Shown: positions 1-64,000 of the stretch, piece by piece
Numbering within the stretch: the first letter of the stretch is position 1
Layout of the letters: the number at the start of each line of letters is the position of its first letter
Assembly (NCBI RefSeq): GCF_036195325.1
Contig: NZ_CP108101.1
Span: 6,572,001 to 6,636,000, forward strand
From: Streptomyces sp. NBC_00234
Lineage (GTDB): Bacteria; Actinomycetota; Actinomycetes; Streptomycetales; Streptomycetaceae
Direction: 5' to 3'
Length of the DNA: 64,000 bases
Made by a program: the position numbers and the translations under genes
Notes under the pieces: generated by a model
Seen by the model: the letters and a program-made list of their open reading frames with translations, nothing else
Told to the model about the DNA's origin: nothing
Databases searched by the model: none

Positions 1-173
1 TCGGACATGTCTTCCTGATCTGCGCCACCGGTGCCACTGGTGAGCAGATGCGCGACGCGGTGAAGGCACGGACCGAGAACACGCCCGAGCAGGAGCGCGC
101 GATCGTGCGCACCGAACTGGGCAAGATCAATCGCATCCGGCTGACCCGTCTCGTGGAAGAGGACAAGGACTGA
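1..173 (+). CDS. uraD: OHCU decarboxylase, 3' end only
   Basis: This is the C-terminal 56 codons of a gene entering from the left, read from base 3. The end matches the last helix of 2-oxo-4-hydroxy-4-carboxy-5-ureidoimidazoline decarboxylase: an ELGKINRIRLTRLV stretch followed by a short acidic tail. That enzyme performs the last step from urate to S-allantoin. The TGA stop shares one base with the ATG of uraH, so the two are translationally coupled. The order uraD-uraH-uricase supports the call; the catalytic part lies outside the window. Confidence 0.85.
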   Translation, partial: GHVFLICATGATGEQMRDAVKARTENTPEQERAIVRTELGKINRIRLTRLVEEDKD

Positions 174-580
174 TGAGCACCGCCACCACGGCTTCGGTGT
201 CCACGCACATCCTGGACACCAGCGTCGGACGCCCCGCCGAGGGTGTCGCCATCTCGCTCGCGGCCCGCAGGGGCCGCGACGCCGAGTGGGCGGCGCTGGG
301 CGGGTCCGCCACCGACGCGGACGGGCGCTGCAAGGACCTGCCGGCGCTGCCGGAAGGTACGACCCACGTACGGCTCGACTTCGAGGTCGAGGCGTACTTC
401 GTCAAGAACGACACTGCGGACAACCAGCAAGCCGAGGCGCAGCAGGACGCCCCCCGCGTAAGGGACAGCGGTGCGTTCTTCCCGGAAGTGGCGATCACCT
501 TCGCCGTCGTACCGGGCGAGCACTACCACGTACCGCTGCTGCTCAACCCGTTCGGCTACTCCGTTTACCGAGGGAGCTAG
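173..580 (+). CDS. uraH: 5-hydroxyisourate hydrolase (transthyretin-like)
   Basis: This 135-residue protein hydrolyses 5-hydroxyisourate, the unstable uricase product, to OHCU. The N-terminus carries the STHILDT signature with His12. The C-terminus ends in YRGS (132-135), the hallmark of the hydrolase as opposed to true transthyretin, with the second active-site His in YHVPLLL (about 119). A THVRLDF segment near residue 64 probably supplies the active-site Arg. It is somewhat longer than the usual 105-120 residues because of the region around residues 80-97. The start overlaps the uraD stop and uricase begins 6 bases after its TAG. It is cytosolic with no signal peptide. Confidence 0.93.
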   Translation: MSTATTASVSTHILDTSVGRPAEGVAISLAARRGRDAEWAALGGSATDADGRCKDLPALPEGTTHVRLDFEVEAYFVKNDTADNQQAEAQQDAPRVRDSGAFFPEVAITFAVVPGEHYHVPLLLNPFGYSVYRGS

Positions 581-586
581 CAGACA

Positions 587-1510
587 ATGCCCACGATTCT
601 CGGCCAGAACCAGTACGGCAAAGCAGAGAACCGCGTCGTCAGGATCACGCGGGACGGCGACACCCACCACATCAAGGACCTGAACGTCTCCGTCGCCCTC
701 TCCGGCGACATGGACGACGTCCACTACTCCGGCTCCAACGCCAACGTCCTGCCGACGGACACCACCAAGAACACGGTGTACGCGTTCGCCAAGGAGTACG
801 GCATCGAGTCCGCCGAGCAGTTCGGCATCCACCTCGCCCGGCACTTCGTGACCTCGCAGGAGCCGATCAAGGTCGCGCGGATCCGGATCGAGGAGTACGC
901 CTGGGAGCGCATCGCGAGCTCGGACAACAACTCGAAGTTCATCGGTGCCGACGAGGTCAACCACTCCTTCGCCCGCAAGGGCCAGGAGCTGCGCACCACC
1001 CAGATCACCTTCGACGGCGAGAACTGGGAGATCATCTCCGGCCTCAAGGACCTCACGGTTATGAACTCCACCAACTCGGAGTTCTGGGGTTACGTCAAGG
1101 ACAAGTACACGACTCTCAAGGAGGCGTACGACCGCGTCCTGTGCACCGACGTGTCGGCCGCCTGGCGTTACAACTGGACCGGCGACGACCAGCGGATGCC
1201 CAACTGGGAGAAGTCGTACGAGCAGGCGAAGAAGCACATCCTGCAGGCGTTCGCCGAGACGTACTCCCTCTCGCTCCAGCAGACCCTCTACCAGATGGGT
1301 TCGCGGGTCATCAACAGCCGCAGCGAGATCGACGAGATCCGCTTCTCGCTGCCGAACAACCACCACTTCCTGGTGGACCTGGAGCCGTTCGGGCTCAAGA
1401 ACGACAACGAGGTCTACTTCGCGGCGGACCGCCCCTACGGCCTCATCGAGGCGACCGTGCTCCGGGACGGCGTCGAGCCGAAGATCCCCGTCGACATGAC
1501 CAACCTCTGA
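587..1510 (+). CDS. pucL: Urate oxidase (uricase)
   Basis: This 307-residue cofactor-free uricase oxidises urate to 5-hydroxyisourate and H2O2. The Lys-Thr dyad is visible: Lys12 in YGKAENRVVR and Thr59/60 in LPTDTTKNTVYAF. The second half has INSRSEIDEIRFSLPN, and the C-terminal part ends RPYGLIEATV as in other actinobacterial uricases. Its length fits the 290-310 residue family. It is the third gene of the uraD-uraH-uricase run, and a strong hairpin follows. Unlike B. subtilis PucL it is not fused to the OHCU decarboxylase, which is a separate gene here. Confidence 0.95.
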   Translation: MPTILGQNQYGKAENRVVRITRDGDTHHIKDLNVSVALSGDMDDVHYSGSNANVLPTDTTKNTVYAFAKEYGIESAEQFGIHLARHFVTSQEPIKVARIRIEEYAWERIASSDNNSKFIGADEVNHSFARKGQELRTTQITFDGENWEIISGLKDLTVMNSTNSEFWGYVKDKYTTLKEAYDRVLCTDVSAAWRYNWTGDDQRMPNWEKSYEQAKKHILQAFAETYSLSLQQTLYQMGSRVINSRSEIDEIRFSLPNNHHFLVDLEPFGLKNDNEVYFAADRPYGLIEATVLRDGVEPKIPVDMTNL

Positions 1511-1521
1511 CGCGGCACTGA

Positions 1522-1558
1522 ACCGGCCCCCGCCCGTCCACAGCGGGCGCGGGCCGGT
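1522..1558 (+). terminator. Hairpin terminator after uricase
   Basis: Arms 1522-1536 and 1544-1558 pair over 14 of 15 bases (ACCGGCCCCCGCCCG with CGGGCGCGGGCCGGT) with a 7-base loop, just after the uricase stop. There is no U-tract, as is common in Streptomyces. It separates the ura operon from the permease gene. Confidence 0.7.
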
Positions 1559-1578
1559 CATCCCGGAGGGAACATCCC

Positions 1579-2970
1579 ATGGCACAGCCCGCAACGGGGC
1601 CGGCAGAAGGCCCGTGTTCCGCACCGCCGGAGAGCTCCGTGCATCCGGTCGACGAAAAGCTCCCCGCCTCGCGGCTCGTCCCGGCCGCACTCCAGCACAT
1701 CGCCGCCATGTACGCGGGCGTGGTCACCCCTCCACTGATCATCGGCCAGGCCGTGGGCCTCGACACCATCGGCATGACCCGGCTGATCGCGGCGAGCCTG
1801 CTGATCGCCGGACTCGCCACCCTCCTGCAGACGCTCGGCGTCGGCGGCTTCGCCGGGAACCGGCTGCCGTTCGTCAACGCCGCCTCCTCCGCCGGGATCG
1901 CCCCGATGCTCGCCATCGCCGAGACCAGTGCCCCCGGCCACCAACTCCCCCAGATCTACGGGGCGGTGCTCGTCGCCGGCGGCTTCTGTCTGGCCCTCGG
2001 ACCCTTCTTCGGACGGCTGCTGCGCTTCTTCCCGCCACTTGTCACCGGCGTCGTCATCACCCTCATCGGCGTCACCCTGATGCCCGTCCCGGTCTCCTGG
2101 GCCCAGGGCGGCGACAAGAACGCCCCCGACTTCGGCGCCATGAAGTACCTCGCGCTGGCCGCCTTCACCCTCGCCGTCATCCTGCTCATCCAGCGCTTCG
2201 GACGCGGATTCGTGAAGCAGGTCGCGCTGCTCATGGGCATGTTCATCGGCACCCTGGCCGCGATCCCGTTCGGACTCGCCGACTTCTCCGCGCTGAGGTC
2301 CGCGCCCCTCGCCGCCCTGCCCACCCCCTTCGCCTTCGGAGCCCCCGAGTTCCAGCCCGCCGCGATCCTCTCCCTCTGCATCGTCATGCTGGTGCTGATG
2401 ACGGAGTCGTCCGCCGGGATGCTGGCCCTCGGCGAGATCTGCGACCGCCGCACCGACGGCCGCACCATCACCCGCGGACTGCGCACCGACGGCATCGCCA
2501 CCCTGCTCGGCCCGGTGTTCGGCGGCTTCCCGACCAGCGCCTTCGCCCAGAACGTGGGCGTCGTGTCGCTGACGAAGGTACGAAGCCGCTATGTCGTCGC
2601 GGCAGCGGGCGGAGCCCTGCTGGTCCTCGGGGCGTTCCCGGTCCTCGGCGCCGTCGTCTCGCTCGTCCCGATGCCCGTCCTCGGCGGCGCCGGCATCGTC
2701 CTCTTCGGCTCCATCGCGGTGAGCGGCATCCGCACGCTCTCCGAAGCCGGCCTCGACGACAGCTCCAACATCATCCTGGTCGCGGTGGCGCTCGGCGCGG
2801 GCATCATCCCGCTCGCCGCGCCCGCCTTCTACGCGGGATTCCCCTCCTGGGCACAGACGGTGCTCGGCTCCGGAATCAGTGCGGGAGCGCTCGTGGCGGT
2901 CCTGCTCAACCTGTTCTTCCACCACCTCGGCACCCACGGCCGCACCGCTGTGGCACTCAAATCCTCCTAG
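1579..2970 (+). CDS. NCS2 family purine (xanthine/urate) permease
   Basis: This 463-residue membrane protein is of the nucleobase:cation symporter 2 type. A hydrophilic N-terminus (VHPVDEKLPASRL) leads into about 14 hydrophobic segments. NCS2 signatures include LQHIAAMYAGVVTPPLI near residue 45, the conserved acidic TM8 segment MTESSAGMLALGEI near 275, and the TM10 stretch TSAFAQNVGVVSLT near 315. It should import xanthine or urate with H+. It lies between uricase and the deaminase and is about 60% similar by eye to the second NCS2 gene at 4703. The ATG follows GGAGGGAACATCCC. Confidence 0.9.
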   Translation: MAQPATGPAEGPCSAPPESSVHPVDEKLPASRLVPAALQHIAAMYAGVVTPPLIIGQAVGLDTIGMTRLIAASLLIAGLATLLQTLGVGGFAGNRLPFVNAASSAGIAPMLAIAETSAPGHQLPQIYGAVLVAGGFCLALGPFFGRLLRFFPPLVTGVVITLIGVTLMPVPVSWAQGGDKNAPDFGAMKYLALAAFTLAVILLIQRFGRGFVKQVALLMGMFIGTLAAIPFGLADFSALRSAPLAALPTPFAFGAPEFQPAAILSLCIVMLVLMTESSAGMLALGEICDRRTDGRTITRGLRTDGIATLLGPVFGGFPTSAFAQNVGVVSLTKVRSRYVVAAAGGALLVLGAFPVLGAVVSLVPMPVLGGAGIVLFGSIAVSGIRTLSEAGLDDSSNIILVAVALGAGIIPLAAPAFYAGFPSWAQTVLGSGISAGALVAVLLNLFFHHLGTHGRTAVALKSS

Positions 2971-3015
2971 GGTCCTGCCGTGCCCACATCGCCGATGAGA
3001 GAAGAAGGAAGCACC

Positions 3016-4404
3016 ATGGCAGCTTCGGCAGACCCTCAGCGCATCGTCATCGAGAACTGTTCGATCGCGACCGTCGACGCGCACGACACCGAGTACGCCT
3101 CGGGGCACGTCGTCGTGGCGGGCAACCGCATCGAATCCGTCGGCGCGGGCAAGGCACCGGAGGGCCTCGCCGACGTCGTACGCCGCATCGACGGCACCGG
3201 ACACCTCGTCACACCCGGCCTGGTCAACACTCATCACCACTTCTACCAGTGGATCACCCGCGGGATCGCCACCGACCACAACCTCTTCGACTGGCTGGTC
3301 GCCCTCTACCCGACCTGGGCGCGCATCGACGAGCCGATGGTCCGCGCCGCGGCGCAGGGTTCGCTCGCCATGATGGCGCGCGGCGGTGTCACCACGGCGA
3401 TGGACCACCACTACGTCTACCCGAAGGGCTCCGGCGACCTCTCCGGCGCGATCATCGGGGCGGCGCGCGACATGGGCGTACGGTTCACCCTCGCCCGCGG
3501 TTCCATGGACCGCAGCGAGAAGGACGGCGGACTGCCGCCGGACTTCGCCGTCGAGACCCTCGAAGGCGCCCTCGCGGGCACCGAGGCGACCGTCGACGCG
3601 CACCACGACGCCTCGTTCGACTCGATGACCCAGATCGCGGTCGCACCCTGCTCCCCGTTCTCCATCTCGACCGAACTGCTCAAGCAGGGCGCCGAGCTGG
3701 CGCGCCGCAAGGGCGTCAGGCTGCACACCCACGGCTCGGAGACCGTCGAGGAGGAGCAGTTCTGCAAGGAACTGTTCGGCATGGGCCCCACGGACTACTT
3801 CGAGTCGACCGGCTGGCTCGGCGACGACGTGTGGATGGCGCACTGCGTCCACATGAACGACTCCGACATCGCCGCCTTCGCCCGTACGGGAACGGGCGTC
3901 GCGCACTGCCCGTCCTCCAACGCCCGCCTCGCCGCGGGCATCGCCCGGGTGCCCGACATGCTCGCCGCCGGCATCCCGGTCGGCCTCGGCGTCGACGGCA
4001 CGGCCTCCAACGAGTCGGGTGAACTCCACACCGAACTGCGCAACGCCCTCCTCATCAACCGCCTCGGCGCCCACCGCGAGAAGGCCCTGAACGCCCGCCA
4101 GGCGCTCCGGCTCGGTACGTACGGCGGCGCCCAGGTCCTCGGCCGCGCCGACCAGATCGGCTCCCTGGAGCCCGGCAAGCTCGCCGACCTCGTCCTGTGG
4201 AAGCTGGACACCCTCGCCCACGCCTCCATCGCCGACCCGGTGACCGCGCTCGTCTTCGGTGCCGCGGCCCCCGTCACCCTCTCCCTCGTCGACGGCAAGC
4301 CGGTCGTCGAGGGCAACCACCTGACCACGGTGGACGAGGACGCCATCGCACGTGTCACCCGCGACGAGGCCCGCCGCCTCGCGCAGATCGCCGCCGGAGG
4401 CTGA
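3016..4404 (+). CDS. 8-oxoguanine / guanine deaminase (amidohydrolase)
   Basis: This 462-residue metal-dependent amidohydrolase is of the TrzA/AtzB/SsnA type. It shows the metal motif NTHHHFYQW (about residue 75), a LHTHGSETVEEE segment (about 240), HCVHMNDSDI (about 280) and the C-terminal metal Asp in GLGVDGTASNESGE (about 330). NTHHHFYQW followed by ATDHNLFDWL is the pattern of proteins annotated 8-oxoguanine deaminase. It would convert guanine or 8-oxoguanine to xanthine or urate, feeding uricase. The ATG at 3016 follows GAAGAAGGAA; an in-frame GTG at 2980 has no good ribosome site. The exact substrate is inferred from context. Confidence 0.85.
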   Translation: MAASADPQRIVIENCSIATVDAHDTEYASGHVVVAGNRIESVGAGKAPEGLADVVRRIDGTGHLVTPGLVNTHHHFYQWITRGIATDHNLFDWLVALYPTWARIDEPMVRAAAQGSLAMMARGGVTTAMDHHYVYPKGSGDLSGAIIGAARDMGVRFTLARGSMDRSEKDGGLPPDFAVETLEGALAGTEATVDAHHDASFDSMTQIAVAPCSPFSISTELLKQGAELARRKGVRLHTHGSETVEEEQFCKELFGMGPTDYFESTGWLGDDVWMAHCVHMNDSDIAAFARTGTGVAHCPSSNARLAAGIARVPDMLAAGIPVGLGVDGTASNESGELHTELRNALLINRLGAHREKALNARQALRLGTYGGAQVLGRADQIGSLEPGKLADLVLWKLDTLAHASIADPVTALVFGAAAPVTLSLVDGKPVVEGNHLTTVDEDAIARVTRDEARRLAQIAAGG

Positions 4405-4462
4405 GGCCCCGCGGCACCACCCCCTGAACCGGCCGGCCGAGGGGGACGGCCCTCGTCCGGCC

Positions 4463-4535
4463 GCCGTGGACCCGAGCGGGGTCCACGGCAGTCGGTCCGG
4501 TGGGCGCACACCCGAATGTGCGCGCCCGCCGGACC
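4463..4535 (+). terminator. Two consecutive hairpins after the deaminase gene
   Basis: Stem one is 4463-4473 with 4479-4489 (11 bp perfect, 5-base loop). Stem two is 4494-4510 with 4517-4535, loop CCCGAA, with a two-base bulge and one mismatch. They lie in the 298-base gap between the deaminase stop and the second permease and would isolate the two transcripts. Confidence 0.65.
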
Positions 4536-4563
4536 GGTGATGAACGCTGCCCGGGCATCCCCA

Positions 4564-4625
4564 GCTTCGTCACGAAGCACCCGTGACGAAGCACCTGCAT
4601 CACAGAGCACTCGTAACGAAGTCCC
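4564..4625. repeat. Palindrome plus four degenerate ACGAAGCACC repeats
   Basis: GCTTCGTCACGAAGC (4564-4578) is a perfect odd palindrome. Copies of ACGAAGCACC start at 4572 and 4586, and weaker copies at 4602 (ACAGAGCACT) and 4616 (ACGAAGTCCC). Spacings are 14, 16 and 14 bases. The array lies 80-140 bases upstream of the second NCS2 permease, where a promoter is expected, so a regulator-binding cluster is the simplest reading. No coding sense was found here. Confidence 0.5.
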
Positions 4626-4702
4626 TGCACCAACGCACCACTCCGCACCACCTCCCCGACACCCTCGTCGCTGACGACGTGTAACCGACCGGAGGAACCG
4701 CC

Positions 4703-6130
4703 GTGGCCGCTAAGCCCAGGTTTCGCAATGAAGCACATGAAGCAGTCGTAGTCGCAGGAAACGGCCGGAAGCATCCGGTCGACGAAACCCTCCCACCCCT
4801 GAAGATGTTCACCAGCGGCCTCCAGCACGTGGCCGCGATGTACGCCGGTGTCGTCGCCCCGCCCATGATCGTGGGACCCGCTGTGGGCCTCACCGCCAAG
4901 GAGACCGCCTTCCTGATGGGGGCGAGCCTCTTCACCGCGGGCATAGCCACCCTTCTCCAGACCCTCGGCTTCTGGCGCATCGGCGCCCGGCTGCCGTTCG
5001 TCAACGGCGTGTCGTTCGCCGGTGTGACGCCGATGGTGGCGATAGGCAAGGACCGCGGTCACGAAGGCATCGCCGTCATCTTCGGCGCGATCATCGTCGC
5101 GAGCCTCCTAGGATTCGTACTCGCCCCGTACTTCTGCAAGCTGGTCCGCTTCTTCCCGCCCGTGGTCACCGGCACCGTGATCACCCTGATCGGTGTCTCG
5201 CTCCTGCCGGTCGCCTTCAACTGGTCCCAGGGCGGCAACGGCGCGGCGGACGACTACGGTTCGATGACCAACATCACCATGGCCGCCGTCACCCTCGTGA
5301 TCGTGCTGGCGCTCCGCAAACTGCTGCGCGGCTTCCTCCAGCAGATCGCGATCCTCCTCGGCCTGGTCATCGGCACCCTGATCGCCATCCCGGTCGGCAT
5401 CACCGACTTCGGCCCCATCAAGGACGCCGATGTGGTCGGCTTCCCCACCCCGTTCCACTTCGGTGCCCCGCAGTTCGAGATCGCCGCCATCGTCTCGATG
5501 TGCATCGTGATGCTGGTCTGCATGACCGAGTCCACCGCGGACATGCTCGCTCTCGGCCGGATCGTCGACCGTCCGGCGGACGAGAAGACCATCGAGGGCG
5601 GACTGCGCGCCGACACCCTCGGCAGCGCCATCAGCCCGCTGTTCAACGGCTTCATGTGCAGCGCCTTCGCACAGAACATCGGTCTGGTCGCCATGACCAA
5701 GGTCCGCAGCCGGTTCGTCGTCGCCGCGGGCGGCGGCATCCTGATCGTGCTCGGACTGGTCCCGGTCGCGGCTTCGGTCATCGCGATCGTGCCGCTGCCC
5801 GTGCTCGGCGGCGCCGGCATCGTGCTCTTCGGCTCGGTCGCGGCGAGCGGCATCCAGACCCTGGCCACCGCCGCCCTGGAGAAGGGCGAGAACGCCCTGA
5901 TCGTCGCGGCGGCCGTCGGAATCGGCCTGATACCGATCGCAGCGCCGGAGTTCTACCACGCGTTCCCGGAGGACATGCTCGTCGTCCTCGACTCGGGCAT
6001 CTCCACGGGCTGTGTGGTGGCGATCCTCCTGAACCTGGCCTTCAACCACCTGGGCCGGAAGCCGGACGCGGACCAGGACCCGGCTCCGGAGCAGGCGCCG
6101 GAGAGTGCGGCCCCGGTGGCCGTGCACTGA
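4703..6130 (+). CDS. NCS2 family purine permease, second copy
   Basis: This 475-residue nucleobase:cation symporter 2 has the same plan as the gene at 1579: HPVDETLPPLK near the N-terminus, LQHVAAMYAGVVAPPMI in TM1, MTESTADMLALGRI in TM8 and CSAFAQNIGLVAMT in TM10. The C-terminal tail of about 25 residues is Pro/Ala/Glu-rich. The GTG start is set by GGAGGAACCGCC directly upstream. It has its own leader and terminator, so it is probably separately regulated from the first permease. One of the pair may favour urate and the other xanthine; sequence alone does not say which. Confidence 0.9.
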   Translation: MAAKPRFRNEAHEAVVVAGNGRKHPVDETLPPLKMFTSGLQHVAAMYAGVVAPPMIVGPAVGLTAKETAFLMGASLFTAGIATLLQTLGFWRIGARLPFVNGVSFAGVTPMVAIGKDRGHEGIAVIFGAIIVASLLGFVLAPYFCKLVRFFPPVVTGTVITLIGVSLLPVAFNWSQGGNGAADDYGSMTNITMAAVTLVIVLALRKLLRGFLQQIAILLGLVIGTLIAIPVGITDFGPIKDADVVGFPTPFHFGAPQFEIAAIVSMCIVMLVCMTESTADMLALGRIVDRPADEKTIEGGLRADTLGSAISPLFNGFMCSAFAQNIGLVAMTKVRSRFVVAAGGGILIVLGLVPVAASVIAIVPLPVLGGAGIVLFGSVAASGIQTLATAALEKGENALIVAAAVGIGLIPIAAPEFYHAFPEDMLVVLDSGISTGCVVAILLNLAFNHLGRKPDADQDPAPEQAPESAAPVAVH

Positions 6131-6159
6131 TCACCGGGCGCCTGCCGCTCGGCACCGCG

Positions 6160-6195
6160 CTGTGGCGCGTACGGCAACTGCCGTACGCGCCACAG
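6160..6195. terminator. Bidirectional hairpin terminator
   Basis: CTGTGGCGCGTACGGCA (6160-6176) is the exact reverse complement of 6179-6195. It sits between the converging permease and chitosanase genes and can serve both strands. Confidence 0.75.
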
Positions 6196-6210
6196 GTGGT
6201 GCGGGGGGCG

Positions 6211-7083
6211 TCAGCCGATGCGATAGCTGTCGCCGTAGACCTGCCAGGCGAGTGGCGGGTCCAGGTTCAGATTGCCGTTCCGGAGGAAGACGCGCTGGGC
6301 GGTGTCCACCCGGCTGGTGTCCGAGTGGGCCTCCTCCTGTCGCATCGCCCAGACCCTGGCGTCCAGGAACGCGTCGAGGTACGCCACTTCGTCGCCGCCC
6401 TGCGACGGCGGCTCGGCGTTCGCGAGGGCCCTCCTGCGGATGGAGCCGAAGCTCGCGCTGTCGCCGCCGTCGCCGTGCATGACGAGGGCGTCGTAGTACG
6501 CGAACTGTCCGAGGGTGCCGAGCCCGTCGGCCTTGGCCTGCCTGACGGCCGGGTCGAAGTAGACCCGGTCGCGCTCGTCGTCCTGCGCCTGCCGGAAAGC
6601 GGGGTCGGACGCGGCCCGCGCCCAGTCCGTCGTGAAGCCCGGATCGAGCCCCTCGTGCGAGTCGCTGCCGTCCACCGCGCGCAGGGCGGGCAGATACGCC
6701 GCGAGTACGTTGCCGGGCTTGCGCTGTGTGTACAGCTCCACCAGGCCGAGCATGTCGCCGGTGCCCGAGCAGAAGCCGATGATGCCCGCGGTGTAGCCGC
6801 GGCCGTCGCCGATGTCCTCGATGTACCGGTACTGCGCCTTCCAGTCCAGCGAGGAGTTCTCCGCGCTGGACACCAGCTGCATGGCGATGTCCTTCTTCGC
6901 GGGATCGTCGAGCCCGTTCGCGGCGGCCTCCTGGTGGTGCGGGGCCGACGCGGTGGGGGCGCCGTCGGCATGGGCGGTCGTGGGGGTCGCCGTGAGGGCA
7001 AGGCCGAGCGCCAGGGCGGCGAAGCCGATGGGGCGGGTGAGTCGGGTGGTGCGACGTACGGTGCCTTTATGGGGGTTGTGCAC
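6211..7083 (-). CDS. csn: Secreted GH46 chitosanase
   Basis: This 290-residue precursor is an endo-chitosanase of glycoside hydrolase family 46, cleaving beta-1,4 links in chitosan outside the cell. The signal peptide has Arg residues at 10-16, a hydrophobic core at 20-33 and a likely AHA cleavage near 39. The catalytic pair is Glu75 (SSAENSS) and Asp93 (DIGDGRGY), 18 residues apart like Glu22/Asp40 of the Streptomyces N174 enzyme. GFCSGTGDML is also diagnostic. The GTG start at 7083 is 4 bases after GGAGG; the frame stays open far upstream without coding sense. An operator-like palindrome lies 39 bases upstream. It shares an identical 140-bp block with the gene at 7756. Confidence 0.95.
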   Translation of the reverse strand: MHNPHKGTVRRTTRLTRPIGFAALALGLALTATPTTAHADGAPTASAPHHQEAAANGLDDPAKKDIAMQLVSSAENSSLDWKAQYRYIEDIGDGRGYTAGIIGFCSGTGDMLGLVELYTQRKPGNVLAAYLPALRAVDGSDSHEGLDPGFTTDWARAASDPAFRQAQDDERDRVYFDPAVRQAKADGLGTLGQFAYYDALVMHGDGGDSASFGSIRRRALANAEPPSQGGDEVAYLDAFLDARVWAMRQEEAHSDTSRVDTAQRVFLRNGNLNLDPPLAWQVYGDSYRIG

Positions 7084-7121
7084 CTGTCCTCCAGAGGGAG
7101 TTCGTCGTGCCCTTGTTCTAT

Positions 7122-7136
7122 TAGGAAGCTTTACTA
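7122..7136 (-). promoter_or_regulatory. Operator-like palindrome upstream of csn
   Basis: TAGGAAGCTTTACTA is an imperfect palindrome (TAG-N-AA, 3-base centre, TT-N-CTA) 39 bases before the chitosanase start. On the gene's strand it is followed by TAGAAC, a possible -10. Chitosanase genes of Streptomyces are known to carry a conserved palindrome bound by the ROK repressor CsnR in this position; identity with that box is my inference. Confidence 0.5.
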
Positions 7137-7204
7137 TCAGACTCGGATGCGGTCGTACAGCCTTTCGCCACCGGCGGGCCGGGGTCCCGCTCCACGCACG
7201 AAGA

Positions 7205-7241
7205 GGCCCCGCACGGTGCCGGGGAAGCACCGTGCGGGGCC
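7205..7241. terminator. Strong hairpin terminator
   Basis: GGCCCCGCACGGTGC (7205-7219) pairs perfectly with 7227-7241 around a 7-base loop. It lies 15 bases beyond the stop of the SH3 protein gene and upstream of the csn promoter, separating the two minus-strand transcripts. Confidence 0.8.
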
Positions 7242-7256
7242 GAGGTGTCGTTACTC

Positions 7257-7565
7257 TCAGCAGTCGAGATAGGCCACGTGGATCCAGACGCCCGTACGGC
7301 CGCCCCACAGGTCGCCCATCACCCAGTTGCCCTGCTGCCCGCGGTAGTCGAGGTTCTGGCCGCGGTCCACCTGTCCGAGCACGGGGTAGTCCGTGCCCGG
7401 ACCGCCCCGGAAGTTCACCCCGTTGTCGTTGACCGTGCACACCAGCTGCGGCGCCAGGGCCGGCGCCGCGGCGGGCGCGTTCCCGACGGCCACCGCGGAG
7501 GGGCCGGCGGCCAGACCGAGACCGGCGGCAAGAACCATTGCGGTCAGCAACATCTTCTTCATCAT
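7257..7565 (-). CDS. Small secreted SH3-domain protein
   Basis: This 102-residue precursor has a signal peptide (MMKKMLLTAMVLAAGLGLAAG, cleavage probably near residue 29-35). A bacterial SH3-like fold follows, with VNFRGGPGTDYPVLGQVDRGQ and GNWVMGDLWGGRTGVWIHVAYL. Two Cys residues flank the domain and could form a disulfide. Such domains bind cell wall peptides; the ligand is not evident. Start is ATG-ATG at 7562/7565 after AGGGAGAGTTCAGAG. It sits between two chitosanase genes but ends in its own strong terminator, so a shared role is only suggested by position. Confidence 0.85.
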   Translation of the reverse strand: MMKKMLLTAMVLAAGLGLAAGPSAVAVGNAPAAAPALAPQLVCTVNDNGVNFRGGPGTDYPVLGQVDRGQNLDYRGQQGNWVMGDLWGGRTGVWIHVAYLDC

Positions 7566-7755
7566 CTCTGAACTCTCCCTGAGCTCCGGGGCACGCACCC
7601 GCGTGCACCTCCGCCTTCCCCAACGGGTCCCGCGGTGGTCGGGTCACGGGTGGGAACGGGGGTCGCCGGAGGAATGAAAGTGCAGGTCATCACGGACATG
7701 GACCGGCGCACACGGCTTCCCGGCCCGGTGCTCCGCGCGCCCACCGGCAGGGGGT

Positions 7756-8580
7756 TTAGAGACGGTCGACGTGGTAGCTCTCGCCGTACACCCGCCACCG
7801 CAGAGGAGTCTCCAACTGGAGTTTGCCTTCGCGTACGAACACCCGCTGTGCGGTCTCCACGCGGCTGGTGTCGGTGTGGGACGGCTCCTTGCGGATCGCT
7901 GCCACGCGGGCGTCGAGGAAGGCGTGGAGGTAGGTCTCCTCGTCGCCTCCCCGTGCGGGCGGATCGGCCTTCGCGAGCGCCTCGCGCCGGATCGTGGCGA
8001 AGCCGACCGAGCCGTCCGTGTCACCGTGACCGTGCATCACATAGGCGTCGTAGTAGATGAACTGGCCCAGGGCGCTGAGGCCGTCGTTCCGGGCCCGCTC
8101 GACCGCCGGGTCGAAGTAGGAGTGGTCACGCTCCGCATCCTGTGCCGACCGGAAGACCGGGTCCGCGGCGGCCTTCGCCCAGGCCCGGGTGAACGGGCGG
8201 CCGAGCCCCGTGTGCGCGTCGCTGCCTTCGACGGCGCGCAGCGCGGGCAGGTACCGCTCCAGCGGGTTGCCGGGCCGGGCCGCCGCGTACCGCTCGACGA
8301 CGGAGAGCATGTCGCCGGTGCCCGAGCAGAAGCCGATGATGCCCGCGGTGTAGCCGCGGCCGTCGCCGATGTCCTCGATGTACCGGTACTGCGCCTTCCA
8401 GTCCAGCGAGGAGTTCTCCGCGCTGGACACCAGCTGCATGGCGAGCTGTTTCTTCGCCGGATCGTCGAGGTCGGTCTCCGGGGCGGGGCCGCCGGATCCG
8501 GAGCAGCCGGTCAGTACGGCGACCGCCAGGAGCGCGGTGGCGGCGGCGGACACGAGCAGGGGGCGAACGGTGTGCTTCAC
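7756..8580 (-). CDS. Lipoprotein GH46 chitosanase
   Basis: This 274-residue GH46 chitosanase has a lipobox LTGC (Cys26) after a 20-residue hydrophobic stretch, so it should be tethered to the outer face of the membrane instead of released. Catalytic Glu55 and Asp73 keep the 18-residue spacing. It is a paralogue of the secreted enzyme at 6211, with clear differences over most of its length but an identical 140-bp block over the catalytic region. A surface-bound enzyme may trim oligomers released by the secreted one. ATG at 8580; the upstream gene is divergent at 8645. Confidence 0.94.
   Translation of the reverse strand: MKHTVRPLLVSAAATALLAVAVLTGCSGSGGPAPETDLDDPAKKQLAMQLVSSAENSSLDWKAQYRYIEDIGDGRGYTAGIIGFCSGTGDMLSVVERYAAARPGNPLERYLPALRAVEGSDAHTGLGRPFTRAWAKAAADPVFRSAQDAERDHSYFDPAVERARNDGLSALGQFIYYDAYVMHGHGDTDGSVGFATIRREALAKADPPARGGDEETYLHAFLDARVAAIRKEPSHTDTSRVETAQRVFVREGKLQLETPLRWRVYGESYHVDRL
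8305..8444. repeat. 140-bp identical block shared by the two GH46 genes
   Basis: Bases 8305-8444 are identical to 6748-6887, while flanking sequence in the same two genes differs at many positions including silent sites. The block encodes MQLVSSAENSSLDW through GFCSGTGDML, with both catalytic residues. Perfect identity at third positions points to gene conversion or very recent copying, not to selection on protein alone. Confidence 0.95.
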
Positions 8581-8644
8581 GCGTCAAGCGTGCCAGGCCG
8601 GGGGCGGGGATCCGGGGGCGTCCCGGCGCTGTAGCGTCAGGGGC

Positions 8645-9328
8645 ATGGAAGATCAGTCTGTTGTGGATGTCGGCGATGTGCGGCTGGCGTACCGGACCTG
8701 GGGTGACCCGTTCGGCTCGCCGGTCGTCCTGCTGCACGGGCTCGGCGGCTCCGCCGCGAACTGGGAGGCGCTCGGCGGCCTGCTCGGCGCCGACTGGCGT
8801 GTGTACGCCCTGGACCTGCGGGGGCACGGGGAGAGCGACTGGCCGGACGAGTACGGCTTCGAGCAGATGAGTGAGGACGTCGTCGGGTTCCTCGACGAGT
8901 GCGAGCTCGACCGGGTCGGCCTGGTCGGCCACTCGATGGGCGGTGTGGTGGCCCAGCTGCTGGCCCACGAGCACTCGGACCGTGTGGAACGGCTGGTCCT
9001 GGTGGAGACCCCTGCGCCGTTCCCCGGCGAGGAGAGCCCGCTGCCGCTGCCCGAGGGGCCGGTGGACTACGACGAGAACGTGGTCCCGGCGGTGCTGGCC
9101 CAGCTCACCGACCCGGATCCGGAGTGGGCGGAGGGGCTGGGGGAGATCGTGGCCCAGACCATGATCATCTCGGGTGGTCCGACGAGCACGATGCCGCAGG
9201 AGCGGCTGTCCGAGGTGGCGTCCATGATCCCGGACTGCCGGCTGATCACGATCGCCGGCGGCCACCGGGTGCACGAGACGCGTGCGGACCAGGTCGCCCA
9301 GGAGATCACCGAGTTCTTCACGAGCTGA
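8645..9328 (+). CDS. Alpha/beta hydrolase
   Basis: This 227-residue alpha/beta-hydrolase has an oxyanion motif LLHGLGGSAANWE (about residue 30), a nucleophile elbow GHSMGG with Ser near 98, and the catalytic His in AGGHRVHET near the end. It is shorter than the usual 260-280 residues because the cap region is small. No signal peptide is seen. The ATG follows GTAGCGTCAGGGGC, a weak site. It is divergent from the lipoprotein chitosanase with 64 bases between. The substrate cannot be told. Confidence 0.85.
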   Translation: MEDQSVVDVGDVRLAYRTWGDPFGSPVVLLHGLGGSAANWEALGGLLGADWRVYALDLRGHGESDWPDEYGFEQMSEDVVGFLDECELDRVGLVGHSMGGVVAQLLAHEHSDRVERLVLVETPAPFPGEESPLPLPEGPVDYDENVVPAVLAQLTDPDPEWAEGLGEIVAQTMIISGGPTSTMPQERLSEVASMIPDCRLITIAGGHRVHETRADQVAQEITEFFTS

Positions 9329-9363
9329 GCGGTACGGGCTGAGCCGTACGGGGCGGGCGGTAC

Positions 9364-9397
9364 GGGCCTCCGGTGCGGGGCCTCGCGCCGGAGGCCC
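9364..9397. terminator. Hairpin terminator between convergent genes
   Basis: GGGCCTCCGG (9364-9373) pairs with CCGGAGGCCC (9388-9397), loop 14 bases, between the hydrolase stop and the stop of the MarR gene on the other strand. Confidence 0.6.
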
Positions 9398-9426
9398 GGC
9401 CCTCGTACGCGTACCCCGGCCCGCCC

Positions 9427-9885
9427 TCACGCGCCGGATTCGGGCTTCAGGCGTGCGCTCAGTTCCCCCAGCAGTTCGCGCAGCTGCCCTGCGGCCTCCG
9501 CCGTCAGCCCGTACTTCCGGCCCATGGAACCGGGCACCCGCGCCGCGCGCCCGTACAGCTCCGCACCCTTCTCCGTGACCGACACGGTGAGCAGGCGCTC
9601 GTCACCGCTCTCCCGCTCGCGGCGCAGCAGCCCTGCCGCCTCCAGCCGTTTCAGCAGGGGCGACAGGGTGCCGTAGTCCATGCCGAGTACGGTGCCGAGC
9701 TCCTTCATCGGGATCTCGGTCCGTTCCCAGAGGGCGAGCATGACCAGGTACTGCGGGTAGGTCAGGTCCAGCTCGGCGAGCACCGGACGGTACGCGGCCG
9801 TCACGGCCCGCGAGGCGGAGTAGAGCGCGAAGCACAGTTGGTCGTCGAGCGTCATGGACACGGCCGGAGTCCTGTTCTCACCCAT
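9427..9885 (-). CDS. ohrR: MarR-family regulator, OhrR type
   Basis: This 152-residue winged-helix repressor resembles OhrR, the organic hydroperoxide sensor. The N-terminal helix DDQLCFALYSASRAVTAAYR holds the conserved peroxidatic Cys, and LTYPQYLVMLALWE follows. Recognition-helix and wing sequences (GMDYGTLSPLLKRLEAAGLL, RRERESGDERLL) fit. A GTG at 9861 with AGGA upstream is an alternative start. The usual partner ohr (peroxiredoxin) is not adjacent on either side, so its target is elsewhere or not ohr. Confidence 0.85.
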   Translation of the reverse strand: MGENRTPAVSMTLDDQLCFALYSASRAVTAAYRPVLAELDLTYPQYLVMLALWERTEIPMKELGTVLGMDYGTLSPLLKRLEAAGLLRRERESGDERLLTVSVTEKGAELYGRAARVPGSMGRKYGLTAEAAGQLRELLGELSARLKPESGA

Positions 9886-9933
9886 GCGCCCATTCTGCGT
9901 CGCCCGGGTCCCGGGGCCGGGCCGACGCAGCGG

Positions 9934-10539
9934 TCAGTCGCCCGGCCGCCAGTCCGGCCTCCGGCCGCTCAGGCCGATCACCCGGTCGAGCAGCGGGGCG
10001 TCGGCCGGTACGGGGACCGGCGGTCCGAAGATGTCCGACCCGCCGGCCTCGCCCTCCGCGGGGGTCAGCATCGCCTCCGACGAACGCAGGTCCGCCTCGT
10101 CGGCCCCGAACTCCTGCCCGGTGGAGCGGGCGAGGTCCCAGCCGTGGATGACGAGTTCGTTGAGCGCGACGTGGCCGGCGACCTCGGCAGGCAGGTCCAC
10201 GCCGCCCGCCCGGGTCATGCCTTCGAGGGCGGCGGGGGAGCGCCACGCGGCCACCAGTTCGTCGAGTACGGCCGGCAGCGCCTCGCGCCAGTCGGGTCCG
10301 AGCACCGGGAGCGCCGCACCCGGAGAGGTGTCGGTCGTCGGTCCGAGATCCTTCCGCCCCGCGTCGCGGAAGGCCGTGGCCAGCCCGACGAGATGGGCGA
10401 TCAGCTCCCGTACCGCGTAGTCCGGACAGGGGGTCGGGCCGTCGAGCTGTCCGTCCTTGACGGGGCCGAGCAGGGCGCGGATCCGGCGTGCGGTCGGCGC
10501 CAGGTCGAGGGCGGGTGGGGTCGTGCTGTGGGTGTCCAT
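9934..10539 (-). CDS. DinB-like metal-binding protein (TIGR03086 type)
   Basis: This 201-residue protein belongs to the maleylpyruvate-isomerase N-terminal/DinB four-helix superfamily. The signature region is PCPDYAVRELIAHLVGL with a metal-ligand His near residue 50, and a second conserved part ALNELVIHGWDLARSTGQ around residue 140. These are common in Streptomyces and usually have no known substrate; some use mycothiol. It is divergent from the fibronectin lipoprotein and downstream of the MarR gene in orientation, with 48 bases between. Start at 10539 (ATG). Confidence 0.8.
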   Translation of the reverse strand: MDTHSTTPPALDLAPTARRIRALLGPVKDGQLDGPTPCPDYAVRELIAHLVGLATAFRDAGRKDLGPTTDTSPGAALPVLGPDWREALPAVLDELVAAWRSPAALEGMTRAGGVDLPAEVAGHVALNELVIHGWDLARSTGQEFGADEADLRSSEAMLTPAEGEAGGSDIFGPPVPVPADAPLLDRVIGLSGRRPDWRPGD

Positions 10540-10687
10540 ACTTCTCAGACCCCCGCGGCGCCCGGAACTCATCGGAGGCGCCCCACACCGGCACATTGCG
10601 GAACGTTCCGCTCGGACCCCTTGTCGGCGACCCCCGCACCATGGCATACAGGTCTGGACCATTGCTCCCGAAGGGGAAGGCAGGACC

Positions 10688-11665
10688 GTGCAACGCCCCC
10701 ACATGCACGCTGTGTTGACCTGTTCCACCGCCCTGCTCCTGGCCTCGCTCACCGCCTGCGGCGGTACCGCGAGCGCCGACACGCAGAAACCGACGACTCC
10801 CCGCGGGGTGACGGCCCAGGCGGGCAGCGCCACCTCGGTGCACGTCATGTGGGAGCGCGCCTCCGACAACAAGGCGATCACGGGGTACGAGGTCTACCGC
10901 GAGGGCAGGAAGGTCGGCTCCGTACCCGCGGCGAAGCGGATGACCGACATCGACGGTCTGACCGCCTCGACGGCCTACACCTTCACCGTCCGGGCCCGCG
11001 ACGGCGCCGGAAACCTCTCCCGGCCCAGCTCCGCCGCCCGGGTCACGACCCCCGCACCGGCGCCCTCCGACAGCGAGGCGCCCACTGCCCCGGTGAAGCT
11101 GCGCGGCACGGCCGACGGCAGCCGCACGGTCACCCTGTCCTGGGGCGGCTCGACGGACGACGTGGCCGTCACCTCGTACGACATCTACCAGGAGGACTCC
11201 CGTATCCACAGCGTGCCGGGCACCGGGACCACGGCCCGGCTGACCGGGCTGCGCCCCGGCACCGTCTACACCTTCACGGTCCGGGCCCGCGACGCCTCGG
11301 AGAAGTCCTCGCCGGACAGCAACACCGTCGACCTCACCACCGCGTCCGCTCCGGACGCGCCCGCGAGCACCGCCCCCACCGGTCTGCGGACGTCCATGAG
11401 CGCGGAGGGCGGCGAGTCCGTCGTCGACCTGTCCTGGGACCAGCCCGACACGGGCGGTGTGATCCCCGCGTACCAGCTCTTCCTCAACGGGAAGATGACG
11501 ACGACGATCGTCTGGGGCGGCACACCGCCCAAGGGGCGCGCGACGTACCGCCTGACCCTCGGTGACCCGGCGGGAACCCGCTACTCCCTGAAGATCCGCG
11601 CCAAGCTGCCGGACGGCACCTGGGGCGACTTCTCCGCCCAGCGCACGGTCGTACTGCCCGGCTGA
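10688..11665 (+). CDS. Lipoprotein with three fibronectin type III domains
   Basis: This 325-residue precursor has a hydrophobic leader and a lipobox LTAC (about residue 22), so it is anchored outside the membrane. Three FN3 domains follow at roughly 35-120, 130-215 and 225-320. Each shows the expected pattern of Trp or Tyr strands (HVMWERASDNKAITGYEVY, TYTFTVRARD); the third is more divergent. No catalytic domain is attached, which is unusual because FN3 repeats in actinomycetes usually sit in secreted hydrolases. GTG start at 10688 after AAGGCAGG; ATG at 10703 is the alternative. No obvious partner nearby. Confidence 0.85.
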   Translation: MQRPHMHAVLTCSTALLLASLTACGGTASADTQKPTTPRGVTAQAGSATSVHVMWERASDNKAITGYEVYREGRKVGSVPAAKRMTDIDGLTASTAYTFTVRARDGAGNLSRPSSAARVTTPAPAPSDSEAPTAPVKLRGTADGSRTVTLSWGGSTDDVAVTSYDIYQEDSRIHSVPGTGTTARLTGLRPGTVYTFTVRARDASEKSSPDSNTVDLTTASAPDAPASTAPTGLRTSMSAEGGESVVDLSWDQPDTGGVIPAYQLFLNGKMTTTIVWGGTPPKGRATYRLTLGDPAGTRYSLKIRAKLPDGTWGDFSAQRTVVLPG

Positions 11666-11683
11666 CCGGCGTGTCGGGCGCGG

Positions 11684-12313
11684 TCAGAGCCCGTCCAGCG
11701 CATTTCCGGCGGACGTCAGACAGCGCTCGGCCAGCGCGGCGGGGCCCAGTGGTCCCGCCGCGGGCGCGTCGCCGGCCGCCCAGGTCTCCACGGCCACCCG
11801 TACCGCCGCGCCGGCGACCGCGGCGGCCAGCCGGACGTCCAGCCGGCCCGCGCCCTACGTGAGCCCGGCCCGTTCGGCGAGCACCGTCGCCAGGGTCGCT
11901 TCCGACGCGCGGCAGGCGTCGTTCCACTCCGACTGCAGGGCCGGGCTGTCCGCGGCCATCCGCAGCAGCGAACGCACCCACTCCAGCGACTCCGAGGCCG
12001 TCGTGTCCCCGGGGCCGGGAGTCAGCGCACGCACCGCCGCGTGCCGGAGCGCGGCGGGCAGCGGCAGGTCGCCCGGGGCCTCCCGCACCGCCTCCGCCCA
12101 CTGCCCGGCACCGGCCGCCAGCAGGGGTGCGACGGCCTCCTCCTTCGTGGCGAAGTACCGGTAGAACGTCCGCGGCGCGACGCCCGCGGCCCGCGCGATG
12201 TCCTCGGCGCGCGTGCTGCGCAGGCCGTTCTCCGCGAAGAGGGCCGCGGCCGTCCGTGCGATATCCAACCTGGTGGCGGCCTTGCGCCGCTCCGTGAGTG
12301 AGCCACCGTGCAT
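11684..12313 (-). pseudogene. TetR-family regulator interrupted by an in-frame amber codon
   Basis: The frame encodes a normal TetR of 208 residues plus one TAG. Residues 1-152 include the HTH (DIARTAAALFAENGLRSTRAEDIARAAGVAPRTFYRYFATKEEA). The TAG at 11855-11857 follows AERAGLT. The same frame then continues for 56 codons with typical TetR C-terminal sequence (GAGRLDVRLAAAVAGAAVRVAVETW) to TGA at 11684. A single base change explains it. The product would lose the last helices used for dimerisation. It is divergent from the solute-binding protein gene, its likely target. A read error is possible. Confidence 0.75.
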
Positions 12314-12335
12314 GCCGGTCAGGTTATGCCCTCGG

Positions 12336-12383
12336 GTGCCGGTCCTCACCGGCACTGATCGGCGCAACGTGCCTGTGTGGCAC
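12336..12383. promoter_or_regulatory. Two GTGCC...GGCAC palindromes in the TetR/SBP divergent region
   Basis: GTGCCGGT-cctc-ACCGGCAC (12336-12355) and GTGCC-tgtgt-GGCAC (12369-12383) share outer halves and lie between the two divergent starts. CACAAT at 12381-12386 could be a -10 for the solute-binding gene. They are good candidate operators for the neighbouring TetR protein. Confidence 0.55.
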
Positions 12384-12421
12384 AATCTGCCAAGATCGTG
12401 GATGTCGGGATGACCCAGGGG

Positions 12422-13699
12422 ATGGCAAGAGCAGTGCGTCGGCGTCAGTTTCTTCTCAGGACGGCCGGCCTCGCCGGCACCACCGCCGCCTTCGGGCTCA
12501 CCGGCTGCAGCACCGGATCGGACCGGAAACTCGCCGTCCTCGTGGCCAGTTACGACGAGAGCGTGGGTGCCTCGCTCGGCGATCAGTGGGACAGCGTCGT
12601 CGAGGCGTTCGGGAAGAAGCACCCCGACATCACCGTCACCCTCGAACGCGTTCCGTTCAACAGGATCGACAAGGTGCTCGCCAAGCGGGTCGCGGCGGGG
12701 AACCCGCCCGACATCGCCCAGTCGAACATCTTCGCCCCCTACGCCGAGGACGACCTGCTCTACTCCGGGTCCCAGATCTTCAACATCGCCACCCAGGCGG
12801 ACTTCATCCAGTCCTTCGCCGACGCGGGCACCGTCGACTCGACCCCGTACGGCGTCCCCTTCCTGGCCAGTACGCCCCGGCTCTTCTACAACAAGGAGCT
12901 CTTCCGGCGGGCGGGCATCGAAGCGGCCCCCACCTCCTGGGGCGAACTGCGCTCGGCGGCACGGGCGTTGAAGGCGATCGGCGTCAAGACGCCCTACGGC
13001 CTCCAGCTGGGCCCCGAGGCGGCCGAGGACGAGGCCCTCTCCTGGCTGCTGGCAGCCGGCGGCGGTTACACGGACTTCACCGGGTACGACTTCGAGGCGC
13101 CGGCCAACACCGAGGCCCTGACCTGGATACGCGACGAACTGGTCGCCGAGGGGCTGGCCGGACCGGCCCCCGCGGAGCTCAACAGGACGACCGCGTACGG
13201 CCAGTTCCTGGCCGGTGGGATCGGCATGCTGATCGCCCACCCGCTGCTGATGGGCGCCGCGGACCAGGCCCGGATCCCCTACGCGCACGCCGCGTTCCCC
13301 GCGAAGGACGGCGGGACCCCCGCCCCGATCGGGCTGAGCGACTGGCTGATGGCGTTCAGGAAGAACGAGCGCCGTGAGGAGTGCGGCGCCTTCCTCGACT
13401 TCCTCTACAGCGGCACGTCGGCACTCACCTACGGCGGCAGCCAGTCCGCGCTCCCGGTGACGTACTCCGCCTCCGACGCGGCACGCGAGATCCCCGCCCA
13501 GCGCCCGCTCCGGAAGTTCATCGACCAGTTGGCCGAGGCCAGGTTCGCCCCGGTGAACATGCGCTCCTGGCCGGCGGTCAGGGACACGATCCGCACGGAC
13601 ATGGGCCGCGCCGTCCTGCCGAACGGCGACCCCGCCGCCGTACTCAAGGGGCTGAACGAGGCGGCGGCCAAGGCGGAGATGGACGCCGCGGCCGGCTGA
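12422..13699 (+). CDS. Extracellular solute-binding protein (family 1), Tat lipoprotein
   Basis: About 425 residues, a sugar-type ABC solute-binding protein. The leader has a twin-arginine motif (RRRQFLLRTAG) and then a lipobox LTGC, so export is probably by Tat with lipid anchoring. The mature part has the family 1 pattern: VTLERVPFNRIDKVLAKRVAAGNPPDIAQSN, then a binding lobe with NKELFRRAGIEAAPTSWGEL. No permease or ATPase is adjacent, so it must work with a transporter encoded elsewhere, as is common for Streptomyces. The start is uncertain: ATG at 12410, ATG at 12422 or GTG at 12434. Confidence 0.88.
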   Translation: MARAVRRRQFLLRTAGLAGTTAAFGLTGCSTGSDRKLAVLVASYDESVGASLGDQWDSVVEAFGKKHPDITVTLERVPFNRIDKVLAKRVAAGNPPDIAQSNIFAPYAEDDLLYSGSQIFNIATQADFIQSFADAGTVDSTPYGVPFLASTPRLFYNKELFRRAGIEAAPTSWGELRSAARALKAIGVKTPYGLQLGPEAAEDEALSWLLAAGGGYTDFTGYDFEAPANTEALTWIRDELVAEGLAGPAPAELNRTTAYGQFLAGGIGMLIAHPLLMGAADQARIPYAHAAFPAKDGGTPAPIGLSDWLMAFRKNERREECGAFLDFLYSGTSALTYGGSQSALPVTYSASDAAREIPAQRPLRKFIDQLAEARFAPVNMRSWPAVRDTIRTDMGRAVLPNGDPAAVLKGLNEAAAKAEMDAAAG

Positions 13700-13712
13700 C
13701 GGACGCGCGAAT

Positions 13713-13744
13713 CCGCCCCCGGCGCCGTACGGCACCGGGGGCGG
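13713..13744. terminator. Bidirectional hairpin terminator
   Basis: CCGCCCCCGG (13713-13722) pairs with CCGGGGGCGG (13735-13744) and the loop itself can pair further (GCCGTACGGC). It lies between the converging solute-binding protein and malate synthase genes. Confidence 0.75.
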
Positions 13745-13763
13745 TCGTGTACACGAGCGGAGG

Positions 13764-15383
13764 TCAGCGCAGCTGCTCGTACGCCGGCAGCGTCAGGAAG
13801 TCCGCGTAGTCCTGGTCCAGGGAGACCTGGAGCAGGAGGTCGTGGGCCTGCTGCCACTTGCCCGCGGTGAACGCCTCGTCGCCGATCTCGGCGCGGATGG
13901 TCGTCAGTTCCTCGGCCGCGACCTTGCGGGCCAGCTCCGCCGTGGCGTGCTCGCCGTTCTCGAAGACCACGTCCGCGTTGATCCACTGCCAGATCTGCGA
14001 GCGCGAGATCTCTGCGGTGGCGGCGTCCTCCATCAGGTTGAAGATGGCGACGGCGCCCAGGCCGCGCAGCCATGCCTCGATGTAGCGGATGCCGACCGCG
14101 ACGGCGTTCTGCAGGCCCTCGTACGTGGGCCTGGCATCCAGCGTGTCGATGGCGATCAGGTCGCCGGGCGCCACGGAGACGTCCTCGCGCAGGCGTTCCT
14201 TCTGGTTCGGCTTCTCGCCGAGGACCGCGTCGAAGGAGGCCATGGCGATCGGGACCAGGTCGGGGTGGGCGACCCAGGAGCCGTCGAAGCCGTCGTGCGC
14301 CTCGCGGTCCTTGTCCGCCTTGACCTTCTCGAAGGCGACCTTGTTCACCTCGGCGTCGCGGCGCGAGGGGATGAAGGCCGCCATGCCGCCGATCGCGTGG
14401 GCGCCGCGCTTGTGGCACGTGCGGACCAGGAGTTCGGTGTAGGCGCGCATGAACGGGGCCGTCATGGTGACGAGGTTGCGGTCCGGGAGCACGAACTTGG
14501 ACCCGCCGTCACGGAAGTTCTTGACGATGGAGAAAAGGTAGTCCCAGCGGCCCGCGTTCAGCCCGGAGGCGTGGTCGCGGAGCTCGTAGAGGATCTCCTC
14601 CATCTCGTACGCGGCGGTGATCGTCTCGATCAGGACGGTCGCGCGGACCGTGCCCTGCGGGATGCCGACGTAGTCCTGGGCGAAGACGAAGATGTCGTTC
14701 CAGAGGCGGGCCTCCAGGTGCGACTCCGTCTTCGGGAGGTAGAAGTACGGGCCCTTGCCGAGCTCGATCAGGCGCTCGGCGTTGTGGAAGAAGTAGAGGC
14801 CGAAGTCGACCAGCGCGCCGGGCACCGGGGTGCCGTCCAGCTGGAGGTGGCGCTCGTTCAGGTGCCAGCCGCGCGGGCGCATGACGACCGTCGCGAGTTC
14901 GGCTGCGGGCTTCAGGGCGTAGGACTTGCCCGAGCCGGGGTCGGTGAAGTCGATGGTCCGGTTGTAGGCGGCGGTCAGATTGAGCTGGCCGAGGATCACG
15001 TTCTCCCACGTGGGGGCGGACGCGTCCTCGAAGTCGGCGAGCCAGACCCTGGCGCCCGAGTTCAGGGCGTTGATGGTCATCTTGCGGTCGGTCGGACCGG
15101 TGATCTCCACCCGGCGGTCGTTGAGCGCGGCCGGGGCCGGCGCGACCTTCCAGGAGTCGTCCTCGCGGATCTGTGCGGTCTCCGGGAGGAAGTCGAGGGT
15201 GGAGGTACGGGCGATCTCGGCGCGGCGCTCGCCCCGGCGGGCGAGCAGCTCGTCACGGCGGGGCGTGAACTGCCGGTGCAGCTCGGCCACGAACGCGAGG
15301 GCCGCGGGGGTCAGGACCTCATCCTGCCGGGGCAGGGGCTCGGCATCGACGATGGCCAGCGTGGACGGCGCTGGTGCGGACAT
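13764..15383 (-). CDS. aceB: Malate synthase A
   Basis: This 539-residue enzyme condenses glyoxylate with acetyl-CoA to malate. Family segments are clear: [18 protein letters not shown] near residue 60, the [13 protein letters not shown] active-site region (about 120), [12 protein letters not shown] (about 170), [15 protein letters not shown] (about 280) and the C-terminal WIN-ADV region with [17 protein letters not shown]. Start ATG at 15383 after GAAGGAGTGACAGCTC. No isocitrate lyase is adjacent. With allantoinase and allantoicase in the same window it more likely consumes glyoxylate from allantoin, and its upstream region carries a palindrome also found before allB. Confidence 0.96.
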
Positions 15384-15541
15384 GAGCTGTCACTCCTTCA
15401 GCGGGTGGTGCGAGCGGCCTCTCACGGCCGCCGGGTCGCCTGAACGGCACGGCGTGCCAGGGCTCCGAGATACGGCAGTGGGCGCCGTCTGGGGTTCAGA
15501 GCGCTTCTGACCAGTGGATAGTAGTTTCCTCATGGTGGAAG

Positions 15542-15558
15542 TTCAATGGTTTGTTGAT
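15542..15558 (-). promoter_or_regulatory. Putative AllR operator upstream of aceB
   Basis: TTCAATGGTTTGTTGAT matches the palindrome in front of allantoinase (21670-21686) at 13 of 17 positions, sharing TTCAA, GTT and GTTGA at identical spacing. It lies 159-175 bases upstream of the aceB start in a gap of about 290 bases with no gene. AllR control of allantoin-pathway genes is known in S. coelicolor; this box as its site is inference. Confidence 0.5.
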
Positions 15559-15626
15559 GTCGAGATTCTCCGGGTCGACAGATGTGGGCGGCTGCTGGCG
15601 CAGCGTGCCAGGGCGGGTACGGCCCG

Positions 15627-15671
15627 TTCATCCGGACGGCCTTCATCCGCACGGTCTTCATCCGGACGGCC
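15627..15671. repeat. Three tandem 15-bp repeats
   Basis: TTCATCCGGACGGCC, TTCATCCGCACGGTC and TTCATCCGGACGGCC follow each other without gaps, immediately beyond the 3' end of the MobA-like gene. Copies one and three are identical. Most likely a slippage array in a non-coding tail. Confidence 0.8.
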
Positions 15672-15674
15672 CCA

Positions 15675-16280
15675 TCATTCGAGGTGCGTCAGATCCTCCG
15701 CCGTGTCGATGTCGTACGCCTGAGCCACATCCGAACACTCGACGAGCGTGATCGCATCGCGGTGCGCCCGCAGATACGCCCGCGCCCCCTGATCGCCGAC
15801 GGCGCTCTCCGCGACGCCCGCCCAGTGCCCGGCGCCGAACAGCACCGGATGGCCGCGCTCACCGTCGTACGCGGCGGCGGCGATGCTCGCCCGGGAGCGG
15901 TACGCCGACCGCACGCGGGCCACCGCCTCCGCCCCGATCCCCGGCTGATCGACCAGGAGCACCAGCGCCGCGTCCGCCCCGGTGCCGGCGAGCGAGCCGA
16001 GGCCCGTCCGGAGCGAGGAGCCCATGCCCTGCTCCCACTCCGGATTGACGGTCACCACGCACCCGGACAGATCCGCCCTCGCCGCGGCCTCCCCGGCCGC
16101 CGCGCCCAGCACCACGTGGACCGGGCCGCAGCCCCCTTCGCGCAGCACCCGGACGGCGTGCTCGACCAGTGGACGGCCGCGGTGTTCCAGGAGCGCCTTC
16201 GGCCGTCCGCCGAGCCGACGGCCGCCACCTGCGGCAAGCAGTACGCCCGCGATCACCGGGTTCTCTGAGGTAGGAGACAT
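15675..16280 (-). CDS. MobA-like nucleotidyltransferase (molybdenum cofactor type)
   Basis: This 201-residue NTP transferase-like protein has the nucleotide loop LLAAGGGRRLGGRPKALL at residues 14-31, a metal Asp in VLLVDQPGIG (about 113) and a C-terminal DIDTAEDL. It resembles the MocA/MobA cytidylyl- or guanylyltransferases that finish the cofactor of xanthine dehydrogenase. That would fit the purine pathway around it, although no xanthine dehydrogenase gene is in the window. Start ATG at 16280; no strong ribosome site. Terminal repeats follow its stop. Confidence 0.8.
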   Translation of the reverse strand: MSPTSENPVIAGVLLAAGGGRRLGGRPKALLEHRGRPLVEHAVRVLREGGCGPVHVVLGAAAGEAAARADLSGCVVTVNPEWEQGMGSSLRTGLGSLAGTGADAALVLLVDQPGIGAEAVARVRSAYRSRASIAAAAYDGERGHPVLFGAGHWAGVAESAVGDQGARAYLRAHRDAITLVECSDVAQAYDIDTAEDLTHLE

Positions 16281-16470
16281 GGGCCCTGGATACCACTGAG
16301 TCGTTCGCACAGGCGAAACACATGTCACCCGCAGGGGTAACTTCGAATTCTGTCCACGGAGTGGCGCGCGCCACCTTTCATGGCGTTAACTTGCGGACAA
16401 CCCCGGGCACTTGACCACGGTTCGGGGTCTGGTCGATACACCGGCACAAAGGCGTGCGAGGGGGAGTGCT

Positions 16471-16785
16471 TTGTTGCGAAGCGTGGGGCAGAAGCGGGTG
16501 ACCGGTAGCGGTGAGGACCCGAGAGTGACGGAGTTGCGTACGGCCGTCTCCCGGCTCCGCCGCGAACTGGCCGGACATCCCGCGGAGTTCCCGGACCGCG
16601 GGATCGCCGAGGACGAGCTGGCGGCCCTGGACGCCATGGCGATCAGCGGCGCCCCGGAGATTCCCCGGCTGCGCCGCTCGCTGCTGCTGATCGCGGGGGC
16701 GATCGGCTCGGTCAGCGCGCTGGCTCCCGGGCTCCGTGAGGTACGGATCGCGGTGGATCTGTTCGGGGAGCCGCCGCACCGCTGA
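16471..16785 (+). CDS. DUF5955-like conserved actinobacterial protein
   Basis: This roughly 104-residue cytosolic protein is recognised only as a conserved Streptomyces family. The body KRVTGSGEDPRVTELRTAVSRLRRELAGHP leads to DRGIAEDELAALDAMAISGAPEIPRLRRSLLLIAGAIGSVSAL. No motif gives a function. TTG at 16471 or 16474 after GGGGGAG is the best start; no ATG is available in a good place. It stands alone between the divergent MobA-like gene and the convergent response regulator. Confidence 0.65.
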   Translation: MLRSVGQKRVTGSGEDPRVTELRTAVSRLRRELAGHPAEFPDRGIAEDELAALDAMAISGAPEIPRLRRSLLLIAGAIGSVSALAPGLREVRIAVDLFGEPPHR

Positions 16786-16806
16786 ACCGCGCACCAGGGG
16801 GAGGGG

Positions 16807-17439
16807 TCAGCGGCGGATCAGGCGGCGTGCGGTCGCCGCGGCCACCGCCGAGGTCCGTGAATCCACGCCCAGCTTGGCGTAGATGTGCACCAGATGGGAC
16901 TTCACCGTCGCCTGGCTCAGGAACAGCCGCTTGCTGATCTGCTGGTTCGACAGTCCCTCGCCCACGAGCTGGAGCACCTCCAGCTCGCGCTTGGTCAGCG
17001 CCTCCGAAGGCGTCCTCATCCGGTCCATCAGCCGGTGGGCGACCGCCGGGGCGAGCGCCGAGCGGCCGGCCGCTGCCGTACGGACCGCCGCGGCCAGTTC
17101 CTCCGGCGGCGCGTCCTTGAGCAGATAGCCGCTCGCGCCCGCCTCCACGGCGGCCAGGATGTCGGCGTCGGAGTCGTACGTGGTGAGGATCAGCACCCGG
17201 GGGGCGCCCGGTGACGCGGTGATCGCGGCCGTCGCCTCCGAGCCGTGCATCCCCGCACCGAACTGCAGGTCCATCAGGACCACGTCGAACGAGCCGGTGG
17301 CGGCCAGGGCCACGGCCTCCTCGGCGGTCGCCGCCTCGGCCGCGACCCGGAAGTCCGGTTCCGTGTCGAGGACGGCGCGCAGCCCCGCCCGTACGACCGG
17401 ATGGTCGTCGGCCAGCAGCAGACGGATCGGTGTGCTCAT
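16807..17439 (-). CDS. NarL/LuxR-type response regulator
   Basis: This 210-residue protein has a receiver domain (acidic pair at 11-12, phosphoacceptor Asp57 in VVLMDLQ, Lys in GYLLKDAPPE) and a C-terminal LuxR HTH (LTKRELEVLQLVGEGLSNQQISKRLFLSQATVKSHLVHIYAKLG). Its ATG overlaps the kinase stop by ATGA, so it is made with the kinase at 17436. The divergent FtsX/ABC exporter at 18743 is a likely target by position. Confidence 0.95.
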   Translation of the reverse strand: MSTPIRLLLADDHPVVRAGLRAVLDTEPDFRVAAEAATAEEAVALAATGSFDVVLMDLQFGAGMHGSEATAAITASPGAPRVLILTTYDSDADILAAVEAGASGYLLKDAPPEELAAAVRTAAAGRSALAPAVAHRLMDRMRTPSEALTKRELEVLQLVGEGLSNQQISKRLFLSQATVKSHLVHIYAKLGVDSRTSAVAAATARRLIRR

Positions 17440-18632
17440 GCGGCGTCCTCCGTGGGGTGGGGGAGCGGCAGCGTCAGCGCGACCGCGGTGCCCTGGCCCG
17501 GTGCCGACTCGACACTCAGGGTGCCGCCCAGCGAACGGGCCCGGGACCGCATGGCAGGCAGTCCGAAGCCGCCGTTCCCCGAGGCCGGGCCGGGCCGGGC
17601 GCCGGGTTCGAAGCCGCAGCCGTCGTCCACGACGTCCAGGGACACCGAGGTGTCCATGAAGCTGAGGGTGATCTCCGCGCGTTCCGCCCCGGCGTGCTGC
17701 ACCGCGTTGGCCAGCGCCGACTGCGCGGTACGGAGCAGCGCCACCTCGTACGGCGTGGGCAGCTCCACCGGGGTGCCGCTCACCGCGAAGTGGACACCGA
17801 GGGCGGGGGACGTGGTGCGGGCGCGGAGGCGTTCCAGGGCGGCGGCCAGCGAGCCCTGCTCCAGGTCGGGCGGGGTCAGGGCGCGGACGAAACGGCGGGC
17901 CTCGGCCAGATTGTCCTGGGCGGCCTCGCGGGCCTGGCGGACGTGGGCGGTGGCGGTGCCGTCGGCGGGCAGCGAGCGCTCGGCCGCCCGCAGCAGCAGC
18001 TGAATGCTGGACAGGCCCTGCGCCAGGGTGTCGTGGATCTCGCGGGCCAGCCGCTCCCGTTCGGCGAGTGTCCCGGCCGTGCGTTCCGCGACGGCCAGTT
18101 CCTCCCGGGTGGCCACCAGCTCCTCGATCAGTTCGCGGCGCCGCTCGCTCTCCCGGAACAGCGCGTCGTAACCGAGCACCGTCGCGACGGCGACGGCCGC
18201 GCCGAGCAGCGGGCCTATGAACGTGCCGGGCGTGACCTCCTGGCCGTGCAGGAGAAAACTGGCGATCGCGGCAGCCGCGGTCGTCGCCACGGCGGGCAGC
18301 GCCCAGCGCATCGGCAGCAGGTGCAGCTGGAGGAAGTAGAGGGGGAACGCCACCCACAGGGCGTCCGGAGAGAGCGCGAGCAGGGCCAGCCAGATCGCGC
18401 CCAGCGCACCGAGCCAGATCGCGGCGGCCCGGTTCAGCGGCTGTACGGCGGGGGCGAGGGCGCCCGCCGCGTACACGGCTGCCATCAGGCCGGACAGGAC
18501 GAGGACGGCCGTGCCGTGCGGGGCGCCGTCGCCGGACGCACGCAGCGCGACGAGCCCCAGCAGGCCGGCCAGCAGGCCGTGCAGGCACAGGCGCAGCGCG
18601 GTGGTGACGGGCATGTGCGAACGCGAATCCAT
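17436..18632 (-). CDS. Sensor histidine kinase (HisKA_3)
   Basis: This 398-residue membrane kinase has about five hydrophobic helices in the first 160 residues with no extracytoplasmic domain, then a coiled segment (RRRELIEELVATREELAVAE). The dimerisation-phosphoacceptor box LAREIHDTLAQGLSSIQLLL holds the His. The ATPase part has NAVQHAGA and DDGCGFEPG and GFGLPAMRSRA. Start ATG at 18632 or 18614. It overlaps the response regulator and is divergent from an ABC exporter, the arrangement seen for sensors of cell-envelope antibiotics. The signal is unknown. Confidence 0.94.
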   Translation of the reverse strand: MDSRSHMPVTTALRLCLHGLLAGLLGLVALRASGDGAPHGTAVLVLSGLMAAVYAAGALAPAVQPLNRAAAIWLGALGAIWLALLALSPDALWVAFPLYFLQLHLLPMRWALPAVATTAAAAIASFLLHGQEVTPGTFIGPLLGAAVAVATVLGYDALFRESERRRELIEELVATREELAVAERTAGTLAERERLAREIHDTLAQGLSSIQLLLRAAERSLPADGTATAHVRQAREAAQDNLAEARRFVRALTPPDLEQGSLAAALERLRARTTSPALGVHFAVSGTPVELPTPYEVALLRTAQSALANAVQHAGAERAEITLSFMDTSVSLDVVDDGCGFEPGARPGPASGNGGFGLPAMRSRARSLGGTLSVESAPGQGTAVALTLPLPHPTEDAA

Positions 18633-18742
18633 GGTCCGTCCAGCGTAGACGCGCCGGACGGGCGGCCGGTCAATCGAAAGGTTGATGTCTCGCCCCTCCA
18701 CCGCGCGATGTTTCCGCAGGTCCCCGGCGCGAGGCTGGAGCC

Positions 18743-19831
18743 ATGTTCGTCGCATGGAGAGATCTGGGATTCGCCAAGGGGCGGTTCGCGCTCATGGGCA
18801 CGGTCGTGGTGCTGATCACGTTGCTCGTCGGTCTGCTGTCGGGGCTCACGGCCGGTCTGGCCAGGGAGAACACCTCGGCCATCACCGGGCTGGACGCCGA
18901 CCGCCTCGCCTTCGCGGCGCCACCCGACGGCCAGTCGGTGTCCTTCACGGACTCGGCCGTCGAGGAGCGCGCCTGGCAGACGTGGGCCGCACAGCCCGGA
19001 GTGGGTGCCGCCGAGCCGCTCGGCATACGGACGGTGAACGCCGCCGCGCTCACCGGCGGGGCCACCGCGGCCGTGGCGGCGTTCGGCGTCGAGGCGGACG
19101 GGGGACTCGGGCCCCGGGGCGTACGGCCGGAGGCGGGGGAGGTGGTGCTGTCCGAGCAGGCCGCGCAGGACCTGGGGGCCGCGCCGGGCGACCGGGTGCG
19201 GCTCGGTGGCGACGCGCTGACCGTCGCCGCCGTCGGCGCGGACGCCTCCTACAGCCATACGCCGGTCGTGTGGACGTCGCTCGCCGACTGGCAGCGGCTG
19301 GGCGGTGAGAGCGGTGGTACGGAACGGGCCACGGTGATCGCGCTGAGCACCACCGGCGACGTGGACGTCGCGGCGGGGGACAGGGCGGCGGGCACCAGCA
19401 CGCTCGCCCTCGACGACTCGCTCACCGCGATCGGCTCCTACCAGGCCGAGAACGGCTCGCTCCAGCTGATGCGCGGTTTCCTCTTCGCCATCTCGGCGCT
19501 GGTCATCGGCGCCTTCTTCACCGTATGGACGATCCAGCGCTCCGGTGATGTCGCCGTCCTCAAGGCGCTGGGCGCCTCCACGCCGTATCTGCTGCGCGAC
19601 GCGCTCGGCCAGGCCGTGGTCATGCTCGTCATCGGTACGGGCCTGGGGGCCGGGATCGCCGCGGGCATCGGAGCCCTGATCAGCGGTGGAGCCGTGCCGT
19701 TCGTCCTCGACCCGGCGACCGTCCTGGTGCCGGCCGCCGTCATGATCGCCCTCGGCGCGCTCGGGGCCGCCCTGTCCATCAGGCGGATCACCGCCGTCGA
19801 TCCCCTCACCGCGCTCGGGAGTGCCCGATGA
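18743..19831 (+). CDS. FtsX-like ABC transporter permease
   Basis: This 362-residue protein has one N-terminal helix (about 15-40), an extracytoplasmic MacB-like domain (about 45-235), then three helices in the FtsX pattern (FLFAISALVIGAFFTVWTI, VMLVIGTGLGAGIAAGIGAL, VLVPAAVMIALGALGAAL). It ends in RRITAVDPLTALGSAR, a typical FtsX tail. Its stop overlaps the ATPase start (ATGA). Such pairs expel peptides or lipids or remove antibiotics. The divergent two-component system probably controls it. Confidence 0.92.
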   Translation: MFVAWRDLGFAKGRFALMGTVVVLITLLVGLLSGLTAGLARENTSAITGLDADRLAFAAPPDGQSVSFTDSAVEERAWQTWAAQPGVGAAEPLGIRTVNAAALTGGATAAVAAFGVEADGGLGPRGVRPEAGEVVLSEQAAQDLGAAPGDRVRLGGDALTVAAVGADASYSHTPVVWTSLADWQRLGGESGGTERATVIALSTTGDVDVAAGDRAAGTSTLALDDSLTAIGSYQAENGSLQLMRGFLFAISALVIGAFFTVWTIQRSGDVAVLKALGASTPYLLRDALGQAVVMLVIGTGLGAGIAAGIGALISGGAVPFVLDPATVLVPAAVMIALGALGAALSIRRITAVDPLTALGSAR

Positions 19832-20517
19832 CCCTCACCCTTGCCGACGTCACCCTCACCTACCCCGACGGGGAGGGCCGGCTCACGGCGCTCGACCGGG
19901 TCTCGCTGGACGTCCCCGCCGGTTCGCTCACCGCGGTCGTCGGACCGTCCGGTTCCGGGAAGTCCAGCCTCCTCGCGGTGGCGGCCACCCTGGTCACCCC
20001 CGACAGCGGGACAGCGGTCGTGGCCGGTACGGAGACGGCCGGACTCTCCTCGGCGGACAAGGCGGTCCTGCGACGCGAGCGCATCGGCATCGTCTTCCAG
20101 CAGCCGAACCTGCTTCCCTCGCTGACCGCGGCCGAGCAGCTCCAGGTGATGGCCCACCTGTCGCGCGGGTCCGCGCGCACGGCCCGGGGCCGGGCCCTGG
20201 AACTCCTCGACGCGGTGGGTCTCGCCGACAAGGCGGACCGCCGGCCGCACCAGCTGTCGGGCGGCCAGCGTCAGCGGGTCAACATCGCACGGGCCCTGAT
20301 GAACGAGCCGGCGCTCCTGCTCGTCGACGAGCCGACGAGTGCGCTCGACCACGACCGGGGGGCGGCGGTGCTGGATCTGCTGGTCGCCCTGACCAGGGAA
20401 CGGTCGACGGCGACGGTGCTGGTCACGCACGACCGGGCCCATCTGGAGCGGATGGACCGGGTGATGGTGATGCGGGACGGCTCCCTGTCCGCGTTCGCCG
20501 GGCAGGTCCGAACCTGA
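19828..20517 (+). CDS. ABC transporter ATPase (LolD/MacB type)
   Basis: This 229-residue ATPase shows Walker A GPSGSGKSS (about 39-47), Q-loop IVFQQPNLLPSLTA, signature LSGGQRQRV (about 147), Walker B LLLVDEPTSALD and the switch His in LVTHDRAHLER. It is the partner of the preceding FtsX-like permease, with a 4-base overlap. A long perfect hairpin follows. Confidence 0.96.
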   Translation: MTLTLADVTLTYPDGEGRLTALDRVSLDVPAGSLTAVVGPSGSGKSSLLAVAATLVTPDSGTAVVAGTETAGLSSADKAVLRRERIGIVFQQPNLLPSLTAAEQLQVMAHLSRGSARTARGRALELLDAVGLADKADRRPHQLSGGQRQRVNIARALMNEPALLLVDEPTSALDHDRGAAVLDLLVALTRERSTATVLVTHDRAHLERMDRVMVMRDGSLSAFAGQVRT

Positions 20518-20524
20518 CGCCCGT

Positions 20525-20569
20525 CCGGCGGCCGGACGGGTCCGAACGTCAGACCCGTCCGGCCGCCGG
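20525..20569. terminator. Bidirectional 18-bp hairpin terminator
   Basis: CCGGCGGCCGGACGGGTC (20525-20542) is an exact reverse complement of 20552-20569 with a 9-base loop, between the converging ABC ATPase and allR genes. Confidence 0.85.
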
Positions 20570-20579
20570 GGGCGCGGCC

Positions 20580-21380
20580 TCAGCTCGTGGCGCCGCTGCT
20601 GGCCAGCGCCTCGGAGAGCTCCTTCGCGACCTGCTGGAGGATCGGCACGATCCGTTCCGTCGCCGCCTCCGTCACCCGCCCCGCGGGACCCGAGATCGAA
20701 ATCGCGGCGGAGGTGGGGGAGTTGGGTACGGAGACCGCCAGGCAGCGGACCCCGATCTCCTGCTCGTTGTCGTCCACCGCGTAGCCCGCCCTGCGCACCA
20801 GGTCGAGGGCGTCGAGGAAGCCGTCCGGGGTGGTGATCGTCTTCTCGGTCGCCGCCGGCATGCCCGTACGGGCGAGCAGGGCGCGCACCTCGTCGGCCGG
20901 GGTGTTCGCGAGGAGTGCCTTGCCCACGCCCGTGGAGTGGGGGAGGACCCGGCGGCCCACCTCGGTGAACATGCGCATCGAGTGCTTCGACGGCACCTGG
21001 GCGACGTACACGATCTCGTCGCCGTCCAGCAGCGCCATGTTCGCCGTCTCGCCGGTCTCCTCGACCAGACGCTGGAGATATGGGCGGGCCCAGGTGCCGA
21101 GCAGGCGGGACGCGGACTCGCCGAGCCGGATGAGGCGCGGCCCCAGCGCGTAGCGGCGGTTGGGCTGCTGGCGGACGTAGCCGCAGACGACCAGCGTGCG
21201 CATCAGCCGGTGGATGGTCGGCAGGGGCAGTCCGCTGCTCGCGGAGAGCTCACTCAGCCCGACCTCGCCCCCGGCGTCCGCCATCCGTTCCAGCAGATCG
21301 AAGGCGCGTTCAAGGGACTGCACACCGCCGCTGGGGCCGGCGGGCTTGGAGTCGGATGTGCTGGCGTGGGACGGCGGCAC
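20580..21380 (-). CDS. allR: IclR-family regulator, probable allantoin repressor
   Basis: This 266-residue protein has an N-terminal winged helix (VQSLERAFDLLERMADAGGEVGLSELSASSGLPLPTIHRLMRTL) and a C-terminal ligand-binding domain with HSTGVGKALLA and VDDNEQEIGVRCLAVSV, both IclR signatures. GTG start at 21380 is fixed by AGGA 8 bases upstream. It is divergent from allB-alc, the arrangement of AllR in S. coelicolor, where allantoate and glyoxylate relieve repression. The 327-base gap between it and allB holds palindromes listed separately. Confidence 0.9.
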   Translation of the reverse strand: MPPSHASTSDSKPAGPSGGVQSLERAFDLLERMADAGGEVGLSELSASSGLPLPTIHRLMRTLVVCGYVRQQPNRRYALGPRLIRLGESASRLLGTWARPYLQRLVEETGETANMALLDGDEIVYVAQVPSKHSMRMFTEVGRRVLPHSTGVGKALLANTPADEVRALLARTGMPAATEKTITTPDGFLDALDLVRRAGYAVDDNEQEIGVRCLAVSVPNSPTSAAISISGPAGRVTEAATERIVPILQQVAKELSEALASSGATS

Positions 21381-21707
21381 GTCAACGGTCCTTTCGAAGC
21401 GGAACAGCAAGGCAGCAGCCTACCGGGCGGTTCCCGATCGGCCCACTGTTCCCGGGGCGGCGTCCTTGCCGGTCAGGGGCTGTTCCGGCCCGCTGTCGCA
21501 GGTCGGCGCGGCGGCCCCCCGGGGTCCCTCCTGGTCCATGCTACATTCCGCTGTACGAAATTACTCTTTTACTTCGTGGAAACATCCAATCGCCTTCGCG
21601 GGTGGTCGGCTTGCTGTCCGAGGAGGACAGTGAGGGTCTTGACGAGGAAGAATCCCCGATGAAGACTCCTTCAACAGTTCGTTGAAACCACGAAGTGAGG
21701 AGCACGG
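21381..21707. other. allR-allB divergent control region
   Basis: 327 bases without a gene. Visible elements are ATTCCG-ctgta-CGAAAT (21545-21561, one mismatch), TGGA-aaca-TCCA inside 21577-21590, ACTTCGTGG (21571-21579) inverted at 21688-21696, a TTGACG at 21639 with AAGACT 17 bases on (weak promoter toward allB), and the 17-bp palindrome at 21670. The middle also encodes no convincing peptide. Confidence 0.6.
21670..21686 (+). promoter_or_regulatory. Putative AllR operator before allB
   Basis: TTCAAC-agttc-GTTGAA is a perfect 6+6 palindrome with a 5-base spacer, ending 21 bases before the allB GTG. It overlaps the predicted transcription start. The same pattern occurs upstream of aceB at 15542-15558. 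Confidence 0.6.
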
Positions 21708-23051
21708 GTGTCCGGTGCGGACGTGAACCTGGTACTGCGCTCGACGCGCGTCGTCACTCCCGGAGGGACGCGCCCCGCGACGGTCGCCGTCGCCGACGGG
21801 ACGATCGACGCCGTCCTTCCGTACGACGCCGAGGTACCCGCGGGCGCCCGCCTGGTGGACTTCGGCGACGACGTCCTGCTCCCCGGCCTCGTGGACACCC
21901 ACGTCCATGTGAACGACCCGGGCCGCACCGAGTGGGAGGGCTTCCACACCGCCACCCGCGCCGCCGCGGCGGGCGGCATCACCACCCTCCTCGACATGCC
22001 GCTCAACTCCCTCCCGCCGACCACGACCGTCGCCCACCTGCGTACCAAGCAGGAGGTCGCCGCACCCAAGGTGCACGTGGACACCGGCTTCTGGGGCGGC
22101 GCCGTCCCGACCAACACCAAGGACCTGCGTCCGCTGTACGAGGCCGGGGTCTTCGGCTTCAAGTGCTTCCTGTCGCCCTCGGGCGTCGAGGAGTTCCCGG
22201 AGCTGGACCAGGAGCAGCTGGCCCGCTCCATGGCCGAGATCTCGGACCTCGGCGGTCTCCTGATCGTGCACGCCGAGGACCCGCACCACCTGGAGTCCGC
22301 CCCGCAGCGCGGCGGACCCGCGTACGCCGACTTCCTCGCCTCCCGCCCGCGCGACGCGGAGAACACCGCGATCGTCGGGCTCATCGCCCAGGCCAAGCGG
22401 CTGAACGCCCGCGTCCACGTGCTCCATCTGTCGTCCAGCGACGCACTGGAGCCGATCGCCGCCGCCAAGCGGGAGGGCGTCCGCGTCACCGTCGAGTCCT
22501 GCCCGCACTTCCTCACCCTCACCGCCGAGGAAGTCCCGGACGGGGCGACCGAGTTCAAGTGCTGCCCGCCCATCCGGGAGGCCGCCAACCAGGACGCGCT
22601 GTGGCAGGGCCTCGCCGACGGCACGATCGACTGCGTCGTCTCCGACCACTCGCCCTGCACCACCGACCTCAAGACACCGGACTTCGCGTCCGCGTGGGGC
22701 GGCATCTCCTCCCTCCAGCTCGGCCTGTCCGCGATCTGGACCGAGGCCCGCAGGCGCGGCCACTCGCTCGACGACGTGGTCCGCTGGATGTCCGCGGCCC
22801 CCGCCGAACTGGCCGGACTGGCCCGCAAGGGCGCCATCGAGCACGGGCGCGACGCCGACTTCGCCGTCCTCGCCCCGGACGAGACCTTCACCGTCGACCC
22901 GGCCGGACTCTTCCACCGCAACCAGGTCACCGCCTACGCCGGCAAGACCCTGCACGGCGTCGTGAAGTCCACCTGGCTGCGCGGCGTACGGATCGCGGAG
23001 GACGGCGTCCTCGCCGAACCCACCGGCCGGCTCCTCGAAAGGAACTCCTGA
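21708..23051 (+). CDS. allB: Allantoinase
   Basis: This 447-residue cyclic amidohydrolase opens allantoin to allantoate. The metal site is complete: [19 protein letters not shown] (about 62-80), the lysine to be carboxylated in [11 protein letters not shown] (about 152), His in LIVHAEDP and LHLSSSDAL, and the Asp in [14 protein letters not shown] (about 310). Length is as usual. GTG start at 21708 after GTGAGGAG. allantoicase follows two bases after its stop, forming an allB-alc operon likely repressed by the divergent IclR regulator. Confidence 0.96.
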
Positions 23052-23053
23052 CC

Positions 23054-24169
23054 ATGACGGCGATCCCGCACTTCACCGGTGACGCGAGCCCGTACGGCGG
23101 CGGCGACCCGTACGCGGACTACCGCACCGCGGACTTCCCCTTCACCCACCTCGTCGACCTCGCCGACCGCCGGCTCGGCGCCGGGGTGATCGCCGCGAAC
23201 GACGAGTTCTTCGCCGAGCGCGAGAACCTTCTCAAGCCCGGGCCCGCCGAGTTCGACCCCGAGCACTTCGGCCACAAGGGCAAGATCATGGACGGCTGGG
23301 AGACCCGGCGCCGCCGCGGCGCGAGCGCCGCGCAGCCGCACCCCACGGACGAGGACCACGACTGGGCGCTCGTCCGGCTCGGGGCGCCCGGCGTCGTGCG
23401 CGGACTCGTCGTCGACACCGCGCACTTCCGCGGGAACTACCCGCAGGCGGTCTCCGTCCAGGCGGTCGCCCTGCCCGGCTCCCCGTCGCCCGAGGACCTC
23501 CTCGCGCCGGACGTGAAGTGGACGACGCTCGTCCCCCGTACGGCCGTCGGCGGCCACGCGGCCAACGGCTTCGCCGTCGATGCCGAGCAGCGCTTCACCC
23601 ACCTGCGGGTCAGCCAGCACCCGGACGGCGGGATAGCCCGGCTGCGCGTGTACGGAGAAGTGGCCCCCGACCCGGCCTGGCTGGCCGCGCTCGGCACCTT
23701 CGACCTCGCCGCCCTGGAGAACGGCACGCAGGTCGAGGACGCCTCCGACCGCTTCTACTCCCCGGCCACCCACACCATCCAGCCCGGCCGCTCCCACAAG
23801 ATGGACGACGGCTGGGAGACCCGGCGCCGCCGAGACAAGGGCAACGACTGGATTCGCTACCGTCTGGCCGCGCAGTCGCAGATCAGGGCCGTCGAGATCG
23901 ACACCGCCTACCTCAAGGGCAACGCGGCCGGCTGGGCCACCCTCTCGGTGCGGGACGGGGACACCGGCGACTGGTCCGAGATCCTGCCCAGGACCCGGCT
24001 CCAGCCCGACACCAACCACCGCTTCGTCCTGCCGGAGGCGGTCGTCGGCACCCATGTCCGGATCGACATCTTCCCGGACGGCGGGATCTCACGGCTGCGG
24101 CTCTTCGGCTCGCTGACCGGGGAGGGAACGGCGGCGCTCGCCGCACGCCACCGCGAACTCGGAGGCTGA
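23054..24169 (+). CDS. alc: Allantoicase
   Basis: This 371-residue enzyme hydrolyses allantoate to ureidoglycolate and urea. It consists of two jelly-roll repeats with near-identical signatures: KIMDGWETRRRRG (about 76) and KMDDGWETRRRRD (about 253), each followed by VDTAHFRGNYP or IDTAYLKGNAAG and HPDGGIARLRVYG or FPDGGISRLRLFG. The ATG follows AAAGGA in the end of allB. Urea and glyoxylate would follow, the latter used by malate synthase. No ureidoglycolate lyase is seen downstream. Confidence 0.96.
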   Translation: MTAIPHFTGDASPYGGGDPYADYRTADFPFTHLVDLADRRLGAGVIAANDEFFAERENLLKPGPAEFDPEHFGHKGKIMDGWETRRRRGASAAQPHPTDEDHDWALVRLGAPGVVRGLVVDTAHFRGNYPQAVSVQAVALPGSPSPEDLLAPDVKWTTLVPRTAVGGHAANGFAVDAEQRFTHLRVSQHPDGGIARLRVYGEVAPDPAWLAALGTFDLAALENGTQVEDASDRFYSPATHTIQPGRSHKMDDGWETRRRRDKGNDWIRYRLAAQSQIRAVEIDTAYLKGNAAGWATLSVRDGDTGDWSEILPRTRLQPDTNHRFVLPEAVVGTHVRIDIFPDGGISRLRLFGSLTGEGTAALAARHRELGG

Positions 24170-24263
24170 GCAACGTCCGGCGCGTCCCTCGGGTGCCGTT
24201 TTGTCCTCGATCGCCGAACGGGCTTGAATGGGGACCCGCCGGACGTACCGACCAGGAGTTGCC

Positions 24264-24593
24264 ATGATCTTCATCGCCGTCAAATTCACCGTGCGCAGCG
24301 CCGAGCGGGACAACTGGCTCCCGGCCGTCGACGACTTCACGCTGGCCACCCGCAAGGAGCCCGGCAACGTCTTCTTCGAGTGGTCGTACAGCGTCGAGAA
24401 CCCGGACCAGTTCGTCCTGCTCGAAGCCTTCGCCTCGCAGGAGGCGGGCGAGGCGCACGTGAAGTCCGCCCACTTCGCCGCGGCGATGGAGACGATGTCC
24501 GAGCTGGTGTCCGAGGTGCCCGAGATCATCAACGTCGAGGTGCCGGGCGAGGGCTGGGGCCGCATGGCCGAGGTCACGCCCCGCAACCGCTGA
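24264..24593 (+). CDS. Antibiotic biosynthesis monooxygenase (ABM) family protein
   Basis: This 109-residue dimeric ferredoxin-like fold protein matches the ABM/YgiN family: MIFIAVKFTVRSAERDNWLPAVDDFTLATRKEPGN, FFEWSYSVENPDQFVLLEAFASQEAGEAHVKSAHFAAAM. Such proteins act as quinol oxygenases or as small stress or catabolic proteins. ATG at 24264 after AGGAGTTGCC. It stands alone 94 bases after allantoicase; no link to purine catabolism is evident. Confidence 0.85.
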   Translation: MIFIAVKFTVRSAERDNWLPAVDDFTLATRKEPGNVFFEWSYSVENPDQFVLLEAFASQEAGEAHVKSAHFAAAMETMSELVSEVPEIINVEVPGEGWGRMAEVTPRNR

Positions 24594-24684
24594 CGGAGCC
24601 CGTACGGCCGTACCGGCTCGTGCGCCCGGACCGCGGGGCGGGCGCGCGGGGCCGGACCGTCCTACGGAACGGGGTTCCGCCCGG

Positions 24685-25515
24685 TCAGAACTCCTCGTGG
24701 GCCTCGGGATCGCCGCCGAACCGGTGCTGCCGGCCCGGCGAGATCCGCGTGAGCTCCTCGGGCGTCAGCTCGAACCCGAACAGGTCCAGATTCTCCCGCT
24801 GCCGCCCCGGGTCGGCGGACTTCGGGATCGGCACCGCGCCGAGCTGCGTGTGCCAGCGCAGCACCACCTGACCGGGCGTCACCCCGTGCGCCTCGGCGAC
24901 CGCCACGACGCCCGGGGCCGTCAGGACCTGGCGGCCACGGGCCAGCGGGCTCCAGCTCTCCGTGACGATGCCCTTCGCACGGTGCACGGACCGCAACTCC
25001 TCCTGGGGGAGCAGCGGATGCATCTCGATCTGGTTCACCGCGGGCACCACTCCCGTCTCCTGTTCGAGACGGTCGAGGTGCGTCGCGGTGAAGTTGGAGA
25101 CGCCGATGGAGCGGACGAGCCCCTCCTCGCGGAGCCTGATCATGGCCTTCCAGGTGTCCACGTACCTGCCGACCCGGGGCAGCGGCCAGTGGATGAGGTA
25201 CAGATCCACGTAGTCGAGCCCCAGATTGCTCCTGGACTCCTCGAACGACGCGAGCGTCTCCTCGTAGCCGTGATGCCGTCCCGGCACCTTGGTCGTGACG
25301 AAGACGTCCTCGCGCGGCACACCGCTGCGGGCGATCCCGCGCCCCGTACCCGTCTCGTTGCCGTAGTGCAGCGCGGTGTCCACGAGCCGGTAGCCGAGGC
25401 CCAGCGCCCCGGCCACCGCCTTCTCGGCGCCGGCGTCGTCCAGCGGCCAGGTTCCGAGACCGACCGCGGGGACCGTACGGCCGTCGTTGAGGGTGTGTAC
25501 GGGAATCCCGGACAT
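24685..25515 (-). CDS. Aldo/keto reductase (2,5-diketogluconate reductase type)
   Basis: This 276-residue NADPH-dependent reductase has the catalytic tetrad Asp and Tyr in DTALHYGNE (about 47-55), Lys in VTTKVPG (about 76) and His in YLIHWPLP (about 108). It also has the cofactor site SIGVSNF and the C-terminal IPKSADPGRQRENLDLFGFELT. It is the DkgA/B-like subgroup. Its physiological substrate is unknown. It precedes an SDR gene on the same strand, 123 bases apart, so co-transcription is possible. Confidence 0.92.
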   Translation of the reverse strand: MSGIPVHTLNDGRTVPAVGLGTWPLDDAGAEKAVAGALGLGYRLVDTALHYGNETGTGRGIARSGVPREDVFVTTKVPGRHHGYEETLASFEESRSNLGLDYVDLYLIHWPLPRVGRYVDTWKAMIRLREEGLVRSIGVSNFTATHLDRLEQETGVVPAVNQIEMHPLLPQEELRSVHRAKGIVTESWSPLARGRQVLTAPGVVAVAEAHGVTPGQVVLRWHTQLGAVPIPKSADPGRQRENLDLFGFELTPEELTRISPGRQHRFGGDPEAHEEF

Positions 25516-25638
25516 GATCTCCCTTTCCGTTCGCGTGGCTGTCCGGCCAGCGTAGGACCGCCCGCGGTCGGGGGCAGTCCGGGAGCCGGCTCCGCGCGGA
25601 CCCGGGGCTCTCGTCCGGCCTGATGCGAACGGAGGACC

Positions 25639-26376
25639 CTACGCCGCGTGGCCGCCGTCCACGACCACCTCCGTACCGGTGATGAACGCCGCGTCGCCGC
25701 TCGCCAGGTAGGCGACCAGGGACGCGATCTCGTCCGTCGTACCGAACCGGTCCAGTGCGGTGGCCGAGCGCTGCCCCGCGGCGAACGGGCCGTCGGCCGG
25801 GTTGAGGTCGGTGTCCACGGGACCGGGCTGGATCAGGTTCACCGTGATGCCGCGCGGGCCGAGCTCGCGGGCGAGCGGCTTCGTGAGACCCGCGAGCGCG
25901 GACTTGCTCATCGCGTAGAGCGTGCCGCCGGGGCCGCCCGCGTACCTGCTCAGGGCCGTACCGACGGAGATGATGCGCCCTCCGTCGCTCATCCGCTCAG
26001 CCGCCGCGCGGCAGGCCAGGAAGACGGCCCGCACGTTCACGGCCAGGACCCGGTCGATCTCGGCGTCGGAGAGCGAGGAGATGGGGCCCAGGACGCCGAT
26101 TCCGGCGTTGTTGACGAGGATGTCGAGGCGGCCCAGGGCATCGGCGGCGCCGTTCACGGCAGCCGCGGGCGACGCGGCGTCGGCTGCGTCCGCACGCAGG
26201 GCGACGGCCCGGCGGCCGTACCCCTCGATCGTGCGGACGACGGCCTGGGCGCCCGCCTCGTCCCGCACGTAGGTGAGGGCCACGTCCACGCCCTCCTGCG
26301 CCAGCCGGACGGCGGTCGCCGCGCCGATGCCCCGGCTGCCGCCGGTGACGAGTGCGGTCCTGTTGCTGCTGGTCAT
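25639..26376 (-). CDS. SDR-family oxidoreductase
   Basis: This 245-residue classical short-chain dehydrogenase has the cofactor loop VTGGSRGIGAAT (about 10-21), NNAGIG (about 92), catalytic Ser in ISVGTALS, Tyr/Lys in YAMSKSAL (about 156-160) and a C-terminal GTEVVVDGGHAA. It resembles FabG-like 3-oxoacyl reductases, but as a lone copy it more likely acts on a carbonyl of unknown origin. Start ATG at 26376. Confidence 0.92.
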   Translation of the reverse strand: MTSSNRTALVTGGSRGIGAATAVRLAQEGVDVALTYVRDEAGAQAVVRTIEGYGRRAVALRADAADAASPAAAVNGAADALGRLDILVNNAGIGVLGPISSLSDAEIDRVLAVNVRAVFLACRAAAERMSDGGRIISVGTALSRYAGGPGGTLYAMSKSALAGLTKPLARELGPRGITVNLIQPGPVDTDLNPADGPFAAGQRSATALDRFGTTDEIASLVAYLASGDAAFITGTEVVVDGGHAA

Positions 26377-26693
26377 CTCGGGATCCCTGTCGCTCGGTAG
26401 GTGCCGCCGTTGCGGCGACGAGGTCAAGGAAAGTCGTTCGGAGCCGCGGGCACCGGCGGGAAACGGACGCCCACCACGCACACCGGGTGGGCCGCGGTCG
26501 CCCCGCCGTCGGCCGGCGCGCGCCGCGACCTCGGTGGTGAGGCGCACAGGGCCGAAACCCCTGGCCCGCGCGGGGAGCCGGTCCGTGAGACGGGTGTTCC
26601 CGCAGGCCGCGCGCGGCCGGTACGGTGATCGCTCCGCGTGCGAGCCGGTGATGTCTCCACACCCCGTTCCGCTGTGGAGAACCAGGAGAACCC

Positions 26694-27623
26694 GTGTCCG
26701 CTGTTGCCGTGCCCGCCCTCGCGCCCCCGCGCCGTGCGTGGCTCACCGATCTGCCCGTGCTGGTCGTCGCCGCCGTCTGGGGCTCCAGCTATCTCGCGGC
26801 CAAGGGCATCACGACGACGCACACGGTCGTCGCCGTCCTCGTCCTGCGCTTCGCGATCGTGCTGCCCGTGCTGGTGGCCGCCGGGTGGCGCAGGCTCCGT
26901 GCGCTGAGCGCGGCGCAGTGGCGCGGTGCCGGACTGCTCGGGCTCGTGCTCAGCGGGATCTTCCTGCTGGAGACGTACGGCGTCGTCCACACCTCGGCGA
27001 CCAACGCCGGGCTCATCATCAGCCTCACGATGATCTTCACCCCGCTCGCCGAGGCCGCCGTGACCCGGATCAGGCCGCCCGCGGCCTTCCTCGCCGCTGC
27101 CGGGCTCTCGGTGGCCGGGGTGCTCCTCCTCACCCAGGGCGGCGGCTTCACCAGCCCCTCGGCGGGCGACGTCCTGATGCTGCTGGCCGCCCTCGCCCGT
27201 ACGGTCCACGTCCTGCTGATGGCCCGGATCAGGTCCGTCCAGGAGGCCGACTCGCTGTCCCTGACGACGGTCCAGCTCGGCAGCGCCGTCGCCGTCTTCG
27301 CCGTCCTCGCGGCCCTGCCCGGCACCGGGGCGTCGCCCTGGACCGTCGCCGCGGACTTCGGGGCACGGGAGTGGGCCGGCCTGGTCTTCCTCTCCGTCTT
27401 CTGCACGCTGTTCGCCTTCTTCGTGCAGATGTGGTCCGTACGCCGCACCTCGCCGTCCCGGGTCAGCCTGCTGCTCGGAACGGAACCCCTGTGGGCCGCC
27501 GCGGTGGGCATCTCGATCGGCGGGGAGCGGCTCGGTGTCCTCGGCGTGCTGGGCGCCGGGCTCGTGCTGGCGGGCACCGCGTGGGGGCGTCGCAGCGCGG
27601 ACAGGACCGCCGTCACGTCCTGA
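26694..27623 (+). CDS. EamA/DMT-family transporter
   Basis: This 309-residue inner-membrane protein has ten predicted helices in two EamA repeats. The first contains VLVVAAVWGSSYLAAKG and YGVVHTSATNAGLIISLTMIFTPL; the second ends LLLGTEPLWAAAVGISIGGERLG. It probably exports an amino acid or metabolite. GTG start after AGGAGAACCC. Its 3' end overlaps by 11 bases the convergent small membrane protein gene. Confidence 0.9.
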   Translation: MSAVAVPALAPPRRAWLTDLPVLVVAAVWGSSYLAAKGITTTHTVVAVLVLRFAIVLPVLVAAGWRRLRALSAAQWRGAGLLGLVLSGIFLLETYGVVHTSATNAGLIISLTMIFTPLAEAAVTRIRPPAAFLAAAGLSVAGVLLLTQGGGFTSPSAGDVLMLLAALARTVHVLLMARIRSVQEADSLSLTTVQLGSAVAVFAVLAALPGTGASPWTVAADFGAREWAGLVFLSVFCTLFAFFVQMWSVRRTSPSRVSLLLGTEPLWAAAVGISIGGERLGVLGVLGAGLVLAGTAWGRRSADRTAVTS

Positions 27624-27816
27624 TCGCGTCCGCCGCGATCATCACCGCGACGCCCGTCACCACCAGCGCGATGTTGGCGAGCATCCCGTACCCCTCCAGG
27701 ACATCGAACCGCCGCACCACGGCCCACAGCCGGAACCATCCCGTCCACTCGTGCAGGAGCCCGGCGGCACCCTGCAGGAAGACGACGAACCCGACCGACT
27801 CGACGAATTTCTTCAT
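27613..27816 (-). CDS. Small two-helix membrane protein
   Basis: This 67-residue protein has two hydrophobic spans, near residues 8-22 and 43-62, with basic residues between (VVRRFDVLEG). Family not recognised. The ATG at 27816 lacks a strong ribosome site, but hydrophobicity and third-position GC fit coding. It converges with and overlaps the transporter gene by 11 bases and is divergent from the sensor kinase at 27963. Confidence 0.6.
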   Translation of the reverse strand: MKKFVESVGFVVFLQGAAGLLHEWTGWFRLWAVVRRFDVLEGYGMLANIALVVTGVAVMIAADAIRT

Positions 27817-27962
27817 GCGCCGAGCCTGCCGCGCACCCGCCCGCGCCCGCGTCGGCCGCCGGTCTGCGAGGCTGCGCCGAAAGTCTTCGCGCTGTACGAC
27901 TTTGGTCGCTTCCCCGCGCCCGCGACCCGTTCCGGGCCCTGCACCTGCGTAGCTTTGTCGAC

Positions 27963-29180
27963 ATGACGCGTACGGAGTACCGCTGGCTGCTGCCCTCGGC
28001 GATGGCCGACCCCGAGCTGCCCGGCGACACGGGCCGCTCGCGCCGCACCGTACGGGACTGGGTCGTCGACATCACGGCCTTCCTCTGTGCCGTGGGCTTC
28101 GGCATGCTCGCCGCCGCCGCGATCGACGCCGACCACACCACGCCGGACGGGGTCGTCTTCGTCGACTCGCTGGTCGGCGCCGCGGCCTGCTGTGCGCTCT
28201 GGGTTCGCAGGCGATGGCCCACCGGGCTCGCCGTGGCGCTCACCCTCGTCGGCATCGTCGAGCCGGTGGCGGCCGGTGCCCTGCTGGTCGCGCTCTTCAG
28301 CCTGGCCGTGCACCGGCCGTTCAGGCCGGTCGCGCTCGTCGGGGCCGGCGCCCTGGCCGTCGCCCCCCTGCAACCGTGGCTGCGTCCCGACCCGGCCACC
28401 TCGTTCGTCGCCTCCACGGTCATCGGGGCGCTGCTCGTCCTCCTGGTCCTCAGCTGGGGCATGGTCGTGCGGTCCGGACGCCAGCTCGTCCTCAGCCTCC
28501 GCGAACGGGCCCGCCGCGCCGAGGCCGAGGCCGAGCTCCGCGCGGAACAGGCCCAGCGGCTGGCCCGTGAGGCCATCGCCCGCGAGATGCACGACGTCCT
28601 CGCCCACCGGCTGACGCTCCTCAGCGTCCACGCCGGGGCCCTGGAGTTCCGCCCCGACGCACCCCCGGCCGAGGTAGCCCGGGCCGCCGGAGTCATCCGG
28701 GACAGCGCGCACGAGGCGCTCCAGGACCTCCGGGAGATCATCGGTGTCCTGCGCGCCCCCGGCGACGGCGACGAGAGCGACCGTCCGCAGCCCACCCTCC
28801 TCAGCCTGGACGCCCTGATCGCCGAGTCCCGGCTCGCCGGCATGAAGGTCACCCTCGACAACCGCGTCGCCGACCCCGCAGCCGCCCCCGCCGCCCTCGG
28901 CCGCACCGTCTACCGCATCGCCCAGGAGTGCCTCACCAACGCCCGTAAGCACGCACCGGGCACCGAGATCACCCTGACCCTGACCGGCGGGCCGGGCGAC
29001 GGACTCACGATCGAGGCCGGCAACCCCGCGCCCGTCGAACCCTTCGAGCCGGTCCCCGGCTCGGGACAGGGCCTCATCGGCCTCACCGAACGCGCCACGC
29101 TCGCGGGAGGCCAGCTCGGCCACGGCCCGGCACCCGACGGCGGCTTCCGCGTCCGGGCCTGGCTACCGTGGGCCGCATGA
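27963..29180 (+). CDS. Sensor histidine kinase (HisKA_3)
   Basis: This 405-residue kinase has four or five membrane helices in residues 35-180 and a coiled linker (RERARRAEAEAELRAEQAQRLARE). The phosphoacceptor box is IAREMHDVLAHRLTLLSVHAGAL (His near 207) and the ATPase domain has NARKHAPG and GQGLIGLTERATLAGG. It overlaps its response regulator by ATGA. The next genes are a P450-thioesterase-P450 cassette, a possible target by position. Signal unknown. Confidence 0.94.
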   Translation: MTRTEYRWLLPSAMADPELPGDTGRSRRTVRDWVVDITAFLCAVGFGMLAAAAIDADHTTPDGVVFVDSLVGAAACCALWVRRRWPTGLAVALTLVGIVEPVAAGALLVALFSLAVHRPFRPVALVGAGALAVAPLQPWLRPDPATSFVASTVIGALLVLLVLSWGMVVRSGRQLVLSLRERARRAEAEAELRAEQAQRLAREAIAREMHDVLAHRLTLLSVHAGALEFRPDAPPAEVARAAGVIRDSAHEALQDLREIIGVLRAPGDGDESDRPQPTLLSLDALIAESRLAGMKVTLDNRVADPAAAPAALGRTVYRIAQECLTNARKHAPGTEITLTLTGGPGDGLTIEAGNPAPVEPFEPVPGSGQGLIGLTERATLAGGQLGHGPAPDGGFRVRAWLPWAA

Positions 29181-29899
29181 ACACCCCGACGCCCCCGGTG
29201 GCGCAACCGGTCCGGCTGCTCATCGTCGACGACGACCCGCTCGTACGGGCCGGGCTCACCCTGATGCTCGGCGGCGCCGACTCCATCGACATCGTGGGGG
29301 AGGGCGCCGACGGCACCGAGGTCGAGGGGCTCGTCGAGCGGCTGCGTCCCGACGTGGTGCTGATGGACATCCGTATGCCGGGCATGGACGGGCTCACCGC
29401 GACCGAGGCCGTACGGCGTCGCCCCGGCGCCCCCGAAGTCGTCGTCCTCACCACCTTCCACGCCGACGAGCAGGTGCTGCGCGCGATCCGGGCCGGGGCC
29501 GCGGGCTTTGTCCTGAAAGACACCCCGCCCGCCCGGATCGTCGAGTCGGTGCGACGCGTCGCCGCCGGTGACCCCGTCCTCTCGCCCGCTGTCACCCGGC
29601 AGCTCATGGACCGCGCGGCGGGCGAAGCACCGGACGACCGGTCGGGCCGCTCGGGCCGGGCGCGCCAACGCTTCGCCGAACTGGCCGAGCGCGAAAGGGC
29701 GGTGGCGCTGGCGGTCGGACGCGGCGCCTCCAACGCGGAGATCGCCGCCGAGCTGTATCTGAGCGTGGCGACCGTGAAGACGCACGTCTCCCGCATCCTG
29801 GCCAAGCTGGGGCTCAACAATCGTGTCCAGATCGCGTTGTTGGTCCACGACGCGGGGCTGCTCGACGAGGACGCGGCCGAGGGCGGCGGCATACGCTGA
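29177..29899 (+). CDS. NarL/LuxR-type response regulator
   Basis: This 240-residue regulator has a receiver with acidic residues at 18-20, Asp64 in VVLMDIRMPGMDG and Lys in GFVLKDTPPARI. The C-terminal HTH is AERERAVALAVGRGASNAEIAAELYLSVATVKTHVSRILAKLGLNNRVQ. ATG at 29177 overlaps the kinase TGA. A Gly/Ser/Arg-rich linker near residues 150-165 joins the domains. Confidence 0.95.
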   Translation: MNTPTPPVAQPVRLLIVDDDPLVRAGLTLMLGGADSIDIVGEGADGTEVEGLVERLRPDVVLMDIRMPGMDGLTATEAVRRRPGAPEVVVLTTFHADEQVLRAIRAGAAGFVLKDTPPARIVESVRRVAAGDPVLSPAVTRQLMDRAAGEAPDDRSGRSGRARQRFAELAERERAVALAVGRGASNAEIAAELYLSVATVKTHVSRILAKLGLNNRVQIALLVHDAGLLDEDAAEGGGIR

Positions 29900-29926
29900 C
29901 CTGATCGGACCGGGAGGGGGCCGGCC

Positions 29927-31099
29927 ATGACCATGGTCGATCTGAACGACGTACACGATTTCAGGGCGAATCCGTATCCGCTCTACGCCGAGTTGCGCGC
30001 CGAGGGGCCGGTGCACACCATCCGCGCCGAGGGCTTCGACCGCATCTGGCTGATCGTCGGGTACGAGGAGGCCAGAGCGGCCCTTGCCGACCAGCGCTTC
30101 AGCAAGGACTGGCGGACGGGCGCCAACTGGTCGGCCTCCGGCGGCTCGATCAACGCGAACATGTTGGAGATGGACGCGCCGCACCACACCCGGCTGCGCA
30201 AGCTCGTCGCCCGCGAGTTCACCGCGCGCCGTGTCGAGGCGCTGCGCCCCCGGGTCCAGCAGGTCACCGACCACCTGCTCGACGAGATGCTCCCCGCGGG
30301 GCGCGCCGACCTCGTGGACTCCCTGGCCTTCCCCCTGCCGATGACCGTCATCTGCGAACTCATCGGTGTCCCGGACCTGGACCGGGACGCCTTCCGCCAG
30401 ATGTCGGGCGGCATCGTCGCGCCGTCGTCGGCCGAGCAGGAGGGCGAGGCGGTCCGCGCCATGAGCGCGTACCTCGTCGAGCTGATCGAGGACAAGCGCT
30501 GCGCACCCGGCAAGGACCTGATGAGCGCCCTCATCGAGGCGCGCGACGACGGCGGCGACCGGCTGTCGCCCGACGAACTCGTGGGCATGGCCTTCCTGTT
30601 GCTGGTGGCCGGCCACGAGACGACCGTCAACCTCATCTCCAACGGGGTACGGGCTCTGCTCGACCACCCGGAGCAACTGGCCCTGCTGCGGGCCGATCCC
30701 GGGCTGACCGACGGCGCGGTCGAGGAGATGCTCCGCTACGACGGGCCGGTGGAGACCGCCACCTTCCGCTTCACCCGGGAGGACGTGCGGATCGGCGAGA
30801 CCGTCGTTCCGGCCGGTGAGGCGGTGCTGGTCGCCCTGGCCTCCGCCGACCGCGACCCGGGCCGCTACCCGGATCCGGACACCTTCGACATCCGGCGCGA
30901 GGCCAAGGGGCATCTGGCCTTCGGCCACGGCATGCACTTCTGCCTGGGCGCGCCGCTCGCCCGGATGGAGGGACGCATCGCCATCCGCACGCTGCTGGAA
31001 CGCTGCCCCGAACTGGCACGGGACCCGGACGGCGGCGAACCCGACTGGCTGCCGGGCCTGCTGATGCGAGGGGTCCGGCGGCTGCCGGTCCGCTGGTGA
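29927..31099 (+). CDS. Cytochrome P450, CYP107-like, first copy
   Basis: This 390-residue soluble bacterial P450 has the I-helix oxygen motif LVAGHETT (about 227-234), an EEMLR ExxR motif (about 268) and the heme loop FGHGMHFCLGAPLAR (Cys near 340). It is closely related to the P450 at 31545 (for example LAFPLPMTVICELIGVPDLDR against LAFPLPMSVICELLGVPFLDR), so the two arose by duplication. No ferredoxin gene is next to them. ATG at 29927, 27 bases after the response regulator. Substrate unknown. Confidence 0.95.
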   Translation: MTMVDLNDVHDFRANPYPLYAELRAEGPVHTIRAEGFDRIWLIVGYEEARAALADQRFSKDWRTGANWSASGGSINANMLEMDAPHHTRLRKLVAREFTARRVEALRPRVQQVTDHLLDEMLPAGRADLVDSLAFPLPMTVICELIGVPDLDRDAFRQMSGGIVAPSSAEQEGEAVRAMSAYLVELIEDKRCAPGKDLMSALIEARDDGGDRLSPDELVGMAFLLLVAGHETTVNLISNGVRALLDHPEQLALLRADPGLTDGAVEEMLRYDGPVETATFRFTREDVRIGETVVPAGEAVLVALASADRDPGRYPDPDTFDIRREAKGHLAFGHGMHFCLGAPLARMEGRIAIRTLLERCPELARDPDGGEPDWLPGLLMRGVRRLPVRW

Positions 31100-31113
31100 G
31101 GGAGGAACCGGAG

Positions 31114-31533
31114 ATGAGCTCACTCGATCTGGAGTCCGCACAGAAGGTCCTCGACAGTCAGCCCTTCAGCGTCCTCGTGGGAGCACGCGTCACGGCCTTC
31201 GGGGACGGCGGCGCGACCCTGGAGGTCGCTGTCCGGCCGGAACTCCAGCAGCAGAACGGCTTCCTGCACGGTGGGGTCATCGCGTACGCGGCCGACAACG
31301 CGATCACCTTCGCCGCCGGGACCACGCTCGGGCCCGCCGTGCTGACCGGCGGGTTCTCCATCCAGTACGTCCGCCCGGCCACCGGGAGGACCCTCTCCGC
31401 CCGCGCCGTCGTCGTGCACTCCGGCCGCCGTCAGGCCGTGGTCCGCTGCGATCTGTTCACCCTCGGGGACGACGGCGAAGAGAACCTCTGCGCCGTCGCG
31501 CAGGGGACCGTCCTCTCCACCAGGACGTCCTGA
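31114..31533 (+). CDS. PaaI-type hotdog thioesterase
   Basis: This 139-residue acyl-CoA thioesterase is of the PaaI family. The hotdog signature is QQNGFLHGGVIAYAADNAITFAAGTTLG (His-Gly-Gly near 50), with GGFSIQYVRPATGRTLSARAVVVHSGRRQAVVRCDLF after it. ATG at 31114 follows GGAGGAACCGGAG. It sits 14 bases after one P450 and 11 bases before the other, so all three form one operon. Confidence 0.92.
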   Translation: MSSLDLESAQKVLDSQPFSVLVGARVTAFGDGGATLEVAVRPELQQQNGFLHGGVIAYAADNAITFAAGTTLGPAVLTGGFSIQYVRPATGRTLSARAVVVHSGRRQAVVRCDLFTLGDDGEENLCAVAQGTVLSTRTS

Positions 31534-31544
31534 AGGGAACCGAG

Positions 31545-32759
31545 TTGACCACGGAACCGCTCATCGACCTCGCCTCGCTCGGCGAGGACTTCACCCGCGA
31601 CCCCTACCCCTTCTACGCACGCCTGCGGGCCCTCGGGCCCGTCCACCGGGTCCGGATACCCGAGGGCGCACCCGCCTGGCTCGTCGTCGGGTACGAGGCG
31701 GGGCGTGAACTGCTCGCCGACCAGCGGCTGTCCAAGGAATGGCGCAGGGCGTCACCCGCGCTGGGCGTCGGCAAGGTATCGGCGGGGACGTCGATGCTCA
31801 GCTCGGACGCCCCCGCCCACACCCGCCTGCGCAAGCTGGTGACCCGGGAGTTCACCCCGCGCCGGATGGAGCAACTCGCTCCGCGCATCCAGGAGCTGAC
31901 CGACGAACTGCTCGACGCGATGGAGGCGGGACCCGGCCGGGGCACCGACCTGGTGGAGGCGCTGGCCTTCCCGCTGCCGATGTCCGTGATCTGCGAGCTC
32001 CTCGGCGTGCCGTTCCTGGACCGGCAGGCGTTCCGCCAGTGGTCCAACACCGCCGTCTCCTCGCTCGACGCGGACGAACGCCTCGCGGCGACGACCTCGA
32101 TGAGTGCCTACCTGGCCGGACTTGTCGCCGAGAAGCGCACCCGGCCCGGCGACGACCTGATGAGCGCGCTGATCCACACGGCGGACGAGGAGGGCGACCG
32201 GCTCTCCGGTGACGAGCTGATGGGGATGGCCTGGCTGCTGCTGGTCGCGGGCCACGAGACCACGGTCAACCTGATCTCCAACGGTGTCCTGGCCCTCCTC
32301 ACCCACCCGGAACAACTGGCCGCACTGCGGGACGACTTCGGTCTGATCGACGGCGCCGTGGAGGAGACCCTGCGCTACGAGGGCCCGGTCGAGACCCCGA
32401 CCTACCGCTTCACCACCGAACCGCTCGACGTGGGCGGCACGGTCATACCGGGCGGTGGCGAGCTGGTGCTCGTGGCGATGGCCGACGCCAACCGCGACCC
32501 CGCCCGCTACGCGGAGCCCGACCGCTTCGACATCACGCGCGACGCCCGGGGGCATGTCGCCTTCGGCCACGGCATCCACTACTGCCTGGGCGCGCCGCTG
32601 GCCCGGATCGAGGCCCGGATCGCGATCAGGTCGCTGCTCCAGCGGTTCCCCGAGCTGCGGCTGGACGCGGACCCGGCGGAGCTCAAGTGGCGTACGGGGA
32701 TGCTGATCCGGGGCCCGCAGAGCCTTCCGGTGACGTGGTCGCCGGGCTCGTCCGGCTGA
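31545..32759 (+). CDS. Cytochrome P450, CYP107-like, second copy
   Basis: This 404-residue paralogue of the P450 at 29927 has LLVAGHETTVNLI in the I-helix, EETLR for ExxR and FGHGIHYCLGAPLAR for heme binding. TTG start at 31545 after GAAGGGAACCGAG. Differences cluster in the B-C region (residues 55-90), the usual substrate-recognition area, which suggests different substrates or successive oxidations. Last gene of the cassette; a hairpin follows. Confidence 0.95.
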   Translation: MTTEPLIDLASLGEDFTRDPYPFYARLRALGPVHRVRIPEGAPAWLVVGYEAGRELLADQRLSKEWRRASPALGVGKVSAGTSMLSSDAPAHTRLRKLVTREFTPRRMEQLAPRIQELTDELLDAMEAGPGRGTDLVEALAFPLPMSVICELLGVPFLDRQAFRQWSNTAVSSLDADERLAATTSMSAYLAGLVAEKRTRPGDDLMSALIHTADEEGDRLSGDELMGMAWLLLVAGHETTVNLISNGVLALLTHPEQLAALRDDFGLIDGAVEETLRYEGPVETPTYRFTTEPLDVGGTVIPGGGELVLVAMADANRDPARYAEPDRFDITRDARGHVAFGHGIHYCLGAPLARIEARIAIRSLLQRFPELRLDADPAELKWRTGMLIRGPQSLPVTWSPGSSG

Positions 32760-32771
32760 GGGCGACGGGGC

Positions 32772-32796
32772 CCCGGGCGCGGTTCAGGCGCCCGGG
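32772..32796. terminator. Bidirectional hairpin overlapping the dehydrogenase stop
   Basis: CCCGGGCGC (32772-32780) pairs with GCGCCCGGG (32788-32796), loop 7. It lies 13 bases after the P450 stop and overlaps the end of the opposite-strand dehydrogenase gene. Confidence 0.65.
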
Positions 32797-33785
32797 ACCT
32801 CGCTCAGGTCCACCGGCCGGTGCTCGCGCCGCGACCACTCGCACGCCTCGGCGATCCGCAGCGCGTGGAGGGCCTCGCGGCCGTCGCACGGGTTCGCCAG
32901 CTCGCCCCGGACCACCCGGACGAACGCGTCCAGCTCGGCTTCGTACGCCGGGGCGAACCGCTCCAGGAAGCCGGGCCACGGCTTCGCCGGCGCTCCGGGC
33001 CCCTGCGGCTCCGCCGAGGTGAGCGGCGTACGGTCGTCCAGGCCGACCGCGATCTGGTCCAGCTCGCCGGCCAGCTCCATGCGGACGTCGTACCCGGCGC
33101 CGTTGCACCGGGTCGCCGTCGCCGTCGCGAGGGTCCCGTCGTCCAGGGTCAGCAGGGCCGCCGCCGTGTCGACGTCTCCCGCCTCGCGGAACATCGGGGG
33201 TCCGGCGTCCGAACCCGTCGCGTACACCTGTGTCACCTCGCGGCCGGTCACCCACCGCAGCATGTCGAAGTCGTGGACCAGGCAGTCCCGGTACAGGCCC
33301 CCGGAGAGCGGGAGATAGGCGGCGGGCGGCGGCGCGGGGTCCGAGGTGATCGCGCGGACCGTGTGCAGCCGGCCCAGCCGCCCGTCGCGTACGGCGGCGC
33401 GGGCCGCACCGTATCCGGCGTCGAAGCGGCGCATGAAGCCCAGTTGCAGGAGGGTGCCCGCCGACTCGACCTCCGTCAGCGCGCTCAGCGTGCCCGGCAG
33501 GTCGACGGCGATCGGCTTCTCGCAGAAGGCGGGGAGACCGGCCCGGGCGGCCCGGGCGATGAGTCCGGCGTGGGCGGCGGTCGCCGAGGCGATCACCAGG
33601 GCGTCGACGCCGCTCGCGAACAGCTCGTCCACCGAGGCGGCGGTCGCACCCGTCCGGGCGGCGGTCAGGGCCGCGCGTTCCGGGTCCGCGTCGGCCACCA
33701 CCAGTGAATCCACGGCGGGGTGACGGCTGAGCACCTCCGAGTGGAAGGTGCCGATACGTCCCGTTCCGATGAGTCCGATGCGCAT
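32784..33785 (-). CDS. Gfo/Idh/MocA dehydrogenase (inositol 2-dehydrogenase type)
   Basis: This 333-residue NAD-dependent sugar or polyol dehydrogenase has an N-terminal Rossmann loop IGLIGTGRIG, CEKPIAVDL with the catalytic Lys (about 93) and FMRRFDAGY. DCLVHDFDMLRWVTG with the His/Asp pair lies near 165. These match myo-inositol 2-dehydrogenases of actinobacteria. ATG at 33785; ATG at 33815 is an upstream alternative. It is divergent from a GntR regulator with two identical-type operators between, and so belongs with the sugar ABC operon beyond it. Confidence 0.92.
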   Translation of the reverse strand: MRIGLIGTGRIGTFHSEVLSRHPAVDSLVVADADPERAALTAARTGATAASVDELFASGVDALVIASATAAHAGLIARAARAGLPAFCEKPIAVDLPGTLSALTEVESAGTLLQLGFMRRFDAGYGAARAAVRDGRLGRLHTVRAITSDPAPPPAAYLPLSGGLYRDCLVHDFDMLRWVTGREVTQVYATGSDAGPPMFREAGDVDTAAALLTLDDGTLATATATRCNGAGYDVRMELAGELDQIAVGLDDRTPLTSAEPQGPGAPAKPWPGFLERFAPAYEAELDAFVRVVRGELANPCDGREALHALRIAEACEWSRREHRPVDLSEVPGA

Positions 33786-33824
33786 GGCCCCAAGGTGGCG
33801 TTCACCCTTCGTCATGTCAAGCTT

Positions 33825-33836
33825 TTGTCCTGACAA
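33825..33836. promoter_or_regulatory. GntR operator O1
   Basis: TTGTCCTGACAA is a perfect TTGTC-N2-GACAA palindrome 40 bases upstream of the dehydrogenase start. A second copy lies 49 bases away. Confidence 0.75.
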
Positions 33837-33873
33837 ATGAACGACTCGTGCACCCGTTCGGAACGGCATGGCT

Positions 33874-33885
33874 TTGTCAGGACAA
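33874..33885. promoter_or_regulatory. GntR operator O2
   Basis: TTGTCAGGACAA, the same TTGTC-N2-GACAA palindrome as at 33825, 19 bases before the regulator GTG and just upstream of a TAAGCT -10-like element. Position suggests autoregulation. Confidence 0.75.
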
Positions 33886-33903
33886 TCGAACTAAGCTCGT
33901 TCC

Positions 33904-34662
33904 GTGCCCACACAAGGAACCGACCAGGCGCTCCCGCTGAGCGTGGACCGCACCAGCCCGGTGCCGCTCTACTTCCAGCTGTCGCAGCAGCTGGAGGCGG
34001 CCGTCGAACAGGGCCGGCTGGCCCCCGGCAGCCTCCTCGGCAACGAGATCGAGCTCGCGGCCCGGCTCGGCCTGTCCCGTCCCACCGTCCGCCAGGCGAT
34101 CCAGTCGCTCGTGGACAAGGGGCTCATGGTCCGCCGCCGTGGCGTCGGTACGCAGGTCGTGCACAGCCAGGTCAGGCGCCCGCTCGAACTGAGTTCGCTC
34201 TACGACGACCTGGAGAAGGCCGGTCAGCGCCCCGCCACGCGCGTCCTGCGCAACACCGTCGAACCGGCCACCGCCGAGGTCGCCGCCGCGCTCGGCGTGG
34301 CGGAGGGCAGCGAGGTCCACCTCGTCGAGCGCCTGCGCTCCGCGCACGACGAGCCCATGGCCCTCCTGCGCAACCATCTGCCGCCGGGCCTGCTGGGCCT
34401 TCCCACCGAACAGCTGGAATCCACCGGGCTCTACCGGATGATGCGGGCCTCGGGTATCACCCTGCACAGCGCCCGGCAGTCCGTGGGGGCGCGGGCCGCC
34501 ACGGCGGGGGAGGCGGCGCAGCTCGCCGAGCCCGAGGGGGCGCCGCTCCTGACGATGGAGCGCACCACCTTCGACGACACCGGGCGGGCGGTCGAATTCG
34601 GCTCGCACGTCTACCGGGCCTCGCGCTACTCGTTCGAGTTCCAGCTGCTCGTACGTCCCTGA
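33904..34662 (+). CDS. GntR-family regulator (HutC subfamily)
   Basis: This 252-residue repressor has an N-terminal winged helix (VPLYFQLSQQLEAAVEQGRLAPGSLLGNEIELAARLGLSRPTVRQAIQSLVDKGLMVRRRGVGTQV) and a C-terminal UTRA ligand domain (ERLRSAHDEPMALLRNHLP, FDDTGRAVEFGSHVYRASRYSFEFQL). GTG start at 33904. It probably senses the sugar or its phosphate and controls both the divergent dehydrogenase and the ABC operon downstream, since the operator motif occurs in both control regions. Confidence 0.94.
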   Translation: MPTQGTDQALPLSVDRTSPVPLYFQLSQQLEAAVEQGRLAPGSLLGNEIELAARLGLSRPTVRQAIQSLVDKGLMVRRRGVGTQVVHSQVRRPLELSSLYDDLEKAGQRPATRVLRNTVEPATAEVAAALGVAEGSEVHLVERLRSAHDEPMALLRNHLPPGLLGLPTEQLESTGLYRMMRASGITLHSARQSVGARAATAGEAAQLAEPEGAPLLTMERTTFDDTGRAVEFGSHVYRASRYSFEFQLLVRP

Positions 34663-34693
34663 GCGACCGCTCCCGCACCGGGGCTGCGTAAGA

Positions 34694-34739
34694 ATGTTCG
34701 GACAAACTATTGACGGTGGTCATACAACGCCGCTAGAAC
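34694..34739 (+). promoter_or_regulatory. Promoter with operator half-site for the sugar ABC operon
   Basis: ATGTTCGGACAA (34694-34705) is a degraded copy of the TTGTC-N2-GACAA operator with the right half intact. It is followed by TTGACG (34710-34715) and, 18 bases on, TAGAAC (34734-34739), a reasonable -35/-10 pair 46 bases upstream of the first binding-protein gene. Confidence 0.6.
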
Positions 34740-34785
34740 TCCCCCAGCCGCACTCGGGCGGCCGGGGAGAGAAGGCGGGCCCACC

Positions 34786-35778
34786 ATGCGCACGATCCGC
34801 ACGGCAACAGTCCTGATCGCCATAGGCGTTCTCACCCTCGCAGGATGCAGCGGGTCGGGCGGCAAGGACTCCGAGGACCCGTCCGGCGGCGGGGGAGGAG
34901 GCAAGGCGGTCTCCACCCCGCGTATGAAGATCGCGATGGTCACGCACTCCGGGCAGGGCGACACCTTCTGGGACATCGTGCAGAGCGGCGCGGAGCAGGC
35001 CGCGGCCAAGGACAACGTCGAGTTCCTCTACTCCGCCGACAAGGAGGGCAAGGAGCAGGCCCAGCTCGTCCAGGCCGCCATCGACCAGAAGGTCGACGGC
35101 ATCGTCGTCACCCTCGCCAAGCCGGACGCGGTCAAGGCGGTCGTGGCCAAGGCGGTCGCGGCCGGCATCCCCGTCGTGACCATCAACTCGGGCGCGCAGC
35201 ACTCCGCCGAGGTCGGCGCGCTCAGCCACATCGGCCAGGACGAGGCGGTCGCGGGCGAGGCCGTCGGCGAGGAGCTCAACGGCCGGGGCCGCAAGAAGGC
35301 GCTCTGCGTGATCCACGAACAGGGCAACGTGTCACTCGAAGAGCGCTGCGCCGGGGTGAAGAAGACCTTCGAGGGCGAGGTCGAGAACCTCAACGTCGAA
35401 GGCACCAACATGCCGGCCTCCACCTCCTCCATCGAGGCGAAGCTCCAGGCCGACCGGGACATCGACGCGATCGTCACCCTCGGAGCCCCGTTCGCCGCCG
35501 CCTCCGTCAAGGCCAAGGAGGGCTCCGGATCCACCGCCGAGGTCGACACCTTCGACCTCAACGCCGAGGTGGTCAAGCGGCTCAAGGCCGAGGAGGTCGG
35601 CTTCGCCGTCGACCAGCAGCCCTACCTCCAGGGCTATCTCGCCGTCGACGAACTCTGGCTCAACAAGACCAACGGCAACGTCATCGGCGGCGGGAAGCCG
35701 GTCCTCACCGGACCCGCGATCGTCACCGCGAAGGACGTACCGCAGCTGGAGAAATACACCGCGCGCGGCACCCGGTGA
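34786..35778 (+). CDS. Sugar ABC transporter binding lipoprotein, copy 1
   Basis: This 330-residue periplasmic-binding-protein type 4 (ribose/inositol class) has lipobox LAGC (about residue 22) and a Gly/Ser linker. The fold follows: [86 protein letters not shown]. The SBP next to it is about 65% similar by eye. First gene of the transporter operon, after a promoter with a GntR half-site. Confidence 0.94.
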   Translation: MRTIRTATVLIAIGVLTLAGCSGSGGKDSEDPSGGGGGGKAVSTPRMKIAMVTHSGQGDTFWDIVQSGAEQAAAKDNVEFLYSADKEGKEQAQLVQAAIDQKVDGIVVTLAKPDAVKAVVAKAVAAGIPVVTINSGAQHSAEVGALSHIGQDEAVAGEAVGEELNGRGRKKALCVIHEQGNVSLEERCAGVKKTFEGEVENLNVEGTNMPASTSSIEAKLQADRDIDAIVTLGAPFAAASVKAKEGSGSTAEVDTFDLNAEVVKRLKAEEVGFAVDQQPYLQGYLAVDELWLNKTNGNVIGGGKPVLTGPAIVTAKDVPQLEKYTARGTR

Positions 35779-35930
35779 CCGCCCCGTGCAGTGCCGTGCC
35801 GCCGCACCGCCTCGCCCCTGCCGGGCGGCGCGGACACCCCCTCGGGGATACTTGGGCAGCCGGGCCGGGAGTGCACTCTCCCCGGCTCCACCAAGCAGCA
35901 CAGCGAGCAGCACTAGAAGGGCACGGCGTC

Positions 35931-36941
35931 GTGGCAAGGGTTCGGACAGGGGTACGCGCGATGGGCGCCGTGCTGGCAGCGGTGCTCGGGGCGTCCCTCA
36001 TGGGATGCAGCAGCACCGGCGGCAAGCGGGCGGAAGAGCGCGCGGCGCAGGCCGCGGAGGGCCGGTCCGCGGTGAACACACCGCGCTGGACCTTCGCCAT
36101 GGTCACCCACTCGGGCGACGGCGACACCTTCTGGGACATCGTCCAGAGCGGCGCCGAGCAGGCGGCGGTCAAGGACAACATCAACTTCCTCTACTCGCAC
36201 CACGACGAGGCGCAGCAGCAGGCCCAGCTCGTCCAGGCGGCCATCGACAAGAAGGTCGACGGGCTGATCGTCTCGCTCGCCAAGCCCGACGCCATGAAGG
36301 CCGTCGTCGCCAAGGCCACCGCGGCCGGCATCCCGGTGATCACCGTCAACTCCGGCTCCGCGGAGTCCAAGGAGTTCGGCGCCCTCACCCACATCGGCCA
36401 GGACGAGGCCATCGCCGGTGAGGCCGTGGGCGACGAGCTCGACCAGCGGGGCCGCAAGAAGGCCCTGTGCATCCTGCACGAGCAGGGCAACGTGGGCCAC
36501 GAGCAGCGCTGCGAGGGCGCCAAGAAGTCCTTCGGCGGCACGATGCAGAACCTCTACGTCGACGGCACCAACATGCCCGACGTCCAGGCGTCCATCGAGG
36601 CGAAGCTCCAGTCCGACAAGGGCATCGACGCGGTGGTCACCCTCGGCGCACCGTTCGCCGACGCCGCCGTGAAGGCGAAGGAGACCGCGGGCAGCAAGGC
36701 CGAGGTCGACACCTTCGACCTGAACGCCAAGGTCGCCACCGCGCTCAAGGACGGCACGCTCGGCTTCGCCGTCGACCAGCAGCCCTACCTCCAGGGGTAC
36801 GAGGCCGTCGACCTGCTCTGGCTCTACCGCTACAACCGCAACGTGCTCGGCGGCGGCCTGCCCGTCCTGACCGGCCCCCAGATCATCACCTCCGACGACG
36901 CGTCCGAGCTCGCCGAGTACACGAAGCGGGGGACCCGATGA
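35931..36941 (+). CDS. Sugar ABC transporter binding lipoprotein, copy 2
   Basis: This 336-residue paralogue of the preceding gene has lipobox LMGC (about residue 24) and the same fold landmarks ([64 protein letters not shown]). GTG start after AGAAGGGCACGGCGTC. It overlaps the permease by ATGA, so it is the copy translationally coupled to the transporter. The same frame is open upstream, but that part has no coding sense. Confidence 0.94.
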
Positions 36942-37996
36942 CAGCGACCGGGCAACCAGCGGCTCCGGCGCCCGGCCGGCCCGACGAGCGGCTGCTTCGC
37001 GTCTCGCCGCTGCGCAGACTCCTCGGCCGCCCGGAACTCGGCTCCGTCGTCGGTGCGGCGGCGGTCTTCCTGTTCTTCGCGGTCGTCGCCGACAGCTTCC
37101 TGCAGGTGTCCAGCTTCGGCACGGTCCTGTACGCCGCCTCCACCATCGGGATCATGGCCGCGCCGGTGGCGCTCCTGATGATCGGCGGCGAGTTCGACCT
37201 TTCCGCCGGCGTCATGGTGACCAGCTCCGCGCTGATCTCCTCGATGTTCAGCTACCAGATGACGGCCAACGTCTGGGTCGGCGTGTTCGTCTCCCTGCTG
37301 GTCACGCTGTGCATCGGCGCGTTCAACGGCTTCATGCTGACCCGCACCAAACTGCCGAGCTTCATCATCACGCTCGGCACGTTCCTGATGCTGACCGGTC
37401 TCAACCTCGGCTTCACCAAGCTGATCAGCGGAACCGTCTCGACGAAGTCCATCGGCGACATGGAGGGCTTCGACTCGGCCCGCAAGGTCTTCGCCTCCCA
37501 GCTGACCATCGGCGACATCGAGCTGAAGATCACCATCCTGTGGTGGGCCGTGCTCGTCGCGATCGCCACCTGGATCCTGCTCCGCACCCGCTTCGGCAAC
37601 TGGATCTTCGCGGTCGGCGGCGAGGCCGACGCCGCGCGGGCCGTCGGTGTGCCGGTGATCCGTACGAAGATCGGTCTCTACCTCGGAGTGGCCTTCGCCG
37701 CCTGGGTCTCCGGACAGCACCTGCTGTTCAGCTACGACGTCGTGCAGTCCGGCGAAGGCGTCGGCAACGAGCTGATCTACATCATCGCGGCCGTCATCGG
37801 CGGCTGCCTGATCACCGGCGGCTACGGCTCCGCGATCGGCTCGGCGGTCGGTGCGTTCATCTTCGGCATGACCAGCAAGGGCATCGTGTACGCGGAGTGG
37901 AACCCCGACTGGTTCAAGTTCTTCCTCGGAGCGATGCTGCTCCTGGCCACCCTGCTCAACGCATGGGTTCGCAAGCGCGCGGAGGCGACGACATGA
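36938..37996 (+). CDS. Sugar ABC transporter permease (BPD_transp_2)
   Basis: This 352-residue membrane protein is of the RbsC/FrcB type with about ten helices. Landmarks are [46 protein letters not shown] and [20 protein letters not shown] (the coupling loop with the EAA-like Gly), then [27 protein letters not shown]. It overlaps both neighbours by 4 bases. Probable homodimer with the following ATPase. Confidence 0.94.
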
Positions 37997-38790
37997 CCGC
38001 GACCCAGGCACTCGTCGAGCTGGACGACGTCAGCAAGTTCTACGGCAGCATCAAGGCGCTCGAACACGTCTCGCTGGAGGTCCACGCGGGGGAGATCACC
38101 TGCGTGCTCGGCGACAACGGCGCCGGCAAGTCCACCCTCATCAAGATCGTCGCGGGGCTGCACCGGCACGACGCCGGCACCTTCCTGATCGACGGCGAGG
38201 AGACCACGCTCGCCAACCCGCGCGACGCCCTGGACCGGGGCATCGCCACGGTCTACCAGGACCTCGCGGTCGTGCCGCTCATGCCGGTCTGGCGGAACTT
38301 CTTCCTCGGCTCCGAGCCGACGAAGGGAGCCGGCCCCTTCCGGCGTCTCGACGTACCGCTGATGCGCGAGACGACGCGCGCGGCGCTGCTGCGCATGGGA
38401 ATCGACCTGCGGGACGTCGACCAGCCCATCGGCACCCTGTCCGGCGGTGAGCGCCAGTGCGTGGCGATCGCCCGCGCCGTCCACTTCGGCGCCAAGGTCC
38501 TCGTCCTCGACGAACCCACGGCGGCGCTCGGCGTCAAGCAGTCCGGTGTCGTGCTGAAGTACGTCGCGGCGGCCCGCGACGCCGGCCTCGGCGTGGTCCT
38601 GATCACTCACAACCCGCACCACGCCTACCTCGTGGGCGACCGGTTCGTCCTGCTCAAGCGCGGCACCATGTCGGGCAGCCACACCCGGGACAGCATCACG
38701 CTGGACGAGCTGACCCGGCAGATGGCGGGCGGCAGCGAACTGGAGGAGCTGAGCCACGAGCTGGGCAAAACGAACCGGTCCGAGGACTGA
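37993..38790 (+). CDS. Sugar ABC transporter ATPase (single domain)
   Basis: This 265-residue ATPase has Walker [10 protein letters not shown], signature LSGGERQC, Walker [12 protein letters not shown] and switch His in LITHNPHHA. Only one nucleotide-binding domain is present, as in FrcA, unlike the two-domain RbsA/XylG proteins usual for this permease class; a homodimer is expected. ATGA overlap with the permease. Confidence 0.95.
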
Positions 38791-38902
38791 GGAGGAATCG
38801 GTTGCCGGACGGACCGGGGCGGGCAATGGCAGAATCGACCATGGCGGGCGCAGTCCGCTGCCGGCGGCAGCACGCACCGGCCCCCCGACCGACGCAGGGA
38901 CG

Positions 38903-40069
38903 ATGAGCACGTACCGCGACTTCGCACACCGCGGCTCCGCCCGCGCCACCGTCCTCAAGACCGTCGGCACCCGGGAGCGGCGCTCGCACCTCACGGCCCC
39001 CCGCGTCCCCACGGTCGGCATCGACATCGGCGGCACGAAGGTGATGGCCGGGGTCGTCGACGCGGACGGCAACATCCTGGAACAGCTGCGCACCGAGACG
39101 CCCGACAAGTCCAAGAGCCCGAAGGTCGTCGAGGACACCATCGTCGAGCTGGTCCTCGACCTCTCCGACCGCCACGACGTGCACGCCGTCGGCATCGGCG
39201 CGGCGGGCTGGGTCGACGCCGACCGCTCCAAGGTCCTGTTCGCCCCCCACCTCGCCTGGCGCGACGAGCCCCTCCGGGACGCCATCGCCTCCCGCCTCGT
39301 CGTCCCCGTCATGGTCGACAACGACGCCAACACCGCGGCCTGGGCGGAATGGCGCTTCGGTGCCGGCCGAGGCGAGGACCATCTCGTCATGATCACGCTC
39401 GGTACGGGCATCGGCGGCGCGATCCTGGAGGACGGGCACGTCAAGCGTGGCAAGTACGGCGTCGCGGGTGAGTTCGGCCACATGCAGGTGGTGCCCGGCG
39501 GGCACCGCTGCCCGTGCGGGAACCGCGGCTGCTGGGAGCAGTACAGCTCCGGCAACGCCCTCGTGCGCGAGGCCAGGGAGCTGGCCGCCGCCGACTCCCC
39601 GGTGGCCCACAGCATCATCGAGCGGGTCAAGGGCAACATCCCGGAGATCACCGGACCGCTCATCACCGAACTCGCCCGCGAGGGCGACGCGATGTGCATC
39701 GAGCTCCTCCAGGACATCGGCCAGTGGCTCGGTGTGGGGATCGCCAATCTCGCCGCCGCGCTCGACCCGTCCTGCTTCGTCATCGGAGGCGGCGTCAGCG
39801 CCGCTGACGACCTGCTGATCGGCCCCGCCCGCGACGCCTTCAAGCGGCACCTCACCGGCCGCGGCTACCGCCCCGAGGCGCGGATCGCGAAAGCGCAGCT
39901 CGGCCCGGAGGCGGGTATGGTCGGCGCCGCGGACCTGGCCCGTCTGGTCGCCCGCAGATTCCGCCGCGCCAACCGGCGCCGGGTCGAACGGTACGAGCGG
40001 TACGCGCAGATCTACGACCAGGCGGCGAGCACCATCCGCAGCACCCGGAGCGCCCGCACCGTCGACTGA
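38903..40069 (+). CDS. ROK-family sugar kinase
   Basis: This 388-residue glucokinase-like ROK protein has the phosphate loop GIDIGGTKVMAGVVD (about 40-54), the catalytic Asp in VMVDNDANTAAWAE (about 137) and GTGIGGAI. The zinc site is CPCGNRGCWEQYSSG (about 200). An N-terminal extension of about 35 basic residues and a C-terminal Arg-rich tail (RRANRRRVERYERYAQ) are longer than in typical 310-residue glucokinases. No HTH, so it is a kinase and not a ROK repressor. It follows the ABC ATPase by 112 bases and would phosphorylate the imported sugar. Confidence 0.92.
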   Translation: MSTYRDFAHRGSARATVLKTVGTRERRSHLTAPRVPTVGIDIGGTKVMAGVVDADGNILEQLRTETPDKSKSPKVVEDTIVELVLDLSDRHDVHAVGIGAAGWVDADRSKVLFAPHLAWRDEPLRDAIASRLVVPVMVDNDANTAAWAEWRFGAGRGEDHLVMITLGTGIGGAILEDGHVKRGKYGVAGEFGHMQVVPGGHRCPCGNRGCWEQYSSGNALVREARELAAADSPVAHSIIERVKGNIPEITGPLITELAREGDAMCIELLQDIGQWLGVGIANLAAALDPSCFVIGGGVSAADDLLIGPARDAFKRHLTGRGYRPEARIAKAQLGPEAGMVGAADLARLVARRFRRANRRRVERYERYAQIYDQAASTIRSTRSARTVD

Positions 40070-40133
40070 TCCGCGCCGCTCCGCCGCCGCTTTCCGTACT
40101 CCGTATCCGCAGCACCTGGGGAAACCTCCGATC

Positions 40134-40724
40134 ATGATCGCAGCCGAGCACGCCGCCGAGCCGCGCCCGACGTCGCCGTCCGGCGACGGCCCGCCCCCGC
40201 AGGACCGGCGCCGGATGATCCGCCGCCGGCTGATCACGGCGACCACCATCGTGCTGCTGATCGGCATCCCGGCCGGCTACCTGGTGATCTCCGCCGCGCA
40301 GAGCCGCCGCTCGGGCAAGGACAAGGAGGCCGAGGCCGCCGCGCAGGGACTGCGTGAGGACTGGCCGTCCGGCATGCAGCGGCGGATCTTCGAGATCCCG
40401 ATCCCCGGCAACGCGACGGGCGTCCAGTACTACGAGACCAACAACTGGAAAGCCAGCCGGATGTACGTGAAGTTCCGTACGACGTCCGCCGGCCTCGACC
40501 GCTTCCTGAGCAACACCGGAACGGGCCGGGCCGCGCTGAAGCCCGGTGCCGTCACCATCAGCCCGCGGGACATAAAGATCACGGGCTGGTACTTCGGTCC
40601 GGGCGTGTACTGGGCGGGTGTGACGCACACCAACAAGGACCCGCGCCCCACGCAGAACATCACCGTCAACATGACCGATCCGGCCAGTCCTGTCGTCTAT
40701 GTCGTCTCCGCGGCGACCCCCTGA
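40134..40724 (+). CDS. Membrane-anchored protein of unknown function
   Basis: This 196-residue protein has a basic N-terminal segment (QDRRRMIRRRL), one transmembrane helix at about residues 36-55 (ITATTIVLLIGIPAGYLVISAA) and an extracytoplasmic domain. That domain has FEIPIPGNATGVQYYETNNWKASRMYVKFRTTSAGLDRFL and ITGWYFGPGVYWAGVTHTNK. The pattern suggests a small sugar- or wall-associated domain, but the family is not recognised. It stands alone between the ROK kinase and the PcaL-like gene. Confidence 0.8.
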   Translation: MIAAEHAAEPRPTSPSGDGPPPQDRRRMIRRRLITATTIVLLIGIPAGYLVISAAQSRRSGKDKEAEAAAQGLREDWPSGMQRRIFEIPIPGNATGVQYYETNNWKASRMYVKFRTTSAGLDRFLSNTGTGRAALKPGAVTISPRDIKITGWYFGPGVYWAGVTHTNKDPRPTQNITVNMTDPASPVVYVVSAATP

Positions 40725-40760
40725 CCGCGGCCCGACGGACGGCTCACTAACCTGGAGCGA

Positions 40761-42455
40761 GTGAGCGAAGTGACTGAGACGACCCCGCAGCCCGCGCAGA
40801 ACCCGCAGCAGCAGCCCGTGGCGGGCCAGGTGCCGCAGCAGCCGACGCAGAGCCAGGTGCCGCCGCAGCCGGAGGTGACCATGCAGGTCATACCGCCTGC
40901 ACCGGCCCAGCAGCCACCCCTTCACATGGACCCGGTCCAGGCGCAGCACCACCTGCAGCCGGTCCAGGCCCAGCAGGTCCCGCACCCCGTGCAGCCGGTC
41001 CAGGCCCAGCGGGCCGCCCTCCAGCCCGCCCAGCCGCCGCACGCCGCGCAGACCGCCCACACCCCGCACGGGGCCCACGCCGCTCCGGCCACTCACAACG
41101 CCGCCCACGCCGCTCCGGCCACCCACAACGCCGCCCACGCCGCGCCGGGCCCGCAGCCCCGGCAGGCCACCCAGCCAGCCGCGCCGCAGGCCCCGCAGCT
41201 CCTTCAGTACCGCTTCGACGGGCCCGAGGACGCCCCGGTTCTCGTCATCGGCCCTTCCCTGGGTACGACCTGGCACATGTGGGACCGGCAGATACCCGAG
41301 CTCTCCCAGCACTGGAGGATCTTCCGGTACGACCTCCCGGGCCACGGCGGCGCCCCCGCGCACCCCGCCACCGGCGTCGGCGAGCTCGCCGACCGGCTGC
41401 TCGCCACCCTCGACAGCCTCGGTGTCCAGCGCTTCGGTTACGCGGGCTGCTCCATCGGCGGCGCGATCGGTGCCGAACTGGCGCTGCGCCACCCGGACCG
41501 GGTCGCCTCGCTGGCCCTCGTGGCGGCCTCGCCCCGGTTCGGCAGCGCCGACGAGTTCCGCCAGCGCGGCGTCATCGTCCGCACCAACGGCCTGGAACCG
41601 ATGGCACGCACCGCCCCGGAGGCGTGGTTCACCCCCGGCTTCGCCGCGGCCCAGCCGGCCATCGTCGAATGGGCCGTCCAGATGGTCCGCACGACCGACC
41701 CCGGCTGCTACATCGCCGCGTGCGAGGCGCTGGCCGCCTTCGACATGCGGACGGAACTCGGCCGCATCAGCGTCCCCACCCTCGTCCTGGTCGGCGCCGA
41801 GGACCACGTCACCGGGCCCGCCGAGGCGCGCACGCTCGTCGCCGGGATACCCGACGCCCGGCTCGCCCTCGTCCCCGGTGCCTCCCACCTGGCCCCCGTC
41901 GAGCAGCCCGGAGCCGTCACGGACCTGCTCCTCATGCACTTCTCCACGGCCTGGCAGGACACCCTGGGGCCCATCCCCGTGCCGCCCGTCGTCCCGGCGC
42001 TCTCCGTCCCCTTCATGCCCGTCGCCGAGATCGCGGCGGCCCCCGCCGGCCCCGGGAGCACGGGAGGGGCCGGGCACGACGGCTACGACCGCGGAATGAA
42101 GGTCCGCCGCGAGGTGCTGGGCGACGCCCATGTGGACGGTGCGACCGCCGCGACCGACGCCTTCACCGAGGACTTCGAGGAGCTGGTCACCCGCTACGCC
42201 TGGGGCGAGGTCTGGAACCGCGAGGGCCTCGACCGCCGCACCCGCAGCTGCGTCACGCTCACGGCACTCGTCGCCTCGGGCCACCTGGAGGGCCTCGCCG
42301 CCCACACGAGAGCGGCGCTGCGCAACGGGCTCACACCGAACGAGATCAAGGAAGTGCTGCTGCAGTCCGCCGTGTACTGCGGCATCCCGGCCGCGGGCGC
42401 CGCGTTCGCCATCGCCAGGTCGGTGATCCAGGAGGAAACCAGGCCGCCCGCGTAG
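40761..42455 (+). CDS. PcaL-like fusion: enol-lactone hydrolase + carboxymuconolactone decarboxylase, with Pro/Gln tail
   Basis: 564 residues in three parts. Residues 1-150 are Pro/Gln/Ala/His-rich, with QPVQAQ repeats and two AHAAPATHNA units. Residues about 150-400 are an alpha/beta hydrolase (GCSIGG nucleophile, GAEDHV Asp, GASHLAP His) like 3-oxoadipate enol-lactonase. Residues about 435-560 are a carboxymuconolactone decarboxylase domain (GMKVRREVLGDAHVDGA, TALVASGHLEGLAAHTRAALRNGLT, AVYCGIPAAGAAF). Actinobacterial PcaL joins the last two domains, but no other pca gene is near and the long tail is unusual. GTG start at 40761; a later start would remove the tail, but codon use supports it. 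Confidence 0.85.
   Translation: MSEVTETTPQPAQNPQQQPVAGQVPQQPTQSQVPPQPEVTMQVIPPAPAQQPPLHMDPVQAQHHLQPVQAQQVPHPVQPVQAQRAALQPAQPPHAAQTAHTPHGAHAAPATHNAAHAAPATHNAAHAAPGPQPRQATQPAAPQAPQLLQYRFDGPEDAPVLVIGPSLGTTWHMWDRQIPELSQHWRIFRYDLPGHGGAPAHPATGVGELADRLLATLDSLGVQRFGYAGCSIGGAIGAELALRHPDRVASLALVAASPRFGSADEFRQRGVIVRTNGLEPMARTAPEAWFTPGFAAAQPAIVEWAVQMVRTTDPGCYIAACEALAAFDMRTELGRISVPTLVLVGAEDHVTGPAEARTLVAGIPDARLALVPGASHLAPVEQPGAVTDLLLMHFSTAWQDTLGPIPVPPVVPALSVPFMPVAEIAAAPAGPGSTGGAGHDGYDRGMKVRREVLGDAHVDGATAATDAFTEDFEELVTRYAWGEVWNREGLDRRTRSCVTLTALVASGHLEGLAAHTRAALRNGLTPNEIKEVLLQSAVYCGIPAAGAAFAIARSVIQEETRPPA
41073..41132 (+). repeat. Two tandem 30-bp repeats inside the PcaL-like gene
   Basis: The 30 bases from 41073 recur from 41103 with one change (C for T at the Thr-His junction), and 12 more bases of a third copy follow. 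Each encodes AHAAPATHNA, so the repeat extends the disordered tail in frame. Confidence 0.9.
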
Positions 42456-42467
42456 CAAGATGGGCGC

Positions 42468-43115
42468 ATGGACGCATCGCCTCTCACGCTCACGAAGAAG
42501 ACCCACTCCTGCATCCGGCTCGAGAGGGAAGGGCGGGCGATCGTCATCGATCCCGGCGGATTCTCCGAGGGCGACGCGGCCATCGGCGCCGACGCGATCC
42601 TGGTGACGCACGAGCACCCGGACCACTTCGACGAGGCGCGGCTGCGCGCGGGTCTGGAGGCCAGTCCGGCGGCCGAGATCTGGACCCTGCGCAGCGTGGC
42701 CGACCAGCTCTCCGCCGCCTTTCCCGGCCGGGTCCACACCGTGGGCCACGGAGACACGTTCACCGTCGCGGGCTTCGACGTCGAGGTGCACGGCGAGCTG
42801 CACGCCGTGATCCACCCGGACATCCCGAGGGTCACCAACATCGGCTTCCTGATCGACGGTTCGGTCTTCCACCCCGGCGACGCGCTGACGGTGCCGGACC
42901 GTCCCGTCGACACGCTGATGCTGCCGGTGATGGCCCCGTGGAACAAGATCTCCGAGGTCATCGACTACGTGCGCGAGGTCCGGCCGCGGCGCGCCATCGA
43001 CATCCACGACGCCCTGCTCACCGACCTCGCGCGGCCGATCTACGACAACCAGATCGGCAGGCTGGGCGGCACCGACCACAGCCGGCTGGCCCCCGGCGGC
43101 GCCGCCGAACTCTGA
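42468..43115 (+). CDS. MBL-fold metal-dependent hydrolase (UlaG-like)
   Basis: This 215-residue metallo-beta-lactamase-fold protein has the metal motif VTHEHPDHFD (HxHxDH, about 46-55), His in HAVIHPDIP, Asp in HPGDALTVPD and a C-terminal His in DIHDALL. It belongs to the small L-ascorbate-6-phosphate-lactonase-like subgroup common in actinobacteria. It follows the PcaL-like gene by 12 bases, so probably the same transcript. Substrate unknown. Confidence 0.88.
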   Translation: MDASPLTLTKKTHSCIRLEREGRAIVIDPGGFSEGDAAIGADAILVTHEHPDHFDEARLRAGLEASPAAEIWTLRSVADQLSAAFPGRVHTVGHGDTFTVAGFDVEVHGELHAVIHPDIPRVTNIGFLIDGSVFHPGDALTVPDRPVDTLMLPVMAPWNKISEVIDYVREVRPRRAIDIHDALLTDLARPIYDNQIGRLGGTDHSRLAPGGAAEL

Positions 43116-43174
43116 CCGGCGCCGGCAGGCCGGGAGCCGGGCGACTGTCAGTGGGAGGGGCTAGGTTTACTGCC

Positions 43175-43954
43175 ATGCGCATCGCCACCTGGAACGTCAA
43201 TTCGATCACCGCCCGTCTTCCGAGGCTGCTGGCCTGGCTGGAGAGCACCGGCACCGACGTGCTGTGCCTCCAGGAGACCAAATGCTCCGCCGAACAGTTC
43301 CCGGCCGAAGCGCTGCGCGAGCTGGGCTACGAGTCCGCGGTCAACGCCACGGGCCGGTGGAACGGGGTCGCGCTGATCTCCCGCGTGGGCCTCGCCGACG
43401 TCGTCTCCGGCCTGCCCGACGGCCCTGACTACGAGGGCGTGCAGGAACCGCGCGCGATCTCCGCGACCTGCGGCCCGGTCCGCCTCTGGTCGGTGTACGT
43501 GCCGAACGGCCGCGAGGTCGCGCACGACCACTACGCGTACAAGCTGGCCTGGTTCGAGGCCCTGCAGAAGGCCGTCGCGGCGGACGCGGCGGGCGCGCAG
43601 CCGTTCGCCGTCCTCGGTGACTTCAACGTCGCCCCGACGGACGAGGACGTCTGGGACCCGGCGCTCTTCGAAGGGGCCACGCACGTCACCCCGGCCGAGC
43701 GCGCCGCGCTCGCGAGTCTGCGCCAGGAGGGGCTGTCGGACGTGATGCCGCGCCCCCTCAAGTACGACCGCCCGTACACCTTCTGGGACTACCGCGAGCT
43801 CCGCTTCCCGAAGAACAAGGGCATGCGGATCGACCTGGTCTACGGCAACGCCCCGTTCACGGCCGTGGTCAAGGACAGCTACGTGGACCGTGAGGAGCGC
43901 AAGGGCAAGGGCGCGTCGGACCACGCCCCGGTCGTCGTCGACCTCGATCTCTGA
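43175..43954 (+). CDS. xthA: Exodeoxyribonuclease III
   Basis: This 259-residue AP endonuclease / 3'-5' exonuclease has all catalytic segments: WNVNSI, LQETKC (Glu near 33), PNGREVAHDHYAYK, LGDFNVAPTDED (Asp/Asn), RIDLVYG and the final SDHAPVVVDL (Asp-His). ATG at 43175 with GGGAGGGGC upstream. It is the last vertically inherited-looking gene before the lower-GC island. Confidence 0.96.
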   Translation: MRIATWNVNSITARLPRLLAWLESTGTDVLCLQETKCSAEQFPAEALRELGYESAVNATGRWNGVALISRVGLADVVSGLPDGPDYEGVQEPRAISATCGPVRLWSVYVPNGREVAHDHYAYKLAWFEALQKAVAADAAGAQPFAVLGDFNVAPTDEDVWDPALFEGATHVTPAERAALASLRQEGLSDVMPRPLKYDRPYTFWDYRELRFPKNKGMRIDLVYGNAPFTAVVKDSYVDREERKGKGASDHAPVVVDLDL

Positions 43955-44511
43955 GCGCGGTCGCGGACCTCAGCCGTGCGATGAGGCGTTCCTCGCCGCG
44001 CGCAGCAGGTGCGGGGCACGGGACCGCACGGCGTCGGTGACCTGCCGCTTGGACGGATTCACCATCGCGTGGCCGGCGACGGTCACGGTCGGCACCGTCT
44101 CATTCTCGAGGTTCGTCGCGGCGATGCCGGCGAACATCGTGTCGAGGTGGGGGACGCGCTGCCGGTCGAGGCGGATGTGCCTGAAAAGCGCGCGCAGCGT
44201 GGGGGATCGCTGTGCGCATCCTCAAGCGGTCGAGGACAGTCTCCAGGGGTGTCTGTACCGCCTACCAGCGCCGAGCGAGGACTTCCCCCGGCTGCATAAC
44301 GGTGCGTACGTGGCCACCGTGAGGACCGGCCACTGCTTCTACTTGCTCAACGGGGGGCACGCCGTCAACTTCCTGTACCGCGCCAGCGTGGGGCCGTTCA
44401 TCTTCCTTGTACAGGCCGAGATACTCGCCGCTTCCACTGCACTCGCCTGTGGCGGTCTCGTCCCCGGAATGCGCGAGATCAGCCCGACCGGCCGCGCCAC
44501 CATCGCCGCGA
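43955..44511. other. Gene-poor decayed stretch at the island's left edge
   Basis: 557 bases between xthA and the GntR gene. Apart from the open remnant at 43970-44221, frames on both strands carry stops and low-quality sequence; no tRNA, inverted repeat pair or integrase fragment was seen. GC is still fairly high here and falls further right. Confidence 0.5.
43970..44221 (-). pseudogene. Open stretch without start, probable gene remnant
   Basis: The minus strand is open for 83 codons up to TGA at 43970, bounded upstream by an in-frame stop at 44222-44224. It has no start codon until ATGs inside it. The tail reads HLDTMFAGIAATNLENETV and VAGHAMVNPSKRQVTDAV, which looks like real protein sequence, but I cannot assign a family. 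It is most likely the 3' part of a gene truncated when the neighbouring island arrived. Confidence 0.3.
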
Positions 44512-44895
44512 TCAGCGGGAGACTTCACCGCTGCCATCGGCCTGGGCTTCGAGGCGGGCAAGCCGGTCGTTGACTCGCCGGAGTTCGCCGCGGATGGCCT
44601 CCAGTTCCTGGCTGAGTGACAGAGATACGGGGTTAGCCTCCTTCGCGGAGGCGGGGGACATTGAGGGATCCCGGACGAAGACACCGCGACCCTGGTGGGA
44701 GATCACCGCACCTTCCTCCCGAAGTACCCGGAGCGCGCTTTGCGCGGTCATCAGCGCAATGTCGAACTCCTTCGCCAGTTTCCTCCCCGAAGGCAGCCGG
44801 CTTCCTGGCCGGTATTTCCCACTGCCGATGCCGTCGCGCAGTGCCGCGGCGACTTGCAGGTACACCGGGCGAGGGTCGTCAGGGCTCAGCTCCAT
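44512..44895 (-). CDS. Small GntR-family regulator
   Basis: This 127-residue protein has a winged helix (RPVYLQVAAALRDGIGSGKYRPGSRLPSGRKLAKEFDIALMTAQSALRVLREEGAVISHQGRGVFVRD) followed by a coiled coil (SLSQELEAIRGELRRVNDRLARLEAQ) and no effector domain. This short form is common next to mobile or integrative elements in Streptomyces (KorSA-like). Start ATG at 44895; an in-frame ATG at 44982, inside the palindrome, is an alternative. Likely binds the palindrome at 44978 and may control the methyltransferase, which starts 145 bases beyond it. Confidence 0.85.
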   Translation of the reverse strand: MELSPDDPRPVYLQVAAALRDGIGSGKYRPGSRLPSGRKLAKEFDIALMTAQSALRVLREEGAVISHQGRGVFVRDPSMSPASAKEANPVSLSLSQELEAIRGELRRVNDRLARLEAQADGSGEVSR

Positions 44896-44977
44896 GTCCA
44901 CGAGCGTAGCTGACCTAGTCCACCGATTGGCTTCTGTCGGTTCGATGGACGGCAGGAGGGCGTCGGGGTAATTTTGC

Positions 44978-44997
44978 GACATAGGTCGACCTATGTC
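44978..44997. promoter_or_regulatory. Perfect 20-bp palindrome between GntR and methyltransferase genes
   Basis: GACATAGGTCGACCTATGTC is identical to its own reverse complement. It sits 83 bases upstream of the GntR start and 145 bases upstream of the divergent methyltransferase start, as expected for an operator serving both. Confidence 0.7.
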
Positions 44998-45141
44998 AGT
45001 GGAGTCTGAGTCGGTGGCCTGACTTGAGCTGCTCAAGTCTTGACGGCCCACGGCTGCGGCTTCTGTTGAACAGGGCGTGAGGGTGTACGGAGCGGACCCC
45101 AGCCGCGAGCGTGGATACTTGTCCAGAATCTGGAGGACCAA

Positions 45142-47304
45142 GTGACGATCTTCGAACCGGAGAGCATGTTCGACGCCGTGGAGGACGGGCCGCAACGCAT
45201 TAGTCGCAGTGCAGTGCCACCCGTGTCGGCACTGGAGGCTGGATTCCCTGCCGAGATGATCTCCGCAGCTGCTGAGCGAGAGTCGTGGCGCAAGGAAATT
45301 CACCGTCCTGCCACGCACACTCACAAGTGGTGGGCGCAGCGTCTCGGATCTGTATTCCGTGGGATCTTGGCAGCTGCTGTTGCTGAAGGTGAGCAGGATG
45401 CGATGGACTGCTACAGCAGTGCGCTGCGGCTCCCCGGTCTGGTCGTTTGTGATCCCTTTGCCGGCTCAGGTACGACGCTGGCGGAGGCTGCCAAGCTTGG
45501 CGCCAAAGTTGTCGGCAGGGATATCAACCCTGTTGCCACCCTTGTTCAAAGGCAAGCTTTGGCGCCCTGGGACCGAACCCTCTTGGATGCGGCTTTCAAG
45601 AAGATCGAGTCGCAGGTCCGAGAGCGGATCGACGCGCTCCATCGGAACAAGGATGGGCTTCCCGTCCTCTACTACTTCTGGGTTGCGTTGGCCTCTTGCC
45701 CGCAGTGTCCGGCCGATGCCGCGCCAGTCGAGTTGTTCAGTCGCTATGTCTTCGCCCAGCACGCGTATCCGAAGAAACACCCGACGAGTCGCGCAACCTG
45801 CCCGCATTGTCATGCTGTCGTCGTTGTTAACGTCGTCGAGGACAGCAAGCTCACATGTCACGAGTGCGGTGAGACCTCAGGCATCTCGGGGCCTGTGAAT
45901 CGCGCCACGATGACATGCCCGAGTGGTCACGCGTCGAAGGTGCTCGATGCGCTCGGTGATCAACCGCCCGCGCTGCGCATGTATGCCAAGCAAGTCCTAT
46001 ACCCAGACGGTACGCGGCGATATGAGTCCATCGACGAATTCGACCGTGCTCTGTACGCGCAGGCTGAACGATGCCTTGCTGATGGGAGGGGGGAGCTGGT
46101 CTTGCCAGCTGGTGGGCTGGATGACGGCCACAATACCCGGCAGGCCATCAGGTGGAACTATCGAGATTGGGCTCAGTTCTTCAATGCGCGCCAGCTCTAC
46201 AGCCTGGGCCTGCTCGGAGCTGCGATCCGCGATCTGGACCCGAGCCCAGAACGGGAGGCCCTGGCTGCCCTCTTTTCGGGTGTACTGGAGTTCAATAATC
46301 TCTTCTGCTCGTTCAAGGGAGAGGGTACGGGCGCTGTTCGCCATATGTTCTCCAATCATGTACTGAAGCCTGAGCGAACTCCGCTCGAGGCTCACCCTTG
46401 GGGAACGCCTTCATCATCGGGAGCCTTCTCTACGCTGTACCAATCGCGGATTATCCGGGCATGGGACTATAAACAGAATCCGCATGACTTGATCCCATCG
46501 CAGGGGAGTGCCGAACGGCGATTCGGATTGTCGGAAGCCTTGAAGCGTGATCTCGGTAGTGCGCAGGAGTTCATCGACGGTATGGCGACGGCGTACATCA
46601 GCCATGGGTCCTCGGCGTCGTTCGACTTGCCGGATGCCTCGGTGGACCTTGTGATTACTGACCCGCCGTATATGGACAACGTCCACTACAGCGAACTCGC
46701 GGACTTCTTCCACGCCTGGTTGCGCGAGATCAAGCCGTTCGACGGCTACCCAACCGCCTCCACTACGACGCGGCATGCTGCAGAGGTACAGTCTGCCAAC
46801 CCTGCCGACTTCGGTGAGGCAATCCGTGCCGTTTGGAAGGAGTGCGCCCGTCTCCTCAAACCCCAAGGGCTCCTGGCCTTCACCTTCCACCAGGCCCGGA
46901 TCACCGGCTGGGCGGAACTGGTCAAGGCGCTCGAGTCGGCGGGATTGGTGGTCACCGCGGTCCAGCCAGTCAAAGCCGAGATGAGCACGAGCACGGTCAA
47001 GTCCAGTGCTGCGGACCCCTCCAACTTGGATTCGATTGTGGTCTGCCGCCTCGTTGGCCACAGTGCACCAACAGCGACAACGATCGCAGATGTGGAGTTG
47101 CGCGCAGTAGCTGGCCTTCGTGAGTGCCAAGAGGCAGGCGCAAAGGTCGGCTTTGCAGATGTGGAGTCGGTGGTGCGGGGCTCGGTGCTGGCCTTGCACA
47201 CGCTCCCGGGCAACTCAATGTCGATGGACTCCCTGGCAGCGGCTGCCGATGAGGCTGTGACTCGCGCTGCTGCTGCCCTGGAAGTGCGCTCTAACCGATC
47301 GTGA
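45142..47304 (+). CDS. Zinc-ribbon DNA methyltransferase (N6-adenine/N4-cytosine type, COG1743/DUF1156-like)
   Basis: 720 residues. AdoMet motif I is DPFAGSGTT (104-112) after THKWWAQRL; the catalytic motif is DPPY (507-510) in DLVITDPPYMDNVHYSELADFF. Motif I preceding motif IV with about 390 residues between fits an alpha-type order with an inserted target-recognition region. Cys pairs at 186/189, 220/223 and 239/242 look like zinc ribbons. These features recall the Zn-ribbon adenine methylases seen in phage-defence loci, though shorter than the 900-1000 residues usual there. GTG start after GGAGGACCAA. A/T-rich third positions set it apart from the genome. It converges with the nuclease-like gene, overlapping 14 bases. 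Confidence 0.9.
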   Translation: MTIFEPESMFDAVEDGPQRISRSAVPPVSALEAGFPAEMISAAAERESWRKEIHRPATHTHKWWAQRLGSVFRGILAAAVAEGEQDAMDCYSSALRLPGLVVCDPFAGSGTTLAEAAKLGAKVVGRDINPVATLVQRQALAPWDRTLLDAAFKKIESQVRERIDALHRNKDGLPVLYYFWVALASCPQCPADAAPVELFSRYVFAQHAYPKKHPTSRATCPHCHAVVVVNVVEDSKLTCHECGETSGISGPVNRATMTCPSGHASKVLDALGDQPPALRMYAKQVLYPDGTRRYESIDEFDRALYAQAERCLADGRGELVLPAGGLDDGHNTRQAIRWNYRDWAQFFNARQLYSLGLLGAAIRDLDPSPEREALAALFSGVLEFNNLFCSFKGEGTGAVRHMFSNHVLKPERTPLEAHPWGTPSSSGAFSTLYQSRIIRAWDYKQNPHDLIPSQGSAERRFGLSEALKRDLGSAQEFIDGMATAYISHGSSASFDLPDASVDLVITDPPYMDNVHYSELADFFHAWLREIKPFDGYPTASTTTRHAAEVQSANPADFGEAIRAVWKECARLLKPQGLLAFTFHQARITGWAELVKALESAGLVVTAVQPVKAEMSTSTVKSSAADPSNLDSIVVCRLVGHSAPTATTIADVELRAVAGLRECQEAGAKVGFADVESVVRGSVLALHTLPGNSMSMDSLAAAADEAVTRAAAALEVRSNRS

Positions 47305-48211
47305 GTGTCCTCAGATCGATTTCGAAACGGCCTCGCTGGGATGTCTCCTCCTTGCGCTTGGCTGGCTGAGGAAAGGGATCTTCAGCCAACTCCTCCCGCT
47401 CGGGGGACAGCTTTGCGAGCCGGTAGCAGTGGAAGATTTCCCAGACCCCATCGGATACGGATCGGGTCATCTCACGTACGTAGGCAAGAGGGTGCTCGCT
47501 GGAGAGGTCGCCGCGCTCGCTGATTAGGGTCGCCGATCCGGTAAGCCACTCCCAGCCGAGAGGATTCGGGAACACCAACATGGGGCGCTGGCGATCTGCT
47601 CCGTCTCCATACGTACCGAGGCCAATCTGCTTCTTGCGGGTACCGGTGATGCGCTCGTAGAGCACGACATCCTTGTTGAGGGCAGCACCGGCTACCAGGA
47701 CAAGAGAGTGGACGTAAACGGTCCCTGTGTCCACGCCCTCTGCCAGAGTCACAAAGAGGTAGTAGGAAGGGATCCGCAACGCCGATCCAGTTGCGGAGTA
47801 GACCCGGATCGTCTCGCATGGCGGCGTGCTGTTGTAGTCGAGACCGCTTGCACGTGCAGGCTTCCCGTTCTTGCCGAGATCCACCTTCTTCACTTCGAGG
47901 CCGAAGATCGCACGGGTGTCGTAGTCCGCGCCGCCAGTCTCCAGGAGGTAGTACTCCTCGGGCCGAGCAACGATCACGTCAGGGCTCACGAGCGGTTTGT
48001 CGGCCCTGAGGACGAGTGTGTCGTCCTGGAACTCTTCCTTGAGGATTTCTGCTACGTACTCGTCGAACGGATCATCCTGGGTGTTCCGCTTTTCGCGAAG
48101 ACGGAACGGGACGGGCTTGCCGGCCTCGTCGAAGAACCTCTCGGACAGGATGATGAAGGCCAGTCCTGGCAGATCCGTTGGTCGCACTCGATCGGTCGCA
48201 TCGTAAGTCAT
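47291..48211 (-). CDS. Probable PD-(D/E)XK restriction endonuclease
   Basis: This 306-residue protein has a plausible nuclease core: Pro77-Asp78 in VSPDVIV, then Glu106-Val-Lys108 in GLEVKKVDL, the PD...ExK pattern of type II endonucleases. LDYNSTPPCETIRVY and YYLFVTL follow, as expected for the next strands. It overlaps the methyltransferase tail-to-tail by 14 bases and shares its lower GC. The pairing is the main support for a restriction role; the family itself was not identified. ATG at 48211 has no clear ribosome site, so it may be leaderless. Confidence 0.7.
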   Translation of the reverse strand: MTYDATDRVRPTDLPGLAFIILSERFFDEAGKPVPFRLREKRNTQDDPFDEYVAEILKEEFQDDTLVLRADKPLVSPDVIVARPEEYYLLETGGADYDTRAIFGLEVKKVDLGKNGKPARASGLDYNSTPPCETIRVYSATGSALRIPSYYLFVTLAEGVDTGTVYVHSLVLVAGAALNKDVVLYERITGTRKKQIGLGTYGDGADRQRPMLVFPNPLGWEWLTGSATLISERGDLSSEHPLAYVREMTRSVSDGVWEIFHCYRLAKLSPEREELAEDPFPQPAKRKEETSQRGRFEIDLRTLTIG

Positions 48212-48772
48212 GCCGCATAGCTAACACGTTGGGCCTGCAGCGCGCTGAGACTTGATCGCATGTGCAGTCACCGCTCGGCAGCGCGGAGGCTCTCTACCGT
48301 GCCCCGATCTCGGATTCTGATGGGGCGCCATGCCGCGGTTCGGACTGGACCCTTGTTGCTATGGAGGGAGTGGACGGCCAGCAGCTTCGCCAGCCGTTCC
48401 TCAGGGCCCGCTTGCGGGCGAAGTGTCGAGTACCCGAAGACCAGACCTTCACCAGGTGAGCCCGGTGTGAGCCCGCACGGCTTCGACGGACTGTTACAAC
48501 CTGATCGTCAACACACTGCCGCCCGGCGCTGACCTGCATGGACAGCAACCGGGCGGCAGGGCTATGCCCCCTGTCGTGATCAGTCTCGACTCGGTGTACG
48601 TCAGTCCGGAGAAGCAGAGCCGGAGCCGCAGCTTCGCGCCGTACCGTCGTCGGCCATCGCGATTCACTCGTTCCCGTTGCCCGCAAGCCTGTTGACCGTG
48701 CGGCACCACAGTAGAGGCACTGTCAACGGCGGGTTGATGCGCCCATCGTGGCAGGAACGGTGTGAGGAGCGG
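48212..48772. other. Gene-poor right edge of the island
   Basis: 561 bases. A plus-strand open stretch ending near 48459 (with DWTLVAMEGVDGQQLRQPFLRAR) could be a gene tail, but it has no start with a ribosome site and no recognised family. The rest holds the hairpin at 48516 and no convincing gene. No direct repeat matching the xthA side was found. Confidence 0.5.
48516..48559. terminator. Hairpin with 11-bp stem in the island edge
   Basis: CTGCCGCCCGG (48516-48526) pairs exactly with CCGGGCGGCAG (48549-48559) around a 22-base loop. It could be a terminator for a lost gene, or a recombination or structural element. Confidence 0.45.
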
Positions 48773-49552
48773 TCAGTGGACCGAGAATCCGCCGTCGACG
48801 AAGAGTGACTGTCCGGTGACGTAGGCGGAGGCGCCGCTCGCCAGGAACACGGCCGCGCCCGCGAAGTCCTCCGCCAGCCCGTTGCGCTTGACCATCGTGC
48901 GCGCGGCCAGCGCCGCCACCTTCTCCGGGTCGGACGACAGCCGTGTGTTGAGCGGCGTCATCACGAAGCCGGGCACCAGGGTGTTGCAGGTGACCCCGTG
49001 CGGCGACCATGCTTCCGCCTGCGAGCGGGCCAGCGACTCCAGGGCGCCCTTGGAGACCCCGTAGGCGCCGCTGTTGACGAACGCCCGGTGCGCCTGCTGC
49101 GAGGTGATGTGGATGATCCGGCCGAAGCCCCGCTCCGCCATGCCGGGGCCGAAGCGCTCACCGAGCAGATAGGGCGCCTTCAGATTCACCGCCATCGTGG
49201 TGTCCCAGACGTCCTCGCCGAGCTCGCCCATCGGCGGTCGCAGGTTGATCCCGGCGCAGTTGACGAGGATGTCCGGCTCTCCGAACACCGCGGCAGCCTC
49301 CTCGGCAGCCGCGCGGACGCCCTCGGAGGTGCCCAGGTCGGCGCTCACCCAGGCCGCGCGGCAGCCGTCGGCCTTCAGTTCGTCGACCGCGACGGTCAGT
49401 TCGGCCTCCCTGCGTGCCACGATCACGACGCTCGCGCCCGCGTGGGCGAGGGCACCGGCGATGGACCTGCCGATGCCCGAGCTGCCGCCGGTCACGACGG
49501 CGACGCGGCCGTCCAGGGAGAAGAGTTCGGAGAGATACGCCTGGGTGATCAT
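48773..49552 (-). CDS. SDR-family oxidoreductase (gluconate 5-dehydrogenase-like)
   Basis: This 259-residue classical SDR has VTGGSSGIGRSIAGAL (about 21-36), NCAGINLRPP (about 102), Ser in IHITSQQAHRAF and Tyr/Lys in YGVSKGAL (about 165-169). C-terminal GQSLFVDGGFSVH. The N-terminal YLSELFSLDGRVAVVTG resembles gluconate 5-dehydrogenases. ATG at 49552. It marks the return to normal high-GC chromosome right of the island. Confidence 0.92.
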   Translation of the reverse strand: MITQAYLSELFSLDGRVAVVTGGSSGIGRSIAGALAHAGASVVIVARREAELTVAVDELKADGCRAAWVSADLGTSEGVRAAAEEAAAVFGEPDILVNCAGINLRPPMGELGEDVWDTTMAVNLKAPYLLGERFGPGMAERGFGRIIHITSQQAHRAFVNSGAYGVSKGALESLARSQAEAWSPHGVTCNTLVPGFVMTPLNTRLSSDPEKVAALAARTMVKRNGLAEDFAGAAVFLASGASAYVTGQSLFVDGGFSVH

Positions 49553-49703
49553 GGCCAAACCCTAATCGTGGGCCCGCTCGGGGGCGCGACCGGTCACCGC
49601 GCAAGTCGGTACGGCCCGGTCCGTCTTGAGATCTCCGGGCTCGGGAGGGAATCCGCCGCGCGCCCTGTGGTGCGGAACACGGCAGGGATGGGACCCTAGT
49701 GGT

Positions 49704-50144
49704 ATGAACATCCCTTTCTTGGACAACTGGCGTAAGCGTCAGGGTGGTACGCGGGGGGTCGCTCTCGCCGCGGCCGTCGAGGCCGACCCGGACGGTGTGG
49801 CCGAGTTGCTCGCCGAATGCGAGTTGCTGCGTGTCCGAGCGGAGCAGAACGGACTCGAACTGGACGACAGTCCCGCCTCGTTGACCGCCCTCGACCAGCT
49901 GCCGCCCCGCTGGCGCGACGACCCCGAGGAGCTGCCCTGGCTCGGCAACGACGCGGGCCTGTACCTCGGCACGGTCCTCGTGCGTACCGTGCCCGGTGCC
50001 GTGTGGCACATCAGGCCCAGCGGCCAGCCCGTGGTGTGCCTGGATTCCGGGCGCGAGATCGACGTGGTCGAGGCCGGCCTGGACTGGGCGATGTCGGGCA
50101 GTCCGGAGCTCTCCCAGGTGTACGCGGAGTCCGCCGAGGGCTGA
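49704..50144 (+). CDS. DUF6278-like conserved Streptomyces protein
   Basis: This 146-residue cytosolic protein starts MNIPFLDNWRKRQGG and has LPPRWRDDPEELPWLGNDAGLYLGTVLVRTVPGAVWHI and EIDVVEAGLDWAMS. It is recognised only as a conserved actinobacterial family. ATG at 49704. It precedes the amino acid ABC operon by 124 bases but ends before that operon's leader. Confidence 0.7.
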   Translation: MNIPFLDNWRKRQGGTRGVALAAAVEADPDGVAELLAECELLRVRAEQNGLELDDSPASLTALDQLPPRWRDDPEELPWLGNDAGLYLGTVLVRTVPGAVWHIRPSGQPVVCLDSGREIDVVEAGLDWAMSGSPELSQVYAESAEG

Positions 50145-50161
50145 CGCCGTCACCAAATCGA

Positions 50162-50203
50162 GATAAACAGCCTTATCGTGCCCCCATGCGTGTCGCCTGC
50201 TAA
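50162..50203 (+). promoter_or_regulatory. Leader of the amino acid ABC operon: GATAA/TTATC repeat and mini-ORF MRVAC
   Basis: GATAA-acagcc-TTATC (50162-50177) is an inverted repeat in the 124-base gap before the ATPase gene. Nine bases on, ATG-CGT-GTC-GCC-TGC-TAA (50186-50203) is a complete five-codon reading frame ending in Cys. Short Cys-containing upstream frames act as attenuators in actinobacteria; here this is only a possibility. Confidence 0.3.
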
Positions 50204-50268
50204 GTCCCTTACCCGGACGGATAGTTTGCGCAGACTTCGACACAAGCGACATATGGGTAGGGCAGTGT

Positions 50269-51012
<744 letters not shown>

Positions 51013-51023
51013 CGGGGGGATTC

Positions 51024-51938
51024 ATGGTGCGTACGAGAAGAGCCCTGGCCGCCCTGGTCTGCCTGCTGCTCGCCGTTCTCGCCGCGGGCTGCGGCAAGGA
51101 GGGCAGCCCGCCGGTCAAGGGGCCCAAGCCCGGGGCGCTGCCCCAGTACGAGGTCGACACCGGCTTCGAGCTGCCCGAGTCCAGCACGTGGCGCAAGGCC
51201 AAGAGCCGGGGATACCTGGTGGTCGGAGCCAAGGAGGACCAGCCGTACCTGGGTGAGAAGGACCCGGCCAGCGGCATCTACTCCGGCTTCGACATCGAGA
51301 TCGCCCGCATGATGGCGGCCTCCCTCGGCTTCGAGCCGGACACCATCCGCTTCAAGACCATCGCGTCCGCCAACCGCGAGACCGCCCTCCAGAACGGGCA
51401 GATCGACTACTACGTCGGCACCTACACCATCAACGACATGCGCAAGAAGCTCGTGGGCTTCGCCGGGCCGTACTACATGGCCGGTCAGGGTCTGCTGGTG
51501 CGCAGCGACGAGGACGACATCAACGGGCCTCAGGACCTGGCCGGCAAGACCGTCTGCTCCGCCGCCGGGTCGACGCCGTACCAGCGGATCGCCGAGGACT
51601 ATCCCGAAGCGGACCTCGTCGCCTACGACACGTACTCGATCTGCGTCGACAACCTGCTGACCTTCCAGGTCGACGCCGTCACGACCGACGACGCCATCCT
51701 GCTGGGCTTCGCCGCCAAGGCACCCGACGAGATGAAGGTGGTCGGGAAGCCGTTCTCCGAGGAGCCGTACGGCATCGGCGTCCCGCGCGGCGACAACGCG
51801 CTGCGCTTCGCGCTGGACGACGCCCTGGAGGCCAACGAGAAGAACGGCAACTGGAAGAAGGCGTTCGAAGCGACGCTGGGGCTCTCCGGAGTGCCCGCGC
51901 CGACGCCGCCGCCCATCGACCGCTACCCGGCGAACTGA
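51024..51938 (+). CDS. gluB: Amino acid-binding lipoprotein (family 3)
   Basis: This 304-residue SBP_bac_3 protein has lipobox LAAGC (Cys near 22). The binding fold follows with GYLVVGAKEDQPYLGEKDPASGIYSGFDIEIARMMA, FKTIASANRETALQNGQIDYYVGTYTINDMRKK and GIGVPRGDNALRFALDDAL. It has three Cys after the lipid one, two of them in VCSAAG and SICVDN, possibly a disulfide. ATG 12 bases after the ATPase stop. Confidence 0.93.
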   Translation: MVRTRRALAALVCLLLAVLAAGCGKEGSPPVKGPKPGALPQYEVDTGFELPESSTWRKAKSRGYLVVGAKEDQPYLGEKDPASGIYSGFDIEIARMMAASLGFEPDTIRFKTIASANRETALQNGQIDYYVGTYTINDMRKKLVGFAGPYYMAGQGLLVRSDEDDINGPQDLAGKTVCSAAGSTPYQRIAEDYPEADLVAYDTYSICVDNLLTFQVDAVTTDDAILLGFAAKAPDEMKVVGKPFSEEPYGIGVPRGDNALRFALDDALEANEKNGNWKKAFEATLGLSGVPAPTPPPIDRYPAN

Positions 51939-51954
51939 GGGGACCGGCCCGCAC

Positions 51955-52599
51955 ATGGATGTACTCACGGAGAACTTCTCCCTCTACGGCAAGGGGTTCC
52001 TCGGCACCGTCGAACTCACCGTCTACTCCTCGGCCCTCGCCCTGGTCCTCGGCTTCCTCATGGCCTCGTGCCGGGTCGCGCCCGTCGGTTCCTTCCGGGT
52101 CCTCGGCACGGTCTGGGTGACGGTCCTGCGCAACACCCCGCTCACCCTGCTCTTCTTCGCGGTGCTGCTCGGGCTGCCGCGCTTCGGGCTCGTCCTGCCG
52201 TTCGAGGTCTTCGCCGTCCTCGCGCTCGGGTGCTACACCTCCGCGTTCATCTGCGAAGTCCTGCGCTCCGGCATCAACACCGTGCCCACGGGCCAGGGCG
52301 AAGCGGCGCGCAGCCTCGGGATGACCTTCGGGCAGACCCTCAACACGGTCGTCCTTCCGCAGGCGTTCCGCTCGGTGATCCCACCCGTCGGCTCGACCCT
52401 CATCGCGCTCGCCAAGAACTCGGCGATCGCCGGCGCCTTCAGCGTCACGGAGCTGCTCGGCACCTACAAGCCCCTCAACGAGATGGGCTACAGCATCGTC
52501 TGGTCCTTCGTGTGGATCGCCGTCGGCTACCTGATCATCACCCTGTCCATCAGCGCGCTCTTCCACGTGATGGAGAAGCGCTGGGGAGTCGCCCGATGA
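51955..52599 (+). CDS. gluC: Amino acid ABC transporter permease 1
   Basis: This 214-residue permease has five helices and the coupling loop RSGINTVPTGQGEAARSLGMTFGQTLNTVVLPQAFRSVIPP (EAARSLGM is the EAA motif). It is shorter than permease 2. Start ATG at 51955 after GGGGACCGGCCCGCAC. It overlaps the next gene by ATGA. Confidence 0.93.
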   Translation: MDVLTENFSLYGKGFLGTVELTVYSSALALVLGFLMASCRVAPVGSFRVLGTVWVTVLRNTPLTLLFFAVLLGLPRFGLVLPFEVFAVLALGCYTSAFICEVLRSGINTVPTGQGEAARSLGMTFGQTLNTVVLPQAFRSVIPPVGSTLIALAKNSAIAGAFSVTELLGTYKPLNEMGYSIVWSFVWIAVGYLIITLSISALFHVMEKRWGVAR

Positions 52600-53456
52600 C
52601 CCATTCCGCGCCCTCGGCCACCGCGCTCTACGACATCCCGGGACCGCTGACACGCAAACGGCACCGTGTGTACGGCATCGTGTCCACGGTCCTGATCCTC
52701 GCGCTGCTCGGCTGGATCATCTATCTGCTCTTCGACACCGAGCAGTTCACCAGCGAGAAGTGGGCGCCCTTCCAGTACAAGGGCATCCAGGAACTCCTGC
52801 TGCGCGGACTCGGCAACACCCTCAAGGCGTTCGCGTACGCCGCGGTGCTCTCGCTCGCGCTCGGCGCCGTCCTCGCGGTCGGGCGGCTCTCCGTCCACCG
52901 GTCGGTCCGCTGGATCTCGACCCTGCTCGTCGAGTTCTTCCGGGCGATGCCCGTCCTGGTGATGATCTTCTTCATCTTCGTGGCACTCAAGGTGCAGCCG
53001 CTGCCCGCCCTGGTGGCGGGGCTGACCCTCTACAACGGTTCCGTGCTCGCCGAGGTGTTCCGTACCGGAATCCACTCGGTGGACCGCGGCCAGCGGGAAG
53101 CCGCGTACGCGCTCGGAATGCGCAAGACACAGGTCACGACCTATGTGCTGGCGCCGCAGGCGGTGCGGGCCATGCTGCCCACCATCATCAGCCAGTTGGT
53201 GGTGGCACTGAAGGACACCTCGCTCGGATACCTGATCACCTACGAGGAGTTCCTCCACGCGGGGAAGCTGATCGCGTCGAACCTCGACTACGATCTCCCT
53301 TTCATCCCTGTGGTGATGGTGATCTCGCCCATTTACATCGGGCTCTGCATGCTGCTCTCATGGTTCGCCACGTGGGTGGCCAAGCGGGAGCGGCGCAACG
53401 TCAAGACCAAGGCCGTCGAGATCGCTCCCGCGGAACCGGGAACGCTGCTGCCCTGA
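52596..53456 (+). CDS. gluD: Amino acid ABC transporter permease 2
   Basis: This 286-residue permease has an N-terminal helix (VYGIVSTVLILALLGWIIYLLF), then the same five-helix core with RTGIHSVDRGQREAAYALGMRKTQVTTYVLAPQAVRAMLPT. Polar C-terminal tail. It forms the heterodimeric channel with gluC. No obvious terminator in the next 190 bases. Confidence 0.93.
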   Translation: MTHSAPSATALYDIPGPLTRKRHRVYGIVSTVLILALLGWIIYLLFDTEQFTSEKWAPFQYKGIQELLLRGLGNTLKAFAYAAVLSLALGAVLAVGRLSVHRSVRWISTLLVEFFRAMPVLVMIFFIFVALKVQPLPALVAGLTLYNGSVLAEVFRTGIHSVDRGQREAAYALGMRKTQVTTYVLAPQAVRAMLPTIISQLVVALKDTSLGYLITYEEFLHAGKLIASNLDYDLPFIPVVMVISPIYIGLCMLLSWFATWVAKRERRNVKTKAVEIAPAEPGTLLP

Positions 53457-53648
53457 GGGCAGTGGCCGAGCAGTACCCGTCCGGCAGCAGCCGGTGATCA
53501 CTTCACGCGCGGCGGAACCGGGACATGATCCGGTTCCGTGCCGGGCGAGGAGAAGGTCAGCTGCGCGCCGGTCGGGTTGTGCTCGACATGCCGAGCGGCC
53601 CCACGTCGTGCAGTACGCGACGAGGGTGCCGCTCTTCCCGTTCTCCGG

Positions 53649-54395
53649 TCAGCTCGTGGCCCGGTGCGAGGTGCGCGGGGCGGCCGGCAGGGGTGCCTGC
53701 GCGGCCCGGGTCACATCGGCGACCTGCTCCACGACATCGGGGCCGTACGCCTGCGAGTTCACGACCTTCAGGAGCAGGCAGAAGGTGCTGTTGCCGTGCT
53801 TGCGGTGCAGCTTCTCGTAGTTGCGGCTCAAGTAGCGGGACGCCGCCTGGTTGGTGATCGCCTGCTGCCCGCAGAAGAGGAAGACCGGCCGGGTGTCCTG
53901 GCCGGCCGTCAGCCGGGCGAGGAGCACGTACTCGGAGACGCCCTTCTCGGCCAGGTACCGCTCCGAACCGATCTGGAAGGCGCCCCGTTCGGGCCCGGGC
54001 TCCGCATCCGTGTTCACCCGCACGCCGGGCAGCAGCGAATGCAGATGGGCGGCCATTCTGCGGTTGGAGCCCGGTCCGCCGACACAGAACTCCGTACGCT
54101 CACCGAACCCCTGCTGGGCGACGTCGTGGGAAATGATCTGCGCGTGCGCCTGGCAGTCCTTGATCAGCGCGGAGAGTTCGAGCAGGGCGAAGACGTCGTA
54201 GCGATGGACGGCCCCGTTGCCACCCGCGTCGCGGTTGACGACCAGCAGGCACTCGGAGTTGCCGGGCAGGCCGAAGAATGCCTGCTTGCGGCGGAGCCTG
54301 CGCCGCCAGAGGTAGGTGCGGGCGAGCCAGCCGAGGGCGGCGCTGATGGCAGCCGCTATGACACCCAGCACGATGTTGCGTACGTCGTCGGTCAT
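53649..54395 (-). CDS. Membrane-anchored protein with Rossmann-like domain, function unknown
   Basis: 248 residues. One transmembrane helix at residues 8-28 (IVLGVIAAAISAALGWLARTYLW), a basic stop RRRLRRKQ, then a large domain. That domain begins SECLLVVNRDAGGNGAVHRYDVFALLELSALIKDCQAHAQIIS and has FCVGGPGSNRRMAAHLHSLLPGV, an alternating strand-helix pattern with a GGPGSN loop that suggests nucleotide or ligand binding. RPVFLFCGQQAITNQAASRYL lies in the second half. Similar proteins occur in other Streptomyces but I know no function. Between its stop and gluD a 190-base gap holds no complete gene. Confidence 0.75.
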   Translation of the reverse strand: MTDDVRNIVLGVIAAAISAALGWLARTYLWRRRLRRKQAFFGLPGNSECLLVVNRDAGGNGAVHRYDVFALLELSALIKDCQAHAQIISHDVAQQGFGERTEFCVGGPGSNRRMAAHLHSLLPGVRVNTDAEPGPERGAFQIGSERYLAEKGVSEYVLLARLTAGQDTRPVFLFCGQQAITNQAASRYLSRNYEKLHRKHGNSTFCLLLKVVNSQAYGPDVVEQVADVTRAAQAPLPAAPRTSHRATS

Positions 54396-54413
54396 GGGCG
54401 GGCATGTTAGCGG

Positions 54414-54503
54414 TCGTCCGGGCTCTTGTTCGAGGCGGTCCAGAGGGCGGGGGCGGTGCGGAGCTGCCCTGCGCGGTGCGTGCGTCGTTCCGTCGGGCGG
54501 TTC
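54414..54503. repeat. Left copy of a degenerate ~100-bp direct repeat
   Basis: 54414-54503 resembles 55005-55110: GTCGTCCGGG, CTTGT-CGAGGCGGTCC, GGGGCGG, CCCTGCGCGG and an exact 20-base TGCGTCGTTCCGTCGGGCGG (54480-54499 and 55089-55108). The pair flanks the small membrane protein gene. The right copy includes the start of the gamma-glutamyltransferase gene, so the left copy looks like a duplicate of that gene's leader. Confidence 0.7.
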
Positions 54504-54584
54504 GGTGACCAGTAAATCCGAACAACCGCGGGGGCAGGTATGATCCGCCGCCTGCCCCACCGCCGACTCTGCGAGGCAGGCCAT

Positions 54585-54920
54585 ATGGAGATACTTCTCG
54601 GCCCTGTGCTGTTCACATCGCTCGGGCTGCTGTACATGACCAACCCCCGGGGACTCGGCGACGCGGCGTTCCGGCACATGAACAAGTACCCCAAGACCGA
54701 CTGGTCCCCCGAAGGGGCGCGACGGCAGGCTTTCGTGATGGGCAGAACAGCCTTCGCCATCGGCGGCGGTGCGCTGATCTGGGTGCTTCTCCTGGAGTTC
54801 GAGGCAAGCCGGCCCGTCAAGGTGGTCTTCCTGGCAGCCGCGATTCCCTGCGCTCTCGCTCTCGTACTCTTCACGATCATCGACACCCACACGCGCGCGT
54901 CGGAGCAGCGCCGGCCGTAG
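54585..54920 (+). CDS. Small membrane protein, family not recognised
   Basis: This 111-residue protein has hydrophobic segments at about 1-18, 52-68 and 77-98 with a conserved-looking middle (NPRGLGDAAFRHMNKYPKTDWSPEGARRQAFVMGRTAFAIGGG). ATG at 54585; an ATG at 54540 would add 15 basic residues. It lies between two copies of a degenerate direct repeat. Function unknown. Confidence 0.7.
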   Translation: MEILLGPVLFTSLGLLYMTNPRGLGDAAFRHMNKYPKTDWSPEGARRQAFVMGRTAFAIGGGALIWVLLLEFEASRPVKVVFLAAAIPCALALVLFTIIDTHTRASEQRRP

Positions 54921-55087
54921 ACAGCCTGCCGTTCCGGCGGCAGGCCCCGGGTTGTCCGACGCGACATCCGTTCTCGGGCATCTTCGCTCCGTGGGCAACC
55001 GTCGTCCGGGTTCTTGTCCGAGGCGGTCCTGACGATCGGGGCGGGGCGGAGTTACCCTGCGCGGACGATCCTTCAGTGGAGGTGCGC

Positions 55088-56887
55088 ATGCGTCGTTCCG
55101 TCGGGCGGAATGTCTCGTTCTTAGGTGTTCTCGTCGTCATCGCCTCGGTCGGGGCAGCCGCCCCCGCCGGTTCCGCGACACCGGCCGGGCCGCCGGCCAA
55201 GTCGCCGGTGGCGGTGGGGTACGGAGGCGCGGTGGCGAGCGTCGACGCGGATGCCTCGGCCGCCGGTATCGAGGTACTCCGCAGCGGGGGCAACGCGGTC
55301 GACGCGGCCGTGGCGACCGCGGCGGCGCTCGGGGTCACCGAGCCGTACTCTGCGGGCATCGGCGGTGGTGGTTACTTCGTCTACTACGACGCCGCGCGGC
55401 GCACCGTGCAGACCGTCGACGGCCGCGAGACCGCCCCGCGCAGCGCGGACTCCTCGCTCTTCCTGGAGGACGGGAAGCCGATCGCGTTCAGCGAGGCCAT
55501 GACCAGCGGGCTCGGCGTCGGAACGCCCGGCACCCCGGCCACCTGGGACAGTGCGCTCGACGCGTGGGGGAGCAAGTCCCTGCGCCAGTTGCTGAAACCC
55601 GCCCAGCGGCTCGCCCGGGACGGCTTCGTCGTGGACGGCACGTTCCGTTCGCAGACCGAGGGCAACCAGGCCAGGTTCGCGGACTTCCCGGCCTCGGCGA
55701 AGCTCTTCCTGCCGGACGGGCAACTCCCCCAGACCGGCTCGGTGTTCAAGAACCCCGATCTCGCGCGCACCTACGAGAAGCTGGGCCGCGAAGGTGTCGA
55801 CGCCCTGTACCGGGGCGAGCTGGCCGAGGACATCGTGTCGACGGTCCGGAATCCGCCCGTCGATCCGAAGGCGACCCGGGTGGTGCGGTCCGGTGATCTG
55901 ACGGCCAAGGACCTGAAGCGGTACCGCACGCTGCGCCAGGCCCCGACCAGGGTCGGCTACCGGGGGCTGGACGTGTACGGCATGGCGCCGTCCTCCTCCG
56001 GCGGTACGAGCGTCGGCGAGGCGCTCAACATCCTGGAGTCCACGGACCTGTCGAAGGCGGGCCCGGAGCAGTATCTGCACCGCCTGATCGAGTCGAGCCG
56101 GATCGCGTTCGCCGACCGCGGACGCTGGGTCGGCGACCCCGCGTTCGAGGACGTACCCGTGCGGGAACTGCTCAGCCAGCGGTTCGCGGACGCCCGGGAG
56201 TGCCTGATCCAGGACGACAAGGCGCTGACCAGCCCGCTCGCCCCCGGTGACCCGCGTGACCCGGCCGCCTGCGCGAGCAGCGGCGAGGCCGCCCCGACGA
56301 CGTACGAGGGGGAGAACACCACGCATCTGACCGCGGCCGACAAGTGGGGCAACGTCGTGGCGTACACCCTGACCATCGAGTCGACCGGCGGCAGCGGCAT
56401 CACGGTGCCGGGGCGTGGCTTCCTGCTCAACAACGAGCTGACCGACTTCTCCTTCGCGCCCGCGAGTCCGGCGGTCCACGACCCCAATCTGCCGGGTCCG
56501 GGCAAGCGGCCCCGGTCGTCGATCTCGCCGACCATCGTGCTGAAGGACGGCGAACCGGTTCTGGCGCTGGGCTCGCCCGGTGGCGCGACCATCATCACGA
56601 CCGTCCTGCAGACCCTGACCGGGCACCTCGACCGCGGGCTCCCGCTCGTCGAGGCGATCGCGGCGCCGCGCGCCAGCCAGCGCAACTCGCCGACGACGGA
56701 GATCGAGCCCGGACTGTGGGACAGCCCGGTCCGCGCCCAGCTCGAATCGCTCGGGCACGTCTTCAAGCTGAACCCGGAGATCGGGGCGGCGACCGGTGTG
56801 CAGCGGCTGCCCGACGGGCGCTGGGTCGCGGCGGCGGAAAAGGTGCGCCGGGGCGGGGGCTCGGCCATGGTGGTGCATCCGGGCTGA
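55088..56887 (+). CDS. ggt: Gamma-glutamyltransferase
   Basis: This 599-residue secreted precursor hydrolyses or transfers gamma-glutamyl groups from glutathione-like compounds. Signal peptide MRRSVGRN plus a hydrophobic core, with cleavage near AGSA. Large-subunit signatures are SGGNAVDAAVATAAALGVTEPYSAGIGGGGYF and DGRETAPRSA. The autocleavage/catalytic Thr is in ENTTHLTAADKWGN (about residue 412), followed by the lid and ITVPGRGFLLNNELTDFSF and PRSSISPTIVLKDGEP. ATG at 55088 after GGAGGTGCGC. Complete. Confidence 0.96.
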   Translation: MRRSVGRNVSFLGVLVVIASVGAAAPAGSATPAGPPAKSPVAVGYGGAVASVDADASAAGIEVLRSGGNAVDAAVATAAALGVTEPYSAGIGGGGYFVYYDAARRTVQTVDGRETAPRSADSSLFLEDGKPIAFSEAMTSGLGVGTPGTPATWDSALDAWGSKSLRQLLKPAQRLARDGFVVDGTFRSQTEGNQARFADFPASAKLFLPDGQLPQTGSVFKNPDLARTYEKLGREGVDALYRGELAEDIVSTVRNPPVDPKATRVVRSGDLTAKDLKRYRTLRQAPTRVGYRGLDVYGMAPSSSGGTSVGEALNILESTDLSKAGPEQYLHRLIESSRIAFADRGRWVGDPAFEDVPVRELLSQRFADARECLIQDDKALTSPLAPGDPRDPAACASSGEAAPTTYEGENTTHLTAADKWGNVVAYTLTIESTGGSGITVPGRGFLLNNELTDFSFAPASPAVHDPNLPGPGKRPRSSISPTIVLKDGEPVLALGSPGGATIITTVLQTLTGHLDRGLPLVEAIAAPRASQRNSPTTEIEPGLWDSPVRAQLESLGHVFKLNPEIGAATGVQRLPDGRWVAAAEKVRRGGGSAMVVHPG

Positions 56888-56910
56888 CGATCATGATCGA
56901 ACGGTTGTGG

Positions 56911-56953
56911 CCCCGGGGCCGGTACGACGCGTCGCGTCGTACCGGCCCCGGGG
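56911..56953. terminator. 20-bp perfect hairpin after ggt
   Basis: CCCCGGGGCCGGTACGACGC (56911-56930) is the exact reverse complement of 56934-56953 with a 3-base loop, 24 bases after the ggt stop. Confidence 0.85.
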
Positions 56954-57029
56954 TCTTGATGCGGGCATGCCCGCATTCATCAGGGAGGCCCGCGAGGGAC
57001 CTCCGGATCCAGCGAAAGGCATCCCCACG

Positions 57030-57725
57030 GTGCGCACACGCATGCTTGCCCTGTCCGCCGCCTCCGGCGCCGCTCTGATCGCCGCCGCGGCCATGCCCGC
57101 CACGGCTGGCGGCCGTGCCGCTCCCCACGAGGCCGCGGAGGGCTCGGTGAGCGCCGCCGCGCTCCTGGCCGAAGTGCGGTCCTGCACGCGGATCTCGAAG
57201 GGGAAGTACCGGACGGACCAGGGGCGCCGGGCGACCGTGCCGGTCTGCGGGAAGAACGGTGCCGTGTTCTGGAAGGCGGACATGGACATCGACTGCGACG
57301 GCCGGTCGACGAAGGCCTGCAACAAGAAGACGGACCCGTACTTCCTGCCGGAGACGGCGTTCCAGAGCTCACGCGGGAAGCCCCTGGACTCCGCCGCTCT
57401 GCCGTTCGTCGTCGTGCCGGGTCCTGGGCCGCTCTGGGACTACCGCGCGTCGGGCATCAAGGGCGGCGGCGTGGTCGCCGTCATCCACCGGAACCGGGTG
57501 CGGTACGCGGTCGTCGGGGACACCGGGCCCGCCGGGGTCATCGGCGAGGCGTCGTACGCCTCCGCCAAGGCCCTCGGTATCGACCCCGATCCGACGAGCG
57601 GCGGCGTCGCGTCAGGGGTGACGTACATCCTGTTCAAGAACTCGCGGGTGTCGCCCATCGAGAGCCACCGCGCGGCTGTCACCGCCGGCACCGCGCTGGC
57701 CAGGGAGTTCATCGGGAAGAACTGA
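57030..57725 (+). CDS. Secreted GH75 chitosanase
   Basis: This 231-residue precursor has a signal peptide (VRTRMLALSAASGAALIAAA, cleavage near ATAGG). The fold is that of fungal-type family 75 chitosanases: DMDIDCDGRSTKACNKKTDPYFLPETAF, LPFVVVPGPGPLWDYR, GGGVVAVIHRNRVRYAVVGDTGPAGVIGEASY. The predicted catalytic pair is Asp164 and Glu173, nine apart as in the Fusarium enzyme (Asp160/Glu169). GTG start at 57030 after AAAGG. This is the third chitosanase in the window and of a different fold from the two GH46 genes. Confidence 0.9.
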   Translation: MRTRMLALSAASGAALIAAAAMPATAGGRAAPHEAAEGSVSAAALLAEVRSCTRISKGKYRTDQGRRATVPVCGKNGAVFWKADMDIDCDGRSTKACNKKTDPYFLPETAFQSSRGKPLDSAALPFVVVPGPGPLWDYRASGIKGGGVVAVIHRNRVRYAVVGDTGPAGVIGEASYASAKALGIDPDPTSGGVASGVTYILFKNSRVSPIESHRAAVTAGTALAREFIGKN

Positions 57726-57737
57726 CGGCGGCGGGTG

Positions 57738-58505
57738 TCAGAGCGCGGTGAGGATGCGGGGGCCCTCGTCCGTGATCGCCACCGTGTGCTCGGCGTGGGC
57801 CGCCCGGCTGCCGTCGGTCGTACGGAGCGTCCAGCCGTCCCGGTCCGGATGGAAGGTGTCGACTCCGCCGGCGATCAGCATCGGCTCGATCGCGAGCACC
57901 ATCCCGTGCCGCAGGGGCATGCCGCGGCCGGGGCGTCCCTCGTTCGGGACGCCCGGGTCCTCGTGCATCGACCGGCCCACGCCGTGGCCGCCGAAGCCCT
58001 CCGGGATGCCGTACCCGGCACGGCGGCACACGGTGCCGATCGCGTGCGCGATGTCGCCGATCCGGTTGCCGACGACCGCCGCCGCGATGCCCGCGTCGAG
58101 CGCGGCGAACGCCGTGTCGATCAGCCTGGTGTCCGCGGGGCGGGCCCGGCCGACGGTGAAGCTGATGGCCGAGTCGCCCACCCAGCCGTTCAGGGTCGCG
58201 CCCGCGTCGATGCTCACCAGGTCGCCGTCCCGGAGCCGCTCCGCCGTGGGGATGCCGTGCACGATCGCGTCGTTCACGGACACGCAGATCACCGCGGGGA
58301 ACGGGGTGGGGGCGAAGTGCGGCCGGTAGTTCAGGAACGGCGAGGTGGCTCCCGCCTCGCGCAGCACCTCGCGGGCCGCCTCGTCGAGCTCGCGCGGCGA
58401 TACGCCGACGGCCGCCGCTTCCCGTGTGGTGGTCAGAATCTGTGCGACGACCCGGCCGGCCTCGCGCATCGCCTCGATGGATGTGTCTGTCTTGAGTTGC
58501 ACCAT
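57738..58505 (-). CDS. map: Type I methionine aminopeptidase
   Basis: This 255-residue enzyme removes N-terminal Met. All metal ligands are present: SIDAGATLNGW and VGDSAISF (two Asp), GHGVGRSMHEDP (His), VLAIEPM and AEHTVAIT (two Glu). It is probably a second MAP; the housekeeping one in Streptomyces lies in the ribosomal protein operon with adk and infA, absent here. It is divergent from an XRE regulator with a 41-base gap containing a palindrome. Confidence 0.95.
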   Translation of the reverse strand: MVQLKTDTSIEAMREAGRVVAQILTTTREAAAVGVSPRELDEAAREVLREAGATSPFLNYRPHFAPTPFPAVICVSVNDAIVHGIPTAERLRDGDLVSIDAGATLNGWVGDSAISFTVGRARPADTRLIDTAFAALDAGIAAAVVGNRIGDIAHAIGTVCRRAGYGIPEGFGGHGVGRSMHEDPGVPNEGRPGRGMPLRHGMVLAIEPMLIAGGVDTFHPDRDGWTLRTTDGSRAAHAEHTVAITDEGPRILTAL

Positions 58506-58515
58506 GCCAATTACT

Positions 58516-58534
58516 ATACCGGTCCCGGCGGTAT
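58516..58534. promoter_or_regulatory. Palindrome between map and XRE genes
   Basis: ATACCG-N7-CGGTAT (58516-58521, 58529-58534) fills the 41-base gap between the divergent starts; TATACC and TATTAGAAT nearby resemble -10 elements on each strand. It is a likely operator for the XRE protein. Confidence 0.55.
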
Positions 58535-58546
58535 TAGAATGACGGC

Positions 58547-58870
58547 ATGGTACGAACTCCTCTGACCCCGGAAGAACGCGCTCGCGGCGAACGGCTCGGC
58601 CGACTGCTGCGCGAGGCGCGCGAGGACCGCAGCATGGTCGCGGTCGCGGCGAGCGCCGGAATCTCCGCCGAGACCCTCCGCAAGATCGAGACGGGCCGGG
58701 CCCCCACCCCCGCCTTCTTCACGGTCGCCGCCCTCGCCGGTGCCCTCGGCCTCTCGATGGACGAGCTGCTCGCCCACTGCGCGGCCGGGCCCGCGGACGG
58801 CGCCACGCGGCCCGGACCGCAGGAACAGGAGGCTCCGCCCACGCTGCTCCCGCTCCCGCTCACCGCCTGA
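58547..58870 (+). CDS. XRE-family helix-turn-helix regulator
   Basis: This 107-residue protein has a Cro/C1-type HTH: RLGRLLREAREDRSMVAVAASAGISAETLRKIETGRAPTPAFFTVAALAGALGLSMDELL (residues 15-75), followed by a Pro/Gln-rich tail. Divergent from map; the pair and the operator between them suggest that it controls itself and the aminopeptidase. Confidence 0.92.
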   Translation: MVRTPLTPEERARGERLGRLLREAREDRSMVAVAASAGISAETLRKIETGRAPTPAFFTVAALAGALGLSMDELLAHCAAGPADGATRPGPQEQEAPPTLLPLPLTA

Positions 58871-58970
58871 CCCCGCCCGTACGGACGTCCCGCACCCGTC
58901 GTCCCGGAAGGCGGCCCGGTCGGCGCAACAGATCCTGCGCCGCCGCGCCCCCCGGGCCACCGTGGGACAC

Positions 58971-60203
58971 GTGTCCGTAAGAAGAAGCGTCACCGCCGCC
59001 CTGCTCAGCTCCCTCTTCCTGCTCCCTGCCTGCGCGCCCGCCGCGCGCGACTCGGCCGCGCCGGGCGACACGGCGGGGCCGGTGGCCTTCCGTCACCCGG
59101 GCGTGGTGGTGAGCGGCTCCCAGCTCAAGGCCGTACGCGCGCACGTGGCGGCCGGTCAGGAGCCGTGGAAGTCCGCCTTCGCGGCGATGCGCGTCAGCCG
59201 GTACGCCTCGCTCGGCTACCGCCCCGCGCCGGCCGCGGTGGTGGCCTGCCCGCCGAACTCCGGGCCGCCCGCCTGCCTCGCGGAGCGCGAGGACGCCGTC
59301 GCCGCGTACACCCAGGCCCTGCTGTGGCAGCTCACCGGGAAGCCCGCGCACGCGGCGAAGGCCGTCGAGATCATGGACGCCTGGTCCGCCGTCGTCAAGA
59401 AGCACACCGAGGGCAACGCGGACCTCCAGACCGCCTGGGCGGGTTCCTCCTGGGCGAGGGCGGCCGACCTCGTGCACGCCACCTATCCGCAATGGGGAGG
59501 GCCTGCGGTCCAGCGCTTCAAGTGGATGCTCCGCAAGGCGTATCTGCCGGCCGTGACCGCCAAGGTCCCCGACTACAACGGCAATTGGGAACTGGCGATG
59601 ACGGACGCGGCCATGAGCATGAGCGTCTTCCTGGAGGACCGCACCGTCTTCGAAGCCGCCCTGCGCCGCTACCGGGACCGGGTCCCCGCCTACTTCTACC
59701 TCGCCTCCGACGGCGACCTGCCCAAGGCGCCCGCCGCCGGCACCATCGACACCGCGGACGAGCTCGGCACGTACTGGTTCGGGCAACGGAAGTACGTCGA
59801 CGGACTCGGCCAGGAGACCTGCCGCAACTTCATGCACGTCGGCTACTCCCTCGCGGCGACCGCGCACATCGCCGAGACCGCCTGGCACCAGGGCATCGAC
59901 CTCTACACGGAGGAGGCCGACCGGCTCACCGCCGCGCTGGAATTCCATGCCCGCTACCAGCTGGGTGAGGCCCCTCCCGGGTGGCTGTGCGGCGGCAAGG
60001 TCGAGCGGACCATGGGCCCGGACGTCGAGGTGGCGCTCAACCACCTGGGCAACCGGATGCACCGGGAACTCCCGTACACCGAGAAGCTCGCCGCGCGGCA
60101 GCGGCCGGCGGGGACCGACGACCTCTTCGTCGCCTGGGAGACCCTGACCCATGCCGGGAACCCGGGCACCACCGGTGACCGCGGGGAGGACGGGGACGCG
60201 TAA
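58971..60203 (+). CDS. Alginate lyase-like lipoprotein
   Basis: This 410-residue protein has a lipobox LPAC (about 20) after a hydrophobic leader and an alginate-lyase (PL5-type) alpha-barrel: HPGVVVSGSQLKAVRAHVAAGQEPWKSAFAAM, YTQALLWQLTGKPAHAAKAVEIMDAWS, NGNWELAMTDAAMSMSVFLEDR, ETCRNFMHVGYSLAATAHIAETAWHQG. The NGNWE and RNFMHV segments hold the residues expected in the cleft. Cleaves a uronic-acid polymer, identity unknown; Streptomyces homologues are only annotated by domain. GTG at 58971 (or 58962). Confidence 0.85.
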   Translation: MSVRRSVTAALLSSLFLLPACAPAARDSAAPGDTAGPVAFRHPGVVVSGSQLKAVRAHVAAGQEPWKSAFAAMRVSRYASLGYRPAPAAVVACPPNSGPPACLAEREDAVAAYTQALLWQLTGKPAHAAKAVEIMDAWSAVVKKHTEGNADLQTAWAGSSWARAADLVHATYPQWGGPAVQRFKWMLRKAYLPAVTAKVPDYNGNWELAMTDAAMSMSVFLEDRTVFEAALRRYRDRVPAYFYLASDGDLPKAPAAGTIDTADELGTYWFGQRKYVDGLGQETCRNFMHVGYSLAATAHIAETAWHQGIDLYTEEADRLTAALEFHARYQLGEAPPGWLCGGKVERTMGPDVEVALNHLGNRMHRELPYTEKLAARQRPAGTDDLFVAWETLTHAGNPGTTGDRGEDGDA

Positions 60204-60213
60204 GGTCGCGCCC

Positions 60214-60594
60214 GTGACTCTTCAGGACTTCGCGCGCAGTGAGTACGTCAGCCTGACCACCTACCGGAAGGACGGCACGCCCGTCGCCACGCCCGTCTGG
60301 GCCGCGGCCGACGGAGAGGTGCTGTACGTCTGGACCCGCTCCGACTCGTGGAAGGTGAAGCGGCTGCGCAACGACGGCCGCGTCACCGTCACGGTCTGCG
60401 ATGTGCGGGGCCGGATCGCCGAGGGCGCCCCGAGCGCCGAGGGTACGGGGCAGCTGCTGGACGAGGTCGGGACCCGGAAGGTCCGTAAGGTCATCGGCCG
60501 CAAGTACACCTGGAAGTACTGGCTCCTCGACTGGCCCGCGACGGTCGCGCGGCTCGGCAAGCGCCCGCACACGGGCATCGCGATCACTTTCTGA
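60214..60594 (+). CDS. PPOX-class F420/FMN-dependent oxidoreductase
   Basis: This 126-residue split-beta-barrel protein has EYVSLTTYRKDGTPVATPVWAAADGEVLYVWTRSDSWKVKRLRNDGRVTVTVCDVRG, the pattern of pyridoxamine-5'-phosphate-oxidase-like F420-binding proteins. GTG start 10 bases after the preceding stop, so possibly co-transcribed with it. Function unassigned. Confidence 0.88.
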   Translation: MTLQDFARSEYVSLTTYRKDGTPVATPVWAAADGEVLYVWTRSDSWKVKRLRNDGRVTVTVCDVRGRIAEGAPSAEGTGQLLDEVGTRKVRKVIGRKYTWKYWLLDWPATVARLGKRPHTGIAITF

Positions 60595-60737
60595 GACCCT
60601 CGCCCGAGGGGGCGTGCGGCGTCGCGGCGAGCGTCGACCGCAGCCTGCGCGAAAAGCCCGCGTAGCCGTCCCGTAACACGCCTGCGATCGAATACCGCGG
60701 ACTGGAAGGTTCCAGTCGACGGTCGGCGAGGGCGACG

Positions 60738-62129
60738 ATGACGGTGCATCAACTTGCGGTGGAAGTCAGCACGTTCGCACACTACCTGCGGGACCTGACG
60801 GCCCTGCTCGACCCCGGACGCGGTTGGTACGGGGTGTTCTCCCGACGCGACCCCCAAGGCATGCGCGCCTGCTTCGACGGGACCGAGGTGCCGCCCTGGG
60901 ACGTGGTGGAGTCACTGCTCCAGGACCTGGCCGTGGCGCGCGGCACTGCGTTCGCGGAGCACGAGTCGGTACGGGCCGCCGCGCTGTACTCCGCCTCGGC
61001 GACCGCCCACGACCGGCGGCCGGGCGGACGGCAGGCCCTCATCGAGCGGCTGGAGCTCATGCTCGGGGAGCAGACCCACGCCGCGCAGCGCCTGCGCGCC
61101 GCCTCGGTGAACGCGGGGCACACCCCGGAGGCGCGGTCGGAGGCCCTGGCGTGGGCTCGGGACGACCACGAGCGTGCCTCGGCCCGCTGCACGGAACTGC
61201 GGAAGCGGCTTGCGGCGGTGTCCGTGCCCACGGGCTGGTTCCGTGAGGAGGGGCAGGCGGCTCGGGCGGAACAGGCCGGGCCGGCGGAGCCCGGGACATG
61301 GGACGGCGGGAGACCGGGGGAGAGACCCGCGGATCCGGGGACTGCGGCGGCCACCGCTGAGCCCCGGGAGAAGCCCGCCCCTGCCGCGGCCCCCGCCCCG
61401 AAGCGGAGGAAGCCGCAGGGTGCCCGGTTCGCCGGGCTGGACGTCGACGACGAGCCCGATCCCGTTGCCCCCACGGCGTTTCCCGTGCTCCCCGTCCCGC
61501 CGCCGACCGCCGCGGGCCCGCGCGGCGCCCGCTTCGGAGGCGTCGCGGCCCGCGAGGACGGTCCGGCCGAGGCCCTGACCCCAGCCCCGGCCGACCCCGC
61601 CGCCCGACGAGCCGCCGACGAGGCCGTCGAACGGCTCGTCCGGCTGCGTGCGGACGGCCGCAGCGGCGAGGCGCACGTCGTGCTCTGCGAGGCGGCGGCC
61701 TGGCCCGCCGACCGGCTGCCGGTCCTCGCGCTCGCCCTGCACGGGGCGGGACTGGCCGCGGACTGGGCGACCCTGCTGTGGGAGGTGTCCACACTGCCGC
61801 CCGCCGGACTGGCCGCGGCGGCCGGCGCACTGGCCGCGGCCGGACGCCCCGACGACTGCGCGCATCTGATGCGCCAGGGCGCGGCCCGTCCCGCCGCCGA
61901 GATCGCCGATGCGGTGGCCGCCCTGGACCGGGCGGGTCTGGCCGCCCAGGCACGGGCGCTGCTCGGCGCCTTCGTCCGCGTACGCACGCCGCAGGACGCG
62001 GCCAGGATCGCGGAACGCGATCCGCGCCACCTCGTACCGCAACTGCTGGCCGCGGCCCGGGAGGTGTCGGCGGCGCGGGAGTGGGACCTCGTCCACGCAC
62101 TGCGGGTGGCGGGCATCGCCGGTGCGTAG
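60738..62129 (+). CDS. Conserved Streptomyces hypothetical with disordered middle
   Basis: 463 residues. N-terminal part TFAHYLRDLTALLDPGRGWYGVFSRRDPQGMRACFDGTEVPPWDVVESLLQDLA looks like the flank of an HTH of the XRE type found in Streptomyces signalling proteins, but the helix-turn-helix itself is weak. Residues about 165-300 are Pro/Ala/Glu-rich with GARFAG and GARFGG motifs. The C-terminal 160 residues are helical repeats rich in Ala. ATG at 60738 after CGGCGAGGGCGACG. Function unknown. Confidence 0.75.
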   Translation: MTVHQLAVEVSTFAHYLRDLTALLDPGRGWYGVFSRRDPQGMRACFDGTEVPPWDVVESLLQDLAVARGTAFAEHESVRAAALYSASATAHDRRPGGRQALIERLELMLGEQTHAAQRLRAASVNAGHTPEARSEALAWARDDHERASARCTELRKRLAAVSVPTGWFREEGQAARAEQAGPAEPGTWDGGRPGERPADPGTAAATAEPREKPAPAAAPAPKRRKPQGARFAGLDVDDEPDPVAPTAFPVLPVPPPTAAGPRGARFGGVAAREDGPAEALTPAPADPAARRAADEAVERLVRLRADGRSGEAHVVLCEAAAWPADRLPVLALALHGAGLAADWATLLWEVSTLPPAGLAAAAGALAAAGRPDDCAHLMRQGAARPAAEIADAVAALDRAGLAAQARALLGAFVRVRTPQDAARIAERDPRHLVPQLLAAAREVSAAREWDLVHALRVAGIAGA

Positions 62130-62186
62130 AAGGGCTGTTGGGGCGAACGCCTGCGGGCGGCGGTCAGGGCGGTCGCCAGGAACCGG

Positions 62187-63233
62187 TCAGGCCCCGCCCG
62201 TTGTGCGGCGGTACGTGGAGCGCCGGTCGTCGATGTCGGCCCAGCGGTCCCCGTACACCGTCTCCACGACGCCCGGCTCGCGCAGGAAGTCGTGCGGGAA
62301 GCCCAGCGGTACGGCGCTCACCGCGTCGAGGCGCGCCACGGCGGCGGCGTCGAGCGTGACCTCCAGGCAGGACAGGTTGTCCGCGAGCTGGCTCTCCGTG
62401 GAAGCGCCGATGATCGGGACGATGTTCCCGGGCCGTCCGCGCAGCCAGGCCAGTGCCACCTGCGCCGGGGTCCAGCCGCCCTGCCGGGCGATCTCCACGA
62501 CCGCGGCGATCGTCTCGTGCTCCCGGCGTCGCGTCTCGTCCCAGCCGCGGTCCGGCGCTTCCGGACCGGTGGGCAGGTCCTTGCCGGTGAGCCGGCCGCG
62601 GGCGAGCGGGCTCCATGCGAAGACCGCCTGGTCGAAGGCGCGGGCCTGCGGCAGGAGTTCGCGTTCGGGGGTCCGCTCCAGCAGGCTGTAGCGGAACTGC
62701 GAGCCGGCGAACGCGGTCCAGCCGCGCAGCTCGGCCAGGGTCGACGCCTGGGCGATCTCCCACGCGGGCCAGTCCGAGACGCCGATATAGAGCACCTTGC
62801 CGCTCCTGACGAGGTCGTCGAGCGCCCGCATGACCTCCTCGACCGGGGTGAAGTTGTCGCGGGCGTGCACCCACAGGACGTCGAGCCGGTCGGTGTCCAG
62901 CCGGCCGAGGCTCGACTCCACCGACTGGACGAGATTCCTGCGGTGGTTGCCCGCCGCGTTCACATCCCCCTTGGTGGTCGCGCACGTGTACTTGCCGGCG
63001 AGCACGATGCTGTCGCGGCGGCGGCCGAGGACCTCGCCGAGCACCAGCTCCGAGCTGCCGTAGATGTCGGCCGTGTCGATGAAGTTGCCACCGGCCTCCA
63101 CGTACGCGTCGATGATGCGTCCGCTCGTCGCCGTGACGGCCCGGGGGTCCGTCTCGTGGCTGCCCAGGGTCATCGCACCCAGCGCGAGCTCGCTCACCCG
63201 GAGACCGGTCCTGCCGAACAGTGTGTAGCGCAC
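62187..63233 (-). CDS. Aldo/keto reductase (YajO/Tas type)
   Basis: This 348-residue reductase has DTADIYGSSE (Asp/Tyr), VLAGKYTC (Lys), DVLWVHARD (His), then YIGVSDWPAWEIAQA and the cofactor-binding PIIGASTESQLADNLSCLEVTL. C-terminal end MVETVYGDRW-like tail. Substrate unknown. ATG at 63233, divergent from the nitrilase gene. Confidence 0.92.
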   Translation of the reverse strand: MRYTLFGRTGLRVSELALGAMTLGSHETDPRAVTATSGRIIDAYVEAGGNFIDTADIYGSSELVLGEVLGRRRDSIVLAGKYTCATTKGDVNAAGNHRRNLVQSVESSLGRLDTDRLDVLWVHARDNFTPVEEVMRALDDLVRSGKVLYIGVSDWPAWEIAQASTLAELRGWTAFAGSQFRYSLLERTPERELLPQARAFDQAVFAWSPLARGRLTGKDLPTGPEAPDRGWDETRRREHETIAAVVEIARQGGWTPAQVALAWLRGRPGNIVPIIGASTESQLADNLSCLEVTLDAAAVARLDAVSAVPLGFPHDFLREPGVVETVYGDRWADIDDRRSTYRRTTGGA

Positions 63234-63386
63234 GAAGGCTCCTTTTCGGTCGGTCGTGTCACGGAGGCTACGAGTTCGAGTGCGCTTGAATGCAAGGAGT
63301 GGACCGCTCGGGTATGAAACATGATCGACTCTGCCGGTTCACGGCGATGGTCTTGCCCCGCTGTGGGACGGGGCTTACGTTCTCCC

Positions 63387-63422
63387 CTACGCACTGTGTC
63401 TACGGGCGTAGAAACCACGTAG
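63387..63422. promoter_or_regulatory. Nested CTACG/CGTAG palindromes upstream of the nitrilase gene
   Basis: CTACG-GG-CGTAG (63400-63411) lies inside a wider CTACG (63387-63391)...CGTAG (63418-63422) pair, 34-69 bases before the ATG. This is the pattern of a two-site operator. Confidence 0.45.
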
Positions 63423-63455
63423 AGGCTCTCTGACGCCGCGTCGAAGGAGCAGCTC

Positions 63456-64000
63456 ATGTCCCACGTCGTACGCGCCGCACTCGTCCAGGCGACCTGGACC
63501 GGCGACACCGAATCCATGATCGCCAAGCACGAGGAGCACGCGCGCGAGGCCGCCCGGCAGGGGGCGAAGATCATCGGCTTCCAGGAGGTGTTCAACGCCC
63601 CCTACTTCTGCCAGGTGCAGGAACCCGAGCACTACCGCTGGGCCGAGGCCGTCCCGGACGGGCCCACCGTCCGCCGGATGCAGGACCTGGCCCGCGAGAC
63701 CGGCATGGTGGTCGTCGTGCCGGTCTTCGAGATCGAGCAGTCCGGCTTCTACTTCAACACCGCGGCGGTGATCGACGCCGACGGCAGCTATCTCGGCAAG
63801 TACCGCAAGCACCACATCCCGCAGGTCAAGGGCTTCTGGGAGAAGTACTACTTCAAGCCCGGGAACGCCGGCTGGCCGGTGTTCGACACCGCCGTCGGCA
63901 AGGTCGGCGTCTACATCTGCTACGACCGTCACTTCCCCGAGGGCTGGCGCCAACTCGGTCTGAACGGCGCCCAGTTGGTGTACAACCCGTCCGCGACCTC
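63456..64000 (+). CDS. Nitrilase-family amidase (beta-ureidopropionase-like), 5' part
   Basis: 181 codons are visible; the window ends inside the gene. The Glu-Lys-Cys triad is present: GFQEVFNAPYF (Glu near 44), GKYRKHHIP (Lys near 117) and GVYICYDRHFPE (Cys near 153). The sequence is of the N-carbamoyl-beta-alanine amidohydrolase group, the last step of reductive pyrimidine breakdown; N-carbamoylputrescine amidase is the alternative. ATG follows GAAGGAGCAGCTC. Confidence 0.9.
   Translation, partial: MSHVVRAALVQATWTGDTESMIAKHEEHAREAARQGAKIIGFQEVFNAPYFCQVQEPEHYRWAEAVPDGPTVRRMQDLARETGMVVVVPVFEIEQSGFYFNTAAVIDADGSYLGKYRKHHIPQVKGFWEKYYFKPGNAGWPVFDTAVGKVGVYICYDRHFPEGWRQLGLNGAQLVYNPSAT

Follow-up and report, generated by a model that had tools for sequence, protein, structure and literature searches.

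Long-lasting, recurrent concerted evolution has been described in prokaryotes for 26 genes, tuf among them, that are homogenized over nearly their full length, and chitosanase genes are not on this list (PMC6053082). Gene conversion of domain 3 has been described between the release factor genes prfA and prfB (RF1/RF2) in Bacteroidia and Chloroflexi, with two ancestral events and later reversions (PMC4530459). The present case concerns two tandem chitosanase genes, A and B, of Streptomyces sp. NBC_00234, located in a stretch of 64,000 nucleotides that was analyzed as a whole (the window).

As in the tuf-type cases, paralogues of one genome were closer to each other than to orthologues, repeatedly and in many species, and closer than expected from the copies in other genomes. 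Homogenization over near full gene length was not found, however, and the affected region covers ~46 codons (~140 bp) only, with the rest of the genes 30% different. The likeness to RF1/RF2 lies in old, diverged paralogues with conversion limited to a functionally shared region and flanks that keep paralogue identity, whereas in the chitosanases a 46-codon segment of tandem genes is involved, repeatedly within one genus, and the process is visible at silent sites. We consider it highly probable (about 0.9) that recurrent, segment-restricted ectopic gene conversion takes place between these old tandem paralogues in many Streptomyces lineages, with the window representing a completed recent case. 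The process itself is thus known from tuf and RF1/RF2, but the literature searched appears to hold no description of a recurrent island of 140 bp in paralogues that are 30% diverged, and we found in it no report of gene conversion between GH46 paralogues and no paper joining gene conversion, chitosanase, and Streptomyces; the 2015 GH46 review makes no mention of a lipoprotein paralogue. What appears to be new is short, recurrent conversion between tandem secreted and lipid-anchored enzymes, a case that the published list of near full-length concerted genes would probably miss.

Tandem chitosanase genes and their 140-bp tract

The source chromosome is a single contig of 8.27 Mb with four GH46 genes, 2 of which lie in tandem on the minus strand, gene B upstream of gene A in the direction of transcription. 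Gene A (6211..7083, minus strand) encodes a GH46 chitosanase of 290 amino acids, assigned as secreted from its N-terminus, which carries an arginine-rich signal peptide without a lipobox, and was identified as the orthologue of SACTE_5457 (PDB 4ILY; matches to 4ily with E 6.7e-145 and to 1chk with E 4.6e-111). Gene B (7756..8580, minus strand) encodes a GH46 chitosanase of 274 amino acids, assigned as lipid-anchored from its lipobox (LTGC) and the alignment of B orthologues. Both genes matched the GH46 profile (PF01374; E 2.7e-103 for A and 6e-97 for B) over all 210 positions, with 344.5 bits for A and 323.8 bits for B (cut-off 27). The catalytic Glu, Asp, Arg, and Thr of CsnN174 (E22, D40, R42, and T45) have equivalents in both A and B, all inside the tract described below. 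By family match and catalytic residues, which they share with CsnN174 (1CHK) and SACTE_5457 (4ILY), A and B are ordinary GH46 members and are predicted to hydrolyze chitosan.

Between B and A lies a gene for a small SH3_3 protein (7257-7598). In a comparison with loci L052, L061, L063, L036, L039, L047, L056, L125, L123, and L129, some pairs had this small secreted protein gene in the B-A interval and others lacked it, and its scattered occurrence suggests repeated loss. An imperfect palindrome around AAGCTT (about 7119-7135) was observed upstream of gene A. A palindromic CsnR operator has been described for actinomycete chitosanase genes (PMC3048496), and the palindrome resembles it in position.

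The preliminary description of this DNA had reported a stretch of 140 identical bases, silent sites included, in 2 genes that otherwise differ widely, covering the catalytic Glu and Asp of a secreted and a lipid-anchored enzyme, and all of this was borne out. The tract in A (6748..6887, minus strand; codons 67-112, equal to residues 14-59 of CsnN174) and that in B (8305..8444, minus strand) were identical at 140/140 bases and could not be extended, and downstream of the tract only 70% of bases and 63% of amino acids were identical. The tract spans 46 whole codons and 2 further bases; no other exact repeat in the window comes near this length, the next being 37 and 26 bp. A local control, the tandem permease genes (2203-2502 and 5327-5626) with ~71% identity, had no exact run of at least 24 bp in the window.

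The synonymous comparison that had been proposed as a check gave agreement between A and B at 43/43 comparable codons in the tract and at 73/121 outside. In 100,000 permutations, no run of agreeing codons was as long as the longest one observed (p=1e-5), and codons with four- and six-fold degeneracy agreed in 24/24 cases in the tract vs. 37/80 outside (Fisher 4e-7). GC3 in the tract was 1.00. Chance and codon bias were ruled out, with a probability of ~10^-10 for the agreement from codon usage alone and no within-genome agreement at the downstream codons of the same genes. Assembly copying was ruled out as well, being implausible given the single contig and the same pattern found independently in 34 other genomes.

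Agreement of paralogues within and between genomes

A scan for relatives of B yielded 79 loci, which were pooled with other loci to give 29 Streptomyces genomes (including the window) with a testable tandem pair, all in direct orientation with B first. A replication set of six further pairs was fetched after the first test, for a total of 35 genomes (the window and 34 others), with one genome sampled per species. Under constraint, A and B would be alike whatever genome they come from, and under copying, A would resemble its own B. The tract was far more similar than the rest of the genes in all 29 pairs. Synonymous identity between A and B in the tract was 0.840 within vs. 0.683 across genomes (permutation p<=5e-5), and downstream it was 0.513 within vs. 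0.523 across (p=0.88). The six replication pairs gave 0.874 within vs. 0.695 across in the tract (exact p=0.0014) and no effect downstream. For all 35 pairs, the values were 0.85 within vs. 0.69 between genomes in the tract (p<=5e-5) and 0.515 vs. 0.525 downstream, where the shuffles correct only partly for relatedness and the downstream part serves as the control for it. The within-genome excess amounted to 0.16 in the tract and to no more than 0.03 in each of 132 downstream windows of 46 codons, and it never exceeded 0.051 in 2,000 random downstream codon sets. Homogenization within genomes is thus recurrent, confined to the segment, and absent downstream.

Ancient constraint, in which protein and silent sites are under strong purifying selection and A and B do not exchange sequence, had been named in the preliminary description as a possible refutation. 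DNA identity of 86-96% in the segment across the genus is in line with it, as is silent identity among A-only genes (e.g., L065-L086), which was somewhat above the value predicted from downstream codons (0.76 vs. 0.66). However, silent alleles vary between species (0.71 for A-A and 0.68 for B-B comparisons) and yet match between the two copies of a genome (0.85), against an expectation of 0.53 for within-genome pairs from downstream codons encoding the same amino acid. This within-genome agreement rules out DNA-level constraint as the main cause and makes an account by constraint alone highly improbable; it persists as a background contribution. The extra silent conservation of A-only genes is not explained by A-B conversion and may stem from interspecies exchange or coding-level constraint.

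The excess had sharp edges, starting at about A residues 66-70 and dropping at about residue 112, just past the motif GDML, beyond which A and B are paralogue-specific, and the upstream edge of agreement differed among genomes. Mismatches were clustered, leaving agreement in contiguous blocks (combined p=1.5e-6) with ends that vary from genome to genome, and agreement was distributed over 24/30 variable codons, amino-acid changes included. A trans-acting element, such as a small RNA or a DNA-binding protein that recognizes the segment in both genes and causes their co-variation, also predicts within-genome agreement limited to one segment, but the spread over so many codons and the contiguous blocks with genome-specific ends point to copying and leave this explanation a very slim chance.

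Trees gave a corresponding picture. Downstream of the tract (177 codons, 29 genomes), the A and B genes formed two clades with support of 100/100, and the 3' parts of A (6211..6747, minus strand) and B (7756..8304, minus strand) had no within-genome excess and are paralogue-specific and apparently unconverted. In the tract tree of the 29 genomes, the A and B labels were as mixed as shuffled ones (19 label changes vs. a mean of 19.8 after shuffling); a tree forced to separate A and B was rejected (lnL 120.7 lower, AU p=0.00018). The own partner was the reciprocal best match in the tract in 13/35 genomes (null mean 0.44, maximum 4) and downstream in 0, and in nine genomes the tract of the paralogue was closer than that of every orthologue in the set. 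The genomes with reciprocal best partners were scattered on the downstream tree, which requires several independent events.

The closest species with a pair was L006 (G057), the downstream sister of the window for both A (99/98) and B (100/98), and no closer relative was present in a draw of 393 genus genomes. The window and this species differ at three tract codons (TCG/TCA, CGG/AAG, and TCG/TCC), with A equal to B within each species, so that at least one conversion would postdate their divergence. Another three tract codons differ in one L006 copy only, implying that A and B are drifting apart again there. One codon, GGC in both window copies and in A of L006 but GGT in B of L006 and in the B-only L035, hints that the last conversion may have gone from A to B.

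A single ancestral conversion or duplication, with similarity retained since, accommodates the age of the pair, which many species have in the same order and orientation. It predicts a tract A clade and a tract B clade younger than the event, but the two copies of a genome instead grouped together in scattered lineages, A and B changed jointly between the window and its sister species, and separated clades were rejected by the AU test above; we find this explanation barely credible. Gene conversion between the paralogues, as originally proposed, is therefore strongly supported and recent in the window, while the idea of one event gives way to recurrence across Streptomyces lineages, and the comparison with orthologues that was to expose an ancient block went against such a block.

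Non-reciprocal transfer via homologous recombination would account for this pattern. Reciprocal exchange or deletion would be expected to produce A/B chimeras, and none (lipobox of B on the body of A, from deletion between direct repeats) was found among ~138 GH46 genes. Neither the secretion signal or lipobox nor the body after GDML had been exchanged between A and B in the sample. A genes had no real lipobox and B genes had one, the sole apparent exception being a B gene that reads through into A. In this genome, Streptomyces sp. RKAG290 (L054, 5001-6827), gene B has no stop before A and continues in frame, which could represent a lipoprotein with two catalytic domains or a sequencing error. 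Weakening of conversion with A-B distance was not seen (Spearman +0.33, p=0.05), and the two unlinked GH46 genes of the source genome showed no conversion with the pair (82% and 78% identity in the tract). Tandem GH46 pairs were also identified in Luteibacter (L104 and L105), with a segment of 74-78% identity; without near-identity in these pairs, tandem arrangement alone appears insufficient for conversion.

Segment conservation, homology, and tract limits

The mechanism that we propose begins with an old duplication that would have produced tandem A and B, now at ~70% base identity, in which homologous recombination would time and again have replaced the ~140-bp active-site segment of one copy by that of the other. 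With the catalytic segment under strong purifying selection and codon choice favoring high GC, DNA identity there (exact runs of ~25-60 bp) would stay sufficient for strand exchange, and the flanks would either have diverged beyond the homology limit or be shielded by selection for functions specific to each paralogue. The A and B tracts of different genomes are already ~90% identical. Median exact runs in the tract were 32 bp for cross-genome A/B pairs and 59 bp for own pairs, and the longest own-pair run downstream was 12-29 bp. Homology limitation is a plausible cause of the tract limits; the same edges would be expected if longer conversions were selected against. Actinobacteria, which have no MutS/MutL, use NucS, and the source genome was found to encode NucS and no MutS. 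Mycobacterial NucS restricts recombination when sequences have diverged (PMC8228993), and by analogy NucS may set the tract ends here.

Conversion had also been suggested to keep the two active sites alike, a view that the A-only genomes do not favor. Mean amino-acid identity of the segment was 96% in A-only Streptomyces vs. 93% in paired A genes, and with conservation of the segment no lower where an adjacent B is lacking, conversion is not needed for this purpose; conservation probably enables conversion rather than results from it. The locus is a clear example from nature of paralogues, otherwise too diverged to recombine, in which an island of DNA-level recombination appears to be maintained by purifying selection on a catalytic motif.

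Gene B was kept with no adjacent A in the genomes of L037, L040, L041, L050, L051, and L035, with tracts mostly less like the A pool, and two of these (L035 and L037) also carry another GH46 gene, which is unlinked and more distant. For the B genes without an adjacent A, runs shared with paired A genes had a median of only 26 bp, and their tract was less like the A pool (0.59 vs. 0.69 synonymous), in a B-only set that is largely one clade. Such genes are useful natural controls, and the tandem pairs form a natural series in which the homology limits of recombination in actinobacteria can be studied directly.

Variable residue at subsite +1

The segment corresponds to residues 14-59 of CsnN174, comprising the end of the helix of the general acid E22, the active-site stretch with D40, R42, and T45, and many substrate contacts (PMC4663542). 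From the alignment with 4ily and 1chk and the same source (PMC4663542), the general acid Glu codon was located at 6859..6861 in A and 8416-8418 in B (minus strand; A residue 75, E22 of CsnN174) and the general base Asp codon at 6805..6807 in A and 8362-8364 in B (minus strand; A residue 93, D40 of CsnN174). A variable residue of subsite +1 lies between them in both genes (A 6826..6828, B 8383-8385, minus strand); it is residue 86 of A, Arg in this genome, and corresponds to K33 of CsnN174 and G85 of SACTE_5457, the latter assigned to accommodation of the acetyl group at subsite +1 (PMC4663542). This position is among the most variable in the segment, and its codon is CGG in both window copies vs. 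AAG in both copies of the sister species.

A side effect of conversion would be that variable residues of the segment, the +1-subsite residue included, tend to match between the secreted and membrane-anchored enzymes of a strain, and a functional role of the shared +1 residue can be hypothesized. Recurrent conversion might further be favored by selection for matching cleft residues in both enzymes, which may act on the same chitosan chains, and the +1 residue was indeed the same in A and B in 21/35 genomes vs. 10.7 expected. We nevertheless regard this as unlikely, given that the residue differed in the remaining 14/35 genomes, that A-only genomes conserve the segment equally well or better, and that silent sites were carried along equally, as in neutral copying; tree-controlled tests of single residues had too few contrasts and were underpowered. 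It is correspondingly doubtful that the segment is an exchangeable cassette, with selection favoring repeated conversion so that both enzymes share variable cleft residues, notably the acetyl-accommodating one at subsite +1. If it were, the substrate preference of both enzymes would evolve in step while localization and the remainder of the fold would remain distinct. GH46 gene trees and specificity comparisons made from the active-site segment mix paralogues.

Elsewhere in the window, the 37-bp exact repeat (35597-35633 and 36760-36796) was located in two adjacent genes resembling those of substrate-binding proteins, both copies encoding the same 13 amino acids, and may represent the same phenomenon on a smaller scale.

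Follow-up and report, generated by a model that had tools for sequence, protein, structure and literature searches.

The TetR-type regulator gene TetR-A of Streptomyces sp. NBC_00234, assigned by sequence to the SCO3201 family, is interrupted by an in-frame TAG, and a conserved candidate operator stands between it and a divergent gene for a solute-binding protein. We consider it likely that TetR-A is a recent nonsense allele whose product is unable to dimerise or fold, and that control at the intact operator has been lost or handed over. A tolerated recent loss of function is the most likely description of this allele. The window is the whole stretch of 64,000 nucleotides that was analysed (NZ_CP108101.1, positions 6,572,001 to 6,636,000), and coordinates refer to it unless another locus is named.

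11684 to 12313, minus strand: full TetR frame (SCO3201 family, TetR-A) of 209 codons and the natural stop, broken at codon 153.
11855 to 11857, minus strand: TAG in frame at codon 153, placed by the model in the loop that separates alpha7 (last residue 148) from alpha8 (first residue 158).
11858 to 12313, minus strand: encoded 152-residue product, predicted helices alpha1 to alpha7.

The preliminary description had placed a TAG at 11855 inside an otherwise full-length TetR frame, and this was confirmed: read from 12313 to 11684, the minus strand holds 152 codons, the TAG (11857 to 11855), 56 open codons and the natural stop. The same TAG is present in the whole-genome copy, a single contig of 8,274,316 bases. 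We wondered whether a sequencing or assembly error could be responsible, the gene being intact in the organism. Among 11 TetR_C_14 matches genome-wide (including four copies of one tandem repeat), only TetR-A contained an internal stop, and none of the 41 SBP_bac_1 matches did. An interruption is thus unusual in this genome, and a lone odd base among 10 other TetR_C_14 matches and 41 solute-binding matches fits an error. However, the 41 long, unbroken solute-binding matches also speak for good base accuracy, and the assembly is one contig, 100% complete, with 0.04 contamination. In addition, none of the codons found in eight relatives at this position could become TAG by a single change, although the codon of the immediate ancestor may differ. 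Overall, an error is unlikely.

Two features of genome structure were also recorded. At locus L123 (G000:C1:529000-548000, outside the window), a unit occurs four times in tandem with a spacing of exactly 5,094 bases and equal TetR scores. The unit contains TetR and SDR genes, together with alcohol-dehydrogenase-like and PP2C-phosphatase-like genes that were recognised only by eye, and represents either an amplification or an assembly artefact. In the window, the end of a fibronectin-type gene is 18 bases from TetR-A (11665-11684); in L040 this distance is 0.56 kb, and at both L039 and L041 it is 2.6-2.7 kb, reflecting either insertions in these three loci or a deletion in the window.

A TetR match at E <= 1e-25 was present in 175 of the 295 genomes of the genus, paralogues counted in, and among the matches listed an internal stop was found solely in the window's own gene. 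The matches of eight relatives aligned codon by codon extend to query residue 204-209, and those of the 31 aligned relatives run well beyond residue 153. These eight carry sense codons at position 153, namely GAC (four), GCC (two) and TCC (two, with uncertain gap placement, as one alignment sets a gap there). The possibility that orthologues all end at this codon was therefore rejected, since the relatives' frames continue past it.

The constraint on the frame was estimated as omega. For codons 159-200, omega was 0.11-0.32 between the window's gene and six near relatives and 0.12-0.23 in five printed pairs among those six intact relatives. With L013, which is more distant, the value for the window's gene was 0.41, which is the upper end of the range of six intact pairs with L013 (0.18-0.41). 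For codons 1-66, encoding the DNA-binding region, the seven window pairs gave 0.06-0.12. The earlier view that the 56 codons after the stop are open and typical is borne out by these values, which resemble those of intact relatives. Since the codons beyond the stop are as constrained as in intact relatives, the stop reflects either a recent loss or a base error; an old pseudogene was rejected because the constraint shows no sign of relaxation. That both sides of the stop are indistinguishable from intact relatives favours an error to some extent, and the low omega after the stop fits a base error or unseen readthrough equally well. Readthrough or suppression, giving the full protein, would agree with the conserved downstream frame. 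However, the relatives examined have no stop at codon 153, so there is no conserved recoding, and the window contains no tRNA gene; this explanation is highly improbable. The sole departure of the window's protein from columns invariant in the other sequences (32 aligned) is Val to Glu at residue 129, and 8 of the 31 intact relatives likewise depart once or twice from otherwise invariant columns.

The consequence of the stop was assessed on an AlphaFold2 model of the read-through TetR-A frame, built with 31 relatives (mean pLDDT 91.9). The following parts of the frame were considered.

11696 to 11842, minus strand: codons beyond the stop for alpha8 (158-180) and alpha9 (191-206) of the predicted fold, constraint still apparent.
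12146 to 12301, minus strand: residues 5-56, forming the DNA-binding region, where the paralogue TetR-B has the identical residue at 40 of 52 positions.
11927 to 11929, minus strand: codon 129, Glu, aligned with Val in 31 other sequences.

Nine helices were predicted, with alpha7 spanning residues 124-148, and codon 153 sits in a gap-rich stretch of the alignment between alpha7 and alpha8. With the TAG in this loop, alpha8 and alpha9 are predicted to be lost from the product. A review (PMC4486848) describes helices 8 and 9 as the TetR dimer interface, a four-helix bundle, and on that account lost dimerisation is expected for the 152-residue product. The product would keep its HTH, is most likely unable to dimerise or to reach a stable fold, and would leave the operator unbound. 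Autoregulation of TetR-A and control of the solute-binding protein would then be lost, resulting in constitutive expression or in a hand-over to TetR-B.

Alternatively, the truncation is tolerated because the 152-residue protein retains a function, such as weak DNA binding or the formation of pairs with TetR-B. The DNA-binding region is intact, as its low omega indicates, and resembles that of TetR-B, as do alpha8-alpha9, where 29 of 42 aligned residues are shared. However, the product is without alpha8-alpha9, the aligned relatives all extend well past its end, and no natural short form was seen among the matches listed. We regard a working short form as improbable. A fresh loss of function, the other reading offered in the preliminary description, is well supported by the continuing orthologues, the predicted removal of two dimerisation helices and the constraint on the remaining frame.

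The family of TetR-A was determined from its sequence and model. The N-terminal HTH matched PF00440 with 48.9 bits (Pfam cut-off, 24), and the C-terminal part matched the MftR-type domain TetR_C_14 with a Pfam score barely over the cut-off. The best solved proteins by sequence were 4cgr/5efy (phmmer, 3.8e-52), and Foldseek ranks 1-8 for the model were SCO3201 chains throughout. SCO3201 of Streptomyces coelicolor (PDB 4cgr, 5efy and 7pt0) is 48-52% identical to TetR-A and has a like fold. In contrast to SCO3201, TetR-A stops short at codon 153 and lies divergent from a solute-binding protein gene. The two SCO3201-type loci examined (L079 and L118) have an RpoD-like sigma factor upstream (profile search, L079 only), whereas the divergent neighbour in the window is the solute-binding gene. 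The ligand-binding and dimerisation domain of the SCO3201 family is incomplete in TetR-A, with alpha8 and alpha9 missing, as the TAG precedes alpha8. Judged by descent, TetR-A is a member of the SCO3201 family, with the status of a candidate only as a working regulator. An identity as MftR was rejected, since the score of 75.9 bits compares with an NCBIfam MftR equivalog cut-off of 224.9. TetR-A and MftR share the Pfam domain at its marginal score and a similar fold, with 22-23% identity to solved MftR.

The divergent region upstream of TetR-A contains three relevant elements, none of them assigned to a strand.

12378 to 12392: conserved candidate operator TGGCACAATCTGCCA, inside a TGCC-N5-GGCA-N5-TGCC array at 12370-12391.
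12369 to 12383: second palindrome of the preliminary description, GTGCCTGTGTGGCAC, overlapping the left half of the conserved operator.
12336 to 12355: first palindrome of the preliminary description, with perfect 8-bp arms, of a type absent from 109 related loci; role unsupported.

Two GTGCC...GGCAC palindromes had been put forward as operators. Both exist, but their proposed role did not stand, as GTGCCN3-12GGCAC occurred upstream of TetR in 0 of 109 related loci. The first was rejected as an operator on this basis, and the second is simply part of the real site. Such palindromes are not rare in the window, since six loose ones were found against 2.9 expected and 8 of 100 shuffles reached six. 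By comparing the divergent region with relatives, we found the pattern TGGCANAATNTGCCA, usually within TGCC-N5-GGCA-N5-TGCC; this long form was present in 83 of 121 loci, copies of the window's own locus counted. The pattern lay at most 250 bp upstream of TetR in 80 of the 109 loci, which hold some species twice, and in 58 of 80 loci when restricted to named genomes. The exact pattern was missing from the other 29; among these, the near relatives L011, L012, L013 and L054 have sites with one or two changed bases in the half-sites. Across the genus, it occurred in 96 of 295 genomes (twice in one), compared with about 16 matches for the reversed control pattern. The window's genome holds one exact operator copy and, allowing one mismatch, the sole other site is upstream of TetR-B.

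Section 15 of PMC7324645 gives the SCO3201 site as TGGCAGATTCTGCCA. Its reverse complement, TGGCAGAATCTGCCA, is one of the two common operator forms found here, and the window's form, differing by one inner base, is the other. The window's form also adjoins the open relatives L045, L046, L049, L052 and L063, indicating that the operator has not decayed. An operator without decay could mean that the regulator still works, which counts against a loss. A scan of 12250-12480 for sigma-70-type promoters returned nothing, and such a scan says little in Streptomyces. Among the matches listed, no related paper on a Streptomyces TetR with GTGGCA and TGCCAC was found, judged by title and the start of the abstract. 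Sites of the pattern also occur at L144, L145, L146 and L149, with no match to TetR-A, TetR-B, SDR or the solute-binding protein in the fetched 4.5 kb.

The gene on the other side of the operator is as follows.

12434 to 13699, plus strand: divergent solute-binding gene (SBP_bac_1), lipoprotein by eye, with start GTG 12434 aligned with relatives.

ATG 12422 is a possible alternative start, and GTG 12377 is an unlikely one because it overlaps the operator. In near relatives, TetR is likewise divergent from the solute-binding gene, and malate synthase is near TetR at L039, L041 and L042, though not at L040, the fourth of the named nearest loci. Of 11 loci examined, 4 (L014, L020, L043 and L151) have an SDR gene downstream of TetR-A, 78-82% identical. 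At L140, the SDR gene faces the solute-binding gene across the operator and TetR-A is missing. A tree built from 90 proteins groups the 65 rows that have no solute-binding match in their fetched locus into one clade (100/100), which includes L079 and L118 and is nested among 21 rows with such a match; the nesting forks (89/85 and 90/79) are not fully supported. This topology suggests that the ancestor of the SCO3201 type was linked to the solute-binding gene. These loci further suggest that the original partner of the SCO3201 family was the solute-binding lipoprotein, joined in some genomes by an SDR enzyme.

We examined whether TetR-A has been lost beside the solute-binding gene elsewhere. 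Solute-binding proteins with at least 55% identity were present in 12 of 295 genomes, a threshold set after viewing the list (the next were 50% and 48%). Among these 12 genomes, the adjacent TetR-A was open, by coordinates, in nine (G149, G019, G075, G081, G161, G280, G289, G002 and G103) and truncated in the window's genome; in G059 and G175, no TetR-A was found near the solute-binding gene within the fetched 5 kb. G059 retains TGGCACAATGTGCCA beside this gene, and G175 retains TGGCACAATGCGCCA, with one half-site mismatch. In G059, the SDR gene is directly divergent from the solute-binding gene, as though TetR-A alone had dropped out, and the single TetR match genome-wide at 1e-25 is TetR-B. 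G175 has a second TetR match genome-wide, which may be a TetR-A located elsewhere. The next two solute-binding genes (G086 and G263, outside the 12) had neither such an operator nor a TetR in the fetched stretch.

In the window's genome, the strongest match besides TetR-A itself is the paralogue TetR-B (G000:C1:2265387), with about 55% identity and 4.0e-33; the match that follows it has 1.6e-12. Another SDR (oxidoreductase) gene stands divergent from TetR-B, with TGGCACGTTTTGCCA between them. TetR-B resembles TetR-A in the DNA-binding region, including 10 of 11 residues around alpha3, whereas for three further TetR proteins encoded in this genome the agreement with TetR-A there is only 18-22 of 48-52 residues. 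Its operator, TGGCA-N5-TGCCA, has the half-sites and spacing of the TetR-A operator, and the inner bases differ. Unlike these parts, the ligand-binding part is identical at only 35 of 90 residues, and the neighbour is an SDR oxidoreductase gene. In 17 loci taken as TetR-B, a perfect TGGCA-N5-TGCCA was upstream in 16 and a site with one mismatch in one, and 15 of the 17 had that SDR gene. Given this likeness in DNA-binding residues and half-sites, TetR-B could occupy the orphaned TetR-A operator. A hand-over, in which the operator is kept after repeated TetR-A loss because TetR-B controls the solute-binding gene, is possible, though on balance we doubt it. As a marker of TetR-A loss, TetR-B was rejected as non-discriminating; it is also present in G019, G075, G149 and G280, where TetR-A is open, so finding TetR-B is by itself no evidence.

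SCO3201 has been termed an orphan regulator (PMC13367870). PMC7324645 reports that over-expressed SCO3201 blocks differentiation and the production of the antibiotic actinorhodin, and its introduction cites disruption of sco3201 in S. coelicolor as without obvious phenotype. On the basis of that citation, loss of TetR-A is expected to be tolerated. Constitutive expression of the solute-binding protein, as anticipated in the preliminary description, is plausible but remains a prediction, since the genome holds an intact paralogue whose operator has identical half-sites and since the sco3201 disruption is cited as silent. An alkyloxazole signal raises sco3201 expression and has been proposed for ligand tests by the authors of that study (PMC13367870); the suggested pairing with the solute-binding and SDR genes offers a concrete place to seek the SCO3201 signal. 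The broken TetR-A is a natural test of a paralogue taking over an operator. If true, the hand-over would rewire the solute-binding gene to a different signal, as TetR-B has a different ligand pocket, and the window, G059 and G175 would be up to three instances. TetR-A is thus an ordinary recent nonsense allele in a known family, yet an instructive one, yielding a corrected operator, a link between the SCO3201 family and a solute-binding protein, and a possible hand-over to TetR-B that can be tested.
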